Positions 1 through 64,000 of a stretch of DNA of 64,000 bases are shown here, piece after piece (within the stretch, counting starts at the first letter, position 1; each line of letters begins with the position of its first letter). The notes beneath the pieces were generated by a model. That model ran no database searches. It saw only the letters and a program-made list of their open reading frames with translations, and had not been told where the DNA came from. This DNA comes from Natronosalvus caseinilyticus (lineage in GTDB: Archaea; Halobacteriota; Halobacteria; Halobacteriales; Natrialbaceae). The translations under genes were made by a program, and so were the position numbers. Location: the NCBI RefSeq assembly GCF_017357105.1, contig NZ_CP071596.1:2294001-2358000 (forward strand), written 5' to 3'.

Positions 1-439
1 CGCCGCCGGTCTGAGCCTCCTCGGCCTCGCCCCAGCCGCCGCCGTCGACGACCTCGAAGAGCTTCCGCCAATTCTCTTCGTCTTCGCTCTCGGGCAGCTG
101 GTCGCGGAGTTGCTGGAAGTCAGAAGCAGGAACCTGCGTCCGAACGAAGTCGACGATGACTCGAGCGTGGTAGGCTGCTTCAGGCGGGTCGGCGCGCTCG
201 ATGTCACTCACCCGTGAGACGAACTCCTTCCAGTCGAATCGCTGGCCATGCTCGTGGACGGCGCCGGTCATGTACCACTGGATCTCCATCGGGAGCGATG
301 CCGCGAAGTCCTCGGCTGCCCCTTCGGGTATGCGCTGTCCTAACGTCATAAGCGTCGCCCGGGTCGCGCGGACGGTCTCGCCGGTGCCGGGAAGCTCGAG
401 GCGGTGCTGGACCTCGCCGGTGAACTCGTCGAAATTCAT
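1..439 (-). CDS. DUF2267 family protein (partial, C-terminus beyond left edge)
   Basis: The reverse strand opens with ATG at 437-439 (protein begins MNFDEFTGEVQHRLELPGT) and stays open for about 146 codons to the edge of the window. The repeated all-helical pattern, with short helices around GQRIPEGAAEDFAASLP and a second similar repeat, matches the DUF2267 family of small cytoplasmic proteins, which have no established biochemical role. The family assignment is from recall of the pattern. The end near position 1 is acidic and Gly-rich. No operon partner is visible, because the next gene is separate and the other side is cut off. Confidence 0.75.
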   Translation of the reverse strand, partial: MNFDEFTGEVQHRLELPGTGETVRATRATLMTLGQRIPEGAAEDFAASLPMEIQWYMTGAVHEHGQRFDWKEFVSRVSDIERADPPEAAYHARVIVDFVRTQVPASDFQQLRDQLPESEDEENWRKLFEVVDGGGWGEAEEAQTGG

Positions 440-526
440 GGCAGTGAACGGACGACGAATAGCGTTATAAACCAACAGTGGGCGGAGATACCCGTTCACT
501 ACCCGAGCGACCTCGAGGGGAAACCA

Positions 527-1087
527 CTACTCCTGGATTGCGTACCGAAGCTCGACGAGCCCGCTCTCGAGCGACGTCGTCTTTTCCAGCGTCAGCCGGT
601 TTCTCGGCCCGTTCGTCCCGAACAGGCGAATCCCGCCGCCGAGCAGGATGGGAGCGATGGTCAACTGGAGTTGGTCCAGCTGCCTCGTCTCGAGAAACGC
701 CCGGGCGACCTGAGCGCCACCCACGAGCCAGATACTGGCGTACTGATCCCGGAGTCGGAGAGCGAGATCCGCAACCGGTTCGTCGACGAACTCGACGGTC
801 TCGACGGAGTCCACGACCGGTTCGGTATCGTCGTGAGTTAACACGTACGTCGGCCTGTCCTCGTAGGGCCACGCGCCGAAGGACCGCACCTGTTCGTACG
901 TATTTGCGCCCATCACGAGGGCGTCGATCTCTGCGAAGAACGCGTCGTATCCGCTTTCACCTTCGCCTTCGCTTTCGCGCTCCCTCGTCGATTCAAACTC
1001 TTCGAGCCACTCGACGTCGCCGTCGTCGTCGGCGATGAATCCGTCGACGCTGATCGCGATGTAGAGGGTGATCGTCCCGGTGGTCAC
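527..1087 (-). CDS. Dihydrofolate reductase-fold protein (RibD C-terminal family)
   Basis: A 186-aa cytoplasmic protein of the RibD_C/DHFR superfamily (YwjB/YyaP-like). The N-terminus TLYIAISVDGFIAD is the family's first strand and loop, DALVMGANTYEQV is the second conserved block, and IWLVGGAQVARAFL is the glycine-rich nucleotide-binding segment. Family members are NADPH-dependent reductases of mostly unknown substrate, and bona fide folate reduction should not be assumed. An acidic insertion (residues about 30-45, Glu/Gly/Ser-rich) lies between the first two blocks and looks like a haloadaptation. The gene stands alone between the DUF2267 and cupin genes. Confidence 0.85.
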   Translation of the reverse strand: MTTGTITLYIAISVDGFIADDDGDVEWLEEFESTRERESEGEGESGYDAFFAEIDALVMGANTYEQVRSFGAWPYEDRPTYVLTHDDTEPVVDSVETVEFVDEPVADLALRLRDQYASIWLVGGAQVARAFLETRQLDQLQLTIAPILLGGGIRLFGTNGPRNRLTLEKTTSLESGLVELRYAIQE

Positions 1088-1170
1088 GCTGCTCGTACGA
1101 CTCCAGGGGCAATCGTTCTTGGCCTCGAAGAGTGCGTCCCGTCGATAACGACGGGCCTAATCGCTAATCG

Positions 1171-1518
1171 CTAATCGGCTCGAGGCGCCAGCACCAGCAA
1201 CGCCACGCTGTCCTCGATGGCCGCCGGAGAGACGTACTGGTCGCCGTCGAAGCGAACGATATCGCCGGCCTCGAGGTCGTGGTCGTCCTCGCCGAGCGTG
1301 ACGGTCAGGCGTCCCTCGAGCAGGTAGAAGACGATCTGTCGGTCGGGGTGCTGGTGAGAGGCGATGGAATCGCCGGCGGAGAGCGTGAGCCTGATCGTCT
1401 GTGGTTCGCCCTCGAAGACGCGGGCGTGGGGTGAGCCCTCGAGGTCCTTGAGGACAGCGCGTTCGGTGGGTGCAGCGGAATCGGTGGTCGGTTGTGGCAT
1501 ATAGTGGTACGCACGCAT
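1171..1518 (-). CDS. Small cupin-domain protein
   Basis: A 115-aa single-domain cupin. The sequence around SAGDSIASHQHPDRQIVFYLLEGRLTV contains the cupin-1 motif (G..H.H...E-like, here HQHPDRQ) and EAGDIVRFDGDQYVSPAAIED the cupin-2 region. The two His of HQH are plausible metal ligands, but the Glu usually found a few residues later is replaced by Gln (DRQIVF). Function cannot be fixed from sequence, since small cupins include isomerases, dioxygenases and sugar-binding proteins. It lies between the reductase and the ion exchanger, all on the same strand but well spaced, so no operon is implied. Confidence 0.8.
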   Translation of the reverse strand: MRAYHYMPQPTTDSAAPTERAVLKDLEGSPHARVFEGEPQTIRLTLSAGDSIASHQHPDRQIVFYLLEGRLTVTLGEDDHDLEAGDIVRFDGDQYVSPAAIEDSVALLVLAPRAD

Positions 1519-1632
1519 ACCGAAGCCTTGGGGATTCGTCCGAATCGATTCGGGTGCCGGACCTCGATCGATACGGTCGCGACCGGACCTCGAGCGATGC
1601 GCCCACGTCCAAATCTCGAGCGACGATTGGTC

Positions 1633-2670
1633 TCAGACACCCCTGATCAAACTGGTCACGCCGATCGTTTCCGCGATCACCCAGCCGACGAACACCAGAT
1701 AGCTCACGAGCAACAGGTACGCCTCTCGGGTGGTCAACGAGAGGTCGGTTCGCATGACCGCAAAGAGGACCACCGTGGCGAGGGTGAGCACGCCGAACAT
1801 CGGGATGGCGACCGCGAAGTCCACCGCGACTGTCCCGACGATCAACACGCCGATGGGAATCGCCACGAGCAGGTCGAACGTGTTCGAACCGAGGACGTTA
1901 CCGAGGCTCGTCTCCTCGTTGCCGCCTCGAGCCGACCGAATGCTCACCAGCATGTCAGGCAGGCTCGTCGCACCCGCGATAATCGTGACGCCAGCGAGGA
2001 ACTCCGGGATGCCGAACGTCGCGCCCAGCGATTCGACGCTACCCACCAGCTGATGGACCGCCACGAGGATCAGGAGCAATCCGCCGGCGAGTTTCGCCCA
2101 CTCTCGAGCGAGGTCGATCGACGGCTTCGCCTCCGTGGCCTCGTAATCGCTGACGTCCTGCCACTGGATGAAGAGGTACAGGCCGTACAGCCCGATCGGG
2201 AGCATCGCGAGCGGGCGGGTAATTTCGCCGCCGAGCCCCGAGCCGTTGGGGACGGGGTTGTAGATCACGGCTAGCGCGAACGTGATGATCAGCCCCGAGA
2301 CGGCGATCATGTAGAACTGGGCTTCCTTGTAGACGATGGCCCGATTCGTCTCCATGGTTCCGTGCGAAAAGATGCCGGCGAGCGCGGGGATCACCAGGAT
2401 GTTGAAGATCGCGGAGCCGACGACTGCCCCGACACCCATGTCGAACGTCCCGGCCAGCGCCGTGAACACGACGCTCGCGAGTTCCGGAAAACTCGAGCCG
2501 ACGGCGACTACGATCGATCCCTGGACGACGGCCGGGAGTTCGTAGTACGCCGAGAGCGTATCGGCCGACCCCTCGAGCCAGCCGCTCCCGATCCATATCA
2601 CGCCCGTGGCCACGAGGACGACGGCGACGTCGGCCAGCGACCCGCCCGCGAGGACTCCTGGGAAGACCAT
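1633..2670 (-). CDS. Sodium/calcium exchanger family (CaCA) membrane transporter
   Basis: An integral membrane cation exchanger with about ten hydrophobic segments. The two inverted alpha-repeats of the CaCA superfamily are clear: VAVGSSFPELASV with GSAIFNILV in the first half, and AGATSLPDMLVSI with LGSNTFDLL in the second. The acidic residues in these repeats (E of FPEL, D of LPDM) are the known cation ligands. The two halves are joined by a cytoplasmic loop near residues 150-190. I chose ATG at 2670 rather than an upstream ATG at 2742 because the protein then starts MVFPGVLAGGSLAD and a TATA-like box lies 26 nt upstream. Confidence 0.9.
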   Translation of the reverse strand: MVFPGVLAGGSLADVAVVLVATGVIWIGSGWLEGSADTLSAYYELPAVVQGSIVVAVGSSFPELASVVFTALAGTFDMGVGAVVGSAIFNILVIPALAGIFSHGTMETNRAIVYKEAQFYMIAVSGLIITFALAVIYNPVPNGSGLGGEITRPLAMLPIGLYGLYLFIQWQDVSDYEATEAKPSIDLAREWAKLAGGLLLILVAVHQLVGSVESLGATFGIPEFLAGVTIIAGATSLPDMLVSIRSARGGNEETSLGNVLGSNTFDLLVAIPIGVLIVGTVAVDFAVAIPMFGVLTLATVVLFAVMRTDLSLTTREAYLLLVSYLVFVGWVIAETIGVTSLIRGV

Positions 2671-2693
2671 TGCCGGACGTGTTGGGACGGAAG

Positions 2694-2702
2694 GATATAA
2701 AT
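2694..2702 (-). promoter_or_regulatory. TATA-like box of the CaCA exchanger gene
   Basis: On the reverse strand this reads GATTTATATCC. Its centre is about 27-28 nt before the ATG at 2670, the spacing expected for a leaderless archaeal transcript. It also decides the start codon of the exchanger. Confidence 0.5.
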
Positions 2703-2797
2703 CGGTCCGAAATGTCGACGTGTTCGACGCGCCCGTCGCCATCGACGCGAATATGTCCGGGACTACCCATAGGATACCGGAGCCCCTCCCGTTCGGT

Positions 2798-3379
2798 ATG
2801 CGCGGCTTTCGATCCCCGTTCGGCGCGGAGGACCTCTTCGACGACTACGACGACTACGTTCCGGAGAACCTTCCGAAGCCGGGGCCGTCCCTCGAGGAAC
2901 ACGACCTCTTGACCGGCGACGATCACCTCGCGTTTCATCGGCTCACGCGAGACTGCTTCGAGGAGCGGAAGGTCTACGACATGACCTTCAACTACAACCT
3001 CGCCAGGCTCAACCTCGACACCCGCCACCCGGGCGCCGGCTACCGGTACGCCCGGGACCGCGACGACCCCGCGGTCCTCCGGGCGGAGTTCACCCCGACG
3101 ACGCCGTTTTGCCCGCAGACACACACCCTCACGATCGGCTCGTTCCGGGCCTGGAACGGCCTCTCCGACCGCCACGAGTACGACCTCGTCTCGGTTCGCG
3201 CGGCGCCGATGCACCACCAGAGCGAGGCGATCAACGCCCAGCTCGAGGAGGTCGAGGCCGTCTTTCTCGAAACGGGTGCAGTCGATCACGAGCCGAGCGG
3301 CGACATCGGGTCCAATCCGATGGAGCGCTCGATGGGTGCGACGGGGCCGAGCCGGGGCAGTTCGGACGCGCCGTTCTGA
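2798..3379 (+). CDS. Conserved haloarchaeal hypothetical protein
   Basis: A soluble protein of about 193 aa that I do not recognise as a named family. It has a conserved-looking central motif, TPFCPQTHTLTIGSFRAWNG, followed by a region predicted as alternating strand and helix (HEYDLVSVRAAPMHHQSEAINAQLEEVEAVFLETG). The single Cys in FCPQ and the neighbouring His residues could be a metal or cluster site, but this is only suggestive. Frame bias and acidic composition support a real gene. The start is uncertain: ATG at 2753 is in frame and would add 15 residues. It is transcribed divergently from the exchanger. Confidence 0.7.
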   Translation: MRGFRSPFGAEDLFDDYDDYVPENLPKPGPSLEEHDLLTGDDHLAFHRLTRDCFEERKVYDMTFNYNLARLNLDTRHPGAGYRYARDRDDPAVLRAEFTPTTPFCPQTHTLTIGSFRAWNGLSDRHEYDLVSVRAAPMHHQSEAINAQLEEVEAVFLETGAVDHEPSGDIGSNPMERSMGATGPSRGSSDAPF

Positions 3380-3539
3380 GGTTGTGACCGTCGCGTTTCT
3401 GGGTCGTGGTTTCTCGTTTCTCAGGAGGTGCTCTCGTCGCTCATCGCTCGCCGCCTCACCGCCAAAATACCCGCCAGCGAACGCCGACCGGAATATGTTC
3501 GGAACCATCTCGAGGTAGCTCGAGCCCCTTTCACTGACT

Positions 3540-4967
3540 ATGAGCGCGATACCGGGATCGATCGACGCGGATCGAGGTCCGCCGATGACGATCCCTCTTC
3601 GACACTTTCTGGTCGGGACCGGGCTGTTGCTCGCCGGGGCCCTCGCGGGAGCCGTCCAGTCGTTCGACGGAACACTCGTTCCCGGGAACCTCGGGCTGGT
3701 ACACGTTCACCTCCTGCTGGTGGGCTGGGTCGCCGTGACGATCATGGGCGCGATGACCCAGTTCGTCCCGGTCTGGTCGGGCGTCGCCATTCACTCGAGG
3801 CAACTGGCGATCGCGCAGCTGTGGCTGGTCGTCGCCGGCCTCCTCGCGTTCGCCGCCGCGCTACTGCTAGGCGCGTACCGCTGGCTCCCGCTCGGCGGGG
3901 TCGTGATGCTCGCGGGGTTCTGGACGTTCGTCTACAACGTCGGGCGAACGCTTCGCTCGGCTCGACCGTGGGACGTCACCGAGCGTCACTTCGCCATCGC
4001 GCTGGGCTTCTTCGTCCTGCTGACCGGCCTGGGCGTGGTTCTCGCGGCCGGCCTGACGCGGCCGATTCTCGCGGATACGCCCGTGAACCACGGATCGGTC
4101 CGGATGAGCCACGCGACCCTCGCGCTCTACGGGGCCGTCCTCACGACCGTCTACGGGGCGCTCTACCAGCTCGCCACGATGTTTACCCAGTCGAGTCTCC
4201 ACGGAATCGACCTCCCGCTCCGTCGACTTGAGTCGGTCGGCCATCCCGTGGGCGTCCTCGCGCTGGCTGGGGGACGGCTCTTCGACGTCGCGCCACTCGC
4301 ACGCATCGGTGCGATCCTCGTCGTCGCCAGCGCCCTCGGAATGAGCGTGATCCTGGCCCGTCGGCTCCTCGAGGCGCAGGTGCCCTGGACGCCGATGCTC
4401 AGTCGGTACGCCGTCCTCGCCGTGGCGATGGGTGGGTGGGCGATCTGGACCGCTCTCGCCTGGTTCCGCGACCCACTCGACCCCGCTACGCTCTTCGGCG
4501 CCCCCGGCGCCTTCTCGCTGTTGATCCTCGGCGTCGTCGGCTTCGTCGTCCTCGGGACGCTCTCCCACGTGGTTCCGTTCATCGTCTGGGTCCACCGGTA
4601 CAGCGACCGTCTCGGTCTCGAACCGGTGCCTATGATCGACGACCTCTACGACGACCGGGTGGCACGGGTCGACTTCGTCTGTTTCGTCGTCGGAGTGGGG
4701 TTGCTGGTCGCCAGCGACGCGTTCGAACTCTCGGGAGCCTCGGGGGCCCTGGGAACGGTCTCGACCGTCGGTGGGCTCTCGGTCACAGTCGGCGCTGCGC
4801 TCTTTCTGCTCAACGTGATCCTGATCCTTAGACGCCACAGTCCCCACTCGGTTCCGGGCTTGCTGTTCGGCCGGTTCTCGAGCGACGAGCCAGGAAGCGA
4901 GCCGCCGCCCTCTCAGCCCCGGTCCCAGGTTGAGCCCCAGTCCGGCGTCGACTCGCCTCCCAGGTGA
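3540..4967 (+). CDS. Haem-copper oxidase subunit I-like membrane protein (cbb3/NorB-like)
   Basis: A 475-aa membrane protein with about 12 transmembrane segments. The block NLGLVHVHLLLVGWVAVTIMG resembles the low-spin haem-binding helix of cbb3-type oxidase subunit I and NorB, and VRMSHATLALYGAVLTTVYGAL and LGTLSHVVPFIVWVHRY add further His-bearing helices. Haloarchaea carry stand-alone relatives annotated as cbb3-type subunit I; some may not be true oxidases. No subunit II or cytochrome c gene is adjacent, so a respiratory role is unproven. The C-terminal 40 residues are polar and Pro/Ser/Glu-rich. The start could instead be the ATG 15 codons downstream (MTIPLRHFLVG), directly before the first membrane segment. 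Confidence 0.75.
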   Translation: MSAIPGSIDADRGPPMTIPLRHFLVGTGLLLAGALAGAVQSFDGTLVPGNLGLVHVHLLLVGWVAVTIMGAMTQFVPVWSGVAIHSRQLAIAQLWLVVAGLLAFAAALLLGAYRWLPLGGVVMLAGFWTFVYNVGRTLRSARPWDVTERHFAIALGFFVLLTGLGVVLAAGLTRPILADTPVNHGSVRMSHATLALYGAVLTTVYGALYQLATMFTQSSLHGIDLPLRRLESVGHPVGVLALAGGRLFDVAPLARIGAILVVASALGMSVILARRLLEAQVPWTPMLSRYAVLAVAMGGWAIWTALAWFRDPLDPATLFGAPGAFSLLILGVVGFVVLGTLSHVVPFIVWVHRYSDRLGLEPVPMIDDLYDDRVARVDFVCFVVGVGLLVASDAFELSGASGALGTVSTVGGLSVTVGAALFLLNVILILRRHSPHSVPGLLFGRFSSDEPGSEPPPSQPRSQVEPQSGVDSPPR

Positions 4968-5140
4968 CCGAAGACAGCAATAGGGCTCGGGAAATCCTCA
5001 GTGAGTGATCGGTTTGAACCGCCCGTCCTGCATAGAGAGGATGAGTGCAGCACAGCGACATCGGTTATATTACATTGGCATCGGTGAATCATCCACTCAC
5101 TACACGTGCGTATTGACCGGCGAAATATTTCTCCTCTGGG

Positions 5141-5509
5141 TTAACTCTCGTGGGGCTGTGCTGGAATCTCGTGAGACGACGCCCACTCGAGCATTGGTTC
5201 CAACGCAGCCTGAAGTTCGTGACCGCGTCCGGTTAGCTCGTACTCCACGCGTTGGGGCACCTCGTCGTACTGCGTCCTCGTCGACAACTCGCCGTCGACG
5301 AGTTCGTGCAGCCTGTTTGAGAGCGTTGAACTGCTCGCTTCTGGGAGGTGCGCTTCGAGCGTCGCAAAACGCATCGGACCGTGTGAACCGATGACACCGA
5401 TCGTTTCGAGAGCGTACTTGTTCGCAAGGAGCTCGAGCGTACCGATGAGCGGCTCGTAGTAGGTGATTTCCGGCTCGTTACACCCACAACCGCATCTAGC
5501 AGAGTTCAT
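5141..5509 (-). CDS. HxlR-family winged-helix regulator with N-terminal CGCGC motif
   Basis: A 122-aa DNA-binding protein. LLANKYALETIGVIGSHGPMRFATLEAHLPEASSSTLSNRLHELVDGEL is the HxlR winged-helix core, followed by the wing PQRVEYELTGRGHEL. HxlR proteins often sense redox state or thiol-reactive compounds. The N-terminus here is RCGCGCN, three closely spaced Cys that could bind a metal or act as a redox switch. It is transcribed divergently from the chromate transporter gene (139 nt between the start codons), so it is the likely regulator of that gene and of itself (inference from position). Confidence 0.88.
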   Translation of the reverse strand: MNSARCGCGCNEPEITYYEPLIGTLELLANKYALETIGVIGSHGPMRFATLEAHLPEASSSTLSNRLHELVDGELSTRTQYDEVPQRVEYELTGRGHELQAALEPMLEWASSHEIPAQPHES

Positions 5510-5647
5510 ACATGGACTATAAACGGCCGGGAGTATACCTGTTTTCCACCCTTCGCTTTGATAGCTCGAAGCGGCTGTCGACTGCCGAACCGACTGTTGA
5601 ACGGAGGACTCGAACCTATAATCCGGTCCGAAATCGATCAGTAGTCA

Positions 5648-7156
5648 ATGACAGACGATTCGGCCCACTCGAACGAATCGACCGACACGACACCTTCGAC
5701 CGGGAACGTCGCCTCGGGCCCGGATCACGACGTTTCGTTCCGCGAGGCGTTCTGGATTTGGGTGCAGGTCGCTGCCTACAGCTTCGGTGGTCCCGCCGGA
5801 CAGATCGGCGTGATGCACAAACTGCTCGTCTCACAGAAGCGCTGGATTAGCGAACGTCGATTTCTCCATGCGATGAACTACACGATGTTGCTACCAGGAC
5901 CGGAAGCTCAACAACTCGCGACGTACATCGGCTGGCTGTTGCACAAAACGAAAGGCGGGATCGTCGCCGGGACGCTGTTTATCCTCCCCGGATTCGTCTC
6001 GATCCTCGCACTCAGCATCCTCTACGCGGAGTTCAGGGAGGTGACGTCCGTCGAGGCGATCTTCTTCGGCCTGCAGGCTGCCGTCCTCGCAATCGTCGTC
6101 GAGGCCCTGATCAGAATTGGTTCTCGAGCGCTGGCAAACGCGGCCATGGTCGCCATCGCCGCGGGGGCGTTCATCGGTATCTTCGTCTTCGATATCCTGT
6201 TTCCGATAATTATTCTCACCGCGGGGCTCGTCGGCTTCTTCGGCCATCGATATGCCCCAGAGGTGTTCACCGTCATTACGGGACACGGTTCCGATGAAGG
6301 TGACGAAGACGGGGTAAACGCCCGCGAAAGCGAGGACGAATCGATCCTGGACGATCGAGGCGAGCCAATCGCGAGCGACGAGAGCGAGACCGAGGCCGTC
6401 ATCTCGGACGAACTCATCGCAGACCACGAACGACCGTCGACGTGGCGGGCCGCTCGTGTCGCCGCCTTCTGGGGAGCGCTCTGGTTCGGCCCGCTATTGA
6501 GCCTCTACCTCGTTCTCGGTGCCGGCCACATATTTACTCAGGAGGGTATTTTCTTCAGCCAGGTAGCGGTCGTCACCTTCGGTGGCGCGTACGCCGTTCT
6601 CGCCTATATCGCTCAGGAAGCCGTTGCAACCTACGGCTGGCTTGAGGCGGGCGAGATGATCGACGGCCTGGGAATGGCCGAGACGACGCCCGGCCCGCTC
6701 GTGCAGGTCGTCCAGTTCGTCGGCTTCATGGGTGCGTACAGAAATCCGGGAATGCTCGATCCGCTCGTCGCCGGTATCCTGGGTTCGATCGTCGTCACCT
6801 GGGTGACGTTCGTTCCCTGTTTCCTCTTCATCTTCCTCGGGGCGCCGTACATCGAGTATCTCCGCGGAAAAGAATCGCTGACGGCAGCCCTTTCGGGGAT
6901 CACCGCCGCCGTCGTCGGTATCATTCTCAATCTCGCCGTCTGGTTCGGCCTGCACGTCCTCTTCGAGGACCACTGGACATACGACGGGTACGGGATGGAC
7001 CTTCTCGTTCCCTTCTTCGAGACGCTCGACGTTGCCGCACTGGTAATTGTAGCCGGCTCGTTCGCGCTGATCTTCCGGTTCAAGCAGGGAATGCTCCGAA
7101 CACTCGCCATAGCGATGGCCGCTGGGCTGTTTTACCATCTCGTGTTGCTCGCATGA
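5648..7156 (+). CDS. chrA: Chromate efflux transporter ChrA (CHR family)
   Basis: A 502-aa membrane protein with the two-domain organisation of long CHR transporters. Repeat 1 carries FREAFWIWVQVAAYSFGGPAGQIGVM and LLPGPEAQQLATYIG. Repeat 2, after an acidic cytoplasmic linker of about 60 residues (roughly residues 215-270), carries FFSQVAVVTFGGAYAVLAYI and TTPGPLVQVVQFVGFMG. The SFGGP and PGP motifs are characteristic. The family exports chromate in exchange for protons. The ATG at 5648 follows a TATA-like box (CCTATAATCC near 5610). Its neighbour is a divergent Cys-rich HxlR regulator. Confidence 0.92.
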   Translation: MTDDSAHSNESTDTTPSTGNVASGPDHDVSFREAFWIWVQVAAYSFGGPAGQIGVMHKLLVSQKRWISERRFLHAMNYTMLLPGPEAQQLATYIGWLLHKTKGGIVAGTLFILPGFVSILALSILYAEFREVTSVEAIFFGLQAAVLAIVVEALIRIGSRALANAAMVAIAAGAFIGIFVFDILFPIIILTAGLVGFFGHRYAPEVFTVITGHGSDEGDEDGVNARESEDESILDDRGEPIASDESETEAVISDELIADHERPSTWRAARVAAFWGALWFGPLLSLYLVLGAGHIFTQEGIFFSQVAVVTFGGAYAVLAYIAQEAVATYGWLEAGEMIDGLGMAETTPGPLVQVVQFVGFMGAYRNPGMLDPLVAGILGSIVVTWVTFVPCFLFIFLGAPYIEYLRGKESLTAALSGITAAVVGIILNLAVWFGLHVLFEDHWTYDGYGMDLLVPFFETLDVAALVIVAGSFALIFRFKQGMLRTLAIAMAAGLFYHLVLLA

Positions 7157-7277
7157 TCAGACATCTCACCCGAACTCACGCGATTTCTCGTCTGCGCTCG
7201 TACGATCGGTCTCCCTCTCCGCGTGTAACCGATCGATCCTCACTTCCCGCTCGAGCGAGCCAGAGTCTGTATCAACA

Positions 7278-7955
7278 ATGACGCCGACTCCAAAACTCGA
7301 GACGCGAACTCTCGGACGGGTCGTCGACGGCGACCGCCTTCTCGAAGACGTCTCAGTGTCGGTCCCCGAATCGACCGTGCTCGTCGTCGTCGGCCCGTCG
7401 GGCGCAGGGAAATCGTCGTTTCTCAGACTGCTCAACCGTCTCGACGAGCCGACCGAGGGGACGGTGCTCCTCGATGGCGAGGATTACCGGGATCTGCCCC
7501 CGAGAGGTCTCCGCAGACGCGTCGGGCTCGTTCCGCAGGATCCCGCGCTCGTCCCCGGAACCGTTTTCGACAACGTCGCTCGTGGCCCGCTCCTCCGGGA
7601 CGAGTCGATCGACGAGACGCACCTCGCGGAATTGCTCGAACGCCTTGGACTCACCGGCTACGAGGACCGTGACGTCGAAGAGCTCTCGGGCGGCGAGAAA
7701 CAGCGCGTCGCGATCGCTCGTACCCTGCTGAACAAACCCGATGTCCTCCTGCTCGACGAACCGACCTCCCACCTCGATTCGGCAGCGGAAGAGCGCGTGG
7801 AGGCACTTCTCGTCGACCTCATCCGTGAGCTCGATCTCACCGTCGTAATGGTTACCCACGACGAGGATCAGGCGCGACGAATCGGTGACCTCGTGCTGGT
7901 CCTTCGGAACGGTCGCGTCGACCGCGTCGGTCCGGTTGAAGAGGTGTTGGCCTGA
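7278..7955 (+). CDS. fetA: ABC transporter ATP-binding protein, FetA (YbbL) type
   Basis: A 225-aa ABC ATPase with Walker A GPSGAGKSS, signature LSGGEKQR, Walker B VLLLDEPT and the H-loop VTHD. It has the compact length of FetA/YbbL. Its stop overlaps the start of the next gene (TGATG at 7953-7957), whose product is the FetB permease. The FetAB pair is known in Escherichia coli as an iron exporter that improves resistance to oxidative stress, and metal efflux is the expected role here. The ATG at 7278 has no obvious alternative. Confidence 0.88.
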   Translation: MTPTPKLETRTLGRVVDGDRLLEDVSVSVPESTVLVVVGPSGAGKSSFLRLLNRLDEPTEGTVLLDGEDYRDLPPRGLRRRVGLVPQDPALVPGTVFDNVARGPLLRDESIDETHLAELLERLGLTGYEDRDVEELSGGEKQRVAIARTLLNKPDVLLLDEPTSHLDSAAEERVEALLVDLIRELDLTVVMVTHDEDQARRIGDLVLVLRNGRVDRVGPVEEVLA

Positions 7956-8773
7956 TGGACGCCGTACTCGAGGAGTTCCTCGAACAATTCGCCGATCCCG
8001 TTCTCCTCACGGGGCTCGCACAGGTCGCTGTCGCGGCCGTCCTCGCCGCGCTCGTGGTAGGACTCTCCCATCTTCGAGGGCTGACGCTCGAGCGCGAACT
8101 CGCCGTCGCCCTCGTCCGGGGGTTGATCCAGATCGTCGCGATGGGATCGATCGTCGGCGTGTTATTGACGGTGGACTTCGTCTGGAGCGGCGTCATCCTG
8201 CTGGGGATGATGATCGGGGCGACGTGGATCTCGAAGAACCGCGGCGAAGGGTTGCCGGGCGTCGTGCGGGTGTCGTTTTTTGCGATCGTGTTCGGATCGG
8301 GCCTCGTGATCGTCACGATGACGCTCGCTGGCGCGATCGAGGCGACGGTTCGGAACCTCGTCCCCGTCGGAAGTATGATCATCGCGAACGCGATGCAGAT
8401 CAACTCGCTCGCACTGGATCGTTTCAAGAGTGAAATTGCATCGAACCGGGCGGAGATCGAAGCAGGACTGGCACTTGGAGCACCGCCGACGGCCGTCATC
8501 TCACGGCACGTCGAGACAGGGGTCCAGGCGTCGCTCATCCCGGTGATCGACTCGCTGAAGAGCCTGGGCTGGGTCTGGATCCCAGGAATCATGGCCGGGA
8601 TGATCCTCGCGGGCGAGAATCCGATCTACGCGGCGCTCTATCAGTTCGTCATCATGGCGATGATCTTCGCCGCCGGCGGGTTGACGAGTATGACTAGCAG
8701 TCTGTTGATCGGGAAGTACGTCTTCACCGACGCCGAACAGTTGCGCCACGTCGAGACGGACTCGAGCAGCTAA
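7955..8773 (+). CDS. fetB: FetB-type (UPF0014) metal export permease
   Basis: A 272-aa membrane protein with about seven transmembrane segments. The family motifs RGLIQIVAMGSI near residue 50, QINSLALDRFKSEI near residue 148 and ALGAPPTAVISRHVETGVQASLIP further on are all present, followed by SLGWVWIPGIMAGMILAGENP and YQFVIMAMIFAAGG. It forms an exporter with the ATPase encoded immediately upstream, to which it is translationally coupled. A DtxR-like regulator gene follows on the same strand about 250 bp downstream, which fits metal regulation. Confidence 0.9.
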   Translation: MDAVLEEFLEQFADPVLLTGLAQVAVAAVLAALVVGLSHLRGLTLERELAVALVRGLIQIVAMGSIVGVLLTVDFVWSGVILLGMMIGATWISKNRGEGLPGVVRVSFFAIVFGSGLVIVTMTLAGAIEATVRNLVPVGSMIIANAMQINSLALDRFKSEIASNRAEIEAGLALGAPPTAVISRHVETGVQASLIPVIDSLKSLGWVWIPGIMAGMILAGENPIYAALYQFVIMAMIFAAGGLTSMTSSLLIGKYVFTDAEQLRHVETDSSS

Positions 8774-9024
8774 ACCTCTGCCGCAGACGTCGGTCGTTAT
8801 CGCTCTCCTGTACTGACCGTTCACAATTTGTATTGATCATCCTCGGTTCGTGCTGCATTCGCGCCCTGTATTCAGCACGCAGTTCTTGTCAGGGCTGAAG
8901 GATTTCAACGGAACCAGAATACGAGATACGAACGTATTCGGACGAGGAATTTCCCGGCTCAACGCGCGAGTAGTGGTCGACGGACACCACAGCAGGCTCG
9001 AGCCGTGAACGATCGAGGGTACCA

Positions 9025-9492
9025 TTGGGCGACTCGAGGCGCGAGCGCTCAGATCCGGATTCGACGAACGTGCTCACCGCCACCTCCGGCTGGTACCTCC
9101 TCGGCGGCTACTGGCTCTCAGGTCGCGGAACCCGTCGCGTGCAAGTCGGCGAACTCGCCGAACGGCTGTCGGTCGCGCCGGCCAGCGTCACCGAGATGGT
9201 CGACGTACTCGCCGACGCCGCACTTCTCGAGACGGAACCTTACGCCGGGTTCGAACTGACCGACTGCGGAACGGCACACGCGGAAGCGCTGGCGTGGCGT
9301 CAGTGCGTCGTCGCCACCTTCTTCGACCGTACGCTCTCGTACGCCATCGACGACGAGACCGCCTACCGTATCGGGTACGAACTCCCGAGGCGAGGACTCG
9401 TCCGCCTCGAGGAGCGTATCGACCGGACCAGCGAACGAACGTGTCGTCGTCTGGCCGACGACGGGACGTGCCTCGTTAGAACGTTCGGATAG
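9025..9492 (+). CDS. DtxR/MntR-like metal-dependent transcriptional regulator
   Basis: A 155-aa protein. RRVQVGELAERLSVAPASVTEMVDVLADAALLETEPYAGFELTDCGTAHAEALAWRQCVVATFFDRTL matches the winged-helix and start of the dimerisation domain of the DtxR family (compare the family pattern Y.G..LT..G...A). The canonical LVEYEPYKGV segment is degenerate and Cys residues occur at positions (DCG, QCV) that may contribute to a metal site. The start is uncertain: the first about 15 residues are Arg/Ser-rich and unlike the family, so a downstream GTG (protein starting VLTATSGWYLL) may be used. Position after fetAB suggests iron or manganese sensing. Confidence 0.78.
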   Translation: MGDSRRERSDPDSTNVLTATSGWYLLGGYWLSGRGTRRVQVGELAERLSVAPASVTEMVDVLADAALLETEPYAGFELTDCGTAHAEALAWRQCVVATFFDRTLSYAIDDETAYRIGYELPRRGLVRLEERIDRTSERTCRRLADDGTCLVRTFG

Positions 9493-9667
9493 CCCGATAG
9501 CCCGCAGAAGGCCGTGAATCGCTACCCACCTGTTCTCGTCGGATACTGCAAGAGACGAGCGTCGAGGGCGGAACTCGAGTCGCTCCCGAGGCCCTTTCCC
9601 GAAATCGATTCGCCGTAGAAACGGGCGGGGGTGGGGCCTTTTATCGTGTCGTCCCATGAGTACCACT

Positions 9668-10021
9668 ATGCCAGGTGGGCTGGACCCGACTGAGGAATAC
9701 GATGGTTCCATCAGAGTTCGATTGTTGGACGATACTGACGGAATTGAAGAGGTTCGGTGTGCGTCCTATTATGACGCGATAGCGGTGGTGAAGGAAAATC
9801 AACACGACGTCACTGCAGCGAAAATCATCGACCGCGACGACGAGGTCGTGTTCACCTCGGTCGATACGCGCATCGAAGACTGGGCGGCCGAGTGGGAACA
9901 CGCGAAGCGGAGCCTCTCCGTAACCGTCGAAGATTACGACTGTCCCTACGATAATATCGCCTGCTTCGCTGACGACCTCTGTGTCCAGTGTAAGATGGAC
10001 AAGGTGCAAAACGAGTACTGA
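9668..10021 (+). CDS. Small conserved haloarchaeal protein with C-terminal Cys cluster
   Basis: A soluble acidic protein of 117 aa of unrecognised family. The body is an alpha/beta pattern, and the C-terminus carries CPYDNIACFADDLCVQCKMD, four Cys in a CX7CX5CX2C arrangement that would suit zinc or an iron-sulphur cluster. The ATG at 9668 is preferred over 9656 because a TATA-like TTTTATC at 9639-9645 lies about 27 nt upstream. It stands alone between the metal regulator and the UspA gene. No function is proposed. Confidence 0.7.
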   Translation: MPGGLDPTEEYDGSIRVRLLDDTDGIEEVRCASYYDAIAVVKENQHDVTAAKIIDRDDEVVFTSVDTRIEDWAAEWEHAKRSLSVTVEDYDCPYDNIACFADDLCVQCKMDKVQNEY

Positions 10022-10094
10022 CGCGGCCTGCTGGTCAGGTCACTCTCTCAAACGAGGTACAGCAAAACTCGTTGGGCTATAGAAATCCGCCGGT

Positions 10095-10538
10095 CTATAC
10101 GACCCCATCGGCGCTACGGACGACGAACACCGGAATCGGGGACTTGTCGACGACCCGTTCGGAGACGCTCCCCATCGTAATCCGTTTCTCTCGAGGACTC
10201 TTCCCGTGAGTGCCGATGACGATCAGATCGACGTCGTGAGTCTCGGCGTACTCGAGGATCGTTTTGGCTGGTGTGCCGCGCTCGACCGCCTCGACTCCCT
10301 CGAGTCCGGCCTCCGACGCTCGGTCGGTGACGTCGGCGACGGCCGCTTCACTCTCGCGTTCGAGTTGGACCTTGATTTCCTCGCGCGTCTCGCCCGTTGC
10401 TGCTTGGACGATCCGCGTGTCGATGACCGACAGCGCGTGGACCCTCGCATCGTTGTCGGCAGCGATCGGAAGGGCGTGCTCGAGTGTCTGATCGATAGTG
10501 GCGCTCCCGTCTGTCGGAATGAGGATCTCGTCGTACAT
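10095..10538 (-). CDS. Universal stress protein (UspA family)
   Basis: A 147-aa single-domain Usp protein starting MYDEILIPTDGS. The second conserved block VDLIVIGTHGKSPREKRITMGSVSERV is the ATP-binding GxxG...GS motif of the MJ0577-like subgroup, with one extra residue in the spacer. Members bind ATP or AMP and act in stress physiology, but the exact role is usually unknown. It is monocistronic. The following 0.9 kb is free of clear genes. Confidence 0.92.
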   Translation of the reverse strand: MYDEILIPTDGSATIDQTLEHALPIAADNDARVHALSVIDTRIVQAATGETREEIKVQLERESEAAVADVTDRASEAGLEGVEAVERGTPAKTILEYAETHDVDLIVIGTHGKSPREKRITMGSVSERVVDKSPIPVFVVRSADGVV

Positions 10539-10864
10539 TGTCGGTCTCTGTATCGATTGACACGCCCTGCAGTGAAAAAGACACGTTCCGCCACTCGCTC
10601 GAGCGTGAGGGGCATTTCAATCGCTGCAAACGGATCTCGGTGGTGGCCTTCGACGGGTCACGCGAAAGCGTACGTGAATCTCGAGGAAGCGCGCAACCCG
10701 CATATCCGCTTTGTGGAATCCTCGCCCTTTATCGCGGAGAGGATGTTAATCTGTCGTGCACGCACGAGAGCATTGCTATCGTGTGTCTCAGTAGAACGAG
10801 TTGTGTGGTGAGGTCGACGAAGCCGTCTCGAGCCGGTATTAATGCTTTTCTACCACTATCCGCA

Positions 10865-10887
10865 GAGATTAGTATTGGTCTAATCTC
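10865..10887. repeat. Perfect inverted repeat GAGATTAG-N7-CTAATCTC
   Basis: Two 8-bp arms (10865-10872 and 10880-10887) are exact reverse complements with a 7-nt spacer, immediately followed by ACAATATAACT, which resembles a forward-strand TATA element. It could be an operator, or a stem in a transcript. No adjacent gene on the plus strand is recognised. Confidence 0.5.
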
Positions 10888-11163
10888 ACAATATAACTGG
10901 GGCGAACCGGTTTCCTCGTGTCGTCGACTTTGATGATGCGACAGCGACCCAGAACGGAGTTCCTGAGTCGGTCGATCGAGCAATACGTTCCTTCTGAAGC
11001 GTATTCCTGGTTGTCGGCTACGACAATTCCCTGCTCTCATTAGAACAGAGCTGGGCGGTCAACGGTCCGTCGACTACGCTCCAAACGAACCTTGTGTCGT
11101 CGAGTTTCGCGTTGTATGCTTTCCTATCGAGTGGGGAGGAAGTCGAGAGCGTATCTGGAATTA

Positions 11164-11184
11164 TAGTGTGTATTATATACACTA
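11164..11184. repeat. 21-bp near-perfect palindrome in AT-rich DNA
   Basis: The sequence TAGTGTGTATTATATACACTA pairs at 9 of 10 positions around its central T. It lies in non-coding DNA about 260 bp past the end of the GNAT gene and may be an operator or part of a promoter. No regulated gene is apparent. Confidence 0.45.
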
Positions 11185-11446
11185 CTAAGGATGACGACGA
11201 CCAAACCAAACTCAAAGCTGACAATTTTTGACGAAAGCTTCTGATCGTGACGCAGATACTTACACGCTCGTGACTGTGATTCGCGGTTCGGTCGCTCGTC
11301 GCGCCTCGAGAACCAGGGGCGAGAACCACTCGACCGAGTTCGTAACGGCCGTGGCTTTCCTGTCCAAACGGCCACTCGATATCAATTGTGGACGAGACGC
11401 TATGAGACCGCTAACAGCCCATTTCGTGAGACGAAGCGGAATCGAA

Positions 11447-12334
11447 TCAGCCGAACGCGAAATCGAGAAATCCGTGGACCGATTCGGCGGCCAGCGCCGG
11501 TTCGCGGTCCGGATACGTCATCCGCACGAGTTCTCGCTCGCGGGAGAGCCCGAACGTCTCGAGGGAGGTCGTGGTTGGACCTCGTTCCGGTGAATCGACG
11601 ATCACCGCCTCACCAGCGAGGTCGGCCGAAACGGCCCGGAGCAGGTGATCGATCACGGATGGCTCGATCGCCACGAGCGGCCCGATCTGCCAGTGCGTTC
11701 TCCCCGGTCGAACGATTGCGTAGCCCTCGACCCCGGACGACGTTCGCGAGTAGAACCCGCGAACCTCGGACTCGGCGAACAGTTCCTCGAGTAGCGTGCT
11801 CCGGTCGACACCGACGTGGCGGCGATCGAACTCGAGGACGGCGTCGACGTCCGGAGGGGTGAGGCGTTCGATGGTCTCCTTACCGTGTCCCGGTTCCTGG
11901 TCGTCCGCTACGTCTTCTGGCCGGAGAAGGGTACCCTGCCAGCGGAACACGGGTTCGACGCGCTCGAACCCGTCGTTTCGGTAGATCGGTTCTCCGAGGT
12001 GTGTCGCGTCGAGGCCGACGAGGTCGCCCCCGTTCTCGCGTGCGTACTCGAGTCCGTGTTCGAAGATTCGACTACCAAACCCCTGTCCCCTGTGGGCTTC
12101 GTCGACGAGCACCATCCCGATCCAGCTGACGTCCGCTCCGTCGCCGTCAGCACCGTAGGTGATCACGGTCGTCGTCGCGACGAGTTCGCCGTCGACGGTG
12201 CCGGCGAAACAGCCCGCTGGACAGCAGGTGAGCAGCCGCTCCCAGTCGGCGGGTAGCTGGTTCCAGCCGGCCTGCGTCGAGAGGGCCAGCGCGTCGTCGA
12301 GGTCGTCGGCCGTGAGTGGTCGTATCTCGAGCAT
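11447..12334 (-). CDS. Two-domain GNAT-family N-acetyltransferase
   Basis: A 295-aa protein. The N-terminal GNAT domain runs from MLEIRPLTADDLDDALALS through the acetyl-CoA loop VLVDEAHRGQGFGSRIFEHGL (R/Q-x-x-G-x-G/A form) to IYRNDGFERVEPVFRW. The second half (about residues 150-290) continues as a GNAT-like partner domain, a layout common in haloarchaeal and bacterial YitH/Eis-like enzymes. The ATG at 12334 gives the standard GNAT N-terminus; the longer open frame to 12547 adds Arg/Ser-rich non-family sequence. The substrate is unknown. It lies just outside the carbohydrate region and on the same strand as the IclR gene. Confidence 0.85.
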   Translation of the reverse strand: MLEIRPLTADDLDDALALSTQAGWNQLPADWERLLTCCPAGCFAGTVDGELVATTTVITYGADGDGADVSWIGMVLVDEAHRGQGFGSRIFEHGLEYARENGGDLVGLDATHLGEPIYRNDGFERVEPVFRWQGTLLRPEDVADDQEPGHGKETIERLTPPDVDAVLEFDRRHVGVDRSTLLEELFAESEVRGFYSRTSSGVEGYAIVRPGRTHWQIGPLVAIEPSVIDHLLRAVSADLAGEAVIVDSPERGPTTTSLETFGLSRERELVRMTYPDREPALAAESVHGFLDFAFG

Positions 12335-12640
12335 TCGATGGGAATGGATGTTCCAGAACGAACATAGTTCTGGCGGTTGGGGTGGAGAGACCCTGATTTT
12401 GGGCAAGAGGAGAGCCTGTGCCGCCCAATTGCAACGCTCTCGGGGATATCCAGACGACGGGCACGTGCTCCAGTCGCGTCCGACCGTCTCCCGAACGACG
12501 TCTCGTCTGTTTCGACCTAGTACGGCCCCGTTTCGACGAATCAGCACGGGGCCCGTCCGAGACGTACGGAGTTCCGTTTCGAGTGTCCCTGATGCCGGCG
12601 TGTCCCTTCGCCGACGGCGTTCACGGAGACGGAAACGCGT

Positions 12641-13402
12641 TCACAGCGAGGTAATGTTGATCTCGATGATGTTGACTGCCCGCCGAATCATCTCCGGTAT
12701 TTCCGTCTCGAGGCGTTCCTCGTCCATCCGGCGCACCGGACCGATGATGCTGATCGCGCCGTAGATCGTCCCGTCCTGGTCGCGGATCGGCGCGCCGACG
12801 CCGACGAGCCCCTGGATCGTCTCGCCGTGGTTGTACGCGATTCCGCTCTCACGAATCGTCTCGAGTTCCGTGCGTAACGCCTCCTCGTCGGTGATCGTGT
12901 TCGGGGTGAAGGCGTCGAACTCCATGTCCTGGATGAGCCGGTCGCGCTCGTTCGCTGGCATGAACGCGAGCATCGCCTTCCCGACAGCGGTGTGGTAGAG
13001 GGCGTTTCGATACCCGACGTAGATCTCGGTCTGGACGGCATTTGCGCCCTGGGCCGTGTACAGACATATTCCTTCGCCGTCTTCTTCGACGGTGAATAGC
13101 GCCATCTCTCCGGACTCTTCGGCGAGTGTGTCGACCTCCGTCGTCGCGATGTCGTAGATGTCGATGCGGTTCTTCGCGTAGTGGGCGAGGTCGATGAACC
13201 GCAATCCCAGTTTGTACTCGCCACTCTCGTTGACGACGTACCCACCTTCTTCGAGGGTCGCCAGGTGGCAGTGGGCAGTCCCCTTCGAGACGCCGATCTC
13301 CCTGGCGACCTCCGTGACGCGGGCCCCACCGGTGTCCCGGAGCATATCCACGATCTCGAGGGAGCGCTGGACCGCCTGAACCGGATTCTTTGCTTCGGCC
13401 AT
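12641..13402 (-). CDS. IclR-family transcriptional regulator
   Basis: A 253-aa regulator. VQRSLEIVDMLRDTGGARVTEVAREIGVSKGTAHCHLATLEEGGYVV is the N-terminal helix-turn-helix, and the C-terminal IclR effector domain contains YHTAVGKAMLAFMP, GIAYNHGETIQGLVGVGAPIRD and YGAISIIGPVRRM. IclR proteins sense small carboxylates or sugar acids and control catabolic genes in haloarchaea as in bacteria. It sits at the left edge of the carbohydrate region, so it is a good candidate for its local regulator. A palindrome at its own promoter (13434-13452) suggests autoregulation. Confidence 0.92.
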   Translation of the reverse strand: MAEAKNPVQAVQRSLEIVDMLRDTGGARVTEVAREIGVSKGTAHCHLATLEEGGYVVNESGEYKLGLRFIDLAHYAKNRIDIYDIATTEVDTLAEESGEMALFTVEEDGEGICLYTAQGANAVQTEIYVGYRNALYHTAVGKAMLAFMPANERDRLIQDMEFDAFTPNTITDEEALRTELETIRESGIAYNHGETIQGLVGVGAPIRDQDGTIYGAISIIGPVRRMDEERLETEIPEMIRRAVNIIEINITSL

Positions 13403-13427
13403 ACCTGGCTAATGGGCGCATGTGAAA

Positions 13428-13452
13428 GATAAATGTTTGGCTCTGCTAAACA
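13428..13452 (-). promoter_or_regulatory. IclR promoter with overlapping inverted-repeat operator candidate
   Basis: On the reverse strand a TATA-like CATTTATC (13428-13435) precedes the IclR start at 13402 by about 29 nt. It abuts the inverted repeat TGTTTAGC-AGA-GCCAAACA (13434-13452), whose 8-bp arms match at 7 positions. An operator just upstream of the TATA box, over the BRE, fits negative autoregulation. Confidence 0.5.
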
Positions 13453-13694
13453 CACTCAAATGACATCTACTGGAGCGCGTTTGCCCTCGATATGCACTCC
13501 ATAGATCCAGTATTACGTTATGTCACGGGACGACCATCGGTCCAGTCGGAGTCCGTATCGGCCTCGAATCGGCGGGACGTATTTCGACTGGCGTTTCAGG
13601 TACGACGGACTGTCCACGACCGGCTCGAGGAGGGAAAGCTGGTCGCGGATTCGTCCGCTCACCGGCTGGAGAGGTGATGGAGAGATTAGATCGG

Positions 13695-15752
13695 CTACTG
13701 GCCGGTCAGATTCCCAGTCACGAACTTGTCTTCGTCACTCGCGCTCCCGTGGAATGACACGTCGCCACAGACGTTGTTCTGGATCCACAGACCCTCGACC
13801 TCCGCCTCCAGTTCGTTGGCGAAGTCGATGTCTGTGTTGGCACCGCCGACGGTGTTACAGGCCGTCACCCACAGGTTGGAGACGGTGCCGTCGGCACCGT
13901 GGTGGCCGATGGGAGGCGCGTCTGCCTTCGCGTCGACGTCGACGACGCGGACGTCGGAGACGTCGCCGCTCGTGGCGACGGACCGGCCGCTCCCGTGCAG
14001 CGTACCGGTCACCGATACGTTCCGTGAGCGTTCGATCGTCACGTCGCTGGCGGCGGTATCGTTGTTCAGGACGTCGACCTCGAGGGTCACGTTCTCGGCG
14101 TCTCCGACGTAGACCACGTCGTCCGTGAAGCTTCCTGAGACATCCCCGGAAACGGAGACGTTCTCCGCTCCGGCGAGATTGAGGGCAACGTCGTCGTTCC
14201 CGCCGCGACCGACGATGGAGACAGATTCGAACTTCGAGTTTCGAAGATTGCCGTTTACGACGTTCGCGCCAGTCCCGGCAAACGTCTCGAGTTCGCATCC
14301 CTCGAGTGTGAGGTTCGATGCCTGGCCGTACGGGGTATTGACGGCGGCGGGGCGACCGACGACGGTCGTTCCGAACGCCTTCACGTGACTCTGGTTGGGC
14401 GACAGCGAGAGTCCGTATCCGGCGTGGTACTTGTCGTGGAGTATCTCCTCGGCGCCTTCGATCCGGCCGCCGTAGACCTCGTAGGCGCCGTAGACCTGCT
14501 GCGTGGCGTTCGAGTGAAAGCAGATGCCGTGGAGGTACGCGTTCCTGATCCGCGGGTCGAAGATTCTGACCACGTTCGACCCGGCGTTGATGTCGATCCC
14601 GCGCCGGCAGGTGTCGATCGACGGGCGCACGACCGTCGGGTCCGTACTGCCGCGAAATTGGAAGGGTTCCCAGTGGGAAGACGCTCGACCCTCAGGGAGG
14701 ACCGGTTTCGTCGCCTCGCAGTCGACCATCACCGTTCGGAGCGAGTGGATGTCGACGAACGGGAACCCGACGTAGTTCTCGGCAGTGCAGTTGATGAACT
14801 TGCAGTCGCGTGCGTAGGCGCTCATCAGGAAGCCCTCGGTCTCGTCCTCGCCGCCGCCGTCGGTCAGGTGCATGTCGACGAACCGGCCACCGACGACCGA
14901 GTCCAGCAGGAACACGCCGGCGTTACCCGCGCCGTGGTCGTAGTTCAGGCCGCGGTCGAGATAGAGCGTCGACCCGTCGATTTCGCGGATGACGGCCCTC
15001 GTTGGGCAGGTGCCACGCCCGGCGGTGCCGCCCCAGGAAAGCGTCGGCGAGTTGTTGTACTTCGACTCCGAGATCGTGACGTCGTCGCCGACGCTGAACG
15101 GCGAGACGTCCTCGACTTCGATCCGCTGATCGCCTTCGCTGACGTCAGTCGCGTTGACCGTATCGCCGCCGAAGTCGCTGACGGCAGTCCAGTTACCGAA
15201 CGAGATGAAGTGCGCGTACGCCCCGTACCCGACGCCGGTGACCCGCAGTTTCGATCCCGTGCCGAGAACCGTCACGTAGTCCTCGAAGATCTCGTGTTCG
15301 CCGTCGAACCAGTACTCCCCGTCGGTCATCACCAGGGTGTCGCCGTCGCTCAGATCGTCGATCGCCGCGTCGAGTGCGTCGTCCGACGGTTCCTCACCCG
15401 TCGGATCTGCACCGTAGTCGTCGATGTCGATCACGTCAACCAGTGTACTGTCGGCGTTCAACACGCCCTCGTCGACGCTGAGGTTCTGCCCGGCAAAATC
15501 CGAGATCCGTTCTGACGTCGCCGCCATCTCGAGTCCGCCCAGAGCGAGCAAATCGTGGCCATCGGCGTTTACGTCGCCTTCCCAGCGGGTCCACGGCTGT
15601 TTGCTTCGCTCCTGCGCACCGACCTGGCCACTCACCAATCCGAGGCCGGCCAACCCCAGTGCGCTCATCGCCGCTCGTCGACTCAATGTACTGCCAACCG
15701 TGCCGTCACGGTCGGATACGTCTGTCTCTCCCCGTTCGCTAGCATCAGTCAT
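13695..15752 (-). CDS. Tat-exported right-handed beta-helix protein (large member)
   Basis: A 685-aa extracellular protein. An acidic leader precedes the Tat motif SRRAAMSALGLAGLGLVSG (RR at 25-26). Next comes the module WTRWEGDVNADGHDLLALGGLEMAATSERISDFAGQNLSVDEGVL, which is shared with the two proteins at 32.9 and 34.9 kb. From about residue 100 (IDIDDYGADPTGEEPSDDALDAAI, the usual opening of pectate-lyase-3-like helices) the rest is a parallel beta-helix with many short Asn/Asp/Ser-rich coils. Such proteins are polysaccharide lyases, hydrolases or adhesins, and no catalytic set is assignable. ATG 15752 is preferred because it starts the typical Asp/Ser-rich leader and an AT-rich promoter-like stretch (15780-15802) lies just upstream. 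Confidence 0.85.
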   Translation of the reverse strand: MTDASERGETDVSDRDGTVGSTLSRRAAMSALGLAGLGLVSGQVGAQERSKQPWTRWEGDVNADGHDLLALGGLEMAATSERISDFAGQNLSVDEGVLNADSTLVDVIDIDDYGADPTGEEPSDDALDAAIDDLSDGDTLVMTDGEYWFDGEHEIFEDYVTVLGTGSKLRVTGVGYGAYAHFISFGNWTAVSDFGGDTVNATDVSEGDQRIEVEDVSPFSVGDDVTISESKYNNSPTLSWGGTAGRGTCPTRAVIREIDGSTLYLDRGLNYDHGAGNAGVFLLDSVVGGRFVDMHLTDGGGEDETEGFLMSAYARDCKFINCTAENYVGFPFVDIHSLRTVMVDCEATKPVLPEGRASSHWEPFQFRGSTDPTVVRPSIDTCRRGIDINAGSNVVRIFDPRIRNAYLHGICFHSNATQQVYGAYEVYGGRIEGAEEILHDKYHAGYGLSLSPNQSHVKAFGTTVVGRPAAVNTPYGQASNLTLEGCELETFAGTGANVVNGNLRNSKFESVSIVGRGGNDDVALNLAGAENVSVSGDVSGSFTDDVVYVGDAENVTLEVDVLNNDTAASDVTIERSRNVSVTGTLHGSGRSVATSGDVSDVRVVDVDAKADAPPIGHHGADGTVSNLWVTACNTVGGANTDIDFANELEAEVEGLWIQNNVCGDVSFHGSASDEDKFVTGNLTGQ

Positions 15753-16050
15753 GGTAGCCAATGACAACCACCGCACTGTGGTAATTAAATTTAACTTAAA
15801 TTGATTGACAACAGTCTGTGAACGTTCAATCCAATCCACGCTCAGGAGAACGGTCACATGGCCGATGTTGAGCGCCCAGTTCCTCTCTCGTGACTGACGA
15901 CGTCAGTCGTCTGATCTCGAGACTCAGCCGCGGGCACGTCGTCTCAATCGAGAGCGCTTGACCACACGCCCCGTTTCCCGACCATGCCGCCCGACCGCCT
16001 CGTTGGCCCCAATCACGCACACTTATGTCTCTCCTGGCACTGCTCCCGGT

Positions 16051-17499
16051 ATGGAAATTGAAGTCGTCCGTGCCGACCAGTACGTGCGCAACAACGACAC
16101 CCGAATGCCGTTTCACTTCGGCAACGTCGTCGCGACCGAGGGAGCCCACCACTTTCTCGATATCGAGATCGCGGTCGACGGCGAGCGGGTGACGGGCGTC
16201 TCGATGGTCGGAATCGCCCCAATGTGGTTTCTCAAGGATCCCGACCTCTCGCTGGTCGAACAGAACGAGCGCCTGCTCGAGGTGTTCACCGCTGCCTGTG
16301 ACCACGCCCGTGACCTCGAGCCCGCACCGACCGTCTTCGACCTCTGGCACGACCTCTACGAGCGCCAGCGTCAGTGGGCCGCCGACACCGAACACCCGCC
16401 GCTGCTCTGGGGCTACGGCGTGAGCATGGTCGAGCAGGCACTCGTCGACGCCTTCTGTCGCCATCAGGACATCACCTTCGCGGACGGAATCCGCAACGGC
16501 GCCTTCGGGGTCGACCCCGGACGAATCTACCCCGAACTCGAGGGGGAATCGCTCACCACGTACCTGCCCGAGAACCCGACTCGAGAAGCGGCCGTTCGCC
16601 ACACGGTCGGACTGGCGGATCCGCTCCGGCGGGACGAAATCGATGCGACGAACCGGCTCGAGGACGGACTCCCGCAGGCCCTCGAGGAGTACGTCGAGCG
16701 CGACGGAATATCCCACTTCAAGATCAAACTCTCGGCGGACGAAGCGCGCGACGCAGACCGACTCGCCCAAATCGGTGCGGTTCTCGAGGAGGGGGCACAC
16801 GACACGTATCTCTGCACGCTCGACGCGAACGAGCAGTACGATAGCGTCCGCGTCTTCAAAGAGCAGTGGGAACGCCACGCCGACGATCCGGCCCTCGCCG
16901 CCGTCTTCGATCACGTGGCCTACGTCGAACAGCCGCTCCCACGCGAGCAGGCGCTCACCGACGAGACGCGCGAGGTCCTCTCCGAGTGGAGTGACAGTCC
17001 GCCGATCATCATCGACGAGTCCGACGATCGGCTGGACAGTGCCGGACGCGCCCTCGAGTGTGGCTACGCCGGCACGAGCCACAAGAACTGCAAGGGCGTC
17101 TTCAAGGGCGTCGTCAACGCCTGTCTCATCGAGAAACGCCGCCGCGAGACGGATGGCGACTACGTCATGAGCGGGGAGGACCTCACCACGATCGGTCCGG
17201 TCGAATTGCTCCACGACCTGGCGGTGATGGGGACGCTCGGACTGGATCACATCGAACGCAACGGCCACCACTACTATCGCGGCCTGAGCTTTCTCCCCGA
17301 GGACCTCCAGGAGACGCTCCTCGAGGCCCACGGCGACCTCTACGAGCGTCACGAGGATGGATTCGCCGCGCTCGACGTCGCGGACGGTCACATGCAATTC
17401 GGAAGCGTAATCGACGCGCCGTTCGGCCGGCGTTTCGAACTCGATCCGTCGCGGTTCACGCCGCTCGAGGCGTGGGAAATCGAGTCGATGTACGAGTAG
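16051..17499 (+). CDS. Enolase-superfamily protein (mandelate racemase/muconate lactonising-like), probable sugar-acid dehydratase
   Basis: A 482-aa cytoplasmic protein. The TIM-barrel motifs of the superfamily are visible in order: the K-x-K base FKIKL (Lys 224 and 226), LDANEQY (metal ligand Asp 258), YVEQPL (Glu 293) and IIIDESDD (Asp 322), then TSHKNCKGV, in place of the usual His/Asp block. Typical relatives dehydrate sugar acids to 2-keto-3-deoxy acids. The length exceeds the usual 370-420 aa, with an extended N-terminal capping domain. The ATG at 16051 was chosen because a CTTATG box lies about 28 nt upstream and the preceding frame is Arg/Pro-rich. It is transcribed convergently to the epimerase gene at 17.6 kb. 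Confidence 0.85.
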   Translation: MEIEVVRADQYVRNNDTRMPFHFGNVVATEGAHHFLDIEIAVDGERVTGVSMVGIAPMWFLKDPDLSLVEQNERLLEVFTAACDHARDLEPAPTVFDLWHDLYERQRQWAADTEHPPLLWGYGVSMVEQALVDAFCRHQDITFADGIRNGAFGVDPGRIYPELEGESLTTYLPENPTREAAVRHTVGLADPLRRDEIDATNRLEDGLPQALEEYVERDGISHFKIKLSADEARDADRLAQIGAVLEEGAHDTYLCTLDANEQYDSVRVFKEQWERHADDPALAAVFDHVAYVEQPLPREQALTDETREVLSEWSDSPPIIIDESDDRLDSAGRALECGYAGTSHKNCKGVFKGVVNACLIEKRRRETDGDYVMSGEDLTTIGPVELLHDLAVMGTLGLDHIERNGHHYYRGLSFLPEDLQETLLEAHGDLYERHEDGFAALDVADGHMQFGSVIDAPFGRRFELDPSRFTPLEAWEIESMYE

Positions 17500-17584
17500 G
17501 TACGGGCTCTCGAGTCGGGTCGAACTGGGATTCGAACATCGATGCGGCCAGGAGAAGGAATCGCCTCCCTGTCAGCGGCCCCTC

Positions 17585-18631
17585 TCAGAATTCGCCGTCC
17601 CGGACGTGGAACTTCGTGGGTTTGCCGAGGGTAGGACCGTCCTGTTCGACCCACGAGGCGACGAGTTCGACGACGTCGTCGACCGCCATTCTCGGTTCTT
17701 CGAATAGCTCGTGGCTCCGACTCGCGTCGTTGAGTAACGCCGTCTCCTTCTCCTCGCCCTGGAACGTCACGTCGCAGCCGAATTCGTCGGCGAACTGTTG
17801 GGCGAGGTCGCGCACCGAGAGGACGTTCGGCCCGGTGACGTTCAGAATGTCGGCCGGTGAATCCGCCAGGTCCAGCGAACGGAAGCAGACGGAGTTGGCG
17901 TCACCCTGCCAGATTACGTTGACGTGGCCCATCTCGAGCGGAACCGGATCTTCGGCGTACACTCGCTTCGCGAGGTCGAGCAACACGCCGTAGCGCAACT
18001 CGACGGCGTAATTGAGCCGGAGGAGACACGTGGGCGTCCCATTTTCCTTCGAGAAGTGCTGGAAGACGCGTTCGCGTCCCAGACACGACTGGGCGTACTC
18101 GCCCACCGGCCCCGTCACGTCCGTCTCGACCGAGCCGCCGGAGTCGACCGGTACCGGCGGGTAGACGTTGCCCGTCGAGAGCGCGGTGATCCGCGAATCC
18201 GCGAACCGGCTCGCGACGCGGCCGGGGAGGTAGGCGTTGATCGCCCAGGTTTTGGGCTCCTGGCCGGTCGTACCGAACTTCATGCCCACCAGATAGATGA
18301 CGTTCTCGCAGTTCGGCAGCGACTCGAGCGCGCCCTCCTCGAGGAGGTCCGCCCGGATCGTCTCGGCGCCCCACGACTGGAGTCTCTCCTCGAGGGAGCC
18401 GTCGGAATACCGCGAGACGGCGTACACGGTCGTGTCGGCGTCAGCTTCCTCGTTCGCACGCAGGATCCGCCTGATGAGCGTCGGCCCCATCTTTCCGCCC
18501 GCACCGAGAACCATGATATCGCCCTCGAGTTGTCGGGCGAATTCGACGTCCTCGGGGTAGGGTTCAGAGAGGAGGTCTTCTAGCTGTGCTTCGGTCGAGA
18601 CTGCAGCGGGGCGTGTATTTCCTTCGCTCAT
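17585..18631 (-). CDS. NAD-dependent epimerase/dehydratase family protein
   Basis: A 348-aa SDR-fold protein. The cofactor loop is VLGAGGKMGPTLIRRIL (GxGGxxG near residue 43), followed by YAVSRYSD. VIYLVGMKFGTTG and ALSTGNVYP are the middle strands, and TCLLRLNYAVELRYGVLLDLA forms the substrate side. The canonical YxxxK is not obvious: the equivalent region reads SCLGRERVFQHF, so the catalytic Tyr/Lys appears lost. The enzyme may therefore be a non-standard family member. Near residue 235 VNVIWQGDANSV and at the end VTGPNVLSVRDLAQQFADEFG match epimerase C-terminal lobes. It is in one transcriptional direction with the aminotransferase upstream (about 110 bp apart). Confidence 0.78.
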   Translation of the reverse strand: MSEGNTRPAAVSTEAQLEDLLSEPYPEDVEFARQLEGDIMVLGAGGKMGPTLIRRILRANEEADADTTVYAVSRYSDGSLEERLQSWGAETIRADLLEEGALESLPNCENVIYLVGMKFGTTGQEPKTWAINAYLPGRVASRFADSRITALSTGNVYPPVPVDSGGSVETDVTGPVGEYAQSCLGRERVFQHFSKENGTPTCLLRLNYAVELRYGVLLDLAKRVYAEDPVPLEMGHVNVIWQGDANSVCFRSLDLADSPADILNVTGPNVLSVRDLAQQFADEFGCDVTFQGEEKETALLNDASRSHELFEEPRMAVDDVVELVASWVEQDGPTLGKPTKFHVRDGEF

Positions 18632-18740
18632 AGCTGGGTATCGTGGGTTACCTTCGAATGGAAACGACAATTCGATATAAAGGTACCGACGGCCTGTCTG
18701 ATCGATGTGCGTCGGCAAATTCGATCGGATCCGCCACCGA

Positions 18741-20030
18741 TCAGTCGTCAGCCTGGGAAACCGTTTCTAACAACTCTTCGTAGTTCTCCGCGACCTTGCG
18801 GTAGGCGTCCGCGTGTTGCTCGATTACTGCCGGTCGGTTCTGTTTGAACCACGGCACGGCGAAACAGCGCTCCTGAATTCCCTCGGCGACGGGGAGGTCG
18901 CCTTCTTCTTCGCGGACGTCGCGGTGGGCGTGTGCGAGGCGAGTCGGTTTCCCGTGTCCGTAGACGTCGGCCTCGTTGAGGAGGGGATGCGTGTGAAGCG
19001 CGAAATTACACCCACCGCGGCAGACGGATCCCTCGGCTGCGACCGCGTCGGCGAAGTCGGCGACCGGTAACCCGCCCAGTTCCTCGGGATCGTACAGTCC
19101 CTTCGGTGCGTACCAACCGCCGGCGTTGCTCCCCTCGTCGTCGGGTCGGTGGGCGCGGATACCTGGGACGTCCTCCAGCAGGTCCCAGAAGTAGTTCATC
19201 GCGTCCTGGATCTCCCCCATGCGTTCGTCGTAGTGTTCCAGCTGGACGCGTCCGACGGCCGCGCTGATCTGGTGCATCCGGTGTTTGTGACCGCCGAACG
19301 GGAGGCCGGAGAATCGAACCAGGTCCTCTCGCTCGAGAGTGTCGGAGTGTCGCGAGTAGTGGCTGAACGCGACCGCCCGTTCGTAGATCTCTCGGTCGTC
19401 GGTGACGAGCATTCCGGCTTCGCCCACGGCGAAGGACTTCCGACTCATCAGCGACATGGCGCCGACGTCGCCGATGCTCCCCAGCCTGCGGCCCCTGTAC
19501 TCCCCGCCGTGAGCGTGGGAGACGTCCTCGATGACCGCGACGTCGTGTTCGCGGGCGATCTCCACGATCGGATCCATGTCGGCTGGATGCCCGTAGTTGT
19601 GGACGACGACGATGGCTTTCGTGTGTTCGCTGATGCGCTCTTCGACGCTTTCGGGGTCGATACACAGGGTATCGGGCTCGATATCCGCGAACACCGGTGT
19701 CGCGCCCAGCGCCATACACGGCAATATGGCCGCCCAGTAGGTGACGCTGGGGCCGATGACTTCGTCGCCGACGCCGACACCGACGCCGTACATCGCCCCC
19801 AGAAGCGACGCCGTTCCGGAACTGTGGCCGAGGCCGAACTCCTGGCCCTGCCAGTCCGCGAACTCCGCTTCGAACTGTTTCGTAACCTCGGTACCGGACA
19901 TCGCTCCTCGCCGGAGGACGTCGAGGGCGGCTGCTTCGTCTTCGTCCGTAATGATCGGCCACGAGAACACGTCGTCGTCGTTGACGGTGACCGCTTCGGG
20001 ACCGCCGTTTATCGCGAGGACACCACTCAT
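18741..20030 (-). CDS. DegT/DnrJ/EryC1/StrS-family PLP aminotransferase
   Basis: A 429-aa fold-type I aminotransferase. The phosphate-binding region GHSSGTASLLGAMYG, the cofactor Asp in VAVIEDVSHAHGGEYRGR (Asp 169) and the Schiff-base Lys in SLMSRKSFAVGEAGMLVTDD (Lys 198) are all in place. The family transfers an amino group from Glu or Gln to keto sugars or ketocyclitols, and related enzymes occur in both biosynthetic and catabolic clusters. Here the neighbours are catabolic in character. A run after residue 350 (PVADFADAVAAEGSVCRGGCNFALHTHPLLNE) matches the dimer-interface segment. It is likely co-transcribed with the epimerase gene downstream. Confidence 0.92.
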   Translation of the reverse strand: MSGVLAINGGPEAVTVNDDDVFSWPIITDEDEAAALDVLRRGAMSGTEVTKQFEAEFADWQGQEFGLGHSSGTASLLGAMYGVGVGVGDEVIGPSVTYWAAILPCMALGATPVFADIEPDTLCIDPESVEERISEHTKAIVVVHNYGHPADMDPIVEIAREHDVAVIEDVSHAHGGEYRGRRLGSIGDVGAMSLMSRKSFAVGEAGMLVTDDREIYERAVAFSHYSRHSDTLEREDLVRFSGLPFGGHKHRMHQISAAVGRVQLEHYDERMGEIQDAMNYFWDLLEDVPGIRAHRPDDEGSNAGGWYAPKGLYDPEELGGLPVADFADAVAAEGSVCRGGCNFALHTHPLLNEADVYGHGKPTRLAHAHRDVREEEGDLPVAEGIQERCFAVPWFKQNRPAVIEQHADAYRKVAENYEELLETVSQADD

Positions 20031-20241
20031 CGGTTCGTCGTCCTCCGCTCAGTTGGATACGTCATGTGGGTACACGTGACTAGTGATTTTGATCACAATA
20101 TAGATGACGGTCGCTGCACTCGACACCAGCAGTCGCGTTTCGGGGCACCAGCGATCGCTACCACTCGAGCAGCGGTTTCGTGAGTCCGGGTCCGGTTCGA
20201 ACGCTTCGAGCGAACGAACGGCTCTCAGTTACCAGTGTCTC

Positions 20242-21309
20242 TCAGTGACCGGCGTTTTCGACCTCGACCCACTCGCCGTTCTCCGCGGATTCGTAGGCGG
20301 CGTCGAGAACCCGGAGGACCGCGGCGGCGTCCTGGAGCGTGACCGGCGGGTCGCGCTTGCCGTCGCAGGCCTCGAAGAACGCCTCGACGAACTCCTTGCC
20401 CCACGACCCACCGTAGCCCGGTGCCGGGTCGTACTCGTGGGTGATCGTCCGGTGAGGCGTACACGCCCACTCGCCGCTCGCGTCGTCGAGTTCGAGCGTC
20501 GTCTCCTCGTCGAACCCGAACTCCCGCCCCATCGGATCCCAGCTGCTCCGACCGTGAGTCCCGTAGAGGTCGATTTTCGTGTCGTAGAGGTCCTCGCCGA
20601 GGTAGTAACCGCAGTGGAGCGTCCCGAGCACGCCGTCGGCCGTCTCGAGTTGCAACGTCGCCGCGTCCTCGACCTCGACCGCCGCGGATCCGTCGACCAT
20701 GCACGCGTTGACGCGGGCGATCGGTTCCTCCAGGAGCACGGTGAGTAACTGAAGCCAGTGGATGCCGAGCCACTGGAGGATGCCACCGCGACTCGCGTCC
20801 TCGTCGAAGATGAAGTGGTCGGTGTCCCGGAACGACAGCTGGGAGGCGACGTATCGAACGTCGAACGCTCGCATGTCGCCGAAGAATCCCTCCTCGACGA
20901 GGGCCACGAGTTCCGTCGTGATCGGGTGTGATTGCCAGGGATAGGAGACACAGACGGTCTCGTCGGCTACATCGACGCGCGAGAGTAGCGGCTCGAGTTC
21001 GTGGGCGGTTCGGGCTGCCGGCTTTTCCGTGAAGACGTCGACACCCGCGTCGAGGGCCTGTTCGATCGCTCCGGGAGTGTCCCTGTTCGGGAGCGTCAGG
21101 AAGATCGCGTCCGGCGATTCCGAACTCAGTAACTGCTCGAGATCGTCGTATACGGGAACGTCGTCGAGGGGGGCAATGGTGGACGCGTCGAAGTCCGGAT
21201 CCGGTTCACAGGCGCACGTAACGCTCGCGGGGAGCGTCTCGAGCGTCTCGAGGTACGGTTCCGCGTGATGGTGGTCGAGGCCGGCGTAGCCGATCGTTCG
21301 ATCGGTCAC
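20242..21309 (-). CDS. Gfo/Idh/MocA-family protein with a missing catalytic Asp
   Basis: A 355-aa protein. The N-terminal Rossmann domain begins IGYAGLDHHHAEPYLETL, without a normal GxGxxG, and continues to AGVDVFTEKPAARTAHELEPLL with the family EKP motif. In the C-terminal domain the usual GG...D.G.H..D active-site segment reads GGILQWLGIHWLQLL, so Asp is replaced by Trp while His is kept. Redox activity may be altered. The GTG start at 21309 follows a GGAGG ribosome-binding site and overlaps the stop of a 52-codon upstream frame by four bases. The aminotransferase gene follows about 210 bp downstream on the same strand. Confidence 0.85.
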   Translation of the reverse strand: MTDRTIGYAGLDHHHAEPYLETLETLPASVTCACEPDPDFDASTIAPLDDVPVYDDLEQLLSSESPDAIFLTLPNRDTPGAIEQALDAGVDVFTEKPAARTAHELEPLLSRVDVADETVCVSYPWQSHPITTELVALVEEGFFGDMRAFDVRYVASQLSFRDTDHFIFDEDASRGGILQWLGIHWLQLLTVLLEEPIARVNACMVDGSAAVEVEDAATLQLETADGVLGTLHCGYYLGEDLYDTKIDLYGTHGRSSWDPMGREFGFDEETTLELDDASGEWACTPHRTITHEYDPAPGYGGSWGKEFVEAFFEACDGKRDPPVTLQDAAAVLRVLDAAYESAENGEWVEVENAGH

Positions 21310-21464
21310 CGGCGTCCCTCCGGTAGGATTGGAGTGTCGGGCGTCTCGAGCGTCCCGAACGTAACCGTCCTCGAGACGAGCGCAGAGGGCGCTGTGACTG
21401 GATCGGCCTGCTCGTCACGGTCCGTACCATCGAAGTCGTGTTCGGGCGCGCAGTATTCGTTCAT
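21306..21464 (-). CDS. Possible 52-aa leader ORF coupled to the oxidoreductase gene
   Basis: An ATG at 21464 opens a 52-codon frame (protein starts MNEYCAPEHDFDGTDRDEQ) whose TGA overlaps the GTG of the next gene as GTGA. A GGAGG lies seven bases before that GTG, inside this frame. The composition is acidic and codon third positions are GC-rich, as for real genes here. The frame also stays open upstream of the ATG. It may be a true small protein, a translational coupler, or the relic of a longer gene. No family is recognised. Confidence 0.35.
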   Translation of the reverse strand: MNEYCAPEHDFDGTDRDEQADPVTAPSALVSRTVTFGTLETPDTPILPEGRR

Positions 21465-21752
21465 GAAGACGTCGAACGTCACGGCGAATCTGCTCCTGAT
21501 TGAGATGGGCGACTGGGCTGCATTGTTCTCCGCCTTCCGCTATGGACCTCAGTATAATGTAATTTGTGGGTGCGTAAATTCCACATCGAGATCGGCCATC
21601 GCCGGAGGGGGCTATTCGAAAATCGTCGTTGGCTCTCGTCTCGATTCGCCGATGCGATAACGAGCCTGTTTCTATGGAGTCGACGATGCGATAACCGGCG
21701 TATTTCTACATAATCGGCGACAGAAGACGTGTTCTCTGTCGAGACCGCGACC
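21310..21752. other. Intergenic region with imperfect direct repeats
   Basis: Apart from the small coupled frame at its left part, the region is non-coding. It includes a reverse-strand TATA-like CATTATACTG near 21550-21559 and the direct repeats at 21650 and 21684. Confidence 0.4.
21650..21710. repeat. Two imperfect direct repeats, 34 bp apart
   Basis: CGATGCGATAAC followed by a similar tail ending TTTCTA occurs at 21650 and again at 21684. Across about 25 bp the copies differ at only a few positions. They lie between the end of the aldolase gene and the promoter region of the oxidoreductase gene, so they may be tandem operator sites or a small duplication. Confidence 0.45.
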
Positions 21753-22529
21753 TCAACGGAGACTCGCCAGTTTCTCCCCGAGGACGCTCCGCGCCGAACT
21801 GAGCTCGCCGCCGACGAGGAGCACCTGATAGCCGCGGTCGACCGCCGCTTGTGCGGACGAGACGGACGTCGCAACTCCGCCAACCGGCATCCCCGCGTCC
21901 GCCGCGGTCTCGACCACGTAATCGACCCGCTCGTCGAGTTCGGGCGGCGGATCGAGCCACGACCCGCCGAGGGAGACCGAGAGGTCCGCGGGACCGACGA
22001 AGACGAAGTCGAGTTCCGGAACGGCAAGGATCGACTCGAGGTTCTCGATCGCCGTCTCGTTTTCGATCATGACGCCGATCGCCACGGAGTCGTCCTCGAG
22101 TTCGACCTGATTCGGTTCGGAGTTCCCCCAGGTACTGTTTCGACTGTTGCCGACGCCGCGGTCGCCGACGCCGCCCTCGTACCGATACCGGGTTGCCTCG
22201 ACTGCTGTCCGTACCTCTGCCGCGGTCTCGACGCGCGGGATCAGAATCGACCTGACGCCAGCGTCGAGGACCTTCCGGATCAACGGCGGCTCGCCGGTCG
22301 GCAGTCTGACGAGCAGTTCGATCCCCGCGAGCTCAGCCGCACGGGTGAGGTTCTCGAGAACGGTGCTATCGTACGGGCTCGGACCCGCGTGCTCGAAGTC
22401 GAGCCACACGAAGTCGAGGCCGACGTCGCCGTAGACTTCGACGACCGACGGCGAGAACGTCGCAGTTTCCGCGCCGAGAACGACGCCCCCTGATTCGATT
22501 TCCTGGCGTATGCTGTTCGTATGATCCAT
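21753..22529 (-). CDS. HpcH/HpaI-family aldolase (2-keto-3-deoxy acid type)
   Basis: A 258-aa TIM-barrel class II aldolase. GLDFVWLDFEHAG holds the conserved Glu and His, GIELLVRLPTGEPPLIRKVLDAGVRSILIPRVETAAEV the conserved Arg and metal-ligand Glu, and LDFVFVGPADLSVSLG the second metal Asp region. The family cleaves 2-keto-3-deoxy sugar acids or 2,4-dihydroxy acids to pyruvate and an aldehyde. It would be the final step after the enolase-family dehydratase. The start at ATG 22529 gives the usual short N-terminus (MDHTNSIRQEIESG); upstream sequence in frame is unlike the family. It is divergent from the first amidase gene. Confidence 0.9.
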   Translation of the reverse strand: MDHTNSIRQEIESGGVVLGAETATFSPSVVEVYGDVGLDFVWLDFEHAGPSPYDSTVLENLTRAAELAGIELLVRLPTGEPPLIRKVLDAGVRSILIPRVETAAEVRTAVEATRYRYEGGVGDRGVGNSRNSTWGNSEPNQVELEDDSVAIGVMIENETAIENLESILAVPELDFVFVGPADLSVSLGGSWLDPPPELDERVDYVVETAADAGMPVGGVATSVSSAQAAVDRGYQVLLVGGELSSARSVLGEKLASLR

Positions 22530-22633
22530 CCACCCGTTACGAGACGAACCACCGTAGTAAGTGTTTCTTCGGCCGTCGCCACGCCCACGAACGCAAGCGC
22601 TTATCGTACCGGGATTCGTGGCTCGAGGTATCG

Positions 22634-24106
22634 ATGACAGCTGATCTCTGTAGTCGCTCGGCGACCGACCTCGCGGATTCGATTCGACGAGGCGACCTGT
22701 CGCCAATCGACGTCGTCGAGGCCCACCTCGAGCGAATCGACGAACGAAACGACACGATCAACGCGTTCCTCACCGTCTGTGACGACCGTGCCCGGGAGCA
22801 GGCGCGAGCCGCCCAGCGATCGATCGACGATGGGGACCCGCTCGGTCCACTCCACGGCGTCCCCGTCGCGATCAAGGACCTCTACGACGTCGCCGGCGTT
22901 CGGACGACGTACGGGTCGCGCGTGTTCGAAGACAACGTTCCGAGCGAAGACTCGATCGTCGCCGAACGGTTGCAGGCCGCCGGTGCGATCGTGATCGGCA
23001 AGACCAATACGCCCGAATTCGGGCGCAGCGGAACGACGGACAACCGGCTTCGCGGTCCGACGCCCACGCCGTTCGACCTCGAGCGGACCGCCGGCGGCTC
23101 CTCGGGCGGGAGCGCCGCGGCGGTCGCCGACGGACTGGTCCCGCTGGCCCACGGAACTGACGCAGGCGGTTCGGTTCGCATTCCAGCCTCGTTCTGTGGC
23201 GTCTTCGGGTTGAAACCGTCCTACGGCCGCGTTCCGATCGCGAGTCGGCCGGACGCCTTCTCCCATCACTCGCCCACGTGTTGTGCCGGACCGATCACTC
23301 GGACCGCTGAGGACGCTGCCCTGATGCTGTCCGTACTGGCCGGGCCGCATCCGCGGGATCCGTTCAGCCTCCCCGACGACGGAACGGCGTACGTCGACGC
23401 GGTAACCGACCCGGTGACCGAGGCGATCGGCGACCTCCGGATCGGATACAGTCCCGACCTCGGTGTCTTTCCAGTCGCGAACGAGGTGCGCGCCGTCGTC
23501 GACGACGCCGTCGACGCGCTCGAAGCGGCCACCGACGTCACGACCGAGCGGGTCGACGTCGACTACGGACGCTCTCACGAGGAGATTCTGGAGACGATGT
23601 ACACCGGGTGGTCGGCCGTTGGCCACGCGCTTCACAATATCCACGTAAAGCGCGAACACGGGATCGATCTCTACGAGGACCATCGGGACGCACTGTCCCA
23701 GTACAGTATCGACACGATCGAACGTGGGCGGGAGTATCCGGCGATCGACTACAAACTCGTCGACGTTGCCCGGACGGACGTCCTCGATGGGCTCCAGGAC
23801 GTCTTCGCGGAGTACGACCTGTTGCTCTCGCCGACGGTCGGCGTCCCGGCGTTCGACAAGACGACCGATGGCCCCCGCTCTATCGACGGCGAACCGATCC
23901 CCTCAGGCGGGTGGCACCTGACGCTGCCCTTCAACTTCACCGGTCACCCGGCGGCGTCGGTTCCGGCCGGCCTCACCGACGGGGGGCTCCCGGTCGGCCT
24001 CCAGATTGCCGGCCGACGCTTTCGCGACGATACCGTCCTCGCGGCGAGCGCCGCGTTCGAACGGATCGACGATCGACGGGTACGGGTTCCGTTGCCAACG
24101 ATTTGA
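22634..24106 (+). CDS. Amidase-signature family amidase, copy 1
   Basis: A 490-aa enzyme with the complete Ser-cisSer-Lys set. Lys is in GVPVAIKDLYD, the signature is GGSSGGSAAAVADG and the nucleophile Ser lies in DAGGSVRIPASFCGVFGLKPS. The preceding GKTNTPEFG block is typical. These enzymes hydrolyse C-N bonds in amides, carbamoyl groups or N-acyl compounds, and substrates cannot be read from sequence. A paralogue of similar length lies at 38.3-39.7 kb. A CTTATC box near 22600 is about 30 nt upstream of the ATG, supporting this start. The FAH-family gene follows 155 bp downstream. Confidence 0.92.
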   Translation: MTADLCSRSATDLADSIRRGDLSPIDVVEAHLERIDERNDTINAFLTVCDDRAREQARAAQRSIDDGDPLGPLHGVPVAIKDLYDVAGVRTTYGSRVFEDNVPSEDSIVAERLQAAGAIVIGKTNTPEFGRSGTTDNRLRGPTPTPFDLERTAGGSSGGSAAAVADGLVPLAHGTDAGGSVRIPASFCGVFGLKPSYGRVPIASRPDAFSHHSPTCCAGPITRTAEDAALMLSVLAGPHPRDPFSLPDDGTAYVDAVTDPVTEAIGDLRIGYSPDLGVFPVANEVRAVVDDAVDALEAATDVTTERVDVDYGRSHEEILETMYTGWSAVGHALHNIHVKREHGIDLYEDHRDALSQYSIDTIERGREYPAIDYKLVDVARTDVLDGLQDVFAEYDLLLSPTVGVPAFDKTTDGPRSIDGEPIPSGGWHLTLPFNFTGHPAASVPAGLTDGGLPVGLQIAGRRFRDDTVLAASAAFERIDDRRVRVPLPTI

Positions 24107-24261
24107 TCGGGCACGGTCGTTGATGGGGCGTGAGTCACCGTCGAGCAGGAGGGAAGGAGGCGACCGCCGGGCGGAAACGGAGACGAATCGAACCTGCGAG
24201 CCGCGACCAATCGTCCCCCGTTCCAGTACCTTTATCGCTCTCTCGAGTCTCGACCGAGGTG

Positions 24262-25014
24262 ATGCGAAAGACGAGATTCATCGACGCTGCCGGGCGAGTC
24301 GCGACCGGCAACTGGACGGCAGAGGGGATCGAAACGGACACCCGAAGCTACGACCCCACCGAAGTCGAAATACTCCCGCCGACGGAACCGACAAAGGTGA
24401 TCGGTGTCGGGCCGAACTACGAATCGAACGTCCTCGAGAAGGACGACGAATCGCCCAGGACGCCGGGAGATCTACTGTTGTTCGTCAAGCCGCCGAACAC
24501 GTTGGTCGGTCACGGTGGCGTCTCGACGTTCGAGGGCGAAGGCGAGTACTGTTTCGAGCTGGAACTGGGGGTCGTCATCGGCGAGCAGTGTCGAAACGTC
24601 TCTCGCGACGAGGCGATGGACGTCATCGCCGGGTTCACGTGTCTCAACGAGATTACGGACCTCTCGCCGCCGGAAAGCCGCTACGATCCGGCGAACCTCG
24701 TTCGCGCGAAGGCAATCGACGACGCCACGCCGATCGGTCCCGTCCTCGCGAAGCCGGAGGACGTACCGGACGATGCAACCATGGAACTGCGTGTCGACGG
24801 TGAGGTGAAACAACGGACGAACCGATCGAACTGCGTGTTCTCGGAGGCGGCAGTGATCGAGGAGATCACGTCGTATCTCACGCTCGAACCAGGCGACGTA
24901 ATCGCGACGGGAAGCGCCACCGGTGTCGCACAGCTTTCCGACGGCGACTGGGTCGAAATCGAAATCGAGGGGATCGGAACGCTCGAGCACGCAGTTCGAA
25001 TCGATCGCGGGTGA
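24262..25014 (+). CDS. Fumarylacetoacetate hydrolase (FAH) family protein
   Basis: A 250-aa cytoplasmic enzyme. LLLFVKPPNTLVGHGG, the metal-binding E-x-E in EYCFELELGVVIGE, and a third ligand Asp in TCLNEITD are in family order. GDVIATGSATGVAQLSDGDWVEIEIEGIGTLEH closes the domain. FAH relatives act on 2-keto acids (hydration, C-C cleavage, decarboxylation) and several work on 2,4-diketo-3-deoxy sugar acids, which would fit the non-phosphorylative pathway suggested by the neighbouring aldolase. The start at ATG 24262 follows a CTTTATC box near 24229; an overlapping GTG lies one codon earlier. Confidence 0.9.
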   Translation: MRKTRFIDAAGRVATGNWTAEGIETDTRSYDPTEVEILPPTEPTKVIGVGPNYESNVLEKDDESPRTPGDLLLFVKPPNTLVGHGGVSTFEGEGEYCFELELGVVIGEQCRNVSRDEAMDVIAGFTCLNEITDLSPPESRYDPANLVRAKAIDDATPIGPVLAKPEDVPDDATMELRVDGEVKQRTNRSNCVFSEAAVIEEITSYLTLEPGDVIATGSATGVAQLSDGDWVEIEIEGIGTLEHAVRIDRG

Positions 25015-25454
25015 CTCGAAGCGCAGCGGTCGAGTTACGTTTCGAATCACAAAACGTGTTTCTTGGTAACGTGGCACTCGTCATTGCTCGAGGATCCGGT
25101 ATTCGGCCGTCTATACACGTATTTGGCCGAATTGGGCGTTTGAGAACACCAAACCCCCTGTGACTCGTTGGCGTGATGCGTTCGCGTTCTACAGGAGGGA
25201 CAATCGATCCTCGCCACCAGAACATTACAGGCATAGGCGTGTAATCGTAGGGGAGTGGTCTCGAGTGATCTGTCTTTACTTGGATGGAGCGATAGACCCA
25301 CAGTCTGCGACAATGGGCGGTTCACGCAGGTAGACGACGCGTCCTCGAGCCGATGGCCACGGCCGTTTCGAATAGCAAAACAACTCCGTCTGTGCTGTCC
25401 AGTGACTATCGATCGGTCGCAACAGTTATGCCCGAATCCGGAGAGAAACGGAGT

Positions 25455-26228
25455 ATGAGTCTCACCCGGGAGGAACTTCGTGGTGGATTCCGTGGCCTCG
25501 GACTCGAGGCCGGCGACAGCGTGATCGTTCACAGTTCCCTGAGCAGTCTGGGCTGGGTCGACGGTGGCGCACGAACGGTCGTCGACGCACTCTGTGATAC
25601 CGTAGGCGATGGGACCGTACTGATGCCGACGTTCACCAGGTACGATCGGGCGTACGATCCAGAGATGTCCCCCTCGACTGTCGGAGCGATCACCGAGGCG
25701 TGCAGGAATCACCCGGAAGCAGTCCGGAGCGCGCATCCGACGAAGTCCGTCGCCGCGATCGGGCCGGGCGCCGAGTCGCTGGTCGCCGACCACGAACTGC
25801 GAAATTCGATCGGTCCTGGCAGTCCGATCCACCGGCTTATCGACGAGAGAGACGGGCAGATACTCCTCCTCGGCGTCGACCACACGACGAATTCGGCGCT
25901 CCACGTTGCCGAGCGACTGGCCAACCTGCCTTACCGCGATCAACTCGCCGAGACGACGATGCGAGGGGCGGACGGATCGGCGGAAACCGTCGAGGTGAAC
26001 CAGGTGCATTGCTCCCGCGGATTCGGCGTCGTCGGGAGTATCGCGACCCGGCTGGGCCTCGAGCGGGAGGGACGCGTGGGCGACGCAACCGCGCGCCTCG
26101 TCGACGGGCCGAGGCTCCTCTCGCTGGTGGTGGAGGTACTCGATAAGCAGCCGGGGCTCCTCCTCTGTGACGTTCCCGACTGTGAACGGTGTGCGTACGC
26201 GCGCCGCCGCATCGCTGACTGGCAGTGA
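25455..26228 (+). CDS. AAC(3)-family N-acetyltransferase
   Basis: A 257-aa protein of the antibiotic-type aminoglycoside 3-N-acetyltransferase fold, distinct from GNAT. The blocks SVIVHSSLSSLGWVDGG, GTVLMPTFT, SAHPTKSVAAIGPGAESLVADH and ILLLGVDHTTNSALHVAE are all characteristic, including the conserved His of HPT. Short homologues lacking resistance activity occur in many environmental genomes and probably acetylate amino sugars or similar amines, which suits this locus. The start at ATG 25455 gives MSLTREELRGGF; an ATG nine codons earlier is possible. Confidence 0.88.
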   Translation: MSLTREELRGGFRGLGLEAGDSVIVHSSLSSLGWVDGGARTVVDALCDTVGDGTVLMPTFTRYDRAYDPEMSPSTVGAITEACRNHPEAVRSAHPTKSVAAIGPGAESLVADHELRNSIGPGSPIHRLIDERDGQILLLGVDHTTNSALHVAERLANLPYRDQLAETTMRGADGSAETVEVNQVHCSRGFGVVGSIATRLGLEREGRVGDATARLVDGPRLLSLVVEVLDKQPGLLLCDVPDCERCAYARRRIADWQ

Positions 26229-26543
26229 CTGGGACGTCACCAGTCCCCCCTGGAAGCTGGGGTCACGTTCGCCGGATATCTGTGTGAACACACACCAAGG
26301 CTCTGTTTCGTCATTCGAAACGGCGATCGCGGGTCGCCGTTGCGGCTTCGGGCTCTCGACCGTCGGCTACCTCGAGCGAAGACGATGCGTAGACGACAGT
26401 TCCGCGTACCTCTTTCGACAGTCGCGAAACGGGTCGGCCCAGCCACCGAGTTCACTCGGACCGGTGTATCGCTCCCCGGTTCGCCCCCGCTTCGACTCGT
26501 CCCACGAAACGCTTATTAGTGCTCTGGCGTGTCAGTGCTCAGT
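26229..26543. other. Intergenic region upstream of oxidoreductase pair A
   Basis: No gene is seen. A TATA-like GCTTATTAG at 26511-26519 lies about 29 nt before the ATG at 26544 and probably drives the two-gene oxidoreductase operon. Confidence 0.45.
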
Positions 26544-27506
26544 ATGAGAGCTTGTATCGCGGGGGCGGGATTCATGGCTCGAACCCACGCGGCGGAGTAC
26601 GCCCAGATGGACGTCGAGATCGTCGGTGTCGCCTCGCCGAGCGGCCCCGACGAGTTCGTCGCGGAGTTCGGCTTCGAGGCTGAGACTTTCACGGACGTCG
26701 CGACGATGCTCGAGGAGACGAACCCCGATTACGTCGACATCTGTACCCCGACACACACCCACGTGGAACTGGTTCGGACGGCCGCCGCCGCCGGCGTCGA
26801 CGTCTTCCTCGAGAAACCGATCGCCAGCACCCTCTCGGAGGCACACGAGATCGACGAGATCGTCGCCGACGCCGAGTTGACGTTCATGCTCGGCCACGTC
26901 GCCCGCTTCTTCCCGAACTACCGACACGCTCGCGACCTCGAGGTCGGAAACGAGGGCGTCGCTCGCGCTCGGCGACTCTCGCCGTTCCCGGACTGGGGCT
27001 CTGATAACTGGTTCGCCGACCGCGAGAAGAGCGGCGGCATCTTCGTCGACCTGGCGATCCACGATCTCGACTACCTCCGGTGGTGCTGGGGCGACGTCGA
27101 GCGGGTGTTCGCCCGCCGCCACCGCGACGACGAGTCCGAACACGGGTTCGTCACCCTTCGCTTCGAGAACGGTGCCGTCGGCTACGTCGAGTCCTCGTGG
27201 GCCCAACCCGACTCGCGGCCGTTTACCGTCGAGCTCGAATTCGCTGGCGACGACGGCCTGGTCGAGTTCTCGAGTGCCGAGGAGTCAGCCTACGCCGAGT
27301 GGACCGACGGCGACGTGACCGTCGAGAGCCCGCTCGCGAAGAACGGCTATCGGCGGGAACTCGAGCACTTCGTCTCCTGTCTCGACGACGGTTCGGACCC
27401 CGAGGTCGGCGCTTCGGAGGGGATCGAAGCGCTTCGTCTCGCGCTCGCCGCCGAGCGCTCGGCCGACCGCGGTGTCCCCGTCGCACCCGAGGAGGTGGCG
27501 AAATGA
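26544..27506 (+). CDS. Gfo/Idh/MocA oxidoreductase, pair A first member
   Basis: A 320-aa NAD(P)-dependent oxidoreductase. The Rossmann loop is CIAGAGFMARTHAAEYA (canonical GxGxxA), followed by ASPSGPDEFVAEF, CTPTHTHVELV and VDVFLEKPIASTLSE with the EKP motif. The C-terminal catalytic segment SGGIFVDLAIHDLDYLRW keeps both Asp and His. The protein ends VAPEEVAK, and its stop overlaps the ATG of the next gene in ATGA. It is closely similar in motifs, length and ending to the product encoded at 31.6-32.6 kb on the other strand. Substrates are probably sugars or sugar acids. Confidence 0.92.
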   Translation: MRACIAGAGFMARTHAAEYAQMDVEIVGVASPSGPDEFVAEFGFEAETFTDVATMLEETNPDYVDICTPTHTHVELVRTAAAAGVDVFLEKPIASTLSEAHEIDEIVADAELTFMLGHVARFFPNYRHARDLEVGNEGVARARRLSPFPDWGSDNWFADREKSGGIFVDLAIHDLDYLRWCWGDVERVFARRHRDDESEHGFVTLRFENGAVGYVESSWAQPDSRPFTVELEFAGDDGLVEFSSAEESAYAEWTDGDVTVESPLAKNGYRRELEHFVSCLDDGSDPEVGASEGIEALRLALAAERSADRGVPVAPEEVAK

Positions 27507-28501
27507 GCGACCCCATCGCGATGGGTATCCTGTCGACCGCTCACGTCCACACGGACGCTTACGCCGGTGAACTCGCCGACCGCGAGGACGTCGACTTCGT
27601 CGGCGTTACGGACGGGGATTCAGACCGCGGCCAGGAAACGGCCGAACGCCATGGCACCGAGTACGTCGCCGACGCCGACGCACTCCTCGAGCAGATCGAC
27701 GCCGCGGTGATCTGTGCACCAAACGCCGCCCACCGCGAGTGGTTCGAGCGGGCGGCCGCCACCGGCGTCCACGTCCTCTGTGAGAAGCCGCTCGCACCGA
27801 CTCTCGAGGACGCACGGGTGATCGTCGACGTCTGGCAAGAGTCGGGTATCCGCGCCGGTATCACCATGCCGCTTCGGTTCTGCGGCCCGGCCCAGCGGGC
27901 GAAGGAGACCCTCGACGCCGGCGAGGTCGGTGACCTCCTCGCCATCTCCGGAACGAACCGCGGGCAGATGCCCGGGGGCTGGTTCGTCGATCCCGAAGCC
28001 GCTGGCGGCGGTGCCGTGATGGACCACTCGGTTCACATCGTCGACCTCGTCTATCACCTCACGGGCCAGGCAGTCGCAGAGGTGTACGCCGAGGTCGACA
28101 CGCGGTTTCACGACATCCCGGTCGACGACGTCAACGTCCTCTCGATGGAGCTGGCGGACGGAACGCCGTTCTTCCTCGACGGGTCGTGGAGCAAGCCTGA
28201 CGCCTGGCACACGTGGGGCGACGCGACCCTCGAACTGACCGGCACCGACGCCACGGTCGGCCTCGACTACACAGATCAATCGCTCGTCCACACCGTCGAG
28301 TCCGGTTCGGACGCGGGCGTTCACACGGCGTTCTACGGCACGAACGCGAACGCGGGCCTCATCGAGGACTTCGTGAGCAGCGTTCGGGCAGATCGAGAGC
28401 CGGAGATTACCCCGGACGAGGGCCTGCTGGCCGTCGCTGTCGTCGAAGCGGCCTACGAATCAGCCGAGACGGGCGAGCCGATCGAGGTCGCGTTCGACTG
28501 A
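27503..28501 (+). CDS. Gfo/Idh/MocA oxidoreductase, pair A second member (STAHVH subgroup)
   Basis: A 332-aa protein. Instead of GxGxxG the first loop reads MGILSTAHVHTDAYAGEL, a variant found in a distinct Gfo/Idh subgroup with His-rich loops. CAPNAAHREWFERA and GVHVLCEKPLAPTLED follow, and the catalytic segment GGGAVMDHSVHIVDLVYH retains Asp and His. The ATG overlaps the upstream stop (ATGA) and is preceded by GGAGGTG, so the two proteins are likely made in equal amounts. The homologue on the opposite strand is at 30.6-31.6 kb. A common two-component enzyme or two sequential steps are both possible. Confidence 0.92.
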   Translation: MSDPIAMGILSTAHVHTDAYAGELADREDVDFVGVTDGDSDRGQETAERHGTEYVADADALLEQIDAAVICAPNAAHREWFERAAATGVHVLCEKPLAPTLEDARVIVDVWQESGIRAGITMPLRFCGPAQRAKETLDAGEVGDLLAISGTNRGQMPGGWFVDPEAAGGGAVMDHSVHIVDLVYHLTGQAVAEVYAEVDTRFHDIPVDDVNVLSMELADGTPFFLDGSWSKPDAWHTWGDATLELTGTDATVGLDYTDQSLVHTVESGSDAGVHTAFYGTNANAGLIEDFVSSVRADREPEITPDEGLLAVAVVEAAYESAETGEPIEVAFD

Positions 28502-28567
28502 CCCCCGAATCCGTCGCGGGATTCAGGTAATCCCCGATCTCGAGGCCGTGATTCTGCCCGTCCTCCG

Positions 28568-29398
28568 TCACGCGCTCGGTGGGCCGTCCCACTCTTCCCC
28601 GTTGTCTCGAGGCGCGTACTTGAGCACCTCGCGGGCGTGGTCGATGTCGAACCAGCGTCGATCGTTGTCGCTGACGCCGTAGAAGACGTCGAATTCGACG
28701 TGGTCGTCCTGGAGCATTCGATCGATCATGTGCCCGCAGTCCCGGCGGGAGAACCACGTTGCCTTGAGGCGGGCGACCTGTCGATCGTACGCCTCGCTGT
28801 CGCGTTCCCAGCGTCCGTCGTCGACGCCACGCTCCGCTGAGGCGTAGGGGTGGTCCTCCCCGGCCGGCCTGACGCTAGCTATCCGAAGCGCGTAACACCG
28901 CTTCGGGTACGTCTTCGTCTCGACGAAAAACCGCGCGTCGTGCTCGCCGAAGAGCTTCGAAACGCCGTAGGTCGAGTCCGGGCGAACGGGAGACCGGTGA
29001 TCGACGGTAAGGTCGAATTCGGGTTCGTAGAGGTCCGGTGAGAACTCCCGCTCGTACAGTCCGACGACGTGGTTCGTCGAGCCGAAGATCACCGATTCGA
29101 CCTCGGCGTCGGCTGCCGCCCGGAGGACGTTTCTCGTCCCGCGGACGTTGACTCGGAGGATGTCCTCCCAGGACTCGTCGACGAATCCGGGTGCGTAGAC
29201 GGCCATGTGAACGACGGCATCGATGCCGTCGAAGGCGGGTCGAATCTGCTCGTAGTCGGCGACGTCCGCGACGACGGTCTCCCGATTCGGATGCGACTCG
29301 ATGTCGAGTTCCGTGAACGAATACTCGTCGCGATCGCCGAGTGCCTCGACGATCGCGGTCCCGACGATTCCGTTCGCCCCGGTGATCAGCACGTCCAT
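28568..29398 (-). CDS. NAD-dependent epimerase/dehydratase (uronate dehydrogenase- or GalE-like)
   Basis: A 276-aa extended SDR protein. MDVLITGANGIVGTAIVEAL is the GxxGxxG cofactor loop, VVADVADYEQI follows the second strand, VIFGSTNHVVGLYE holds the catalytic Ser/Thr region and STYGVSKLFGEHDARFF the YxxxK pair. CYALRIASVRPAG and the short C-terminus resemble uronate dehydrogenases and small UDP-sugar-independent epimerases. A uronate-oxidising role would suit the locus, but remains inference. The start at 29398 has a GTTATATTG box 21-29 nt upstream. It is the last gene of a run of four genes transcribed leftwards from 32.6 kb. Confidence 0.85.
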   Translation of the reverse strand: MDVLITGANGIVGTAIVEALGDRDEYSFTELDIESHPNRETVVADVADYEQIRPAFDGIDAVVHMAVYAPGFVDESWEDILRVNVRGTRNVLRAAADAEVESVIFGSTNHVVGLYEREFSPDLYEPEFDLTVDHRSPVRPDSTYGVSKLFGEHDARFFVETKTYPKRCYALRIASVRPAGEDHPYASAERGVDDGRWERDSEAYDRQVARLKATWFSRRDCGHMIDRMLQDDHVEFDVFYGVSDNDRRWFDIDHAREVLKYAPRDNGEEWDGPPSA

Positions 29399-29418
29399 GG
29401 TCGCCAATGTACGAGCGT

Positions 29419-29427
29419 CAATATAAC
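29419..29427 (-). promoter_or_regulatory. TATA-like box of the epimerase gene
   Basis: GTTATATTG on the reverse strand is centred about 25 nt before the ATG at 29398, giving this gene its own leaderless promoter inside the leftward gene run. Confidence 0.45.
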
Positions 29428-29586
29428 GGTGAGGCTTCGGTATCGCGTTCCCCATTCTTCTCGTGTTCCCTGTTCTGGTTCACCGTTCCTCGGTCAAGCA
29501 CTCGCAAGAAATCGCCATCGGGGCGTTTTCCGACCGCTAGTCGAGTCACCGCCCGTTCGAAGAGGAAGCGCCTGCGGACGGTTCGA

Positions 29587-30591
29587 TCACTCGGTGAGAC
29601 GCACCGCCCGACCGCTCTCGCTGGACCGGTAGATCGCGTCGATCACGCGCTGGACGACGAGCGCTTCCTCGACCGTCTCCGCAGGCGGCTCGCGGGTGCC
29701 GGCGACGGCCTCGAGGAACGCCCGATCCTCCGCGAGGTGCATGTCGTTGGCCTCGACGGCGAGGGTATCGACGTCGGCGTCGGCATCGGCGCTCACGAAC
29801 GCGAGATCGGACTCGCTCACCTTGAACGACGCGCCTCCCTCGCTCCCTCGCACGACGCACGACCGCGAGGGGGCGGCCGTGCCGTGCCAGGACGTTTCGA
29901 CGGAAATCGTCTGTCCGTCGGCACACCGGAGCAAGGCGGTCGCGGAGTCGTCGACGTCGTACTCGCCGAACTCGGAGCGCGCCCGTCCGCTCACCTCGAC
30001 GACGGTCGGGTAGTCGAGCAGGTACAGCGCGAGGTCGATGATGTGAACGCCCAGATCCATCAACACGCCGCCACCGGCCAGCCCCTCGTCGGTGAACCAG
30101 CCCCGACCGCCGCCGGGAACGCCGCCCCGCCGGAGGTAATCGACACTCACGTGCGAGAGCGAGCCGAACGATCCCTCGTCCCGAAGCTCGATCGCTCGTT
30201 GCGTCAGGCTCGAGAACCGCATCGTGAACCCGACCGTACAGAACCCGTCGGCCGCTCGGGCGGCCGCTGCGATCCGTTCGGCGCTCTCGACGGAGTGCGC
30301 CAGTGGCTTCTCGAGGAGGACATCTACGCCCGCCTCGAGCGCATCGACGGCGATCTCCTCGTGGATGCGGTTTGGAACGCCGACGATCACCGCGTCAACG
30401 CCGGACTCGAGCAGTTCGTGGTGATCGCGGTAGGCCGGGGCGTCGAATTCGTCCGTGAACGACGCTCGCGCGTCCTCGTCTAGGTCCGCGCCGACGAGTT
30501 CGGCGCCGAGGTCGTCGATTCGCGTCGCGTGAATTCGCCCGATGGTTCCCAGTCCGACGATGCCGACGCGGACTGACCTGTCTTCAGTCAT
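29587..30591 (-). CDS. Gfo/Idh/MocA oxidoreductase (canonical)
   Basis: A 334-aa oxidoreductase with every family motif intact: GIVGLGTIGRIHATRI, VGVPNRIHEEIA, GVDVLLEKPLAHSVES and the catalytic GGGVLMDLGVHIIDLALYLL. It ends in the usual short helix (YRSSESGRAVRL). It lies between the epimerase gene and cassette B but does not belong to the duplicated pair. ATG 30591 is about 27 nt from a TTTTTATACC box, so this is the preferred start; another in-frame ATG lies four codons upstream at 30603. The reaction is NAD(P)-linked oxidation of a sugar, sugar acid or cyclitol, not further specified. Confidence 0.92.
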   Translation of the reverse strand: MTEDRSVRVGIVGLGTIGRIHATRIDDLGAELVGADLDEDARASFTDEFDAPAYRDHHELLESGVDAVIVGVPNRIHEEIAVDALEAGVDVLLEKPLAHSVESAERIAAAARAADGFCTVGFTMRFSSLTQRAIELRDEGSFGSLSHVSVDYLRRGGVPGGGRGWFTDEGLAGGGVLMDLGVHIIDLALYLLDYPTVVEVSGRARSEFGEYDVDDSATALLRCADGQTISVETSWHGTAAPSRSCVVRGSEGGASFKVSESDLAFVSADADADVDTLAVEANDMHLAEDRAFLEAVAGTREPPAETVEEALVVQRVIDAIYRSSESGRAVRLTE

Positions 30592-30612
30592 CGTCGAATC
30601 CATCACGCGGCC

Positions 30613-30623
30613 GGTATAAAAAT
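30613..30623 (-). promoter_or_regulatory. TATA-like box of the canonical oxidoreductase gene
   Basis: ATTTTTATACC on the reverse strand, about 27 nt upstream of the ATG at 30591. It is located in the 50-bp gap after cassette B. Confidence 0.5.
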
Positions 30624-30641
30624 GTGCCCGCTCGGTCCGCG

Positions 30642-31637
30642 TCAGTCTCGGTACTCGATTGCCACTGGCTCGCCGCGCTCGTCTGACTCGTAGGCTGCGA
30701 GCACGACCGCGGTTTCGCGAAGTCCGTCCTCGGCGGTGACTAGGGGCGGTCGATCGTTCTCCACCGCGTCGACGAAGTCCTGAAGCAACCCGTCGTCCGG
30801 GATCGAACCCCAGTAGACGCCGTCGATGCCTTCGCCCTCGCGGGTGCGCTTGAGCGTCTGGTCGAAGACGTCGATCGCGAGTTCGCCGTCGGTGCCGATC
30901 AGGTTCAGCGTCGCATCGCCCCAGTAGTCCCAGTCGTCGGGCCGGTCCCAGGATCCGTCGAGGGTGAAGATGCTCCCGTCCGAGAGCGCCATCGAGAGCA
31001 CGTTGATGTCCTCGACTTCGACGCCGTCGTGCATCGTCGAAAACTCCGCGTTGACCTCGACGACCTCCTCGCCGGTGATCCAGCGCACGAGGTCGACGAT
31101 GTGGACGGTGTGGTCCATCGCCGCGCCGCCGCCAGCGTGTTTGGGACTGGCCGACCACCCCGTCAGGTGGCGGTCGCGCAGCCACGCTCGGTTCGTGCCG
31201 ACCGCGACCCGAAGGTCACCGATCTCGCCCGCTTCGTAGGCTTCCTTCGCCCGCTTCGCGGGAACGCTGAACGGCAATGGCATACAGACGCCCAGGCGGA
31301 CGCCCGCGTCGTCGCAGGCGTCGACGACTGCGCGCGCGTCCTCGAGAGTCGTCGCGAGGGGCTTCTCACAGAGGACGTGGACGCCGGCGGCGGCCGCCCG
31401 TTCGACCCACTGACGCCGGGTCACGTTCGTCGAACAGACGATGGCCGCGTCCACCGACGAGAGCAACGCTGCAGGCTCGAGGAACTCGACGTCGAATCGA
31501 CCCGCCGCCTCGCGACCGCGTTCGACGTCGTCGTCGGTCACCCCGACGAACTCGACGTCCGCCCGGGCGTTCAGTCGAGACCCGAATCCGTTCGTGTGGA
31601 CGTGCGCGGTCGACAGGATACCCATACGGAGCGTCAT
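30642..31637 (-). CDS. Gfo/Idh/MocA oxidoreductase, pair B second member (STAHVH subgroup)
   Basis: A 331-aa homologue of the protein at 27.5-28.5 kb. It has the same non-canonical loop MGILSTAHVHTNGFGSRL, the same VHVLCEKPLATTLED, and a catalytic segment GGGAAMDHTVHIVDLVRW with Asp and His. Its ATG at 31637 overlaps the preceding stop (ATGA) and is preceded by GAGGTGA. The protein ends SDERGEPVAIEYRD, matching SAETGEPIEVAFD of the pair A homologue. It is presumably produced together with its canonical partner encoded upstream. Confidence 0.92.
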   Translation of the reverse strand: MTLRMGILSTAHVHTNGFGSRLNARADVEFVGVTDDDVERGREAAGRFDVEFLEPAALLSSVDAAIVCSTNVTRRQWVERAAAAGVHVLCEKPLATTLEDARAVVDACDDAGVRLGVCMPLPFSVPAKRAKEAYEAGEIGDLRVAVGTNRAWLRDRHLTGWSASPKHAGGGAAMDHTVHIVDLVRWITGEEVVEVNAEFSTMHDGVEVEDINVLSMALSDGSIFTLDGSWDRPDDWDYWGDATLNLIGTDGELAIDVFDQTLKRTREGEGIDGVYWGSIPDDGLLQDFVDAVENDRPPLVTAEDGLRETAVVLAAYESDERGEPVAIEYRD

Positions 31638-32626
31638 GCCGTCACCTCGTCGGGCGCGACGCGCCGTCCAGTGTTGGCAGACTCGATCGCCGCGAGCGCG
31701 ATTCGGAGCGCTTCCAGTCCATCGCGGCCCGTAATCGGCGGCTCCGAACCCGAGCGCACGCAGTCGACGAACGCCTCTAGCTCGAGTCGATAGGGGTCCT
31801 TCTCGAGCGGTTCGTCGATCGGATCCCGCTGCGGTTCACCGGCGTCGGTCGTGCTGTAGACGTCGATCGGCGACACTTCCTCGCTGTCGTACTCGAGCAG
31901 GCCCTCGTCGCCGGAGAGCTCGAATCGGGTGACGAACGGGAGGTCGGGCCGATTGGGCCAGCGTGCGTCGACGTGACCGACCGCGCCGCTTTCGAAGCGG
32001 AGCGTGGCGAGTGCGTACTCGTGGTCGTCCCACTGCTTGCGTCGAGCGAAGACGCGTTCGACCGGGCCGAGTGTCCACCGGAGGAAGTCGAAGTCGTGGA
32101 TCGCCAGATCCAGGAGGACCCCGCCGCTCTTCTCGTCGTCCACGAACCAGTCGTTCTTCTCCGCGAACGGAGACTGGCGGAACAGACGGGCGTTTCCAGG
32201 GGTGCCGATGTCGCCTTCCTGGATCCGCTCTCGTGCTTTCGCGTACTCGGGGAAGAACCGGAGCGTGTGGCCCGGCATGAACGTCACGCCCGCCTCGCCG
32301 GCCGCGTCCACCATCGCCGTCGCGTCGGCTATCGTTCGCTCGAGTGGCTTCTCACAGAGGACGTCCAGGCCGCGGTCGACCGCAGGGACGACCAGCTCAC
32401 GGTGGGTGTGCGTCGGCGTGCAGACGTCGATCGCGTCGAGGGATTCCGCGTCGTACATCTCGACGGCGTCGTCGTAGGGTGTCGCGCCGTCGGTGTACTC
32501 GACGACGAACTCGTTCGGGCCGCTCGGCGACGCGACGGCCACGACGTCGACTCCATCCAGCTCGGCGTACCGCAGCGCATGGACCGTCGCCATGAAGCCG
32601 CGGCCCAGAATTCCGATCCGTACCAT
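31634..32626 (-). CDS. Gfo/Idh/MocA oxidoreductase, pair B first member
   Basis: A 330-aa homologue of the protein at 26.5-27.5 kb, sharing the loop GILGRGFMATVHALRYA, the phrase VAVASPSGPNEFVVEY, CTPTHTHRELV, LDVLCEKPLERTIAD, and the catalytic segment SGGVLLDLAIHDFDFLRW. The C-terminus VAPDEVTA parallels VAPEEVAK of the pair A protein, showing that even the gene junction is conserved. ATG 32626 is the chosen start; a GTG lies one codon before it. A reverse-strand TACTTATCG near 32653-32661 is a likely promoter. It heads a leftward run of four genes. Confidence 0.92.
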   Translation of the reverse strand: MVRIGILGRGFMATVHALRYAELDGVDVVAVASPSGPNEFVVEYTDGATPYDDAVEMYDAESLDAIDVCTPTHTHRELVVPAVDRGLDVLCEKPLERTIADATAMVDAAGEAGVTFMPGHTLRFFPEYAKARERIQEGDIGTPGNARLFRQSPFAEKNDWFVDDEKSGGVLLDLAIHDFDFLRWTLGPVERVFARRKQWDDHEYALATLRFESGAVGHVDARWPNRPDLPFVTRFELSGDEGLLEYDSEEVSPIDVYSTTDAGEPQRDPIDEPLEKDPYRLELEAFVDCVRSGSEPPITGRDGLEALRIALAAIESANTGRRVAPDEVTA

Positions 32627-32852
32627 CACTCGAGGCGTACAGGGAGGGGCACGATAAGTATTGTGTCAATCGCTGCCGCGGGTTGCGGTCTCGCATCGTC
32701 GCCTCTGTGCTCGTCTCTGTACATCCATTTGAGGCGAGAGCGCTCGAATCGACCGGAACTCGAGCGCGCTCACAGTGCGTAACGCATCCGATTGCTTCTA
32801 ATTAACCTATTTATTTCTTTTCCTATAAGACACATCCTCCGAAGGAAATCCA

Positions 32853-32859
32853 TTTATAA
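32853..32859 (+). promoter_or_regulatory. TATA box of beta-helix gene 1 of the tandem pair
   Basis: TTTATAA begins 34 nt upstream of the ATG at 32887. The same heptamer occurs at exactly the same distance before the tandem paralogue, and a short ATGRGTGTTG word follows both. Confidence 0.6.
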
Positions 32860-32886
32860 CCCTCATGGGTGTTGCCACCAGTGCGA

Positions 32887-34503
32887 ATGGCTACCAATAG
32901 ACAAGATAGCGACTCGTTGGAGTCGACCGACTCGACAGGCGAAACGGCGGATCGAGTACCAGCGGGCGAGCGAGACGACGGAACAGTCACTCGACGGGCG
33001 GCGATGGCGCTGGCGGGCGTCACCGGTGCGGGTCTGCTAGGTGGCGCTGTCGGGCAGGTCGGTGCTACCAGCAACCCGCGACCTCGTCGGTGGGAACAGG
33101 ACGTCGATGCACAGGGACACACCCTGAGCGATCTCGGCGCCCTCGAGATGGCCGGGTCCGAACCCATCACCGACTTCGCAGGTGAGGATCTCTCCATCGA
33201 GGATGGCGTATTGAGTATTGCAGGTGACAGTGATCTGGTCAACAACGTCCGCTACGTCGACGTCACGGAAGGGGCCACGGCCGTCCAAGAGGCCGTCGAC
33301 GATGCCGATGCCGAGGGCCACAACAAAGTCGTCGTCTACGGCGACGAGGGCGAGTGGAATAGGACGGTGCACTTACCGAGCGAGTTCACCCTCGAGATCC
33401 TCGACGGCGTCACTATCACGTCCACGATGGACGCAAGCGACGCAGAAACGTTCGAAGTCGGCGACGGCACTACGGCTGCTGCCCTGATCACGAACGCGGA
33501 CCACGAGAACGGCAACGACAACGTCGTCGTCCGTGGCGGGCACGTCGACTTCTCCGGCGCGTCCACCGGGGGAGCAGTCTGGGCACCCGTCTGGTTACAC
33601 GACTGTGAGGACAGTCTGTTCGACTCGATCCGAGTCGAGAACGCGTCCGGCAGAGGCGGGGTGATGTTTTCTGACTGTCGGAACTCAATGATGATCGATT
33701 GCACCGCCCGGAACATCGGTTACGACGGGATTGCCCTCACTCTCGACTGTCGAGGGTGTGACGTCGTCCGGTGTAAGGCATCCGAGTGTGGTGGCCCCGG
33801 TATACAAGCGGCGACGTTTGGCCGGGGAGCCGGCGCTCCCCGAGGCATCACGTTCACTAACTGTCGCACCGACGAGATGATCGCCGTCCACGGCTACGAG
33901 GTCGCGGGCGGTGCGAGGAACATCGCCATTCAGGGGTGTACTGCTCGTCGGCTTGGAATCATCGGCGAGGTCAGAGACTTCCGGATCTCGGACTGCGACG
34001 TCGACGCAGTCGCCCTCTCGGCACTGGACGAAACGATCAGAAACGGTCGGATCGACTCCGTGACGATGGGCGAACGCGTCGTCGACCCGTTTTCACAGGC
34101 GGCGACGATCCTCTGGGCGTGGGAAGGACTCATCGAGAACGTTAGCTTCAGTAACTGCACTGCCCACACTGACGGCCACATCGAGCGGTTCGTCGAAACC
34201 CGATTGCTGTCCGAAGAGGCGACGGCCCGGTACGTCGACTACACGAACTGTGCGTTCGATAGCGACGGAGCGGAGGTCTCGCAATTCGTTCAACACACGC
34301 CCGATGGAGAGGCCGGTTACCAAGAATCTGTCGGCGAACTCTCGAACGTCCGCATTCAGAACTGCAAGATCTGGAACGTCGACTACGCCATCGAAGGTGC
34401 TGTCGACGGCCTTCGAGTCCGCGGCACGGAACTCCACGAGGTCGGCGATCTCCACGATGGCGACGTTACGGATCTGGAAACCCACCAGAACGACTGGTGG
34501 TGA
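32887..34503 (+). CDS. Tat-exported right-handed beta-helix protein, tandem copy 1
   Basis: A 538-aa secreted protein. A Ser/Asp/Glu-rich leader precedes VTRRAAMALAGVTGAGLLGG (RR at 36-37). The module RRWEQDVDAQGHTLSDLGALEMAGSEPITDFAGEDLSIEDGVL follows, then a parallel beta-helix whose coils repeat a hydrophobic-x-Asn/Asp/Gly-Cys pattern (FSDCRNS, FTNCRTD, IQGCTAR, ISDCDVD, FSNCTAH, YTNCAFD, IQNCKIW). The protein ends TDLETHQNDWW. Polysaccharide lyase, sugar-binding or cell-surface roles are possible. The neighbouring gene at 34.9 kb is a close paralogue, nearly identical in DNA over the shared module. Confidence 0.87.
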   Translation: MATNRQDSDSLESTDSTGETADRVPAGERDDGTVTRRAAMALAGVTGAGLLGGAVGQVGATSNPRPRRWEQDVDAQGHTLSDLGALEMAGSEPITDFAGEDLSIEDGVLSIAGDSDLVNNVRYVDVTEGATAVQEAVDDADAEGHNKVVVYGDEGEWNRTVHLPSEFTLEILDGVTITSTMDASDAETFEVGDGTTAAALITNADHENGNDNVVVRGGHVDFSGASTGGAVWAPVWLHDCEDSLFDSIRVENASGRGGVMFSDCRNSMMIDCTARNIGYDGIALTLDCRGCDVVRCKASECGGPGIQAATFGRGAGAPRGITFTNCRTDEMIAVHGYEVAGGARNIAIQGCTARRLGIIGEVRDFRISDCDVDAVALSALDETIRNGRIDSVTMGERVVDPFSQAATILWAWEGLIENVSFSNCTAHTDGHIERFVETRLLSEEATARYVDYTNCAFDSDGAEVSQFVQHTPDGEAGYQESVGELSNVRIQNCKIWNVDYAIEGAVDGLRVRGTELHEVGDLHDGDVTDLETHQNDWW

Positions 34504-34926
34504 CGACATCGCGGACGGGACGACTACCGAACGCCGCGAAATCGGAATTCGATCCGAACCGGATCGAGTCGTAGCGGCCACCGATATAGGTACTGACTCG
34601 AGTCGACCGGTACTGCTCGTTCGACGGCGTAACGGCCAGTACCGGCACGTCCTCGCTATCGCATCACAGGACGAAACACACGTCGCTATCCGTGAGGTCC
34701 GGTGTAGCTGTGCTTCATGGCCGACTGAAGTAACTGCTATACGTTCCATCACGCGAAGCCTAGCGAGATTGAGAGCGGAATGCAAACATTGTGATCACCA
34801 GTGGGGATTGCACGTATGCAAAGATGATATTCATCCACTCATTCGTATATTTATAACTTCTCCTTCCAGACTTATTGTCCTGGTTATCATACTTTATAAA
34901 TGCTATGAGTGTTGGTGACCGTGGGT
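34504..34926. other. Intergenic region between tandem beta-helix genes
   Basis: No gene is seen. The last about 130 bp are AT-rich and contain the TTTATAA box at 34893. Confidence 0.45.
34893..34899 (+). promoter_or_regulatory. TATA box of beta-helix gene 2 of the tandem pair
   Basis: TTTATAA begins 34 nt before the ATG at 34927, the same element and spacing as in copy 1, indicating that the promoter was duplicated along with the gene. Confidence 0.6.
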
Positions 34927-36558
34927 ATGGTTATCACTACTCGAGACAGCGACTCGGAGGAGTCTATCGACTCCGATTCGACACGATCGGCCGAGGAATC
35001 GAGAGATGCGACCGAGACGACGACGGACTCTTCTGGCGAAACGACGGTCACCCGGCGAGCGGCGATGGCGGTAGCAGGGGCCACCGGCGCGGGTCTTCTG
35101 GCCGGGGTCGGAACCGCTGGCGGCACCGACGCCTCTCAATCACGTCGGTGGAAGCAGGACGTCGATGCACAGGGACATACCCTGAACGACCTCGGCGCCC
35201 TCGAGATGGCCGGGTCCGAACCTATCACCGACTTCGCAGGCGAGGACCTCTCCATCGAGAGCGGTGTGTTGCGTGCAACGAACGACAGGGACCTGCTCAA
35301 CAACGTCCGCTACGTCGACGTCGCGGAGGGAGCCGATGCGGTCCAGGAGGCCGTCGACACGGCCGACACCGATGGTCACAACAAGGTCGTCGTCTACGGC
35401 GACGAGGGCGAGTGGAATCGAACGGTCTACCTCCCCAGCGAGTTCACCCTCGAGATTCTCGACGGCGTCACCATCACGTCCACGATGGACGAAAGCGACA
35501 CGGAGGTGTTCCACGGAGGTGCCGCACTCATCACGAACGACGATCACGAGAACGGCAACCACGACATCACGGTCCGCGGTGGGCATATCGACTTCGAGGG
35601 TGTCGATTCCGACCAGGACGGCATCCGCTGGGGCCCGGTCTGGCTCCACACCGTCGACAACGCGCTGTTCGACTCGATCACCGTCGAGAACGTCGACTGG
35701 CGCTACGGCATCGTCTTCACCGACTGCACGCGCTCGAAGATCGTCGACTGCCTCGCTCGCAACACTGGCTACGACGGTATCACCCTCCGCGGGACCTGCG
35801 AACACGTCGACGTCGTCCGCTGTTCGACCTACGACAACGTGAACGGGCCGGGCATCCAGGCGGCCCCGAGCATCGGCGAGGGCGGAACCGGCGGCCACCA
35901 CCTCACCTTCACCGACTGTCGAATGGACGAACACCTGGCGATCCACGGCGTGCGCGGCGGCATCACGGACGTCGCCATACAGGGCTGTTCGGTCCGCCGA
36001 ATCGGTATCATCCAGGAGGTCGACGGGTTCCGAATCTCCGACTGTGACGTCGACACCATCGCGTTCTCGGCGTTCACCGGCGAAATCCGAAACGGCCGCG
36101 TCGACTCCTGTACGATGGCACCCCGATACGCCGACCACGACGCCCAGATTCCGGCGGCGGTCGTCCTCTGGACGTGGGCGAACGACCTCATCGAAAACGT
36201 CAGTTTCAGCAACTGCACCGCGCGAGACCTCGACAAATTCGTCGAGTGTCGGATTCTCGACGAGACGTCCGTCGTCCGCCACATCGACTTCAGCAACTGC
36301 GCGTTCGACGTGGGTGACGGCGACGAACCGAGGGCGTTCATCGAGCACACTCGCGACGACGACTGGGTGGTCGACTCCGTAGGCGAACTCTCGAACGTTC
36401 GAATCCACGGCTGTAAGATCTGGAACACGGACTCGGTCATCCAGGGTGAGGTTGACGGCGTTCGGATACGACTGACGGAGTTCCACGGCGTGGACGAGGA
36501 CGCCCTCGACGACGGTGATCTCACGGACCTGGAAACGCACCAGAACGACTGGTGGTGA
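34927..36558 (+). CDS. Tat-exported right-handed beta-helix protein, tandem copy 2
   Basis: A 543-aa paralogue of the preceding protein. The leader is again acidic (DSDSEESIDSDST), the Tat motif is VTRRAAMAVAGATGAGLLAG (RR at 43-44), and the module RRWKQDVDAQGHTLNDLGALEMAGSEPITDFAGEDLSIESGVL is almost unchanged. The helix coils carry the same Cys pattern (FTDCTRS, FTDCRMD, IQGCSVR, ISDCDVD, FSNCTAR, FSNCAFD, IHGCKIW), and the end TDLETHQNDWW is identical. The middle coils are more divergent than the two ends, suggesting selection for a different ligand. The start is set by the conserved TATA spacing. Confidence 0.87.
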   Translation: MVITTRDSDSEESIDSDSTRSAEESRDATETTTDSSGETTVTRRAAMAVAGATGAGLLAGVGTAGGTDASQSRRWKQDVDAQGHTLNDLGALEMAGSEPITDFAGEDLSIESGVLRATNDRDLLNNVRYVDVAEGADAVQEAVDTADTDGHNKVVVYGDEGEWNRTVYLPSEFTLEILDGVTITSTMDESDTEVFHGGAALITNDDHENGNHDITVRGGHIDFEGVDSDQDGIRWGPVWLHTVDNALFDSITVENVDWRYGIVFTDCTRSKIVDCLARNTGYDGITLRGTCEHVDVVRCSTYDNVNGPGIQAAPSIGEGGTGGHHLTFTDCRMDEHLAIHGVRGGITDVAIQGCSVRRIGIIQEVDGFRISDCDVDTIAFSAFTGEIRNGRVDSCTMAPRYADHDAQIPAAVVLWTWANDLIENVSFSNCTARDLDKFVECRILDETSVVRHIDFSNCAFDVGDGDEPRAFIEHTRDDDWVVDSVGELSNVRIHGCKIWNTDSVIQGEVDGVRIRLTEFHGVDEDALDDGDLTDLETHQNDWW

Positions 36559-36786
36559 CGAGCGAGTCAGGCGAAATACGCTCCAGACCGTGCTTGCTCG
36601 AGGGGTGTCCGTGAACTTTCGGGATGCCCTGATGGTCGAGATCCACTGTTCTCGAGCCTGGTCGCGCGAGTCTGATGCACCTCTCGCGTCGGCTTCCGTC
36701 CGGTACCGCGGCCGACGACGAATCGGTTGGAGCGGCGAGGGACGGTCCGTTCCACTCGACGTCCCTGCCCGTTACCGTTCTTCTCG

Positions 36787-38106
36787 TTAGCGCTCGTCCG
36801 GCGGCCCGACGCGTCGGGCGAGCGCCGTCGCCGTCGAGAGCACGCGATCCTCGACGCTGTGGTCGAACTTCGCGGGCAGTTCCGTCAGGTGAACGAATCG
36901 ATCCGCCTCGTAGCCGCCGGCGAAGAGGTCGTCGACCGTCGGAATGTACGTCATGTAGTTGTTCGAGTACCCCGCAACCCACAGCGAGCCGGGTAGCCGC
37001 TCTTTGAGCTTCAGCGAGTACCCGACCAGGACCTCGCCCGTCAGCGCCACCATCGTGAGATCCCCGCCGAACCCGATGGCCTGGATCGGGTAGGGATGGG
37101 TGCGGGGCAACTCGCCGTGCTCGTCGAGTTCCGCGAGGAGGTGCTCGGCGTGGCGGCGCTCGTATCGCTCCTCGGACTCGAGTTGTGCCTCCAGTTCCTC
37201 CCTGGACGGCGGTTCTTCGAACTCGAGGTCGACCTCCTCTTTCACACACCGAAGCGGTCCGTGAACCTCCCGGCGCTTCGCGACGAGCGCGCCGCGGACG
37301 GCCGTCGCGAGGGACTTGCCGTAGTGTTTCGTCAACTCGAGGTCGCGCTGGGGGTAGGCCTTCTGGTCGCCGCCGCATCCCTGGACGAAGACGGCGGTAG
37401 CGTCGGGGTACTCCTCCTCGAGGTGTTCCATGGCGTAACCGGCCCAATCGCCGGCCCACTCCCGGATGAACAGGCTCGTCGGGTGGCAGGCGTAGCCGAA
37501 GAGGATCCCCCGGAGCATCTCGTCGTCCGGCGACTCGATCGCCAGCACCGGCACGTCGTGGTCGACCGGTCCGTCCGGATACGGCTGGAAGCCGATCCCC
37601 TGCTCGAGCGGAATGCGCCGGTTCATCGCGATGCCACAGCGGGCGTGACTGTACGTGACCGAGGCGGGGGAGAGGGTCGCGAGCGCCTCGCCAACGAGGT
37701 CGATTAGCGTTTCCTCCAGGTACGCGGCGTAGGCTCGCGCTTGCGCTCGCTCCTCGTCGTTCAACGAGAAGACCTCGGTCTTGCGCTCCCGGTAGACCGG
37801 GCCGCAGTGCGTGTGAGAAGCGTTCAACAGGAGGTTCGACGCCGGGAGATCGTACCGGTCCTCACAGGCGTCGGTGACCGCCGCGTGCAGGGGCCGCGAG
37901 ATCGCCAGAATCTCGACTCCGACGGCGACGAACCGCGTGCCGTTCTCGTCCTCGAGGGCGATTGCCTTCGCGTGGAGGTCCTGTAGCGTTCCCTCGGAGG
38001 GCTCCTCGCGGGCACCGAAACCGGCCATTCGCATCGACTCTTCGGGCGTGATGACCTCGCTTGCGGTTCCTGCACGCCACTCGTGATCGTCGTCCGTCGT
38101 GCTCAT
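36787..38106 (-). CDS. Neutral/alkaline ceramidase-like amidohydrolase
   Basis: A 439-aa protein with the N-terminal catalytic domain of neutral ceramidases. WRAGTASEVITPEESMRMAGFG starts the domain, NASHTHCGP and GYACHPTSLFIREWAGDWAG carry zinc-ligand His residues, and VFVQGCGGDQKAY follows. The nucleophile Ser loop seen in true ceramidases is not obvious. The family cleaves N-acyl bonds, and prokaryotic members in glycan loci probably act on N-acylated sugars. There is no signal peptide, so it should be cytoplasmic. The C-terminal lipid-binding domain of eukaryotic enzymes is missing. ATG 38106 is chosen because the protein then begins MSTTDDDHEWRAGTAS. Confidence 0.85.
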   Translation of the reverse strand: MSTTDDDHEWRAGTASEVITPEESMRMAGFGAREEPSEGTLQDLHAKAIALEDENGTRFVAVGVEILAISRPLHAAVTDACEDRYDLPASNLLLNASHTHCGPVYRERKTEVFSLNDEERAQARAYAAYLEETLIDLVGEALATLSPASVTYSHARCGIAMNRRIPLEQGIGFQPYPDGPVDHDVPVLAIESPDDEMLRGILFGYACHPTSLFIREWAGDWAGYAMEHLEEEYPDATAVFVQGCGGDQKAYPQRDLELTKHYGKSLATAVRGALVAKRREVHGPLRCVKEEVDLEFEEPPSREELEAQLESEERYERRHAEHLLAELDEHGELPRTHPYPIQAIGFGGDLTMVALTGEVLVGYSLKLKERLPGSLWVAGYSNNYMTYIPTVDDLFAGGYEADRFVHLTELPAKFDHSVEDRVLSTATALARRVGPPDER

Positions 38107-38269
38107 GGCACTACTCTGTTCGACCGGGGGCAAAAACGGTCCGGTTGCGGTGGGTGTCGCCACGTGACGACGCGGATCGAAAAAAGAGGCTCGTCCGCGA
38201 GAGTGGTGGCGGCCGTGCTATTGGTCGCTTGAGGGCCGTCGTGATCGTCATTTCCGCTTCGTCGAACCC

Positions 38270-39736
38270 CTACGCTTCCACCGTCGCGTACCAGTCCATC
38301 CAGGGCCGGTGGCGTTCGAACGCCGCGCTCGCCGTGACCACGGTTTCGTCGCCGAAACGCGGGCCGACGAGTTGCATCCCGACCGGGAGCCCGTCCACTC
38401 GTCCTGCCGGAATCGACGCGGCGGGGTGACCGGTCATGTTGAACGGCCACGTCAATAGCCAGTCCGCCCGTGAATCGACGGGTTCGCCGTCGACGCGAAC
38501 GTCGTCGAGCGAATCGTTTCGGATCGGTGGAACGGACAACGTCGGCGTCACGAGAAGATCGTAGCCCTCGTCTTCGAAGACGGTCTGCACGCCGTCGAAC
38601 ATCGCCGTCCGCACCTGGTTCATCCGACCGATATCGACGGGAGAGAACTGCCGACCCGCCCGAATCCGATCGCGGAACTCCTCGGGAACGTCGTCGGCGT
38701 GCTCGCCGAGGAAGTCGATGCCGGTACGATCCTCGATCGAGTCGGCGATCTTCGCGGTGAACGCCTGCATCAGTCCGAAACGTGTGCGATTCCGGAGCGT
38801 CTCGAGGGAGTGGCCCATGTCGACGTCGATCTGGTCGACGGTCGCGCCTGCTCGCTCGAACGCGGAGAGCGCGTCTTCGAGACAGGTCCGGACCGACTGC
38901 GAGACGGGGAACACCCCGAGATCGGGGCTGTAGGCGATCGACCACTCGTCGATCGGTCGGTCGAGAGCAGCGACGTAGTCGGCGTCGTCAGCGGGCAAGG
39001 AGAACGGATCCTGAGCGTTCGGCCCCGCCACGGCCTCGAGGGCGATCGCCGCGTCCTTGACCGATCGCGTCAGAAGGCCCTTGCAGATAAATGGCGAGTG
39101 GTACTGGAACGCGTTCGGGCGCGCGGATTCTGGGATCCGTCCGAAGGACGGTTTCAGCCCGTAGACGCCACACCACGCCGCCGGAATTCGAACGGAACCC
39201 GCCGCGTCGCCGCCCTGGGCGAACGCGGTTTGCCCATCGGCGACCGCCGCGGCGCTCCCGCCCGAGGAGCCGCCGGCGTTTCGACCGAGGTCGAACGGGG
39301 TCGCGGTCGGTCCGACGAGCAGATTGTCGGTGACCGGTTTGTGGCCGAACTCGGGCGTGTTGGTCTTGCCGATCACGATCGCGCCGGCGTCCTCGAGTCG
39401 CCGAACGAAATCGGCGGTGTGGGTCGCGACGTTGTCGGCGAAGGCTCGACAGCCGAACGTGTGTCGGATTCCCTCGCGAAAGCCCGTGAGGTCCTTGAGT
39501 GCGACGGGTACCCCGTGGAGCGGACCGACCGACTCGCCGGCCTCGAGCGCTCGTTCGGCCGCTCGTGCCTGCTCGCGGGCGTGGTCCGCTGCGACGGTGA
39601 TGAAGGCGTTGACGTCGTCGTTGCGCGCGTCGATTCGCTCGAGGTGAGCGTCGACGGTCGCCGTTGGACTGACGGTTCCGTTGCGGATGCGTTCCGCGAG
39701 TTTCCACGCGGGATCGAAGCGACGATCACTGGCCAT
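38270..39736 (-). CDS. Amidase-signature family amidase, copy 2
   Basis: A 488-aa paralogue of the amidase at 22.6-24.1 kb. Catalytic elements are LKDLTG (Lys), GGSSGGSAAAVADGQ, and GGDAAGSVRIPAAWCGVYGLKPS; GKTNTPEFG is also present. It has the same length and block order as copy 1, but differs in the substrate-side segment (FQYHSPFICKGLL versus FSHHSPTCCAGPI). It lies between the ceramidase-like gene and the double hydrolase gene, all leftward, with gaps of about 120-160 bp. The start is ATG 39736; a longer frame upstream lacks family sequence. Confidence 0.92.
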   Translation of the reverse strand: MASDRRFDPAWKLAERIRNGTVSPTATVDAHLERIDARNDDVNAFITVAADHAREQARAAERALEAGESVGPLHGVPVALKDLTGFREGIRHTFGCRAFADNVATHTADFVRRLEDAGAIVIGKTNTPEFGHKPVTDNLLVGPTATPFDLGRNAGGSSGGSAAAVADGQTAFAQGGDAAGSVRIPAAWCGVYGLKPSFGRIPESARPNAFQYHSPFICKGLLTRSVKDAAIALEAVAGPNAQDPFSLPADDADYVAALDRPIDEWSIAYSPDLGVFPVSQSVRTCLEDALSAFERAGATVDQIDVDMGHSLETLRNRTRFGLMQAFTAKIADSIEDRTGIDFLGEHADDVPEEFRDRIRAGRQFSPVDIGRMNQVRTAMFDGVQTVFEDEGYDLLVTPTLSVPPIRNDSLDDVRVDGEPVDSRADWLLTWPFNMTGHPAASIPAGRVDGLPVGMQLVGPRFGDETVVTASAAFERHRPWMDWYATVEA

Positions 39737-39857
39737 AGTCCGCTGAAGAAGGTCTCGGAGGGGGCAAAAGCGTGTTGGTGGCGTTGACCTCGAGGAGGTC
39801 ACCGACTGTGGGGTCCTCGACAGCCGAGTTCACGCCTCAGGTCACCGGTCCCTAGAC

Positions 39858-42407
39858 CTACGGGAGGTCCTCGGCGACCCAGTCGAAGACCGTCTCTCGA
39901 CGGGCCCGTGGCGGCGGATTGCTGTGGCCGGCCGCACGGAGCCGGGCCTCGTGATAGTCGAAGCTGTTGATGTCGTAGGGCGTACGTAGCTCGAGTGCGT
40001 CGACGGCCCCGTACAGGTCGTACACGGCTCGCGCCTCCTCCACGCATCGGACGACGTCCTCTTGAGGGTGATCCCAGTCGAGTTCCGGTGCCCACGCCAA
40101 CAGCGGTCGAGGGGCGACGAGACCCAGGACCTCGTGGAAGTCGAACGGCATTCTGTTGGGCTCGTCTCGGAACAGCCCGAGTCGCGGGTGGTGGCCGTGG
40201 ATGTGGGAGTGGCGACCGATCACTGCGTTGGCCCGCTCTTTCTCCGGATCGCTCAGTCGGAACGGGGAGAACCCGCAGACCGAGGCGACGCCCCGGATCC
40301 GTTCGTCGAGAGCGGCTGTGTACAACCCGACGGTGGCGCCCAGCGAGTAGCCGACGAGGTAGATCTGATCCGAGTCGATCGAGTCGTGTTCGATCAACCG
40401 GTCGACGACGACCTGCGTATCCGCTACCATCTTCCCCATCGTTGACCAGTCCGGGTATCGATCGTAGAAGTCCTGGCCGTCAATCGTCCGCGTCCCGAAT
40501 CCGATCTGATCTAACGAAGCGAACGCGAAGCCGCGATCGGTCGCGAACTCGAGTGGTTCTCGGAACCCTCCGCCCGTCCCGTACCCGCCACCGTAGGAGT
40601 AGGGGTGGAGCCAGACGATCGCGGGCAGTTCCTTCTCGGCGAACGTATTGGCATCCGTCTCACTCGCGTCGTCATCTTCTTCCGCCTGGCTCCGCGGATA
40701 GAAGAGGTCGCTCTGGACGTGCGGACCGTCGACGTCGGATGGCGACTGTTCCACTTTGCCGATGGTGTCCGTCTCGTCGGGTCGACCGACGACCGCTCCG
40801 TCTCGCGGCGGTTGGTCGCCGAAACTCCACCGGATCGTCTCGCGAAGGGCGGGCTTCTTCGCCTCCCAGTCCACCGTCGTCGTGATCGTCGTTCCGTTCT
40901 CGTCGACGAGCAAATCGTCGATTCCCCGCTCGGGGAACGATTCGAGATCGATTCCCGCCGCGGACGTCTTCGACCACTCGTCGAACGAGAACTCGTGGTT
41001 GAACCGCGATGGATTCACGTAGTCGTCGACGGTCTGGTCGTCTTCTTCCCGATCGAACGCGTAGTCGAAGAAGTCGACGATCGCTTCGACGTCGGCGAGT
41101 GGCATTTCGTGACCGGTCTGGCGGTAATGGACCGCGAGGGCGTCTTCGGCGTCGTAGAGTTCGTAAACGGGGAGTGCAGATTTGTACACTCGTTCTATGG
41201 CCCACGCGTTGGAGTTGAGGTCCTTCATCGAGACGTCGATCATGCACGCTCGCGGGGCGACCATCGACACGAGCGAGTTCGCGTCGACCGGGAGACGATT
41301 TTCCCGCCCGATGAAGAATCGCCAGCGCGGATGGAACCAGCTTCGTCGGACGCAGGCGTGGTAGCCCATGTGCCCCGAGAAGTAGTTATCTCGATCGAAC
41401 CGGGCTGGCAGGGCGCCGCCGGTTCCGGATCCGGCGGGCGCGACCGCGCTTATCCGATCGTCAAACGCGGCCGCGATCAGCGCCTGTTTTCCGTTTCGAG
41501 AGAAGCCCGTGAGTCCGATTCGATCCTCGTCGACGTCCTCGAGCGTGAGGAGATAATCGACGACTCGCTGGGCTCCCCACGCCCGACGCGCCAGAACCTG
41601 AAAGTCGTGGTCCGGATAGTGCGCTCCGTAATCGCCAGTGTCGTCCCTCGCGTCGGCGCCCGCGTAGACGACGCCGATGTAGCCGCGTTCGAGCGCACGG
41701 TATGCCCACTCGCGGTGGTTCCACTGCGTCATGAATACCGGGAACGGCCCTTCCCTCTCCTCCGGTACCATGACCTGGACGGTCATCGTCGCCTCGTCGT
41801 CGGGGCCGAACTCCAGACGGACCCCCTGTTGGGTCGCCGTCCCGTCGGCCACGGTCAGCGTGCGGAGCTCGGTCACCTGCATGTCGTCCGGAGCAGGAGG
41901 CATGCTCCCGTAGAACCAGTGTTGAATCGCATCGCCGATGCGCTCGCGCTGGCGTTCCCAGCCGTCGATGGTGTCGATCAGGTCAGCGTATCCGCCTTCG
42001 CCTCGACGAAGTGGGTCGGGAAGACCAGCAGTCGCGGGAAGCCGTTCGTAGTCCGGCGGCAATTCCCCGGTATCGTCGAGCCACGCCCGCCAGTTAGGAT
42101 GTTCCCTCGAGAGTCGTGGATCGGAGATTGGATCGTCATCGGCGTCGAGGTGGAGGAGCGGAATCAGCTTCTCCAGGTATTCTCGACGGCGTTCCCGCCC
42201 GCCCTCGCTATCTTCTTCTCCATACCAGTCGGCAGTCGTGTCGTCGAGATCGGCGGTCGGGTCGTCCCGTTGGGTATCGAGTGCGAGTTTCGTCGCCCCG
42301 AGTCCGAGTACCCCGGCCGCGGCACTGACCACGAACCCCCGACGTCCAATAGGCCACCGTGAGCCATTTTTCTCCGCTCGTTGCTCGTCGTGCTGATCGC
42401 TATCCAT
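39858..42407 (-). CDS. Tat-exported double alpha/beta hydrolase: CE15-like glucuronoyl esterase plus dienelactone hydrolase-like domain
   Basis: An 849-aa secreted protein. The leader contains GRRGFVVSAAAGVLGLG (RR at 22-23). Domain 1 (about 170-460) has the CE15-type nucleophile motif GFSRNGK (Ser about 303), the GSGTGG loop, RLPVDANSLVSMVAPR and TGHEM (His about 433), closely following glucuronoyl methylesterases. Domain 2 (about 500-849) has a second nucleophile elbow GYSLGA (Ser about 688), IVWLHPYSYGGGYG as oxyanion strand and LVAPRPLLAW, as in acetyl-xylan esterase and dienelactone hydrolase relatives. It would remove methyl or acyl esters from uronic acids outside the cell. The ATG is set by a CTATAACTC box about 27 nt upstream; a GTG lies two codons earlier. 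Confidence 0.85.
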   Translation of the reverse strand: MDSDQHDEQRAEKNGSRWPIGRRGFVVSAAAGVLGLGATKLALDTQRDDPTADLDDTTADWYGEEDSEGGRERRREYLEKLIPLLHLDADDDPISDPRLSREHPNWRAWLDDTGELPPDYERLPATAGLPDPLRRGEGGYADLIDTIDGWERQRERIGDAIQHWFYGSMPPAPDDMQVTELRTLTVADGTATQQGVRLEFGPDDEATMTVQVMVPEEREGPFPVFMTQWNHREWAYRALERGYIGVVYAGADARDDTGDYGAHYPDHDFQVLARRAWGAQRVVDYLLTLEDVDEDRIGLTGFSRNGKQALIAAAFDDRISAVAPAGSGTGGALPARFDRDNYFSGHMGYHACVRRSWFHPRWRFFIGRENRLPVDANSLVSMVAPRACMIDVSMKDLNSNAWAIERVYKSALPVYELYDAEDALAVHYRQTGHEMPLADVEAIVDFFDYAFDREEDDQTVDDYVNPSRFNHEFSFDEWSKTSAAGIDLESFPERGIDDLLVDENGTTITTTVDWEAKKPALRETIRWSFGDQPPRDGAVVGRPDETDTIGKVEQSPSDVDGPHVQSDLFYPRSQAEEDDDASETDANTFAEKELPAIVWLHPYSYGGGYGTGGGFREPLEFATDRGFAFASLDQIGFGTRTIDGQDFYDRYPDWSTMGKMVADTQVVVDRLIEHDSIDSDQIYLVGYSLGATVGLYTAALDERIRGVASVCGFSPFRLSDPEKERANAVIGRHSHIHGHHPRLGLFRDEPNRMPFDFHEVLGLVAPRPLLAWAPELDWDHPQEDVVRCVEEARAVYDLYGAVDALELRTPYDINSFDYHEARLRAAGHSNPPPRARRETVFDWVAEDLP

Positions 42408-42932
42408 ACTCACGTTGCTCGTCCGGCACGAGTTATAGTCTTCGCCAATTTGTCTTCGGAGCGTCTCGTCGTTGTTGGATAGCAGTTCCCTCGAGACCTG
42501 ATACCGTCGTTCCGATTTCTATTCTCGGGCCCGACCGATTGGGTGGTCTGTACCGTTCGGCATTTTCAACCGTTTAATCGAGGAGTGTTGGTCTCGAGCG
42601 AACGCAGTTGTACGTCGGGACAGATTATCAACTCGAGTCGAGCGTATCCATCGTCGATCGCAAACAGCGGATTGAACCAGGATGCCTCTCTGACCGCGTC
42701 TGTTCGCCATCCCGCGTTCTTCTGTGATCGGGCCCTGGTCGACCACCATTCGGCTCTACCAGTCGTCTGGATTCGCCGCACCTGGCGATTGGAACGTCTA
42801 AGAGATAGTTCCATCACTATCGAGATAAGTAAAGAGAAATGGACAGTAAATTCTAGAATCCGGAAATTTTCCGTGGGGAGACGCTTACTCCGCGGGGAAA
42901 GATTTATCGCGTCTGGGGAGAGTGTGGTTCCT
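42408..42932. other. Divergent promoter region between esterase and ABC importer genes
   Basis: No gene is convincing here. A reverse-strand CTATAACTC (about 42430-42438) serves the esterase gene, and a forward GATTTATCG (42901-42909) serves the substrate-binding protein gene. The stretch 42790-42880 is AT-rich. Confidence 0.45.
42901..42909 (+). promoter_or_regulatory. TATA-like box of the substrate-binding protein gene
   Basis: GATTTATCG is centred about 28 nt before the ATG at 42933 and supports that codon as the start rather than the ATG eight codons later. Confidence 0.5.
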
Positions 42933-44876
42933 ATGCCAGATGGTGACAAACCTACAATGGGCAAGCGTAGCAGCAGGAATCTGACCAGTCGGCGGTACGT
43001 CCTCGCCCTGACAGCGGGCGCGACGGCCGGTCTCGCCGGTTGTACGGGCGGCGACGGCGGGAACGGTGGTAACGGCGGGAACGGTGGTAATGGCGGGAAC
43101 GGTGGTAATGGAGGAAATGGGGGCAACGGCGACAATCGGACGCTAACTCGAATTGGCGGCACGACGCTTCCCGACGAGTACAACTTCAACCCGCTCGGTG
43201 AGCAGTTCCCCTCCCGGTTAGCCGATTTCACCAACGATCGGCAAACGATCGTCTACAACAACGGGAACGTCGAGACGCCCGCACTCGAGTCCTGGAACTG
43301 GGACCTCGATAGTCTGGTACTGACGAAGACGCTCCGCGACGACCTCGTCTTCTGGAACGGCGACCAGTACACTGCAGAGGACCTGTACACCTGGGAAGAA
43401 GTGAATCGGTTGATGTCACCCGACGGAAGCCAGTACGAGAACATCGAACTGGTCGACGACCTGACGATCGAGTACACTTACAAGGAGCCCAAGAATCCTG
43501 CGCTCATCGAGACGACCGACCTGGGTGGCGTGAGTGGAAACCTGGACTCCCTGACTGCGGAGACGTGGCAACCTCACCTCGAGGCACTGCAGGACGCGTC
43601 GACGGACGAGGAACGTGATGCGGCCTCTGCTGAGGTTCTCGACAAGAAAATCGATATCGACCAGTACATGAACGAAGGGCTCGGCACGGGGTCGTTCGAA
43701 CTCGTCGACTGGTCCACCCAGGGTGTCACGCTCGAACCCGTCGACCACCACCGCTGGTCCGAAGACATCCAGATCGAACAGTACGAGGAACTCGTCGCTG
43801 GGGGTGCCGCCCAGGACGAGTTAATATCGAACGAAAAGGTCGACTTCGCGTCCGTCGCGATGGAACAGAAGTATCGGGAAGTACTCCCCGACCACTACCA
43901 GGACCTCGCGAAGTACGCCTCGAAGTTCATGTACTCGATGACGATCAACTGGAACCACACCGAGGCACTCCAGGACCGTGCCGTTCGCCGCGCGATAACG
44001 GCAGTCATCAATACGCAAGACGTCGTCACGAACTTCGAGACCGGACTGCCGATCGACGTCCACACGGGCATCGAACAGGAGTGGAACAATACGTACCTCG
44101 GCGACGACCTGGACAACTTCATCGACTACGCACCCCAGGACTCCGACCACGAACTCGCAGACCAGTTCCTCGAGGCCGGCGGCTACTCGCGCGAAGACGG
44201 GACGGTTTACAATCCGGACGGCGAAGAGCTCGACCCGATCCTGATGCCCATCGGGACGGATTACTTCTTCAACGTCCCAGGACAGACCGTCCACGCCCAG
44301 CTCGAGGAGTACGGCTTCCCCGTCGTGTTCGAGGGCCAGGAGCAGAACCAGGTGTCCGAGCGGTTCAACCAGACGATGGACTGGGGGCTCACGCCGTACA
44401 GCCACTACGCAGCGGACTACCAGCACCCGGTCGGGTTCTTCCGGTACAACCACTCGTTCGGCCTTCGTCTCGTGTCACAGATCGCAACCGGTGGAACCAG
44501 CGCTGCGAACGATACGATCCAGCAGTGGCTCGACGACGGCCGCACGCACTCGCCGTACAACGGGAAGCCGCTCGTCTGGGAGATCCCAACCGAAATCGGT
44601 CAACTCGACCTCTCCGGCGACACCGAGGAGATCAATCTGGTCGAAACGGTCAACGAGATTATGGTTACGGACGACGTCGAGTGGACCAACGAACAGATCA
44701 AAAAGCTGTGCTGGATGTGGAACTTCCACATGCCAGAAATCGACCTGCTCTACCGTCAGTCCGGTCGCTGGGCTAACACGCGCGACTTCGACTGGTCGGT
44801 CGACGAGAAGTGGCGTCTCGAAACCAACAACGCGCTGTACCCCCTCATCAAGAACGGCACCGTCGGGTACCCATAA
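42933..44876 (+). CDS. ABC transporter substrate-binding lipoprotein, family 5 (Opp/Dpp type)
   Basis: A 647-aa protein. It has a Tat-type leader TSRRYVLALTAGATAGLAG and a lipobox ending in Cys 37 (LAGC), typical of haloarchaeal lipoproteins. A Gly-Gly-Asn repeat linker separates the anchor from the binding domain, which carries the family 5 features: ALESWNWDLDSLVLTKTLRDDLVFWNG at the start, then NWNHTEALQDRAVRRAITAVINTQDV, and a C-terminal lobe. The family binds oligopeptides or oligosaccharides, and in this context sugar oligomers are likely. It is the first gene of the set completed by two ATPase and two permease genes downstream. Confidence 0.9.
   Translation: MPDGDKPTMGKRSSRNLTSRRYVLALTAGATAGLAGCTGGDGGNGGNGGNGGNGGNGGNGGNGGNGDNRTLTRIGGTTLPDEYNFNPLGEQFPSRLADFTNDRQTIVYNNGNVETPALESWNWDLDSLVLTKTLRDDLVFWNGDQYTAEDLYTWEEVNRLMSPDGSQYENIELVDDLTIEYTYKEPKNPALIETTDLGGVSGNLDSLTAETWQPHLEALQDASTDEERDAASAEVLDKKIDIDQYMNEGLGTGSFELVDWSTQGVTLEPVDHHRWSEDIQIEQYEELVAGGAAQDELISNEKVDFASVAMEQKYREVLPDHYQDLAKYASKFMYSMTINWNHTEALQDRAVRRAITAVINTQDVVTNFETGLPIDVHTGIEQEWNNTYLGDDLDNFIDYAPQDSDHELADQFLEAGGYSREDGTVYNPDGEELDPILMPIGTDYFFNVPGQTVHAQLEEYGFPVVFEGQEQNQVSERFNQTMDWGLTPYSHYAADYQHPVGFFRYNHSFGLRLVSQIATGGTSAANDTIQQWLDDGRTHSPYNGKPLVWEIPTEIGQLDLSGDTEEINLVETVNEIMVTDDVEWTNEQIKKLCWMWNFHMPEIDLLYRQSGRWANTRDFDWSVDEKWRLETNNALYPLIKNGTVGYP
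43048..43137 (+). repeat. Gly-Gly-Asn coding repeat in lipoprotein linker
   Basis: About ten imperfect 9-bp units (GGNGGNGG in protein) follow the lipobox Cys. They form a flexible spacer that holds the binding domain off the membrane. The unit count may vary between strains. Confidence 0.7.
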
Positions 44877-45112
44877 CGAAACCCGTACAGCCGCTCGGTG
44901 AGCGGAATTCGCACCGTCCTCTTCCTCTCTTTCTCCCTCTTCTCTCACGGCTTCTGTCCCACGAGAAGCTATCCGTCGACAAACAGGTTCCTAAAAGCTT
45001 ATGTGAGAAAACTCCCCTCATTTGGGTATGGAACGGCTGATGATCGAGTTCTCGGTACGTGACGAATCGACCGCCACTGTAACGTCTACTGCTCCCGTAC
45101 AGGTGACTCTCT

Positions 45113-46192
45113 GTGACCGTCCGTGACGGAGTGACAACCTCGTCAAACTCCTGGGGGAGGGAGACGCTGATCGAAGTCCGCAACGCATCCGTCACGTTCG
45201 ACATGGAGCGGGGGACGTCGAAAGTGATGGACGACGTGACGATGGATATCCACCGGAACGAAATCCTGGGGATCGTGGGCGAGAGTGGCAGCGGCAAATC
45301 CATGTTCGCGTCGGCGCTCCTGGATGCAGTCGTCAACCCTGGCCGGTTGACCGGCGAGGTAATCTACCACCCTCCAGACGGCGATCCGTTCGACGTCCGT
45401 GACCTCGACGAAGAGGAACTCCGAAAGTTCCGGTGGGAGGAGGTCTCGATGGTGTTTCAGGGGGCGATGGACTCGTTCAACCCCACGATGTCGATCGGCG
45501 GCCACTTCACGGAGACGCTTCGGGCCCACAACCGTAACGTCGAGGAGGGAATGGCCTACGGCCGGGAGCTGCTCACGGACCTGTATCTCGATCCCGATCG
45601 CGTTCTCGACTCATACCCCCACGAACTCAGCGGCGGCATGCAACAGCGGGCACTGATTGCGCTCAGTCTGTTGCTCGAGCCGAGCGTCCTCGTGATGGAC
45701 GAACCGACTGCGGCACTCGACTTACTCATGCAGCGTTCGATCACGAACCTGCTGGCGAAAATCCACGACGAGTACGAGATCACGATGATCTTCATCACGC
45801 ACGATTTGCCGCTCGTCGCGGATCTGGCCGATCGCCTCGCCGTGATGTACGCGTTCCAGTTCGTGGAAGTGGGTCCGTGTTACGACATCCTGAAAGACGC
45901 CGCCCACCCCTACACTCGAGCGCTGTTGAAGGCCGTTCCAAACCTGTCGTCAGCCCTGGAAGATATGCAGCCGATCGAGGGTGACAGTCCCGACCCGGTC
46001 AACGTGCCGAAGGGGTGTTCCTATCACATTCGCTGTCCGCTCGCAGACGAGCAGTGTGTGGCGGTCGATCCGGAACTCGAACCGGTGAGCGGCGACCACG
46101 AGGTCGCCTGTTTCCACTGGGAGGACGCTCGAGAGCAGATCACCTATACCCTGAGCGACCAGAAACAGGAGGTGACGTTCGATGAGCCGTAG
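45113..46192 (+). CDS. ABC transporter ATP-binding protein, OppD/DppD type
   Basis: A 359-aa ATPase with Walker A GESGSGKSM, Q-loop MVFQGAMDSFNP, signature LSGGMQQRAL, Walker B VLVMDEPTAAL and H-loop ITHD. The C-terminal oligopeptide/dipeptide transporter domain ends in CSYHIRCPLADEQC, with the Cys spacing known to bind an iron-sulphur cluster in some DppD proteins. The start is GTG at 45113. The last 11 bases overlap the next gene. It energises import through the permeases encoded at 47.9-50.0 kb. Confidence 0.92.
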   Translation: MTVRDGVTTSSNSWGRETLIEVRNASVTFDMERGTSKVMDDVTMDIHRNEILGIVGESGSGKSMFASALLDAVVNPGRLTGEVIYHPPDGDPFDVRDLDEEELRKFRWEEVSMVFQGAMDSFNPTMSIGGHFTETLRAHNRNVEEGMAYGRELLTDLYLDPDRVLDSYPHELSGGMQQRALIALSLLLEPSVLVMDEPTAALDLLMQRSITNLLAKIHDEYEITMIFITHDLPLVADLADRLAVMYAFQFVEVGPCYDILKDAAHPYTRALLKAVPNLSSALEDMQPIEGDSPDPVNVPKGCSYHIRCPLADEQCVAVDPELEPVSGDHEVACFHWEDAREQITYTLSDQKQEVTFDEP

Positions 46193-47264
46193 TTCCGAAC
46201 CGGTCGTCACGCTGGACGACGTCGGTGTCGAGTTCTCGAGTACGTCGCTGATGCAGACCCTTCGACGGAAGGAGGCGGAGGTCGTCAGGGCGGTCGATGG
46301 GGTTTCCCTCGACATTCACGAGAACGAGGTGATCGTTCTCGTCGGTGAGAGCGGGTGCGGAAAGACCACGCTGGGGAAGACGGCCGTCGGCCTGCAGCGA
46401 CCCTCCGACGGTTCGGTACGGTACCGCGGACAGGACATCTGGGACGCCAAAGACGGAAGGGGTGACGTGGACATCCCGTTCGCGGACATCCGTCGATCGC
46501 TCCAGATCATCCATCAGGATCCGGGGAGTTCACTGAACCCCAACCGAACTATCCTCAGCAGTCTGTCGGTGCCGCTGAAGAAGTGGTATCCAAACTTGAG
46601 CGTCGACGATCGAGAGGAGCGTATCTACAAACTGCTCGATTACGTCGGGATGAAACCGGCGTCGTCGTACGCGTCGCGGTATCCACATCAGCTAAGCGGT
46701 GGTGAACAACAACGGGTCGCCCTGGGCCGTGCACTCCTGATGAACCCGGACGTAATTTTGGCTGACGAGGCCGTCAGTGCCCTCGACGTCTCGCTGCGGA
46801 TAGAGATGATGGACCTCATGCACGACCTGCAACGAGAGGTCAACACGTCCTACCTCTTCATTTCCCACGACCTCGCGAACGCGTACTACTTCGCGGAGAA
46901 GGTCGGCGGCCGTATCGGGATTATGTACCTCGGGAACCTAGTCGAGATCGGCGACGCCGAGGAGATCATCCGGAATCCGAAGCACCCCTACACGAAGATT
47001 CTTCGGTGGGCGACGCCGGTCATGGATCCGGACGCGGCGAGAGAAGGGACGAAAGAACTTCCAATGCGAAAGATCGACATTCCGGATCCGAAGCACCCGC
47101 CGAGCGGGTGCCGGTTCCACACCCGGTGTCCGAAGGCTCGAGAGGTGTGTACGACCCAGGTTCCACAGTTGACGCCAGCCGACGAAAGCGGCCGTTCGGA
47201 CGTCGCGTGCTTCCGGTCTGAGCGGAACCACGAGTACTGGAACAGCGAACCGCTTCCGGAGTGA
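46182..47264 (+). CDS. ABC transporter ATP-binding protein, OppF/DppF type
   Basis: A 360-aa ATPase partner of the upstream OppD-type protein. Walker A GESGCGKTT, signature LSGGEQQRVAL, Walker B VILADEAVSALD (Pro of the usual DEPVSALD is Ala) and H-loop FISHD are present, and the C-terminal domain has CRFHTRCPKAREVC. The ATG is preceded by GGAGGTGA at seven bases and overlaps the end of the upstream gene, which indicates translational coupling. Confidence 0.92.
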   Translation: MSRSSEPVVTLDDVGVEFSSTSLMQTLRRKEAEVVRAVDGVSLDIHENEVIVLVGESGCGKTTLGKTAVGLQRPSDGSVRYRGQDIWDAKDGRGDVDIPFADIRRSLQIIHQDPGSSLNPNRTILSSLSVPLKKWYPNLSVDDREERIYKLLDYVGMKPASSYASRYPHQLSGGEQQRVALGRALLMNPDVILADEAVSALDVSLRIEMMDLMHDLQREVNTSYLFISHDLANAYYFAEKVGGRIGIMYLGNLVEIGDAEEIIRNPKHPYTKILRWATPVMDPDAAREGTKELPMRKIDIPDPKHPPSGCRFHTRCPKAREVCTTQVPQLTPADESGRSDVACFRSERNHEYWNSEPLPE

Positions 47265-47533
47265 ATCGCGACGACGAACTGGCCGTAGACGCCCATTGCT
47301 TGCTCTCGTCTTCTTCGATGGGGTAACTGACGATGCTCGATTCCGGAAACAGTCGACGAGAAGAGGACTCGTACGCTCCCGAGCGTCGACTGGTGAGTGA
47401 AAGCAGGTGGACGCCATCGGTTTACCCCCTCAGTTCAGGTTTGGAAACGCACTGAGGGCGTTCAGAGGTTATAGCGATGAACCGAACCGGACTCGAGGCC
47501 GGTTCGACTCATCGATCGACGCTCGACGGAGCA

Positions 47534-47767
47534 CTAGTAGTCGCGTCTCGTACAGATGACGATCGCGACCGACATGACGACAGTGAGGGCAGCGAGCGTT
47601 GCGAGGTTCAGGACGACGATGACGTACGTCGCGCTCGCTGGTTCGACGACGGTGAGCGAAACTAGCGAGAACGCGATCAGGACCAGGGCCAGTGAGACGC
47701 CGAAGATCAGATAGAGTTTGTACGTACAGACTTGCTTGCCAAGTTCCGCGGTGAACGATCGCCCCAT
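47534..47767 (-). CDS. Small two-helix membrane protein, antisense within the ABC gene set
   Basis: A 77-aa protein with two clear hydrophobic segments (YLIFGVSLALVLIAFSLVSL and ATYVIVVLNLATLAALTVVM) and a charged C-terminus (CTRRDY). No family is recognised. The ATG at 47767 gives MGRSFTAELGKQV; the open frame continues upstream without family-like sequence. It lies on the strand opposite to the transporter genes, between the ATPase and permease genes, so it is probably regulated separately. Confidence 0.6.
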   Translation of the reverse strand: MGRSFTAELGKQVCTYKLYLIFGVSLALVLIAFSLVSLTVVEPASATYVIVVLNLATLAALTVVMSVAIVICTRRDY

Positions 47768-47887
47768 TACGTAGAGTGTCACCGTCGATTCCCTTATAAC
47801 TGTTCGGGTGTCGGTGAAGTCAGTTCGATTGAAAACAATATCCCCTGTCGAGGGCGTCTGCTTGGCATGATAACACCTGACGCAAAG

Positions 47888-47895
47888 TTTAATAT
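47888..47895 (+). promoter_or_regulatory. TATA-like box of the permease genes
   Basis: TTTAATAT is centred about 26 nt before the ATG at 47917. The permease genes therefore have their own promoter, separate from the ATPase genes. Confidence 0.5.
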
Positions 47896-47916
47896 CGACT
47901 AGCGAAATGAGCCAGT

Positions 47917-48936
47917 ATGAACTACTATGCCAGGAGAGTAGGGCAAGCAATTATTACGCTATTCTCTGTCATAACGATAACCTTTATTCTCTATCGTCTT
48001 ATGCCGGGTGGGCCGATCGAGGTCATGCGAGATCGGATGATACAGGATGCTCTTCAACAGGGCCAGGACGTAAACATCGAACAGATCAACCGAATGATCG
48101 AATTGCGAACGAACATCGACCCGGAACAGCCGATTCTCGAAGCCTACGCCGAGTACATGGTTAACATCGTCGTCTACCAGGACTTCGGCGAATCCCTCTG
48201 GCGTGGCGAGCCAGTTTTCGATATTCTCTTTCGAGCAATGCCGTGGTCGATCTTCGTGAGTATCTACGGGCTCTTGATCGGATTTAGCGCGAACATCGTC
48301 CTGGGCGCGCTCATGGCCTACAAAGAGGGGTCCCGGTTCGACAACGTCGCCTCGATCGGTGCGACGTTCCTCAACTCGGTTCCGTACTACGTTGGGGCGA
48401 TCCTGATGCTCTCGTTTCTCGGCTTCAAGTTCGGCTGGTTCCCGACCAGAGGTCGATACGATCCCTCCACGACGGCGGGGTTCAACATCCCCTTCATGCT
48501 GAGCGTGTTGCATCACTCTGCACTCCCCATCGCCTCGAGTATCATCGTCGGATTCGGCGGGTCAGCACTGGCGATGCGGGGGAACTGTATCCGCGTCATG
48601 GGGGAGAACTACCTCCGAGTAGCCCGACTCCGTGGCCTGAGTGACAATCGGATCGCGATCCGCTACGTCGGCAGAAATGCAATACTCCCCCTGTACACGA
48701 GCTTCATGATTGGCATCGCAGCGATCTTCAGCAGTTCGATCATCATGGAACAGATCTACACGTATCCCGGAATCGGATGGTACACTTACGAGGCGCTCTC
48801 TCAGCGAGATTATCCACTTTTGATGGGACTGCTCATATTCTTCTCGACGATCACCATCACCGGAATCATGATCGCCGACCTGACGTACGGGCTGATCGAT
48901 CCACGGGCCGGAACGAACGACAAAGAGTCATACTGA
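47917..48936 (+). CDS. ABC transporter permease, OppB/DppB type
   Basis: A 339-aa membrane protein with six transmembrane segments. MNYYARRVGQAIITLFSVITITFILYRLMPGGP is the standard N-terminus of the family. The EAA-type loop interacting with the ATPases is ENYLRVARLRGLSDNRIAIRYVGRNA, and SSIIMEQIYTYPGIGWYTYEAL follows. It forms the channel with the OppC-type partner encoded directly downstream (12 bp gap). Confidence 0.93.
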   Translation: MNYYARRVGQAIITLFSVITITFILYRLMPGGPIEVMRDRMIQDALQQGQDVNIEQINRMIELRTNIDPEQPILEAYAEYMVNIVVYQDFGESLWRGEPVFDILFRAMPWSIFVSIYGLLIGFSANIVLGALMAYKEGSRFDNVASIGATFLNSVPYYVGAILMLSFLGFKFGWFPTRGRYDPSTTAGFNIPFMLSVLHHSALPIASSIIVGFGGSALAMRGNCIRVMGENYLRVARLRGLSDNRIAIRYVGRNAILPLYTSFMIGIAAIFSSSIIMEQIYTYPGIGWYTYEALSQRDYPLLMGLLIFFSTITITGIMIADLTYGLIDPRAGTNDKESY

Positions 48937-48948
48937 GCTGATTTCAAG

Positions 48949-49995
48949 ATGGAACACAACGAACGGACGGCTGACGACGGGGCGAACGAAGCGAGGACCG
49001 ACGGCGGGTCGACGCCGGACTTCCTGACGAACATGTCCCAGTCGTCGACGTCGACGATGTCGAAACGCGAACGGTACTCACGGACGATCGATCGCTACTT
49101 CCTGACCCAGGCCCGAATCGCCTGGACCGACTGGCGAACCCGATTTGGAATCGTCGTGCTGGGACTGTTCATCTTCACTGGAACGGTGGGCGTCCACCTC
49201 GTCCCAGAACCGTCGATCAACGAGGCGGAGACGTACATGACCTGGTTCCAGTCGGTGGAATACCCCCTCGGTACCGACAATATGGGTCGGCCGATCCACA
49301 AACAGCTCGTCCACGCCACGCCTGCTGTGCTCAAAATGGGGCTCGCAGGGGCGATTTTCGCCGCAGGCGTTGCGGTCGTCGTCGGGACGGTTGCGGGGTA
49401 CAAAGGTGGAATCGTCGATTACGTCCTGATGCTCATCTCCGACATCCTCATGGTCATCCCCGGGCTTCCGCTGGTCGTCGTCCTGGCGGCCATCTACCAG
49501 CCGCGGGATCCATTCGCCGTCGGCGTGATCCTCGCGATCGACAGTTGGCCCGGATTAGCACGGACGATTCGGTCGCAGGTTCTGACGCTTCGCGAGGCGT
49601 CGTACGTCGAAGCCGTCCGCTCGATGGGCGTCTCGACGCGCTCGATTCTCCGAAACGACATTATCCCACAGCTCATGCCGTACGTACTGATCAACTCCGC
49701 ACAGGCCGCTCGAGGCGTGATCTTCGCATCCGTCGCGCTGTACTTCCTCGGATTCCTCCCGTACTCGGAGACGAACTGGGGGACGATGATGAACGACGCG
49801 TACGCGACCGGAGGCGCCCTCTCGAATCCCGAACGGGCCGCACACTGGTTGTATCCGCCGATGGCCGCGCTTATCCTGCTCTCGTTCGCACTGGTGTTGC
49901 TCTCGCAGGGACTCGACAAGGTGTTCAATCCACGACTCAGGGCTCGCCACTCCAAGACAGTCGACGATAGCGAGGACGTCACGAATCGAAACTGA
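48949..49995 (+). CDS. ABC transporter permease, OppC/DppC type
   Basis: A 348-aa permease. A polar N-terminal extension of about 50 residues precedes the first membrane segment FGIVVLGLFIFTGTVGVHL. YPLGTDNMGRPIHKQLVHATPAVLKMGLAGA is the conserved OppC block and EASYVEAVRSMGVSTRSILRNDIIP is the EAA loop. It pairs with the OppB-type permease and closes the transporter gene set. Confidence 0.93.
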   Translation: MEHNERTADDGANEARTDGGSTPDFLTNMSQSSTSTMSKRERYSRTIDRYFLTQARIAWTDWRTRFGIVVLGLFIFTGTVGVHLVPEPSINEAETYMTWFQSVEYPLGTDNMGRPIHKQLVHATPAVLKMGLAGAIFAAGVAVVVGTVAGYKGGIVDYVLMLISDILMVIPGLPLVVVLAAIYQPRDPFAVGVILAIDSWPGLARTIRSQVLTLREASYVEAVRSMGVSTRSILRNDIIPQLMPYVLINSAQAARGVIFASVALYFLGFLPYSETNWGTMMNDAYATGGALSNPERAAHWLYPPMAALILLSFALVLLSQGLDKVFNPRLRARHSKTVDDSEDVTNRN

Positions 49996-50179
49996 TCGGT
50001 CGCTATCCTCTTCGTCTTGTCTTCGTCTTCGTCTCTGCCTTCGTTTTCACTTTCAGGTCCCAACCCTGGTCACTGATTCAAAGACGAGTCCCCCGATCCG
50101 GTCGCCGGGATACCCTCGAGCGCACCCTGGGGAGGTGAACGTTTATGCACTTGTCGTCCGAAGGTCAGAGTAACGCACA

Positions 50180-50419
50180 ATGTCCACGAAAGTGTCCGAA
50201 GACTCACAGGGCGTGTCGTCCCGGATCGACCAGTCGGTCAAATCGTTGCTCGAGCAGCCACTGGCACTGAGTTTGCTGTTTGGCTTCGGCTTGCTCCTGA
50301 TCGGAGCGGTTCGAGGAGACGGTGCCGTTGCGGGAATGCTCGGTATCTACGGCGCGACGGTCATTCTCGTTTCGGTGGGTATCTACGTGATTTTGGCCGT
50401 GTTACGTCGCGGCCAGTGA
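50180..50419 (+). CDS. Small membrane protein (two transmembrane helices)
   Basis: A 79-aa protein. A polar N-terminus is followed by hydrophobic segments LALSLLFGFGLLLIGAV and MLGIYGATVILVSVGIYVILAVL and a basic end RRGQ. No family was recognised. A GTTTATGC box near 50140 is about 35-40 nt upstream. The gene follows the permease genes by about 180 bp on the same strand and could be an accessory protein of the importer, but this is only positional. Confidence 0.65.
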   Translation: MSTKVSEDSQGVSSRIDQSVKSLLEQPLALSLLFGFGLLLIGAVRGDGAVAGMLGIYGATVILVSVGIYVILAVLRRGQ

Positions 50420-50637
50420 ATCACGGACGTCCCAGCAGTCCATATTTCGAGAGTCTTCCGTTCAGACGTCGCGTTCAATCACACCGGCAGTCGAACAGTC
50501 ACCGAGCGTATCGTAGAGGGAAGACAGCGTGATTACTGCAGTCGTTGTCCGCCCAAGCACTCGATGGTCTCCACAACGTGATCGATCACGCTCGAGTGCA
50601 GCCGAAAGAACGCGCCGAAATCACGTTTCGGTGACCG

Positions 50638-51960
50638 TCAGTTGGAATCTCGGTTTCCGTGCGCCTGTTGGGGTCCCCACGTTGTTCCGGCCGTCCCGAG
50701 TTCCTCCGTGAGAACGAACTTTCCATAGACGTTGTTGGACGCGGTGATCGAGGTATACTGGTCGGTCCACTGGCGGATCGCCCCGCCATCGTCACCGGTT
50801 CCTTCGTCCGCACTGAACGGTGGGGCGCGGTCGGTGAAGAACCAGTTGTTCCGGATCGTGGCTCGCTCTCGCGGCACGCCACGGATGACGATCGCCGGTT
50901 GTGGCGCGCCGGAGACGGCGGCCTTCTCCGACAGAACGACGTTGTTCTCGATGTCCATGCGCACGCCCGCCTGTGGTTCGTCCATATCGTCGACCTCACC
51001 TCCGTGGGCGTCGATCGGTGCCAGCCGTGTCCGAGGGCCAAAGAGGTTGTTCCGGACCGTGTAGTTCATCGGCACGTCACCGCCCACGCCGGCAATGGAA
51101 CGACGGTTGTTGTCGAGGTAGTTGTACTCGATAAGCGGATCGCCGCCGTAGACGTTGATGCCGTACCCGAGTGCCGGCGATGGATTGTCGACGAACTCGT
51201 TGTGGTGGATGTAGACCCCTTCACACTCGTACGCACCCCACATTCCGACCCGGATGCCGGCGTACGTGAACCCGGAGAACTGGCAGTTGTCCACCTCGAC
51301 GTCGTCAGTGTCGTCGATCAGGAGTCCGTAGGTGATTCCGACGTCGTAGATACTGTCGATCCCTTTGTCCTCGTAGTCCCAGTACTCGTGTTCGGGCCCG
51401 GACAGTCGAAGTCCGGTGAGTCGGACGTCGTCACCGCCCGTACTGATGAACGCGTTGAACCCGTTCTCGTCCTGGGAGAGGAGCGCCCCGTCCGATCCGT
51501 CTCGCCCACGGTCGGACGCGAGCGTCACGCCGCCGGCGAGCGTGATGGAGACACCGGTCATATCGACCTCGGCGTCCCCCTCGACCCAGATGATCTCTCC
51601 GGCAGTCGCATCCCCGGCCGCCGTCTCGAGTTCGTCCGCATCGGAAACGACGTACGTGGCCAGTTCTCGAGTGACCGCACCGCCGTGGGGATACTCCTCA
51701 GCACCGTCGAGCCCGTCGGGATCGTACGCTTCACCACCGCCGAGTTCCGGATTGAACGGGCGACGGACGGTTTCGCCGTCGAGTGCGAGGATCTCGTCGG
51801 CCGAGAGGCGAACGAGATCGCCTGCCGTTCGAATCCGATTGGACGAGTCGGATGGGGTCTGGCTACTGGCGGTGAACGAGTCCGCATCGCCGGTCGTCGA
51901 ACCGGCCAACAGGACGCCGCTTGCGATACCAATGGACGAAAGATACGATCGTCTGTTCAT
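50638..51960 (-). CDS. Secreted right-handed beta-helix protein, possible polysaccharide lyase
   Basis: A 440-aa protein with a short twin-arginine leader (MNRRSYLSSIGIASGVLLAG). After TYVVSDADELETAAGDATAGEIIWVEGDAEVDMTG, a pectate-lyase-like opening, the sequence proceeds through coils such as RLTGLRLSGPE, VEVDNCQFSGFTYAGIRVG, VYIHHNEFVDNPSPALGYGI and YTVRNNLFGPRTRL. The pattern resembles PL1/PL6-type or NosD-like helices. Unlike the three other beta-helix proteins in the window it lacks the W..DVDA.GH N-terminal module. Catalytic residues could not be assigned. Confidence 0.82.
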   Translation of the reverse strand: MNRRSYLSSIGIASGVLLAGSTTGDADSFTASSQTPSDSSNRIRTAGDLVRLSADEILALDGETVRRPFNPELGGGEAYDPDGLDGAEEYPHGGAVTRELATYVVSDADELETAAGDATAGEIIWVEGDAEVDMTGVSITLAGGVTLASDRGRDGSDGALLSQDENGFNAFISTGGDDVRLTGLRLSGPEHEYWDYEDKGIDSIYDVGITYGLLIDDTDDVEVDNCQFSGFTYAGIRVGMWGAYECEGVYIHHNEFVDNPSPALGYGINVYGGDPLIEYNYLDNNRRSIAGVGGDVPMNYTVRNNLFGPRTRLAPIDAHGGEVDDMDEPQAGVRMDIENNVVLSEKAAVSGAPQPAIVIRGVPRERATIRNNWFFTDRAPPFSADEGTGDDGGAIRQWTDQYTSITASNNVYGKFVLTEELGTAGTTWGPQQAHGNRDSN

Positions 51961-53081
51961 GAGGGATACTCACATGATAGTGTATTGCAATGCCATATAA
52001 TGTTCACGTAAAACCTATGCTCTTTGTGGATTGAAATTATGGGTGGTTGTCTTTCCGTGATGATACGCTGTACGCCTCGAAGTCAATCGAATCGAAAGCG
52101 GCGAGCACTCGGTTGCTACTCCGACCCGGCTTCGTGGGGGTAGTCGAAGGGGTGGTTTCCACCGAACCAGATCGCCTGGTTCGTGTGGGTACTTCGAATG
52201 ACGGCGGTGTCGACAATCGTTTGGAATCGGAAAACGAACACTGTAGTCGGCATCTTCGGCGAATGTGCGCCCGTTTAGAACCGTTTGCTCGACAATGGAG
52301 GTCCATGCCGAATATATTTGTTTTGAATAATCAAACATATGGACGATGTAGTTCTAATTCGATTTTCTTTTATTTAATCATCAGACTACCAACTACATCC
52401 GTTCCCTGCGTGTGACATACATAGTGTTGTAAGGCCTGTAGTGGATTTAATTGGGCATCCCCGTGGATCGACCGCTCGTCCGTCAGCGAGCCGGTCGACC
52501 GTCAGCTATCGCTGTGGCAGTTCGATCTCGGGCGTTCGTTTGACCTATCCAAACGAGCCGCCGTGCGCGAGGGTTCCTGTGCACCGTCTCGATCCCTGGT
52601 CGAGGCTCTCTCGGTGGAACGATCGGTTTCGGTGACGACGAGTAATCGTTCCGTGGTGATCACCAGCAGTACGACCGGTGTATCGAACGACGAGAGTAGA
52701 CAAGAATCGAACGTCATGGCTCACTCGGTCGAGACTGTACGGTCGCAACTAGCCATTCTGGCCCTCTGGCTGGCCGAGGGGTGATTCGATTCGACGACTA
52801 CCGTACGACACTCCTCCTGGGTTCGATTGCTGTCCTCTGCCGGACTCGAGCCACCAGAGAACCACCCGGCCCCCTGTCAGAGATTCCCACACCCACTTAT
52901 GGATCGCTCCGAACGATTCTCGCTCTCGAGGACACGCCGTCACAGCCAATCCCAATGCGACCGTCGCCTCCATCGCTCGCCGTTTGCTCACCCGAAACGA
53001 TACGAATCCATTTCTGTCGGGTGCCGTTTCCGGATAGCCACCACCGAAATCGTGTTGTACTCGTGGTGAGTACGTGCCACC
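51961..53081. other. 1.1-kb intergenic region without a convincing gene
   Basis: The left end holds a reverse-strand CATTATATGG promoter element for the beta-helix gene. AT-rich DNA lies at 52300-52440, including a TTTGA-ATAA-TCAAA inverted repeat near 52330. Several short frames exist on both strands, but none has haloarchaeal protein composition. A decayed gene or mobile-element scar is possible. Confidence 0.4.
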
Positions 53082-54230
53082 GTGACCTCAGCTATCGAGG
53101 GGCCGCGGCTCATTCGGCCGGGCGAGTTTCGGGAGACGATGACGCTCACGGAGCGGTGTTTCGGCTTCGAACGCGGTGGTCTCGAACGGCGGATGCCCCA
53201 CTGCTTCGATCAGACGCGACCGAACCGACACGCGGTCGTCACCTGCGACGGCGACGTCGTGAGCCACGTGGCCTGTGTTCCGGCAGAACTTCGTGCGGGG
53301 GCCGCGACCGTCGAGTGCCACGGTATCGCCGGCGTCGCGACGGATCCCGACCACCGCGGAAACGGGTACATGACCCAGCTCCTCGAGTTCTGGCTCGACC
53401 GCCTCGATTCACAGGACGTTCCCCTCGCGGAACTCGAGGGCGACCGGCTCGGCTACGGACGGTTCGGGTGGGAGAACGCCGGCCGGGAGCAACGATTCCG
53501 GATCACGCGACGATCGTTCACCGCCGATCCCGCCGGTTTCGCCGACGTCCGTCAGTATCGAAGCCGGACGGATTTCGAACTGATCACGGAAATCCACGAC
53601 CGCGAACGGTACCGAATCACCCGCACCGACCGGCGGTACGAGCGATTGCTCGAGCAACGCGACCTCGAGACACTCGTCTTCGACAGGGACCGCCCAGCGT
53701 ACCTCGCTTACCGGGGGGCCGACCCCGCGTCCGTCCTCGAATTCGGCGGCTCGCGCGAGGGCGTCACGACACTGCTCGGGACGGTCCTCGAAACGGCGGC
53801 CGAACTGGAGGTGTTCACCCATCCCCACCACCCGCTCGTCCCGTCGTTCTGTGACCTGGCAATCGACTGGGAGACGCGCCCGCATCGAAAACTGAATATC
53901 CTCGACCTCCCCGCGACGCTCGAGGCGTACGAACCGTTGCTCGCGGAGCGATGGTCGACCGTCGTCGACGACTTCGGGCGCCCGTCTGGGACGGTGACGC
54001 TGGCCATCGACGGATCCGAGACGACAGACGCCGTAACGGTCACCTATGACGCGACCGGCGTTCACGTCGAGCGAACGGCGCGAGAACCGGACGTCGTCCT
54101 GGACCGGCGGACGATGACCCGCCTCCTGTTCGGCTCGCCCGACGCGTGCTGGTCGATCAGGCGCTCGCGGCCGTTCCTGCAGGCGGTCCTCCCCCTGGAG
54201 TACTACTTCTGGCAGACCGAGACGATATGA
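53082..54230 (+). CDS. Eis-like GNAT N-acetyltransferase
   Basis: A 382-aa protein with the three-part layout of Eis-type enzymes. The first GNAT domain contains GIAGVATDPDHRGNGYMTQLLEFWL (acetyl-CoA loop) and YGRFGWENAGREQRFRI. A second GNAT-like domain follows, and the C-terminal SCP2-like domain (about 280-375) includes GTVTLAIDGSETTDAVTVTYDATGVHVERTAREPDVVLDRRTMTRLLFG. Eis enzymes acetylate amines, in bacteria including aminoglycosides, while archaeal substrates are unknown. The start is GTG at 53082. Together with the AAC(3)-type gene it adds to the N-acetylation capacity in this region. Confidence 0.85.
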   Translation: MTSAIEGPRLIRPGEFRETMTLTERCFGFERGGLERRMPHCFDQTRPNRHAVVTCDGDVVSHVACVPAELRAGAATVECHGIAGVATDPDHRGNGYMTQLLEFWLDRLDSQDVPLAELEGDRLGYGRFGWENAGREQRFRITRRSFTADPAGFADVRQYRSRTDFELITEIHDRERYRITRTDRRYERLLEQRDLETLVFDRDRPAYLAYRGADPASVLEFGGSREGVTTLLGTVLETAAELEVFTHPHHPLVPSFCDLAIDWETRPHRKLNILDLPATLEAYEPLLAERWSTVVDDFGRPSGTVTLAIDGSETTDAVTVTYDATGVHVERTAREPDVVLDRRTMTRLLFGSPDACWSIRRSRPFLQAVLPLEYYFWQTETI

Positions 54231-54391
54231 GTGGTCGGCGAGCACTCGAGTCATCGACTCTTCGATCCGTCTTCGCCGCGTTCGAAACCGATCACCCGCT
54301 CGCGTTCGATAGTGGTCGCCGATTAGAATCCGCCACAAGCCAATGTAAAAACGAAACAAGCCGATCCGTCGACGGACCCGTCTCGCTTCGC

Positions 54392-55363
54392 TCAGGACCG
54401 AGGCGTCTCACCGACGATGGCCGGTTCGCCCGACTCGGCGGCGTCGATGACGGTCCAGTTGAGTGACAGCGTCCGAACAGCGTCCGCGTAATCTGAGCGG
54501 ACGTGTGCGGGGTCGTTTCGATCGACGGCCTCGAGGAAGTTGGTCACCTCCCGTCCGTATCGGTCGGTCGGGAGTTCGAAGTGGACCGACTCCTCGCCGA
54601 CCGTACCGGTGATCTCCTGTGTCGTGTAATCCAGGTGTAAATGAACGTCCTCGCCGACGATATTCAACTCGGCCGTCCACTCCGGTGACGTCACCGCCGA
54701 GGAGACGGTGCTGATGACGCCGTTTTCGTGTTCCAACGTCGCCGTCGTCGCGTCGGGGTAGTCGATCTCCGGGGTTCCGATCCGATCCGTACTTGCAGCC
54801 GTCACGCGCTCGACGTCGCCGCCGAGATACCGAACCAGGTCGTAGATGTGGGTCGTCCGGGTGACGATTTCGCCGCCGGAGAGATCGAGTTCGTTCCCCC
54901 ACGGACTCGCGAGCAGGCTGCTCCAGTAGCGGCCGGTGAGCATCGCGATCTCCCGGCCTTCGAGCAACTCGAGGGCCTTCTCCGTGATCTCGTCGTACCT
55001 GAAGACGTAGCCGGTTCCGGTGACGATCCCGGCGTCCTCGATCGTCGCCTGCGTCTCTCGGCCCTGCTCGGGTTTCAGGGCGACCGGCTTCTCGACGAAA
55101 ACGGCGATTCCGCGTTCGGCGGCGAGGGTCACCTGATCGTCGTACGCAAACGGGGGGATTGCGATGAACACCGCATCGAGGGACTCCTCCTCGTAGAGGG
55201 TTTCGTGCTCGGTGTACACCGACGCGTTGCGAGGCTCTGCAGCTTCTCGTGCGGCGTCCTCGTCGATGTCACAGATTGCCGTGATGCTCGCGTCACTACT
55301 GGCGTCGACTTTCTCCATCAGTGTGCTGGCCATCTTGCCAGCTCCAATGAATCCTACGTCCAT
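54392..55363 (-). CDS. Gfo/Idh/MocA-family protein with altered active site
   Basis: A 323-aa protein. MDVGFIGAGKMASTLMEKV is a normal cofactor loop and GIAVFVEKPVALKPEQ has the EKP motif. The active-site stretch reads SGGEIVTRTTHIYDLVRYLGG: the usual Asp is Thr, while His and the second Asp are kept. This form occurs in a recognised Gfo/Idh subgroup. It is the seventh family member in the window and is transcribed leftward, downstream of the BNR/LamG gene. Confidence 0.9.
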   Translation of the reverse strand: MDVGFIGAGKMASTLMEKVDASSDASITAICDIDEDAAREAAEPRNASVYTEHETLYEEESLDAVFIAIPPFAYDDQVTLAAERGIAVFVEKPVALKPEQGRETQATIEDAGIVTGTGYVFRYDEITEKALELLEGREIAMLTGRYWSSLLASPWGNELDLSGGEIVTRTTHIYDLVRYLGGDVERVTAASTDRIGTPEIDYPDATTATLEHENGVISTVSSAVTSPEWTAELNIVGEDVHLHLDYTTQEITGTVGEESVHFELPTDRYGREVTNFLEAVDRNDPAHVRSDYADAVRTLSLNWTVIDAAESGEPAIVGETPRS

Positions 55364-55499
55364 ACGTCGTACACCGAGGTAATCCTCTTGTAGGCTTCGA
55401 TATCAGTGCCCATGTTGACAGGATTCGGCGCGCCGGGGCCGTGAGTTCGACATCCGGACCGGACGAGAGCGACAGTTCTCGAGGTGGCCGCAACAGTGG

Positions 55500-57332
55500 C
55501 TACTCCGCGAGCGCCCGCAATTCCGCCGTCGAGAGTGGCCGATTGTAGAGTCGGACGTCCGTCGCGGTCCCGTCGTAACCACGACCGAAGAGGTACTCGC
55601 CCTTCAGTAGCGTCCAGCTGGCCCAGTCGGTCTCGAACTCGAGTGGTCCGTCGAAGCGAGCCTCGTCGATCACCTCGCCGTCAACGGCGAGTGCGAGGTG
55701 GTCTCGCCCGTCCCAGACGCCCGCTACGTGATGGGACTCGTTCGCCGCCATGTCCGCCCACGCGACCGTACGCTCATCGTCCGGGCCGCGCAGCGAGAAT
55801 CCGATTCCCGATTTCCCCGTGAGACCGACCCCGAGCGTGACCGCACCGCCGAAGTTCGCGAGGACCTGGGGCCTCGTTACGTCTCGCGGTTCGATACGCG
55901 CGGCGACGGAGATACCGCCGGCGAACGTGGTGGCGTCGTAGCGGTCGAACCCGAGGTCGACGCCGTGTGATCCGTCGCCCTCGAGTTTCGAGCCGGCGAG
56001 CTGGTCGGCGGGCAGCCCGCGGAGGACGGTCTGTACCGTGTCCATGTGCTTGTACGAGCCCGTCGTCCAGAGGACGGGCACGTCCTCGCCGGCGTTTCGC
56101 GGGACGACCGGCCTGAGGTCGCACCCGGTCGACCGTTTCGTCACCGTCATCTCCGCCCACGTCTCGCCGCCGGTCGCGGTCTCGAACCGCCGGAGTTCGC
56201 ACTGGTCGCCTCGAGAGACGCAGCCGTAGACGACGTTCGGGTCGTCGCGGTCGATCGAGAGTCCGCCGGAGTAGTGCAACTCGATTGGCCGTCTGGCGAC
56301 GTAGCGGCCCGCATCCGCGAGGTGGTAATCGCACCACTGGTCGCCGTCCCACCGCGCGTACCGGTATTCGTGGGCGAGCGTCGACGGAAACGTCGCGTAC
56401 GCAACGACCGGGTTACCGTCGTCGTCGACCGCACTGTCCCAGACCCAGGCGTAGTGGTTCCCTGCAGCGGTGGAGTCGTAGACGACCTCGAGGTCCGACT
56501 TCGTCATCGGCAGGTCGTCAGGGCCAGCGATGAGCGACCCGTCAGCGGCGTAGAAGTGTTCGTTGCGAAACTGGGCGTACATAACGTTCCATTTGGGGGC
56601 ATCGCCACCGCGCTCGGCGTCGGTGAAGAAGAAGTGTATCGCGTCGTCTCCGCGAGCGGGAACGAAGTACATGGAGTAGTGGCCCTCCGGGGGGACGGCG
56701 ATTCGCGTCTGGTCGCTCCAGGTCAGCCCGTCGTCTTCGGAAACCCGGTAGTAGAGGTTGCCGTCGCCCATGTAGCCGTACTTGTCGTTCGTCGCGTCGC
56801 GCGTGTAGGTTCGATCCCGGTAGAACAGGTACAGCGTCTCCGGATCGTCGGGCGACCGGACCGGGTTCGGGTACGTGACGCTCTCCTGTTCGATACGCCG
56901 GGTCGGACCGAACGCCGACACGCTCTCGGGATCACAGGAGACGGTGTAGTGCAGCGCGTCGCCGTTGTGGCCCGCCCAGAACAGCAGAATCCGCCCGTCG
57001 TTACGGAGGAGGAGCGACGGGTTCGTGTGGTCGTCGTCGGAGAACGATTCGTCGACGACGGTCGTCGAAAACGACCGCGTCTCGTGGTCGTAGGCCCCGG
57101 CGACGATATCCCGTCCGGTCGGGCCGCCGAGGTAGCAGACGTACGTTCGCTCCCGATCACCGACGTGTCTAACCGCCCGCGGATTCGTAAACCAGATCCA
57201 GCGGGCGTCGATCCCGTAGTTACCGTGGTTGCCCTCGAGCGAGCGGTCTCGAACGATACCGTCGGGCGATCGCTCCCCCGACCAGTGTCCGAGGAGCCCG
57301 CGCGAAAGTGAGATCTCGTCTCTCATTTCCAT
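55500..57332 (-). CDS. BNR-4 beta-propeller protein nested in a LamG-like domain, candidate polysaccharide lyase
   Basis: A 610-aa protein. The first about 35 residues (SLSRGLLGHWSGERSPDGIVRDRSLEGNHGN) look like the opening strand of a LamG domain. Residues about 40-420 form a BNR-4-like propeller (NPRAVRHVGDRERTYVCYLGG, FSDDDHTNPSLLLRNDGRILLFWAGH, YPNPVRSPDDPETLYLFYRD). From about residue 465 the LamG domain resumes (FAGGISVAARIEPRD to DVRLYNRPLSTAELRALAE). BNR-4 propellers include ulvan lyases of PL24/PL25. There is no signal peptide, so it is predicted cytoplasmic. ATG 57332 (a second ATG two codons on) follows a TTTATACG box by about 30 nt. Confidence 0.8.
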   Translation of the reverse strand: MEMRDEISLSRGLLGHWSGERSPDGIVRDRSLEGNHGNYGIDARWIWFTNPRAVRHVGDRERTYVCYLGGPTGRDIVAGAYDHETRSFSTTVVDESFSDDDHTNPSLLLRNDGRILLFWAGHNGDALHYTVSCDPESVSAFGPTRRIEQESVTYPNPVRSPDDPETLYLFYRDRTYTRDATNDKYGYMGDGNLYYRVSEDDGLTWSDQTRIAVPPEGHYSMYFVPARGDDAIHFFFTDAERGGDAPKWNVMYAQFRNEHFYAADGSLIAGPDDLPMTKSDLEVVYDSTAAGNHYAWVWDSAVDDDGNPVVAYATFPSTLAHEYRYARWDGDQWCDYHLADAGRYVARRPIELHYSGGLSIDRDDPNVVYGCVSRGDQCELRRFETATGGETWAEMTVTKRSTGCDLRPVVPRNAGEDVPVLWTTGSYKHMDTVQTVLRGLPADQLAGSKLEGDGSHGVDLGFDRYDATTFAGGISVAARIEPRDVTRPQVLANFGGAVTLGVGLTGKSGIGFSLRGPDDERTVAWADMAANESHHVAGVWDGRDHLALAVDGEVIDEARFDGPLEFETDWASWTLLKGEYLFGRGYDGTATDVRLYNRPLSTAELRALAE

Positions 57333-57457
57333 TCTATGGTACTCACTCACGCAGTGTGGTTTATACGTTTCCCCGCACTCGAGAACGCGCTTTGGACGCA
57401 AGAGAGGGGTGACCGGAAATATAATGGTCCAACACCCGAATGGTACCGACAGCGATC

Positions 57458-58387
57458 ATGGATTACGACCCATTGCGGGAGAACCTTCGATCAGTCGCCT
57501 TCACGATACCGACGCCGTTCAGCGAGGACGGTGAGGACGTCCTCGAGACACGGATCGCCGAGAACGTACGAACGCTGTACGACGAGGGCGCTCGGGTCTT
57601 CATCCCCTGCGGGAACACGGGCGAGTACTACTCGCTGTCACAGGCCGAACGAATCGACGTCGTCAGGGCGACGGTCGAGGCGCTACCCGACGACGCCACG
57701 GTCGTCGGCGGGGCCGGCGGCAGCACGAAGAACGCGACCGAACTCCTCGAGAACTACGCCGAGGCGGGTGCCGACGCTGCGATGATCATGTATCCGCGTC
57801 ACACCTACGTTCACCGGGAGGGACTGATCGAGTACTACCGCACGCTCGCGGACGCGACCGATCTCGGACTCGTCGTCTACAAGCGTGGTTCGTTGCTCGA
57901 CGAGCCGGTGCTCGAGGAACTCTCGACCATCGAGAACGTCGTCGCCGTGAAGTACGCCGTCTACGACGTCAAGGAGTTCTCACGCCTGGTTGAGACCGTC
58001 TCAGGTGACGTGGAGTGGCTCAACGGCGTCGCCGAGCGCTACGCGCTCGCCTACGCGGTCGAGGGTGCGACCGGCTTCACGACGGGGATCGGCAACTTCA
58101 TCCCGCGGCCCGTCCTCGAGCTGTCGGACGCACTCGCCGCCCGCGACTGGATGCGCGCGAAGGAGATCCGTGACGCCCTGCGCTCCTACGAGGACTTGCG
58201 CGAGGAGGATGGCGGCGGCCCCGCTTTCGGATCCGCGAAGAACGTTCCCGTCGTCAAGTACGGCACGGATTTGCAGGGAATGCACGGCGGTACCATCCGC
58301 GAACCGCTCGTCGAACTCTCGGCCGAGGACCGCGGCCGCGTCGAGTCGTTCCTCGAGGACCTCGATCGTGATGGACTCCTGTCCTGA
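57458..58387 (+). CDS. DapA-family aldolase/dehydratase (class I TIM barrel)
   Basis: A 309-aa class I pyruvate aldolase-fold enzyme. TIPTPFSEDGEDVLET, PCGNTGEYYSLSQAER (the GNTGE form seen in sugar-acid members rather than in lysine biosynthesis), VVYKRG, and the Schiff-base Lys in NVVAVKYAVYDV (about residue 165) are all present. Likely substrates are 2-keto-3-deoxy or 5-keto-4-deoxy sugar acids. ATG 57458 is the preferred start, since MDYDPLRENLRSVAF is typical; an ATG six codons earlier is possible. The gene is divergent from the BNR/LamG gene and lies upstream of the amidohydrolase gene. Confidence 0.9.
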   Translation: MDYDPLRENLRSVAFTIPTPFSEDGEDVLETRIAENVRTLYDEGARVFIPCGNTGEYYSLSQAERIDVVRATVEALPDDATVVGGAGGSTKNATELLENYAEAGADAAMIMYPRHTYVHREGLIEYYRTLADATDLGLVVYKRGSLLDEPVLEELSTIENVVAVKYAVYDVKEFSRLVETVSGDVEWLNGVAERYALAYAVEGATGFTTGIGNFIPRPVLELSDALAARDWMRAKEIRDALRSYEDLREEDGGGPAFGSAKNVPVVKYGTDLQGMHGGTIREPLVELSAEDRGRVESFLEDLDRDGLLS

Positions 58388-58477
58388 ACCGATGCGGGTG
58401 GGCTGCCACTCGTCTCCCGCGGGCGTCGAATCTGGCCCTAACGATACGTATTACTGTCCTCGGTTCGAGTCCCAGAT

Positions 58478-60076
58478 ATGACCGTCGAGTCGCTGCTGTT
58501 AGACGGTGGGACCGTCCACACTCTCGACGATGATCGGACGACGTCGAACGCAATCAGGTTTCGAAACGGCCGGGTCGACGCCCTCGGAGCCGAGGCTCGA
58601 GACGTTTCGGGTTCGGACGCGGACTTCGTCGACCTCGACGGGTGTGTCGTTCTCCCCGGGTTCAACGACGCACACACCCACATTCCGTCGGTCGGTATGA
58701 CGCTACACGAGACGGATCTCGAAGCGGTCGAACGTCGGTCGGACGCGCTCGACCGCCTGGCGGAAAACGCCGCGAACACCGACCCCGGCGACTGGGTACT
58801 CGGCTTCGGGTACGACGAGAGCACCTGGCCGGTCGGCGACCGCGAGTACCTCACCCGAGCAGAGCTCGATGCCGTCAGCGACGACCACCCGATCGCCGCT
58901 CAACGAGTGGACGGCCACACGATTACGCTCAACACGGCGGGGCTGGAACGCGTCGACTTCGACGGCGTCGAGGGCGACCTCCGACGGGACGCCGACGACG
59001 ACCTGACCGGCGTCGTCGTCGAAGACGCGGTGATCCGAGTCCAGGAGGCGACGTACCCGGACCGCGAGAAGGCACGAACGATCCTCGACCTCGGTGTTCG
59101 ACGGGCCAACGAACTCGGACTGACGTCGATCCAGGACATGGTCGGGATGACGACGCCACCTGGCGCAGGCGATTCGATTCACGCCGCCTTCCACGAGGCG
59201 TGGCGCGAGAACGACCTCCCGATCCGACTGGGCTACTACGTCCACGTCGACCACGTCGACGAACTTTCGACGCTGGAACTCGCCAGTGGGTTCGGTGACG
59301 ACCGACTCCGTATACTCGGTCTGAAGGTGTTCGCGGACGGTTCGATCGGCTCTCGAACGGCGAAACTGACGGGCGAGTTCGCCGACGACCCCGGCAACGA
59401 CGGTCAGTTCGTGATCGACCCAGACCGCCTCGAATCGGCTTTCGCAACCGCCGCTCGAGCCAACCAACAGATCGCGACCCACGCAATCGGCGACGAAGCG
59501 ATCGACGTCGTCCTCGACGCTTACGAGACGGTTCTCGCCGACTACGATGTCCCGAACCCACGGTTGCGGATCGAGCACGTCGAACTCGCGACCGACGAAC
59601 AGATCGAGCGGATGGCCGACCTCGACATCGTCGCGAGTATGCAACCGAACTTCCTGCAGTGGTCCGAGTCGGACGGACTCTACGAGGCGCGCCTCGGCGA
59701 ACGCTGGTCGCGCGGGAACAATCGCTTCCGGTCGATCCAGGATGCTGGCGTCTCGCTCGCGTTCGGCAGCGACAAGATGCCGTTCGGGCCGCTGTACGGC
59801 ATTCACTGCGCGGTGAACGCACCCCACCCAGCTCAGCGACTCTCCGTCGACGACGCCATCCGTGCGTACACCCGTGGTGGGGCCTACGCCGAGTTCGAGG
59901 AAGATCGGAAGGGAACGCTCGAGCCAGGGATGCTTGCCGACGCGGTGATCCTCGACCGAGATCCGTACGAACACCCTCAGGAGATCGCCGATATCGACGT
60001 CCTGGCGACGATCGTGGGTGGGGAATTCGTCTACAGAGCCGACGTGTCGGACCGTCTCACACGGTCGGATGCGTAA
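58478..60076 (+). CDS. Amidohydrolase superfamily protein (YtcJ-like)
   Basis: A 532-aa metal-dependent hydrolase. Metal ligands are visible in VVLPGFNDAHTHIPSVG, GLKVFADGSIGSRTAKLTG, ATHAIGDEAIDVVLDA, LRIEHVELATDEQ and LAFGSDKMPFGP, and the domain ends EFEEDRKGTLEPGMLADAVILDRDPYE. The subgroup hydrolyses amides or formamides, and substrates are usually unknown. It is the last gene of the carbohydrate region, 90 bp after the DapA-type gene and on the same strand, so probably co-transcribed. Confidence 0.92.
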   Translation: MTVESLLLDGGTVHTLDDDRTTSNAIRFRNGRVDALGAEARDVSGSDADFVDLDGCVVLPGFNDAHTHIPSVGMTLHETDLEAVERRSDALDRLAENAANTDPGDWVLGFGYDESTWPVGDREYLTRAELDAVSDDHPIAAQRVDGHTITLNTAGLERVDFDGVEGDLRRDADDDLTGVVVEDAVIRVQEATYPDREKARTILDLGVRRANELGLTSIQDMVGMTTPPGAGDSIHAAFHEAWRENDLPIRLGYYVHVDHVDELSTLELASGFGDDRLRILGLKVFADGSIGSRTAKLTGEFADDPGNDGQFVIDPDRLESAFATAARANQQIATHAIGDEAIDVVLDAYETVLADYDVPNPRLRIEHVELATDEQIERMADLDIVASMQPNFLQWSESDGLYEARLGERWSRGNNRFRSIQDAGVSLAFGSDKMPFGPLYGIHCAVNAPHPAQRLSVDDAIRAYTRGGAYAEFEEDRKGTLEPGMLADAVILDRDPYEHPQEIADIDVLATIVGGEFVYRADVSDRLTRSDA

Positions 60077-60414
60077 CGACGCGATAGAGGACGGACTCCC
60101 CGATGGGCTCCGTCGTCGAAGCGCCACCCACTCTCCTGGATCTCACCGATGGCCCACTGATCGCGACCGTCATACTCGAGGCGATCGCTGCGTTCTCGTC
60201 TTCGGTAACGACTTACCGTCATTACGAACGGTTTCTCGTATTGGAGTATCCGCCTCCATCGGCCTCGGATGAACAGGCAGACGAGCGGAACGCATGGCTT
60301 GAAGTATTCGTGAATCACTACCGCTCGCAATTATCCAACGATCTGGATCTTGGGATTAGCCAACGACGGCTGACATTCCATATAGCAATATGTTGTTTAT
60401 TCAGCCCAAACCAG
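60077..60414. other. Intergenic region, no convincing gene
   Basis: An open frame from ATG 60103 is GC-rich at first but ends in atypical sequence (FHIAICCLFSPNQSFP) and reaches into the 3' end of the recombinase gene, so it is not called. Nothing else was seen. Confidence 0.4.
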
Positions 60415-61467
60415 TCATTCCCGTAACCGAAAGATGTTGTTTCGATAGGGTGCTTCGACGAGCTCTTCCCAGTTGTGCGTGTACCTGTCCATCACGTCGC
60501 CAACGTCGCCTCTGACGTACTTGACGACGTACGCATCTCCCAGCCGGTTGCGCATTTCCGTGGTGAAGAAGTGACGAAAATAGTGCGGCGTGACGTTCTC
60601 CTCCGGCCCCGCACCTTCGGTGTACCATCCCCACCCTTCGGCTACCGAGCGGACGTGAGCTCGCACGGCGTCGCTCGTCAACCGTTCGCCGTAATCCCTC
60701 GAGAGGCTCACGAACAGCGGGTCGGCGTCCGAGATCGGGTCGGGGCGGACGGCCAGCCAACGCACGAGGGCGTCTCGCAGCTCCTCGTCGATTGGGATGC
60801 GGGTGTCCCGGTGGCGTTTGTTCCCGTCGACACGCGTCTCCCCGTTCGCGACGCTTCCAACGCCGATGTTACTGCTCACGAATAGCGTGTCCGGGTGATC
60901 GCGGATCGCCGCTCGCTCCGGCTTCGAACGATGGTCTCGAACGGCAGCGTGATCGAGGTGGACGTCACGCATATCGAGGTTGCACGCTTCGCCGGCCCGC
61001 ATTCCGGTCTTCACCAGCAACGTCACGAGGGCCCGTCTGAGAGGATGTTCGACACCATTGACGAACTCGCCCATCTGTTCGACGGTTACGTGGCGGCGCG
61101 TCGGCGAGGAGTCGCCTTTCTCGCTCATCTCTTCCATGACGACCACCATGGGGTTGGCGTCGAACGTGCCGACCTGGGCCATGTACCCGTAGAACCGGTT
61201 GAGGTGGACAGCCTTCGTCCGGATCGAACCAGGGGCGTAGCCGTCGTCGCGCAATCCCTGGATCCATCGCAAGCAGTCGAGGCGATCAGCGCTGTCGAGC
61301 GTTTCTTGCTCGAGGTGGTCGTCGAACTGCCGAAGCGTCGTCTCGTAGTCGTTGACCGTCGTTTCTGACCGCCCGTACAGCTCCATCTCCTCGATGAACG
61401 TCGCGATTGGGTCCGTCGTAGCGTCGGTCGATGCTCGCGTGAGGTCTTTTCCTCCCATCTCGGTCAC
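60415..61467 (-). CDS. Tyrosine recombinase / integrase (XerC/D-like)
   Basis: A 350-aa site-specific recombinase. The N-terminal SAM-like domain runs from IATFIEEMELYGRSETTVNDYETTLRQF, and the catalytic domain has Arg 157 (TGMRAGEACNL), the HxxR box at 295-298 (TPHYFRH), Arg 319 (YVRGDVG) and the nucleophile Tyr 329 (MDRYTHNW). The gene's ATG overlaps the stop of the small upstream gene by four bases, a pairing seen widely in haloarchaea. It may belong to an integrated element or be a chromosomal copy. No att repeats were identified. Confidence 0.92.
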   Translation of the reverse strand: MTEMGGKDLTRASTDATTDPIATFIEEMELYGRSETTVNDYETTLRQFDDHLEQETLDSADRLDCLRWIQGLRDDGYAPGSIRTKAVHLNRFYGYMAQVGTFDANPMVVVMEEMSEKGDSSPTRRHVTVEQMGEFVNGVEHPLRRALVTLLVKTGMRAGEACNLDMRDVHLDHAAVRDHRSKPERAAIRDHPDTLFVSSNIGVGSVANGETRVDGNKRHRDTRIPIDEELRDALVRWLAVRPDPISDADPLFVSLSRDYGERLTSDAVRAHVRSVAEGWGWYTEGAGPEENVTPHYFRHFFTTEMRNRLGDAYVVKYVRGDVGDVMDRYTHNWEELVEAPYRNNIFRLRE

Positions 61468-61829
61468 CGGTTCAGGACGAATCCGCCATCCTGGACGGAG
61501 TAATCGATGTCACCGGCGTCGTTCAGTCGCTCGAGTGCGGCCGTCGTGGATTGCTCGACCTCGTCGGTCAGCCCATCGACGATTTCGTCGGTTGGGAGAG
61601 AACCAGTCTGGCCCAGGTGGGTGAGGATACGCTGTTCGATCAAATCGTCTAAAGTGGTGTCTTCGCCCCCTGTACCCTGGGGGTCGAGGCCGAAATCCCG
61701 CCGTCCAGCGTTGATCATCGCGCGAATGTACGCCGCTCGAGAGCCGAACCCCATCTGTTCGGCCTCCTCGTCGTAAATCTCGAGCTGGTACTCGGGGACG
61801 TCGACATTGAGGGATCGCTTGTCCTGCAT
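61464..61829 (-). CDS. DUF5805-like small DNA-binding protein paired with the recombinase
   Basis: A 121-aa protein. The N-terminal VDVPEYQLEIYDEEAEQMGFGSRAAYIRAMINAGRRDF has ribbon-helix-helix character (CopG-like, with strand and two helices), and the C-terminal DEIVDGLTDEVEQSTTAALERLNDAGDIDYSVQDGGFVL looks like a winged helix. It overlaps the recombinase gene start by four bases, so the two are made together. The DUF5805 assignment is from memory of this haloarchaeal gene pair. It probably regulates or directs the recombinase. Confidence 0.8.
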   Translation of the reverse strand: MQDKRSLNVDVPEYQLEIYDEEAEQMGFGSRAAYIRAMINAGRRDFGLDPQGTGGEDTTLDDLIEQRILTHLGQTGSLPTDEIVDGLTDEVEQSTTAALERLNDAGDIDYSVQDGGFVLNR

Positions 61830-62339
61830 CGTCTCACTACTCAGGACTCGTGACAGTCACTTAATAGTGATGGTTAAGGACGGCTTATGCGCCTAATCCG
61901 TTCAGAAACCCCTAATTTACCGGCAAATTACGTACTGTTTGACCCCTATTGAACGGCTTAGTGAGGTAAGATGATTTATCCATGGGTAATTTTGAGTCGG
62001 TCTGCCGATCCGTTCAGCTCAGAAGGTAGTGTTCAGTATCCAACATTCATCACGGTTATCCCTGATTTCTCGAGGAACGATTTCGCGTGGTTCTACCAGC
62101 TATTAATCTCGAGTGCAGAAGAGGACCAGATGCCGTGCGATGATACGCACACAGTCATTCACGTACGTATCTCGACAATGACGTGCAAGGTCCAGAATTG
62201 GCATTCAGCCCGATACCACACCAGAGCAGTGCTATCGACCAACGGCTTGACCGAATCTGACTTCGAAGAAGGCCTCTCGGCAGAAGACTCCGGAAATACT
62301 GAGAAAACCGTTGACGCGGTTTGCGGCGTAACGTACACT

Positions 62340-62700
62340 TGCAGTGAAGTACCACGGGCGCGGTGGCCCGTGGCTTCGCCATGGTCTCTGGCACGAGGCC
62401 AGCGGAACGACCGGTGGCGAATTTAATTCCGCCCGCGCTCGTCTCTGGCGAGACTCGCGTAGAACCAGTAACACCCGAACACACTGGGAGTGCCACCGCA
62501 ACAGAGGTCGTCTGTTGCTGCCGTGGCGGGTGTGTCCGTGGGCGTCCGCCCCTTCACGAGGGCGCGACACAGGCCCGGCGCACCGCGTCTTACCCCGAAA
62601 TGGGTGCGCGGGTTTTGCGAGGCCGATAACGTGGGTTCCAATCAACAGTACGGCGTTCCGATACTTAAAAACGGGGACGCAGCCGAGCGGACGCGCTTCA
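62340..62700 (-). pseudogene. Possible remnant of an IS200/IS605 (TnpB-type) element
   Basis: The reverse strand ends in a perfect 8-bp hairpin (62352-62373) followed by GTACTTCACTG, as at the right ends of TnpB-only elements, and is preceded by frames interrupted by shifts. No diagnostic TnpB motif (RuvC Asp or zinc-finger Cys block) survives, so the call rests mainly on the hairpin and the decayed look. Confidence 0.3.
62352..62373. repeat. Perfect hairpin CCACGGGC-N6-GCCCGTGG
   Basis: Two 8-bp complementary arms are separated by six bases. It could be the right-end hairpin of an IS200/IS605-type element or a transcription-associated structure. Confidence 0.6.
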
Positions 62701-62806
62701 CCCCCGCCCACGATGGGGCAGGGAACTCGCGCTGCTTTTCGTTTAGATTTCAGCCACCGAGGCGCGCGAGGGTCCGAGTCAAGCGTACGATTGTGCGAGG
62801 GAGACT

Positions 62807-63241
62807 ATGGCATCAGTATCGGAAACCAGGACAAACAAAGAGATCGTTCGTCGATTCGCGAACGAGTTCGTCAACGAGAGCAACTACGACACAGCCAGAG
62901 AGTTTCTGGACGCGGATATCGTCGATTCCACTTCACTGGGCGAAACAACGGGCCGTGAGGCGGTCGTGGAAACCACGGAGGAACTACGGAAGGCGTTTCC
63001 CGACTTCGTCGTCACTCCGGAAGAGACCGTCGCGGAAAAAGACACGGTCGTTGTCCGGATGACACAGCGGGGAACACACGAGGGAGTGTTCATGGGATAC
63101 GAGCCGACCGGGAATGCGTTCGAAATCGGGGCAATGGCGTTTCTGCGCCTCGAGGACGGAAAGATAGCGGAGCGTCGAGTCAGGCCCGACGTACTCGGGA
63201 TGCTCCGACAGTTGGGGGTCACGACACTGCAAACCGCATAA
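62807..63241 (+). CDS. SnoaL-like ester cyclase / NTF2-fold protein
   Basis: A 144-aa protein of the SnoaL polyketide cyclase-like family. TNKEIVRRFANEFVNESNYDTAREFLDADIVDS opens the cone-shaped fold, FPDFVVTPEETVAEKDTVVVRMTQRGTHEGVFMGYEPTGNAFEI is the family's conserved centre, and FLRLEDGKIAERRVRPDVLGMLRQLG closes it. Members isomerise or hydrolyse small lipophilic compounds or just bind them, and no substrate can be named. The gene is isolated next to the likely IS remnant. Confidence 0.88.
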   Translation: MASVSETRTNKEIVRRFANEFVNESNYDTAREFLDADIVDSTSLGETTGREAVVETTEELRKAFPDFVVTPEETVAEKDTVVVRMTQRGTHEGVFMGYEPTGNAFEIGAMAFLRLEDGKIAERRVRPDVLGMLRQLGVTTLQTA

Positions 63242-63545
63242 CTCGGGCTACTGGGGCCCCATCGTTTTTTCGATTCACTTGGTTGTTGAGCCATGTTCAG
63301 GCCAGGGATACAGCAGTATCTGATCGATCCGACGGATCTTTTCATACCTCGACCTCACACGAAATTGCGTTCAGCCCATACCCGTTTTTCAGCTAAATAC
63401 TCTGTACCTGCAGGTCAGTGGATTGCCGCGACTGGCGACCAGTGATTCTCATCACCACGCCAGCACCCAACAATCACGAACATTAGTTTTCAATTCCTGT
63501 ATTATATTTACGAATACATAAATACCTCTGGACTGTAACTGGTGT
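63242..63545. other. AT-rich intergenic region
   Basis: No gene is seen. The right part contains TATTATATTTA and ATACATAAATA (63500-63530), possible promoter elements for the short frame that follows. Confidence 0.35.
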
Positions 63546-63668
63546 ATGAACTCGGCCAAATTCAACGACCCGCTCGATCAGTCCGAACCCCCAGTATATC
63601 TACCCGGAACACCGACTGTCTCGTTCTTAGAGTACGTCGAGTTGTTCATCAGAATGCTGCGTCGGTAA
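63546..63668 (+). CDS. Possible 40-aa protein or truncated gene start
   Basis: ATG at 63546 to TAA at 63668, encoding MNSAKFNDPLDQSEPPVYLP and then a 20-residue tail PTVSFLEYVELFIRMLRR-like in character. An ATACATAAATAC box lies 18-30 nt upstream. The frame reads like the first residues of a longer protein that has been cut. No family is recognised. Confidence 0.3.
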   Translation: MNSAKFNDPLDQSEPPVYLPGTPTVSFLEYVELFIRMLRR

Positions 63669-63796
63669 TACGGTAGCATCGAGCTGCAGGCACGCACACT
63701 CTTTCCGCCTGCCTGCCATCCGGGACTCACGTGAACGAGGTGTTCCTCTTTCTGGACGCAAGTGTGCGCCCCTTACGGTCGTTCTGACTGACCTAG

Positions 63797-64000
63797 TCAG
63801 TCGAATCTTGACTTGCTCTGTACTGTGTTCGCGCCCATTTCTGCTACATGACATACGTCGTCGATTAGCTGCTCCCAGGTGAACGTCACTTGCTCGAGAG
63901 TCCCCTTTTCTGAAGCCTGGTTTGAAAACTGTACGAACGAGTACCAAAGCCGACGAATTCCACGATCGGTAACGCTCTCGGCCTGAAGAAATGGTCGAGA
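63797..64000 (-). CDS. Unrecognised protein, C-terminal 67 aa (partial at right edge)
   Basis: The reverse strand is open from the window edge to TGA at 63797-63799. The fragment contains SVTDRGIRRLWYSFVQFSNQ and EQVTFTWEQLIDDVCHVAEM, amphipathic helices with aromatic residues, and ends VQSKSRFD. The composition is less acidic than most genes here. It might be the end of a transposase or of a short haloarchaeal regulator, but I cannot assign it. Confidence 0.45.
   Translation of the reverse strand, partial: SRPFLQAESVTDRGIRRLWYSFVQFSNQASEKGTLEQVTFTWEQLIDDVCHVAEMGANTVQSKSRFD

Follow-up and report, generated by a model that had tools for sequence, protein, structure and literature searches.

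Two inverted pairs of coupled, paralogous Gfo/Idh/MocA genes in a haloarchaeal genome probably encode heteromeric oxidoreductases

The window analysed here is the whole stretch of 64,000 nucleotides (bases 2,294,001-2,358,000) of a haloarchaeal host genome of 4.24 Mb. It carries two pairs of genes for Gfo/Idh/MocA proteins in inverted orientation, and we refer to the first members (P0001 and P0003) as A and to the second members (P0002 and P0004) as B. The features of the locus are:

26544..27506, + strand: putative A subunit, copy 1; GAGFMA loop, EKP Lys91, Asp169, His173; clade A
27491..27497, + strand: Shine-Dalgarno-like GGAGGTG within the final A1 codons, 5 bases before the B1 start
27503..28501, + strand: putative B subunit, copy 1; GILSTAHVHT loop, EKP Lys95, Asp174, His178; overlaps A1 by ATGA; clade B
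29587..30603, - strand: third Gfo/Idh/MocA gene, family f15; 38 bp 3' of B2
30642..31637, - strand: putative B subunit, copy 2; GILSTAHVHT; loop NRAWLRDRHLTGWSAS in place of NRGQMPGGWFVD
31634..32626, - strand: putative A subunit, copy 2; GRGFMA loop, EKP Lys93, Asp173, His177; clade A
31643..31648, - strand: Shine-Dalgarno-like GAGGTG within the final A2 codons

All four proteins are full-length and two-domain (PF01408 and PF02894/PF22725 above the Pfam cut-off). The A proteins are 48% identical to each other and the B proteins 54%. The host genome has 21 Gfo/Idh/MocA places, seven of them inside the window. Within this genome the best match of each A is the other A (634-672 bits; next family gene 116) and that of each B is the other B (670 bits; next family gene 101). 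The domain matches and mutual best matches confirm the four open reading frames and the two matching, inverted pairs described in the first-pass annotation. Its picture of a two-gene cassette holds for the pair, which is present twice, but it overlooked the third Gfo/Idh/MocA gene beside the reverse pair. No such f15-type gene is present at the forward copy, and genes of this family accompany an A-B pair in eight haloarchaeal loci, the window counted. Curated cut-offs ruled out that A or B is an inositol, UDP-GlcNAc or xylose dehydrogenase; on the myo-inositol 2-dehydrogenase model TIGR04380, for instance, A and B scored 107-186 bits, below the equivalog cut-off of 355.

Several other genes of the window were recorded. 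A Gfo/Idh/MocA protein encoded at 20242-21309 (- strand) has the loop variant GLDHHHAEPY and adjoins a DegT aminotransferase; its family, f13, also occurs near A-B pairs in other genomes. Tandem paralogous right-handed beta-helix proteins with twin-arginine-like signal sequences are encoded at 33004-34503 and 34909-36558 (+ strand), with a third relative at 13695-15668. An 850-aa protein (39858-42407, - strand) combines a glucuronyl-esterase-like domain with a second alpha/beta-hydrolase domain, and around it lie two amidases, a ceramidase-like protein and an oligopeptide-type ABC transporter.

The variant loop of B, singled out in the first pass, was confirmed: B has S-T-A-H in place of the glycine positions of GxGxxA. 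Among full-length haloarchaeal sequences, the glycine-rich dinucleotide loop was found in 38 of 41 A proteins, the remaining three being cut by start choice, and in none of 47 B proteins. The Lys of EKP, the Asp and the His are invariant in both groups (41/41 A and 47/47 B). B is a divergent Gfo/Idh/MocA member, without the glycine loop but passing the domain test. In an AlphaFold model of B (pLDDT 88) the strand-loop-helix at the variant loop is kept and the Rossmann domain is complete, and the model superposes on the NADH-bound levoglucosan dehydrogenase 6a3g with a Z score of 40.2 and an rmsd of 1.9 Å over 326 residues. We make no claim that B is unable to bind NAD, because the modelled Rossmann domain is complete and superposes on an NADH-bound structure. 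A complex in which B binds no NAD and acts only as a regulatory or substrate-binding subunit fits the missing glycine motif of every haloarchaeal B; we consider this narrower form of a heteromer somewhat unlikely, since the catalytic residues are invariant in B and the model has a normal Rossmann domain.

At both pairs, stop and start codons overlap in ATGA and GAGGTG lies in the final A codons, 5 bases before the B start, so the junction reported in the first-pass annotation is indeed conserved. We surveyed 391 genomes of the class, analysing 20-kb regions around matches in which genes were called by a hexamer model trained on these loci and then clustered, with neighbours listed. In the 36 directly adjacent A-B pairs of the haloarchaeal loci, A always came first and the overlap was exactly 4 bases in 33. 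GGAGG, GAGGT or AGGTG preceded B at all 36 A-B junctions and at all eight junctions with a degenerate A, family f16 (see below); the same motif set occurred at 23 of 41 other 4-base overlaps in these loci (Fisher p ~1e-6 for the A-B junctions). Translation of B would be coupled to that of A through the overlap and the Shine-Dalgarno-like motif at the end of A, giving matched amounts. Long open frames were rejected as A-B fusion proteins, since with an overlap of 4 bases A and B are read in different frames.

Of the 391 genomes, 34 contain B and 33 contain A, and the scores of both stand well clear of those of other family members. Among 48 B genes, one of them broken across two contigs, 36 follow A and eight follow f16; one, with the same overlap, comes after a different Gfo protein (L099). 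B without an adjacent Gfo-type partner, the case that would speak against the strict coupling proposed in the first pass, is rare (3 of 48), and the genomes concerned still have A elsewhere. A and B are separated by 8-36 kb in two genomes (G378 and G105). A literature search turned up no paper on such Gfo pairs in haloarchaea.

Bacterial relatives were sought in 72,556 plasmid records, with at least 33% identity for B and E up to 1e-25 for A. A relative of B was present in 22 records, 21 of which also had a relative of A, the exception being Mesobacillus; no A without B was found among the 72,556 records at E up to 1e-25. In all five records of Deinococcus plasmids, sugar ABC permeases are followed by A and then by an overlapping B. 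The Deinococcus A proteins scored 248-267 bits on the A profile and 96-110 on the B profile, the B proteins 244-285 bits on B and 106-169 on A, and the B loops include LLSFAHVHA and LLGAAHVHA. The intact Mesobacillus B (358 bits) lies directly after a 244-aa open reading frame (L105:6267-7001). This frame gave a weak hhalign match to A (E 0.004, probability 8%, A columns 149-273), which is weakly suggestive of a remnant A; it gave nothing to B in hhalign and no Pfam match above cut-off. Matches in Paenibacillus, Vescimonas and Priestia were rejected as B on account of weaker similarity and a canonical loop; those of Vescimonas and Priestia also fall outside clade B.

The haloarchaeal and plasmid linkage rules out that B is a generic Gfo member occurring freely without A. 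It also bears on the idea that an old tandem duplication simply left A and B as neighbouring paralogues, with chance and hitchhiking behind their linkage. Haloarchaeal genomes hold many Gfo/Idh/MocA genes, as the 21 places here illustrate, and 4-base overlaps are common in operons, but pairing across two domains of life, in almost every carrier and with fixed order and junction motif, makes this explanation highly improbable. Taken by itself, the linkage is compatible with a single enzyme as well as with two.

In a tree of 144 sequences the first members fell into one clade and the second members into another (support 91 for A and 99 for B), in agreement with the sister relationships expected from the first-pass annotation; f16 joined A with support 92. 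The window pairs sit in two different subclades, for A and B alike. The closest relatives of copy 1 are in same-genus genomes (G277 and G250, 94-95%), those of copy 2 in Halovivax (85-88%). A recent local inverted duplication of one cassette was ruled out, as the copies belong to separate old subclades. Two genomes of another family (G194 and G215) also have one pair per subclade, inverted and with shared neighbours, indicating that the two-pair island itself is recurrent. The island is thus common to three genomes of two families (L068, L069 and window 26544-32626).

The window B copies also differ in a conserved loop near the active site, beside the GGGA motif (NRGQMPGGWFVD in copy 1 versus NRAWLRDRHLTGWSAS in copy 2), and the longer form was found only in relatives of copy 2 and in the B proteins of L074 (the first) and L099. 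Since the B copies come from different subclades and have different conserved loops adjacent to the active site, it is plausible that the two copies are tuned to different sugars, as the first pass had proposed. Distances among A proteins correlate with those among B proteins (r 0.94 over all sequences and 0.90 for haloarchaea only; maxima after permutation 0.38 and 0.23). Nearest neighbours agree between the A and B trees in only 26 of 40 cases, so the mirror signal is at clade level. The correlation points to inheritance of A and B as a unit and is not proof of contact.

In eight genomes an intact A-B pair faces a further, convergent pair, in which f16 is followed by a B gene (B') with the same 4-base overlap. 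An Orc1/Cdc6 gene is nearby at these loci (L085, L088, L089, L091, L092, L093, L096 and L097). The best match of the f16 profile is A (median 118 bits; next family 47). Aligned to A, f16 has DPP for EKP and Ala or Ser for the catalytic Asp; the glycine loop is lost and the His is kept. Read from its sequence, f16 would be a catalytically dead A. Pairwise dN/dS is 0.21-0.46 for f16 and 0.08-0.15 for A, from which f16 appears to be under purifying selection and not decaying freely. B' keeps Lys, Asp and His beside its dead partner, a further point against a B that is only regulatory or substrate-binding. A moonlighting or binding role of f16 without a complex is conceivable.

A loss on the other side of the pair was found in the antibiotic producers. 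The top match of the A profile among PDB sequences is 8w9s_A (217 bits), and the B profile matches RifT, chain B of the entries headed by 8w9s. Four entries (8w9s, 9vcm, 9vcn and 9vco) contain both sequences, with eight chains of each in all. A rifS-rifT operon has been named (PMC7062684), and the chaxamycin cluster has a cxmS-cxmT pair (PMC4551226). From the names, the operon and the shared entries we infer chain A to be RifS and the two chains to be in complex. The paper behind these structure entries was not found in our literature search.

A comparable pair is present on the Streptomyces sp. CL7 plasmid pSALBX2 (L115:8009-10017), beside tryptophan dimethylallyltransferase and tryptophanase genes, which places a RifS/RifT-like pair in another biosynthetic setting as well. 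It strengthens the connection of A and B with the PDB chains. Its first protein gave 191 bits with the A profile and 113 with the B profile. The second, a RifT homologue, reached 119 bits with the B profile and 73 with the A profile and had no match to the other families tested; its best PDB match is RifT (163 bits), and at E up to 1e-10 it retrieved only records with B-family genes among the 72,556 plasmids. Its loop is LSFAEERA, compared with LSFAHVHA in B. In both RifT and this homologue CEKP is changed to CEYPP, and the catalytic Lys is gone. The match of RifT to the B profile starts no earlier than profile position 61. These two features of RifT favour the version in which B binds no NAD. 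When the Streptomyces homologue was included in a second tree, clade B had a support of 97 and the homologue sat on a long branch. RifT is a distant, long-branch B. The window B proteins keep Lys, Asp and His, so they appear to be relatives of the RifT-type subunit, not the same kind. A fold search with B did not return RifT among the matches listed, which has no bearing either way.

Active-site loss is therefore reciprocal: beside RifT, a dead B, the A is intact, and beside f16, a dead A, it is B' that is intact. The first-pass annotation had left a choice between a two-component enzyme and two obligatory consecutive reactions. The reciprocal dead subunits and the RifS/RifT entries favour the former and weaken the latter, because a dead enzyme cannot perform a consecutive step, yet it is kept coupled to its partner. 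We consider it likely that each pair forms one heteromeric NAD-dependent oxidoreductase of two paralogous Gfo/Idh/MocA subunits.

The alternative is that A and B are two separate homomeric dehydrogenases acting in sequence on one sugar, for example with A oxidizing a hydroxyl to a ketone and B reducing it with opposite stereochemistry, a redox-neutral epimerization. E. coli YcjS/YcjQ and the inositol epimer pathways are precedents for such sequential dehydrogenases. Lys, Asp and His are kept in all 41 A and 47 B proteins, and the Deinococcus operons hold little beyond a sugar ABC transporter, A and B, possibly a self-contained conversion. AP_endonuc_2 genes (TIM-barrel sugar isomerase/epimerase-like) lie near many haloarchaeal pairs, and co-inheritance and coupling would also fit two enzymes of one pathway. 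Against this stand the dead f16, kept under selection beside an intact B', the dead RifT beside an intact A, and the presence of A-type and B-type chains together in PDB entries. We judge sequential enzymes to be quite unlikely.

In the heteromeric enzyme that we prefer, A would contribute the canonical dinucleotide loop, and B the same fold with Lys, Asp, His and an S-x-A-H-x-H loop replacing the glycine motif. Their contact would probably run across the C-terminal sheets, the interface of homomeric relatives. At least one site may act on a hydroxyl group, by oxidation or reduction, in a sugar, sugar acid or cyclitol that the cell imports; the partner subunit may be structural, substrate-binding or a second catalytic site. 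Either site could be lost while the partner stays; both subunits would then matter structurally, with one or two active sites in use. We give even weight for and against a broader proposal, namely that the pairs constitute an obligate heteromeric family across domains. In this family either subunit would independently have become a pseudoenzyme (A in haloarchaea, B in ansamycin producers, perhaps A in Mesobacillus), kept for a joint function such as a shared or cross-subunit active site or cofactor function. In our literature search no paper was found that describes a version with both subunits catalytic, a version with a dead A, the depth across two domains or the coupling signals.

The very large Gfo/Idh/MocA family is regarded as one of single-gene homomeric dehydrogenases. 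If a conserved two-subunit branch exists in haloarchaea, Deinococcus, Bacillota and ansamycin producers, many Gfo/Idh/MocA genes would have to be expressed and assayed as pairs. The reciprocal active-site losses would then serve as natural mutants for the contribution of the second subunit.

Homomeric IolG, TM_0414 (3ezy), levoglucosan dehydrogenase (6a3g) and GFOR share the two-domain fold over its whole length, as well as EKP, Asp and His. In contrast to A and B, they are single-gene enzymes; B is without the glycine motif, and A and B score far below the curated cut-offs. The E. coli YcjS-YcjR-YcjQ pathway for 3-keto-glycosides uses two dehydrogenases on a glycoside, the steps being linked by an epimerase. 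The likeness lies in two dehydrogenases of one pathway; no epimerase/isomerase-like TIM barrel was found beside A-B in the Deinococcus operons or in the scanned genes of the window, but such genes lie near many other haloarchaeal pairs. RifS-RifT is similar in the best PDB match of A, the match of RifT-type proteins to the B profile, which exceeds that to every other family tested, the LSFA-type loop, the single operon and the shared entries. It differs in that RifT is without the catalytic Lys and the first Rossmann part is missing from its alignment, whereas the haloarchaeal B proteins are full-length and retain Lys, Asp and His. The setting also differs, antibiotic biosynthesis in one case and sugar uptake and breakdown in the other. 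The kind of enzyme suggested here already has a precedent in RifS/RifT.
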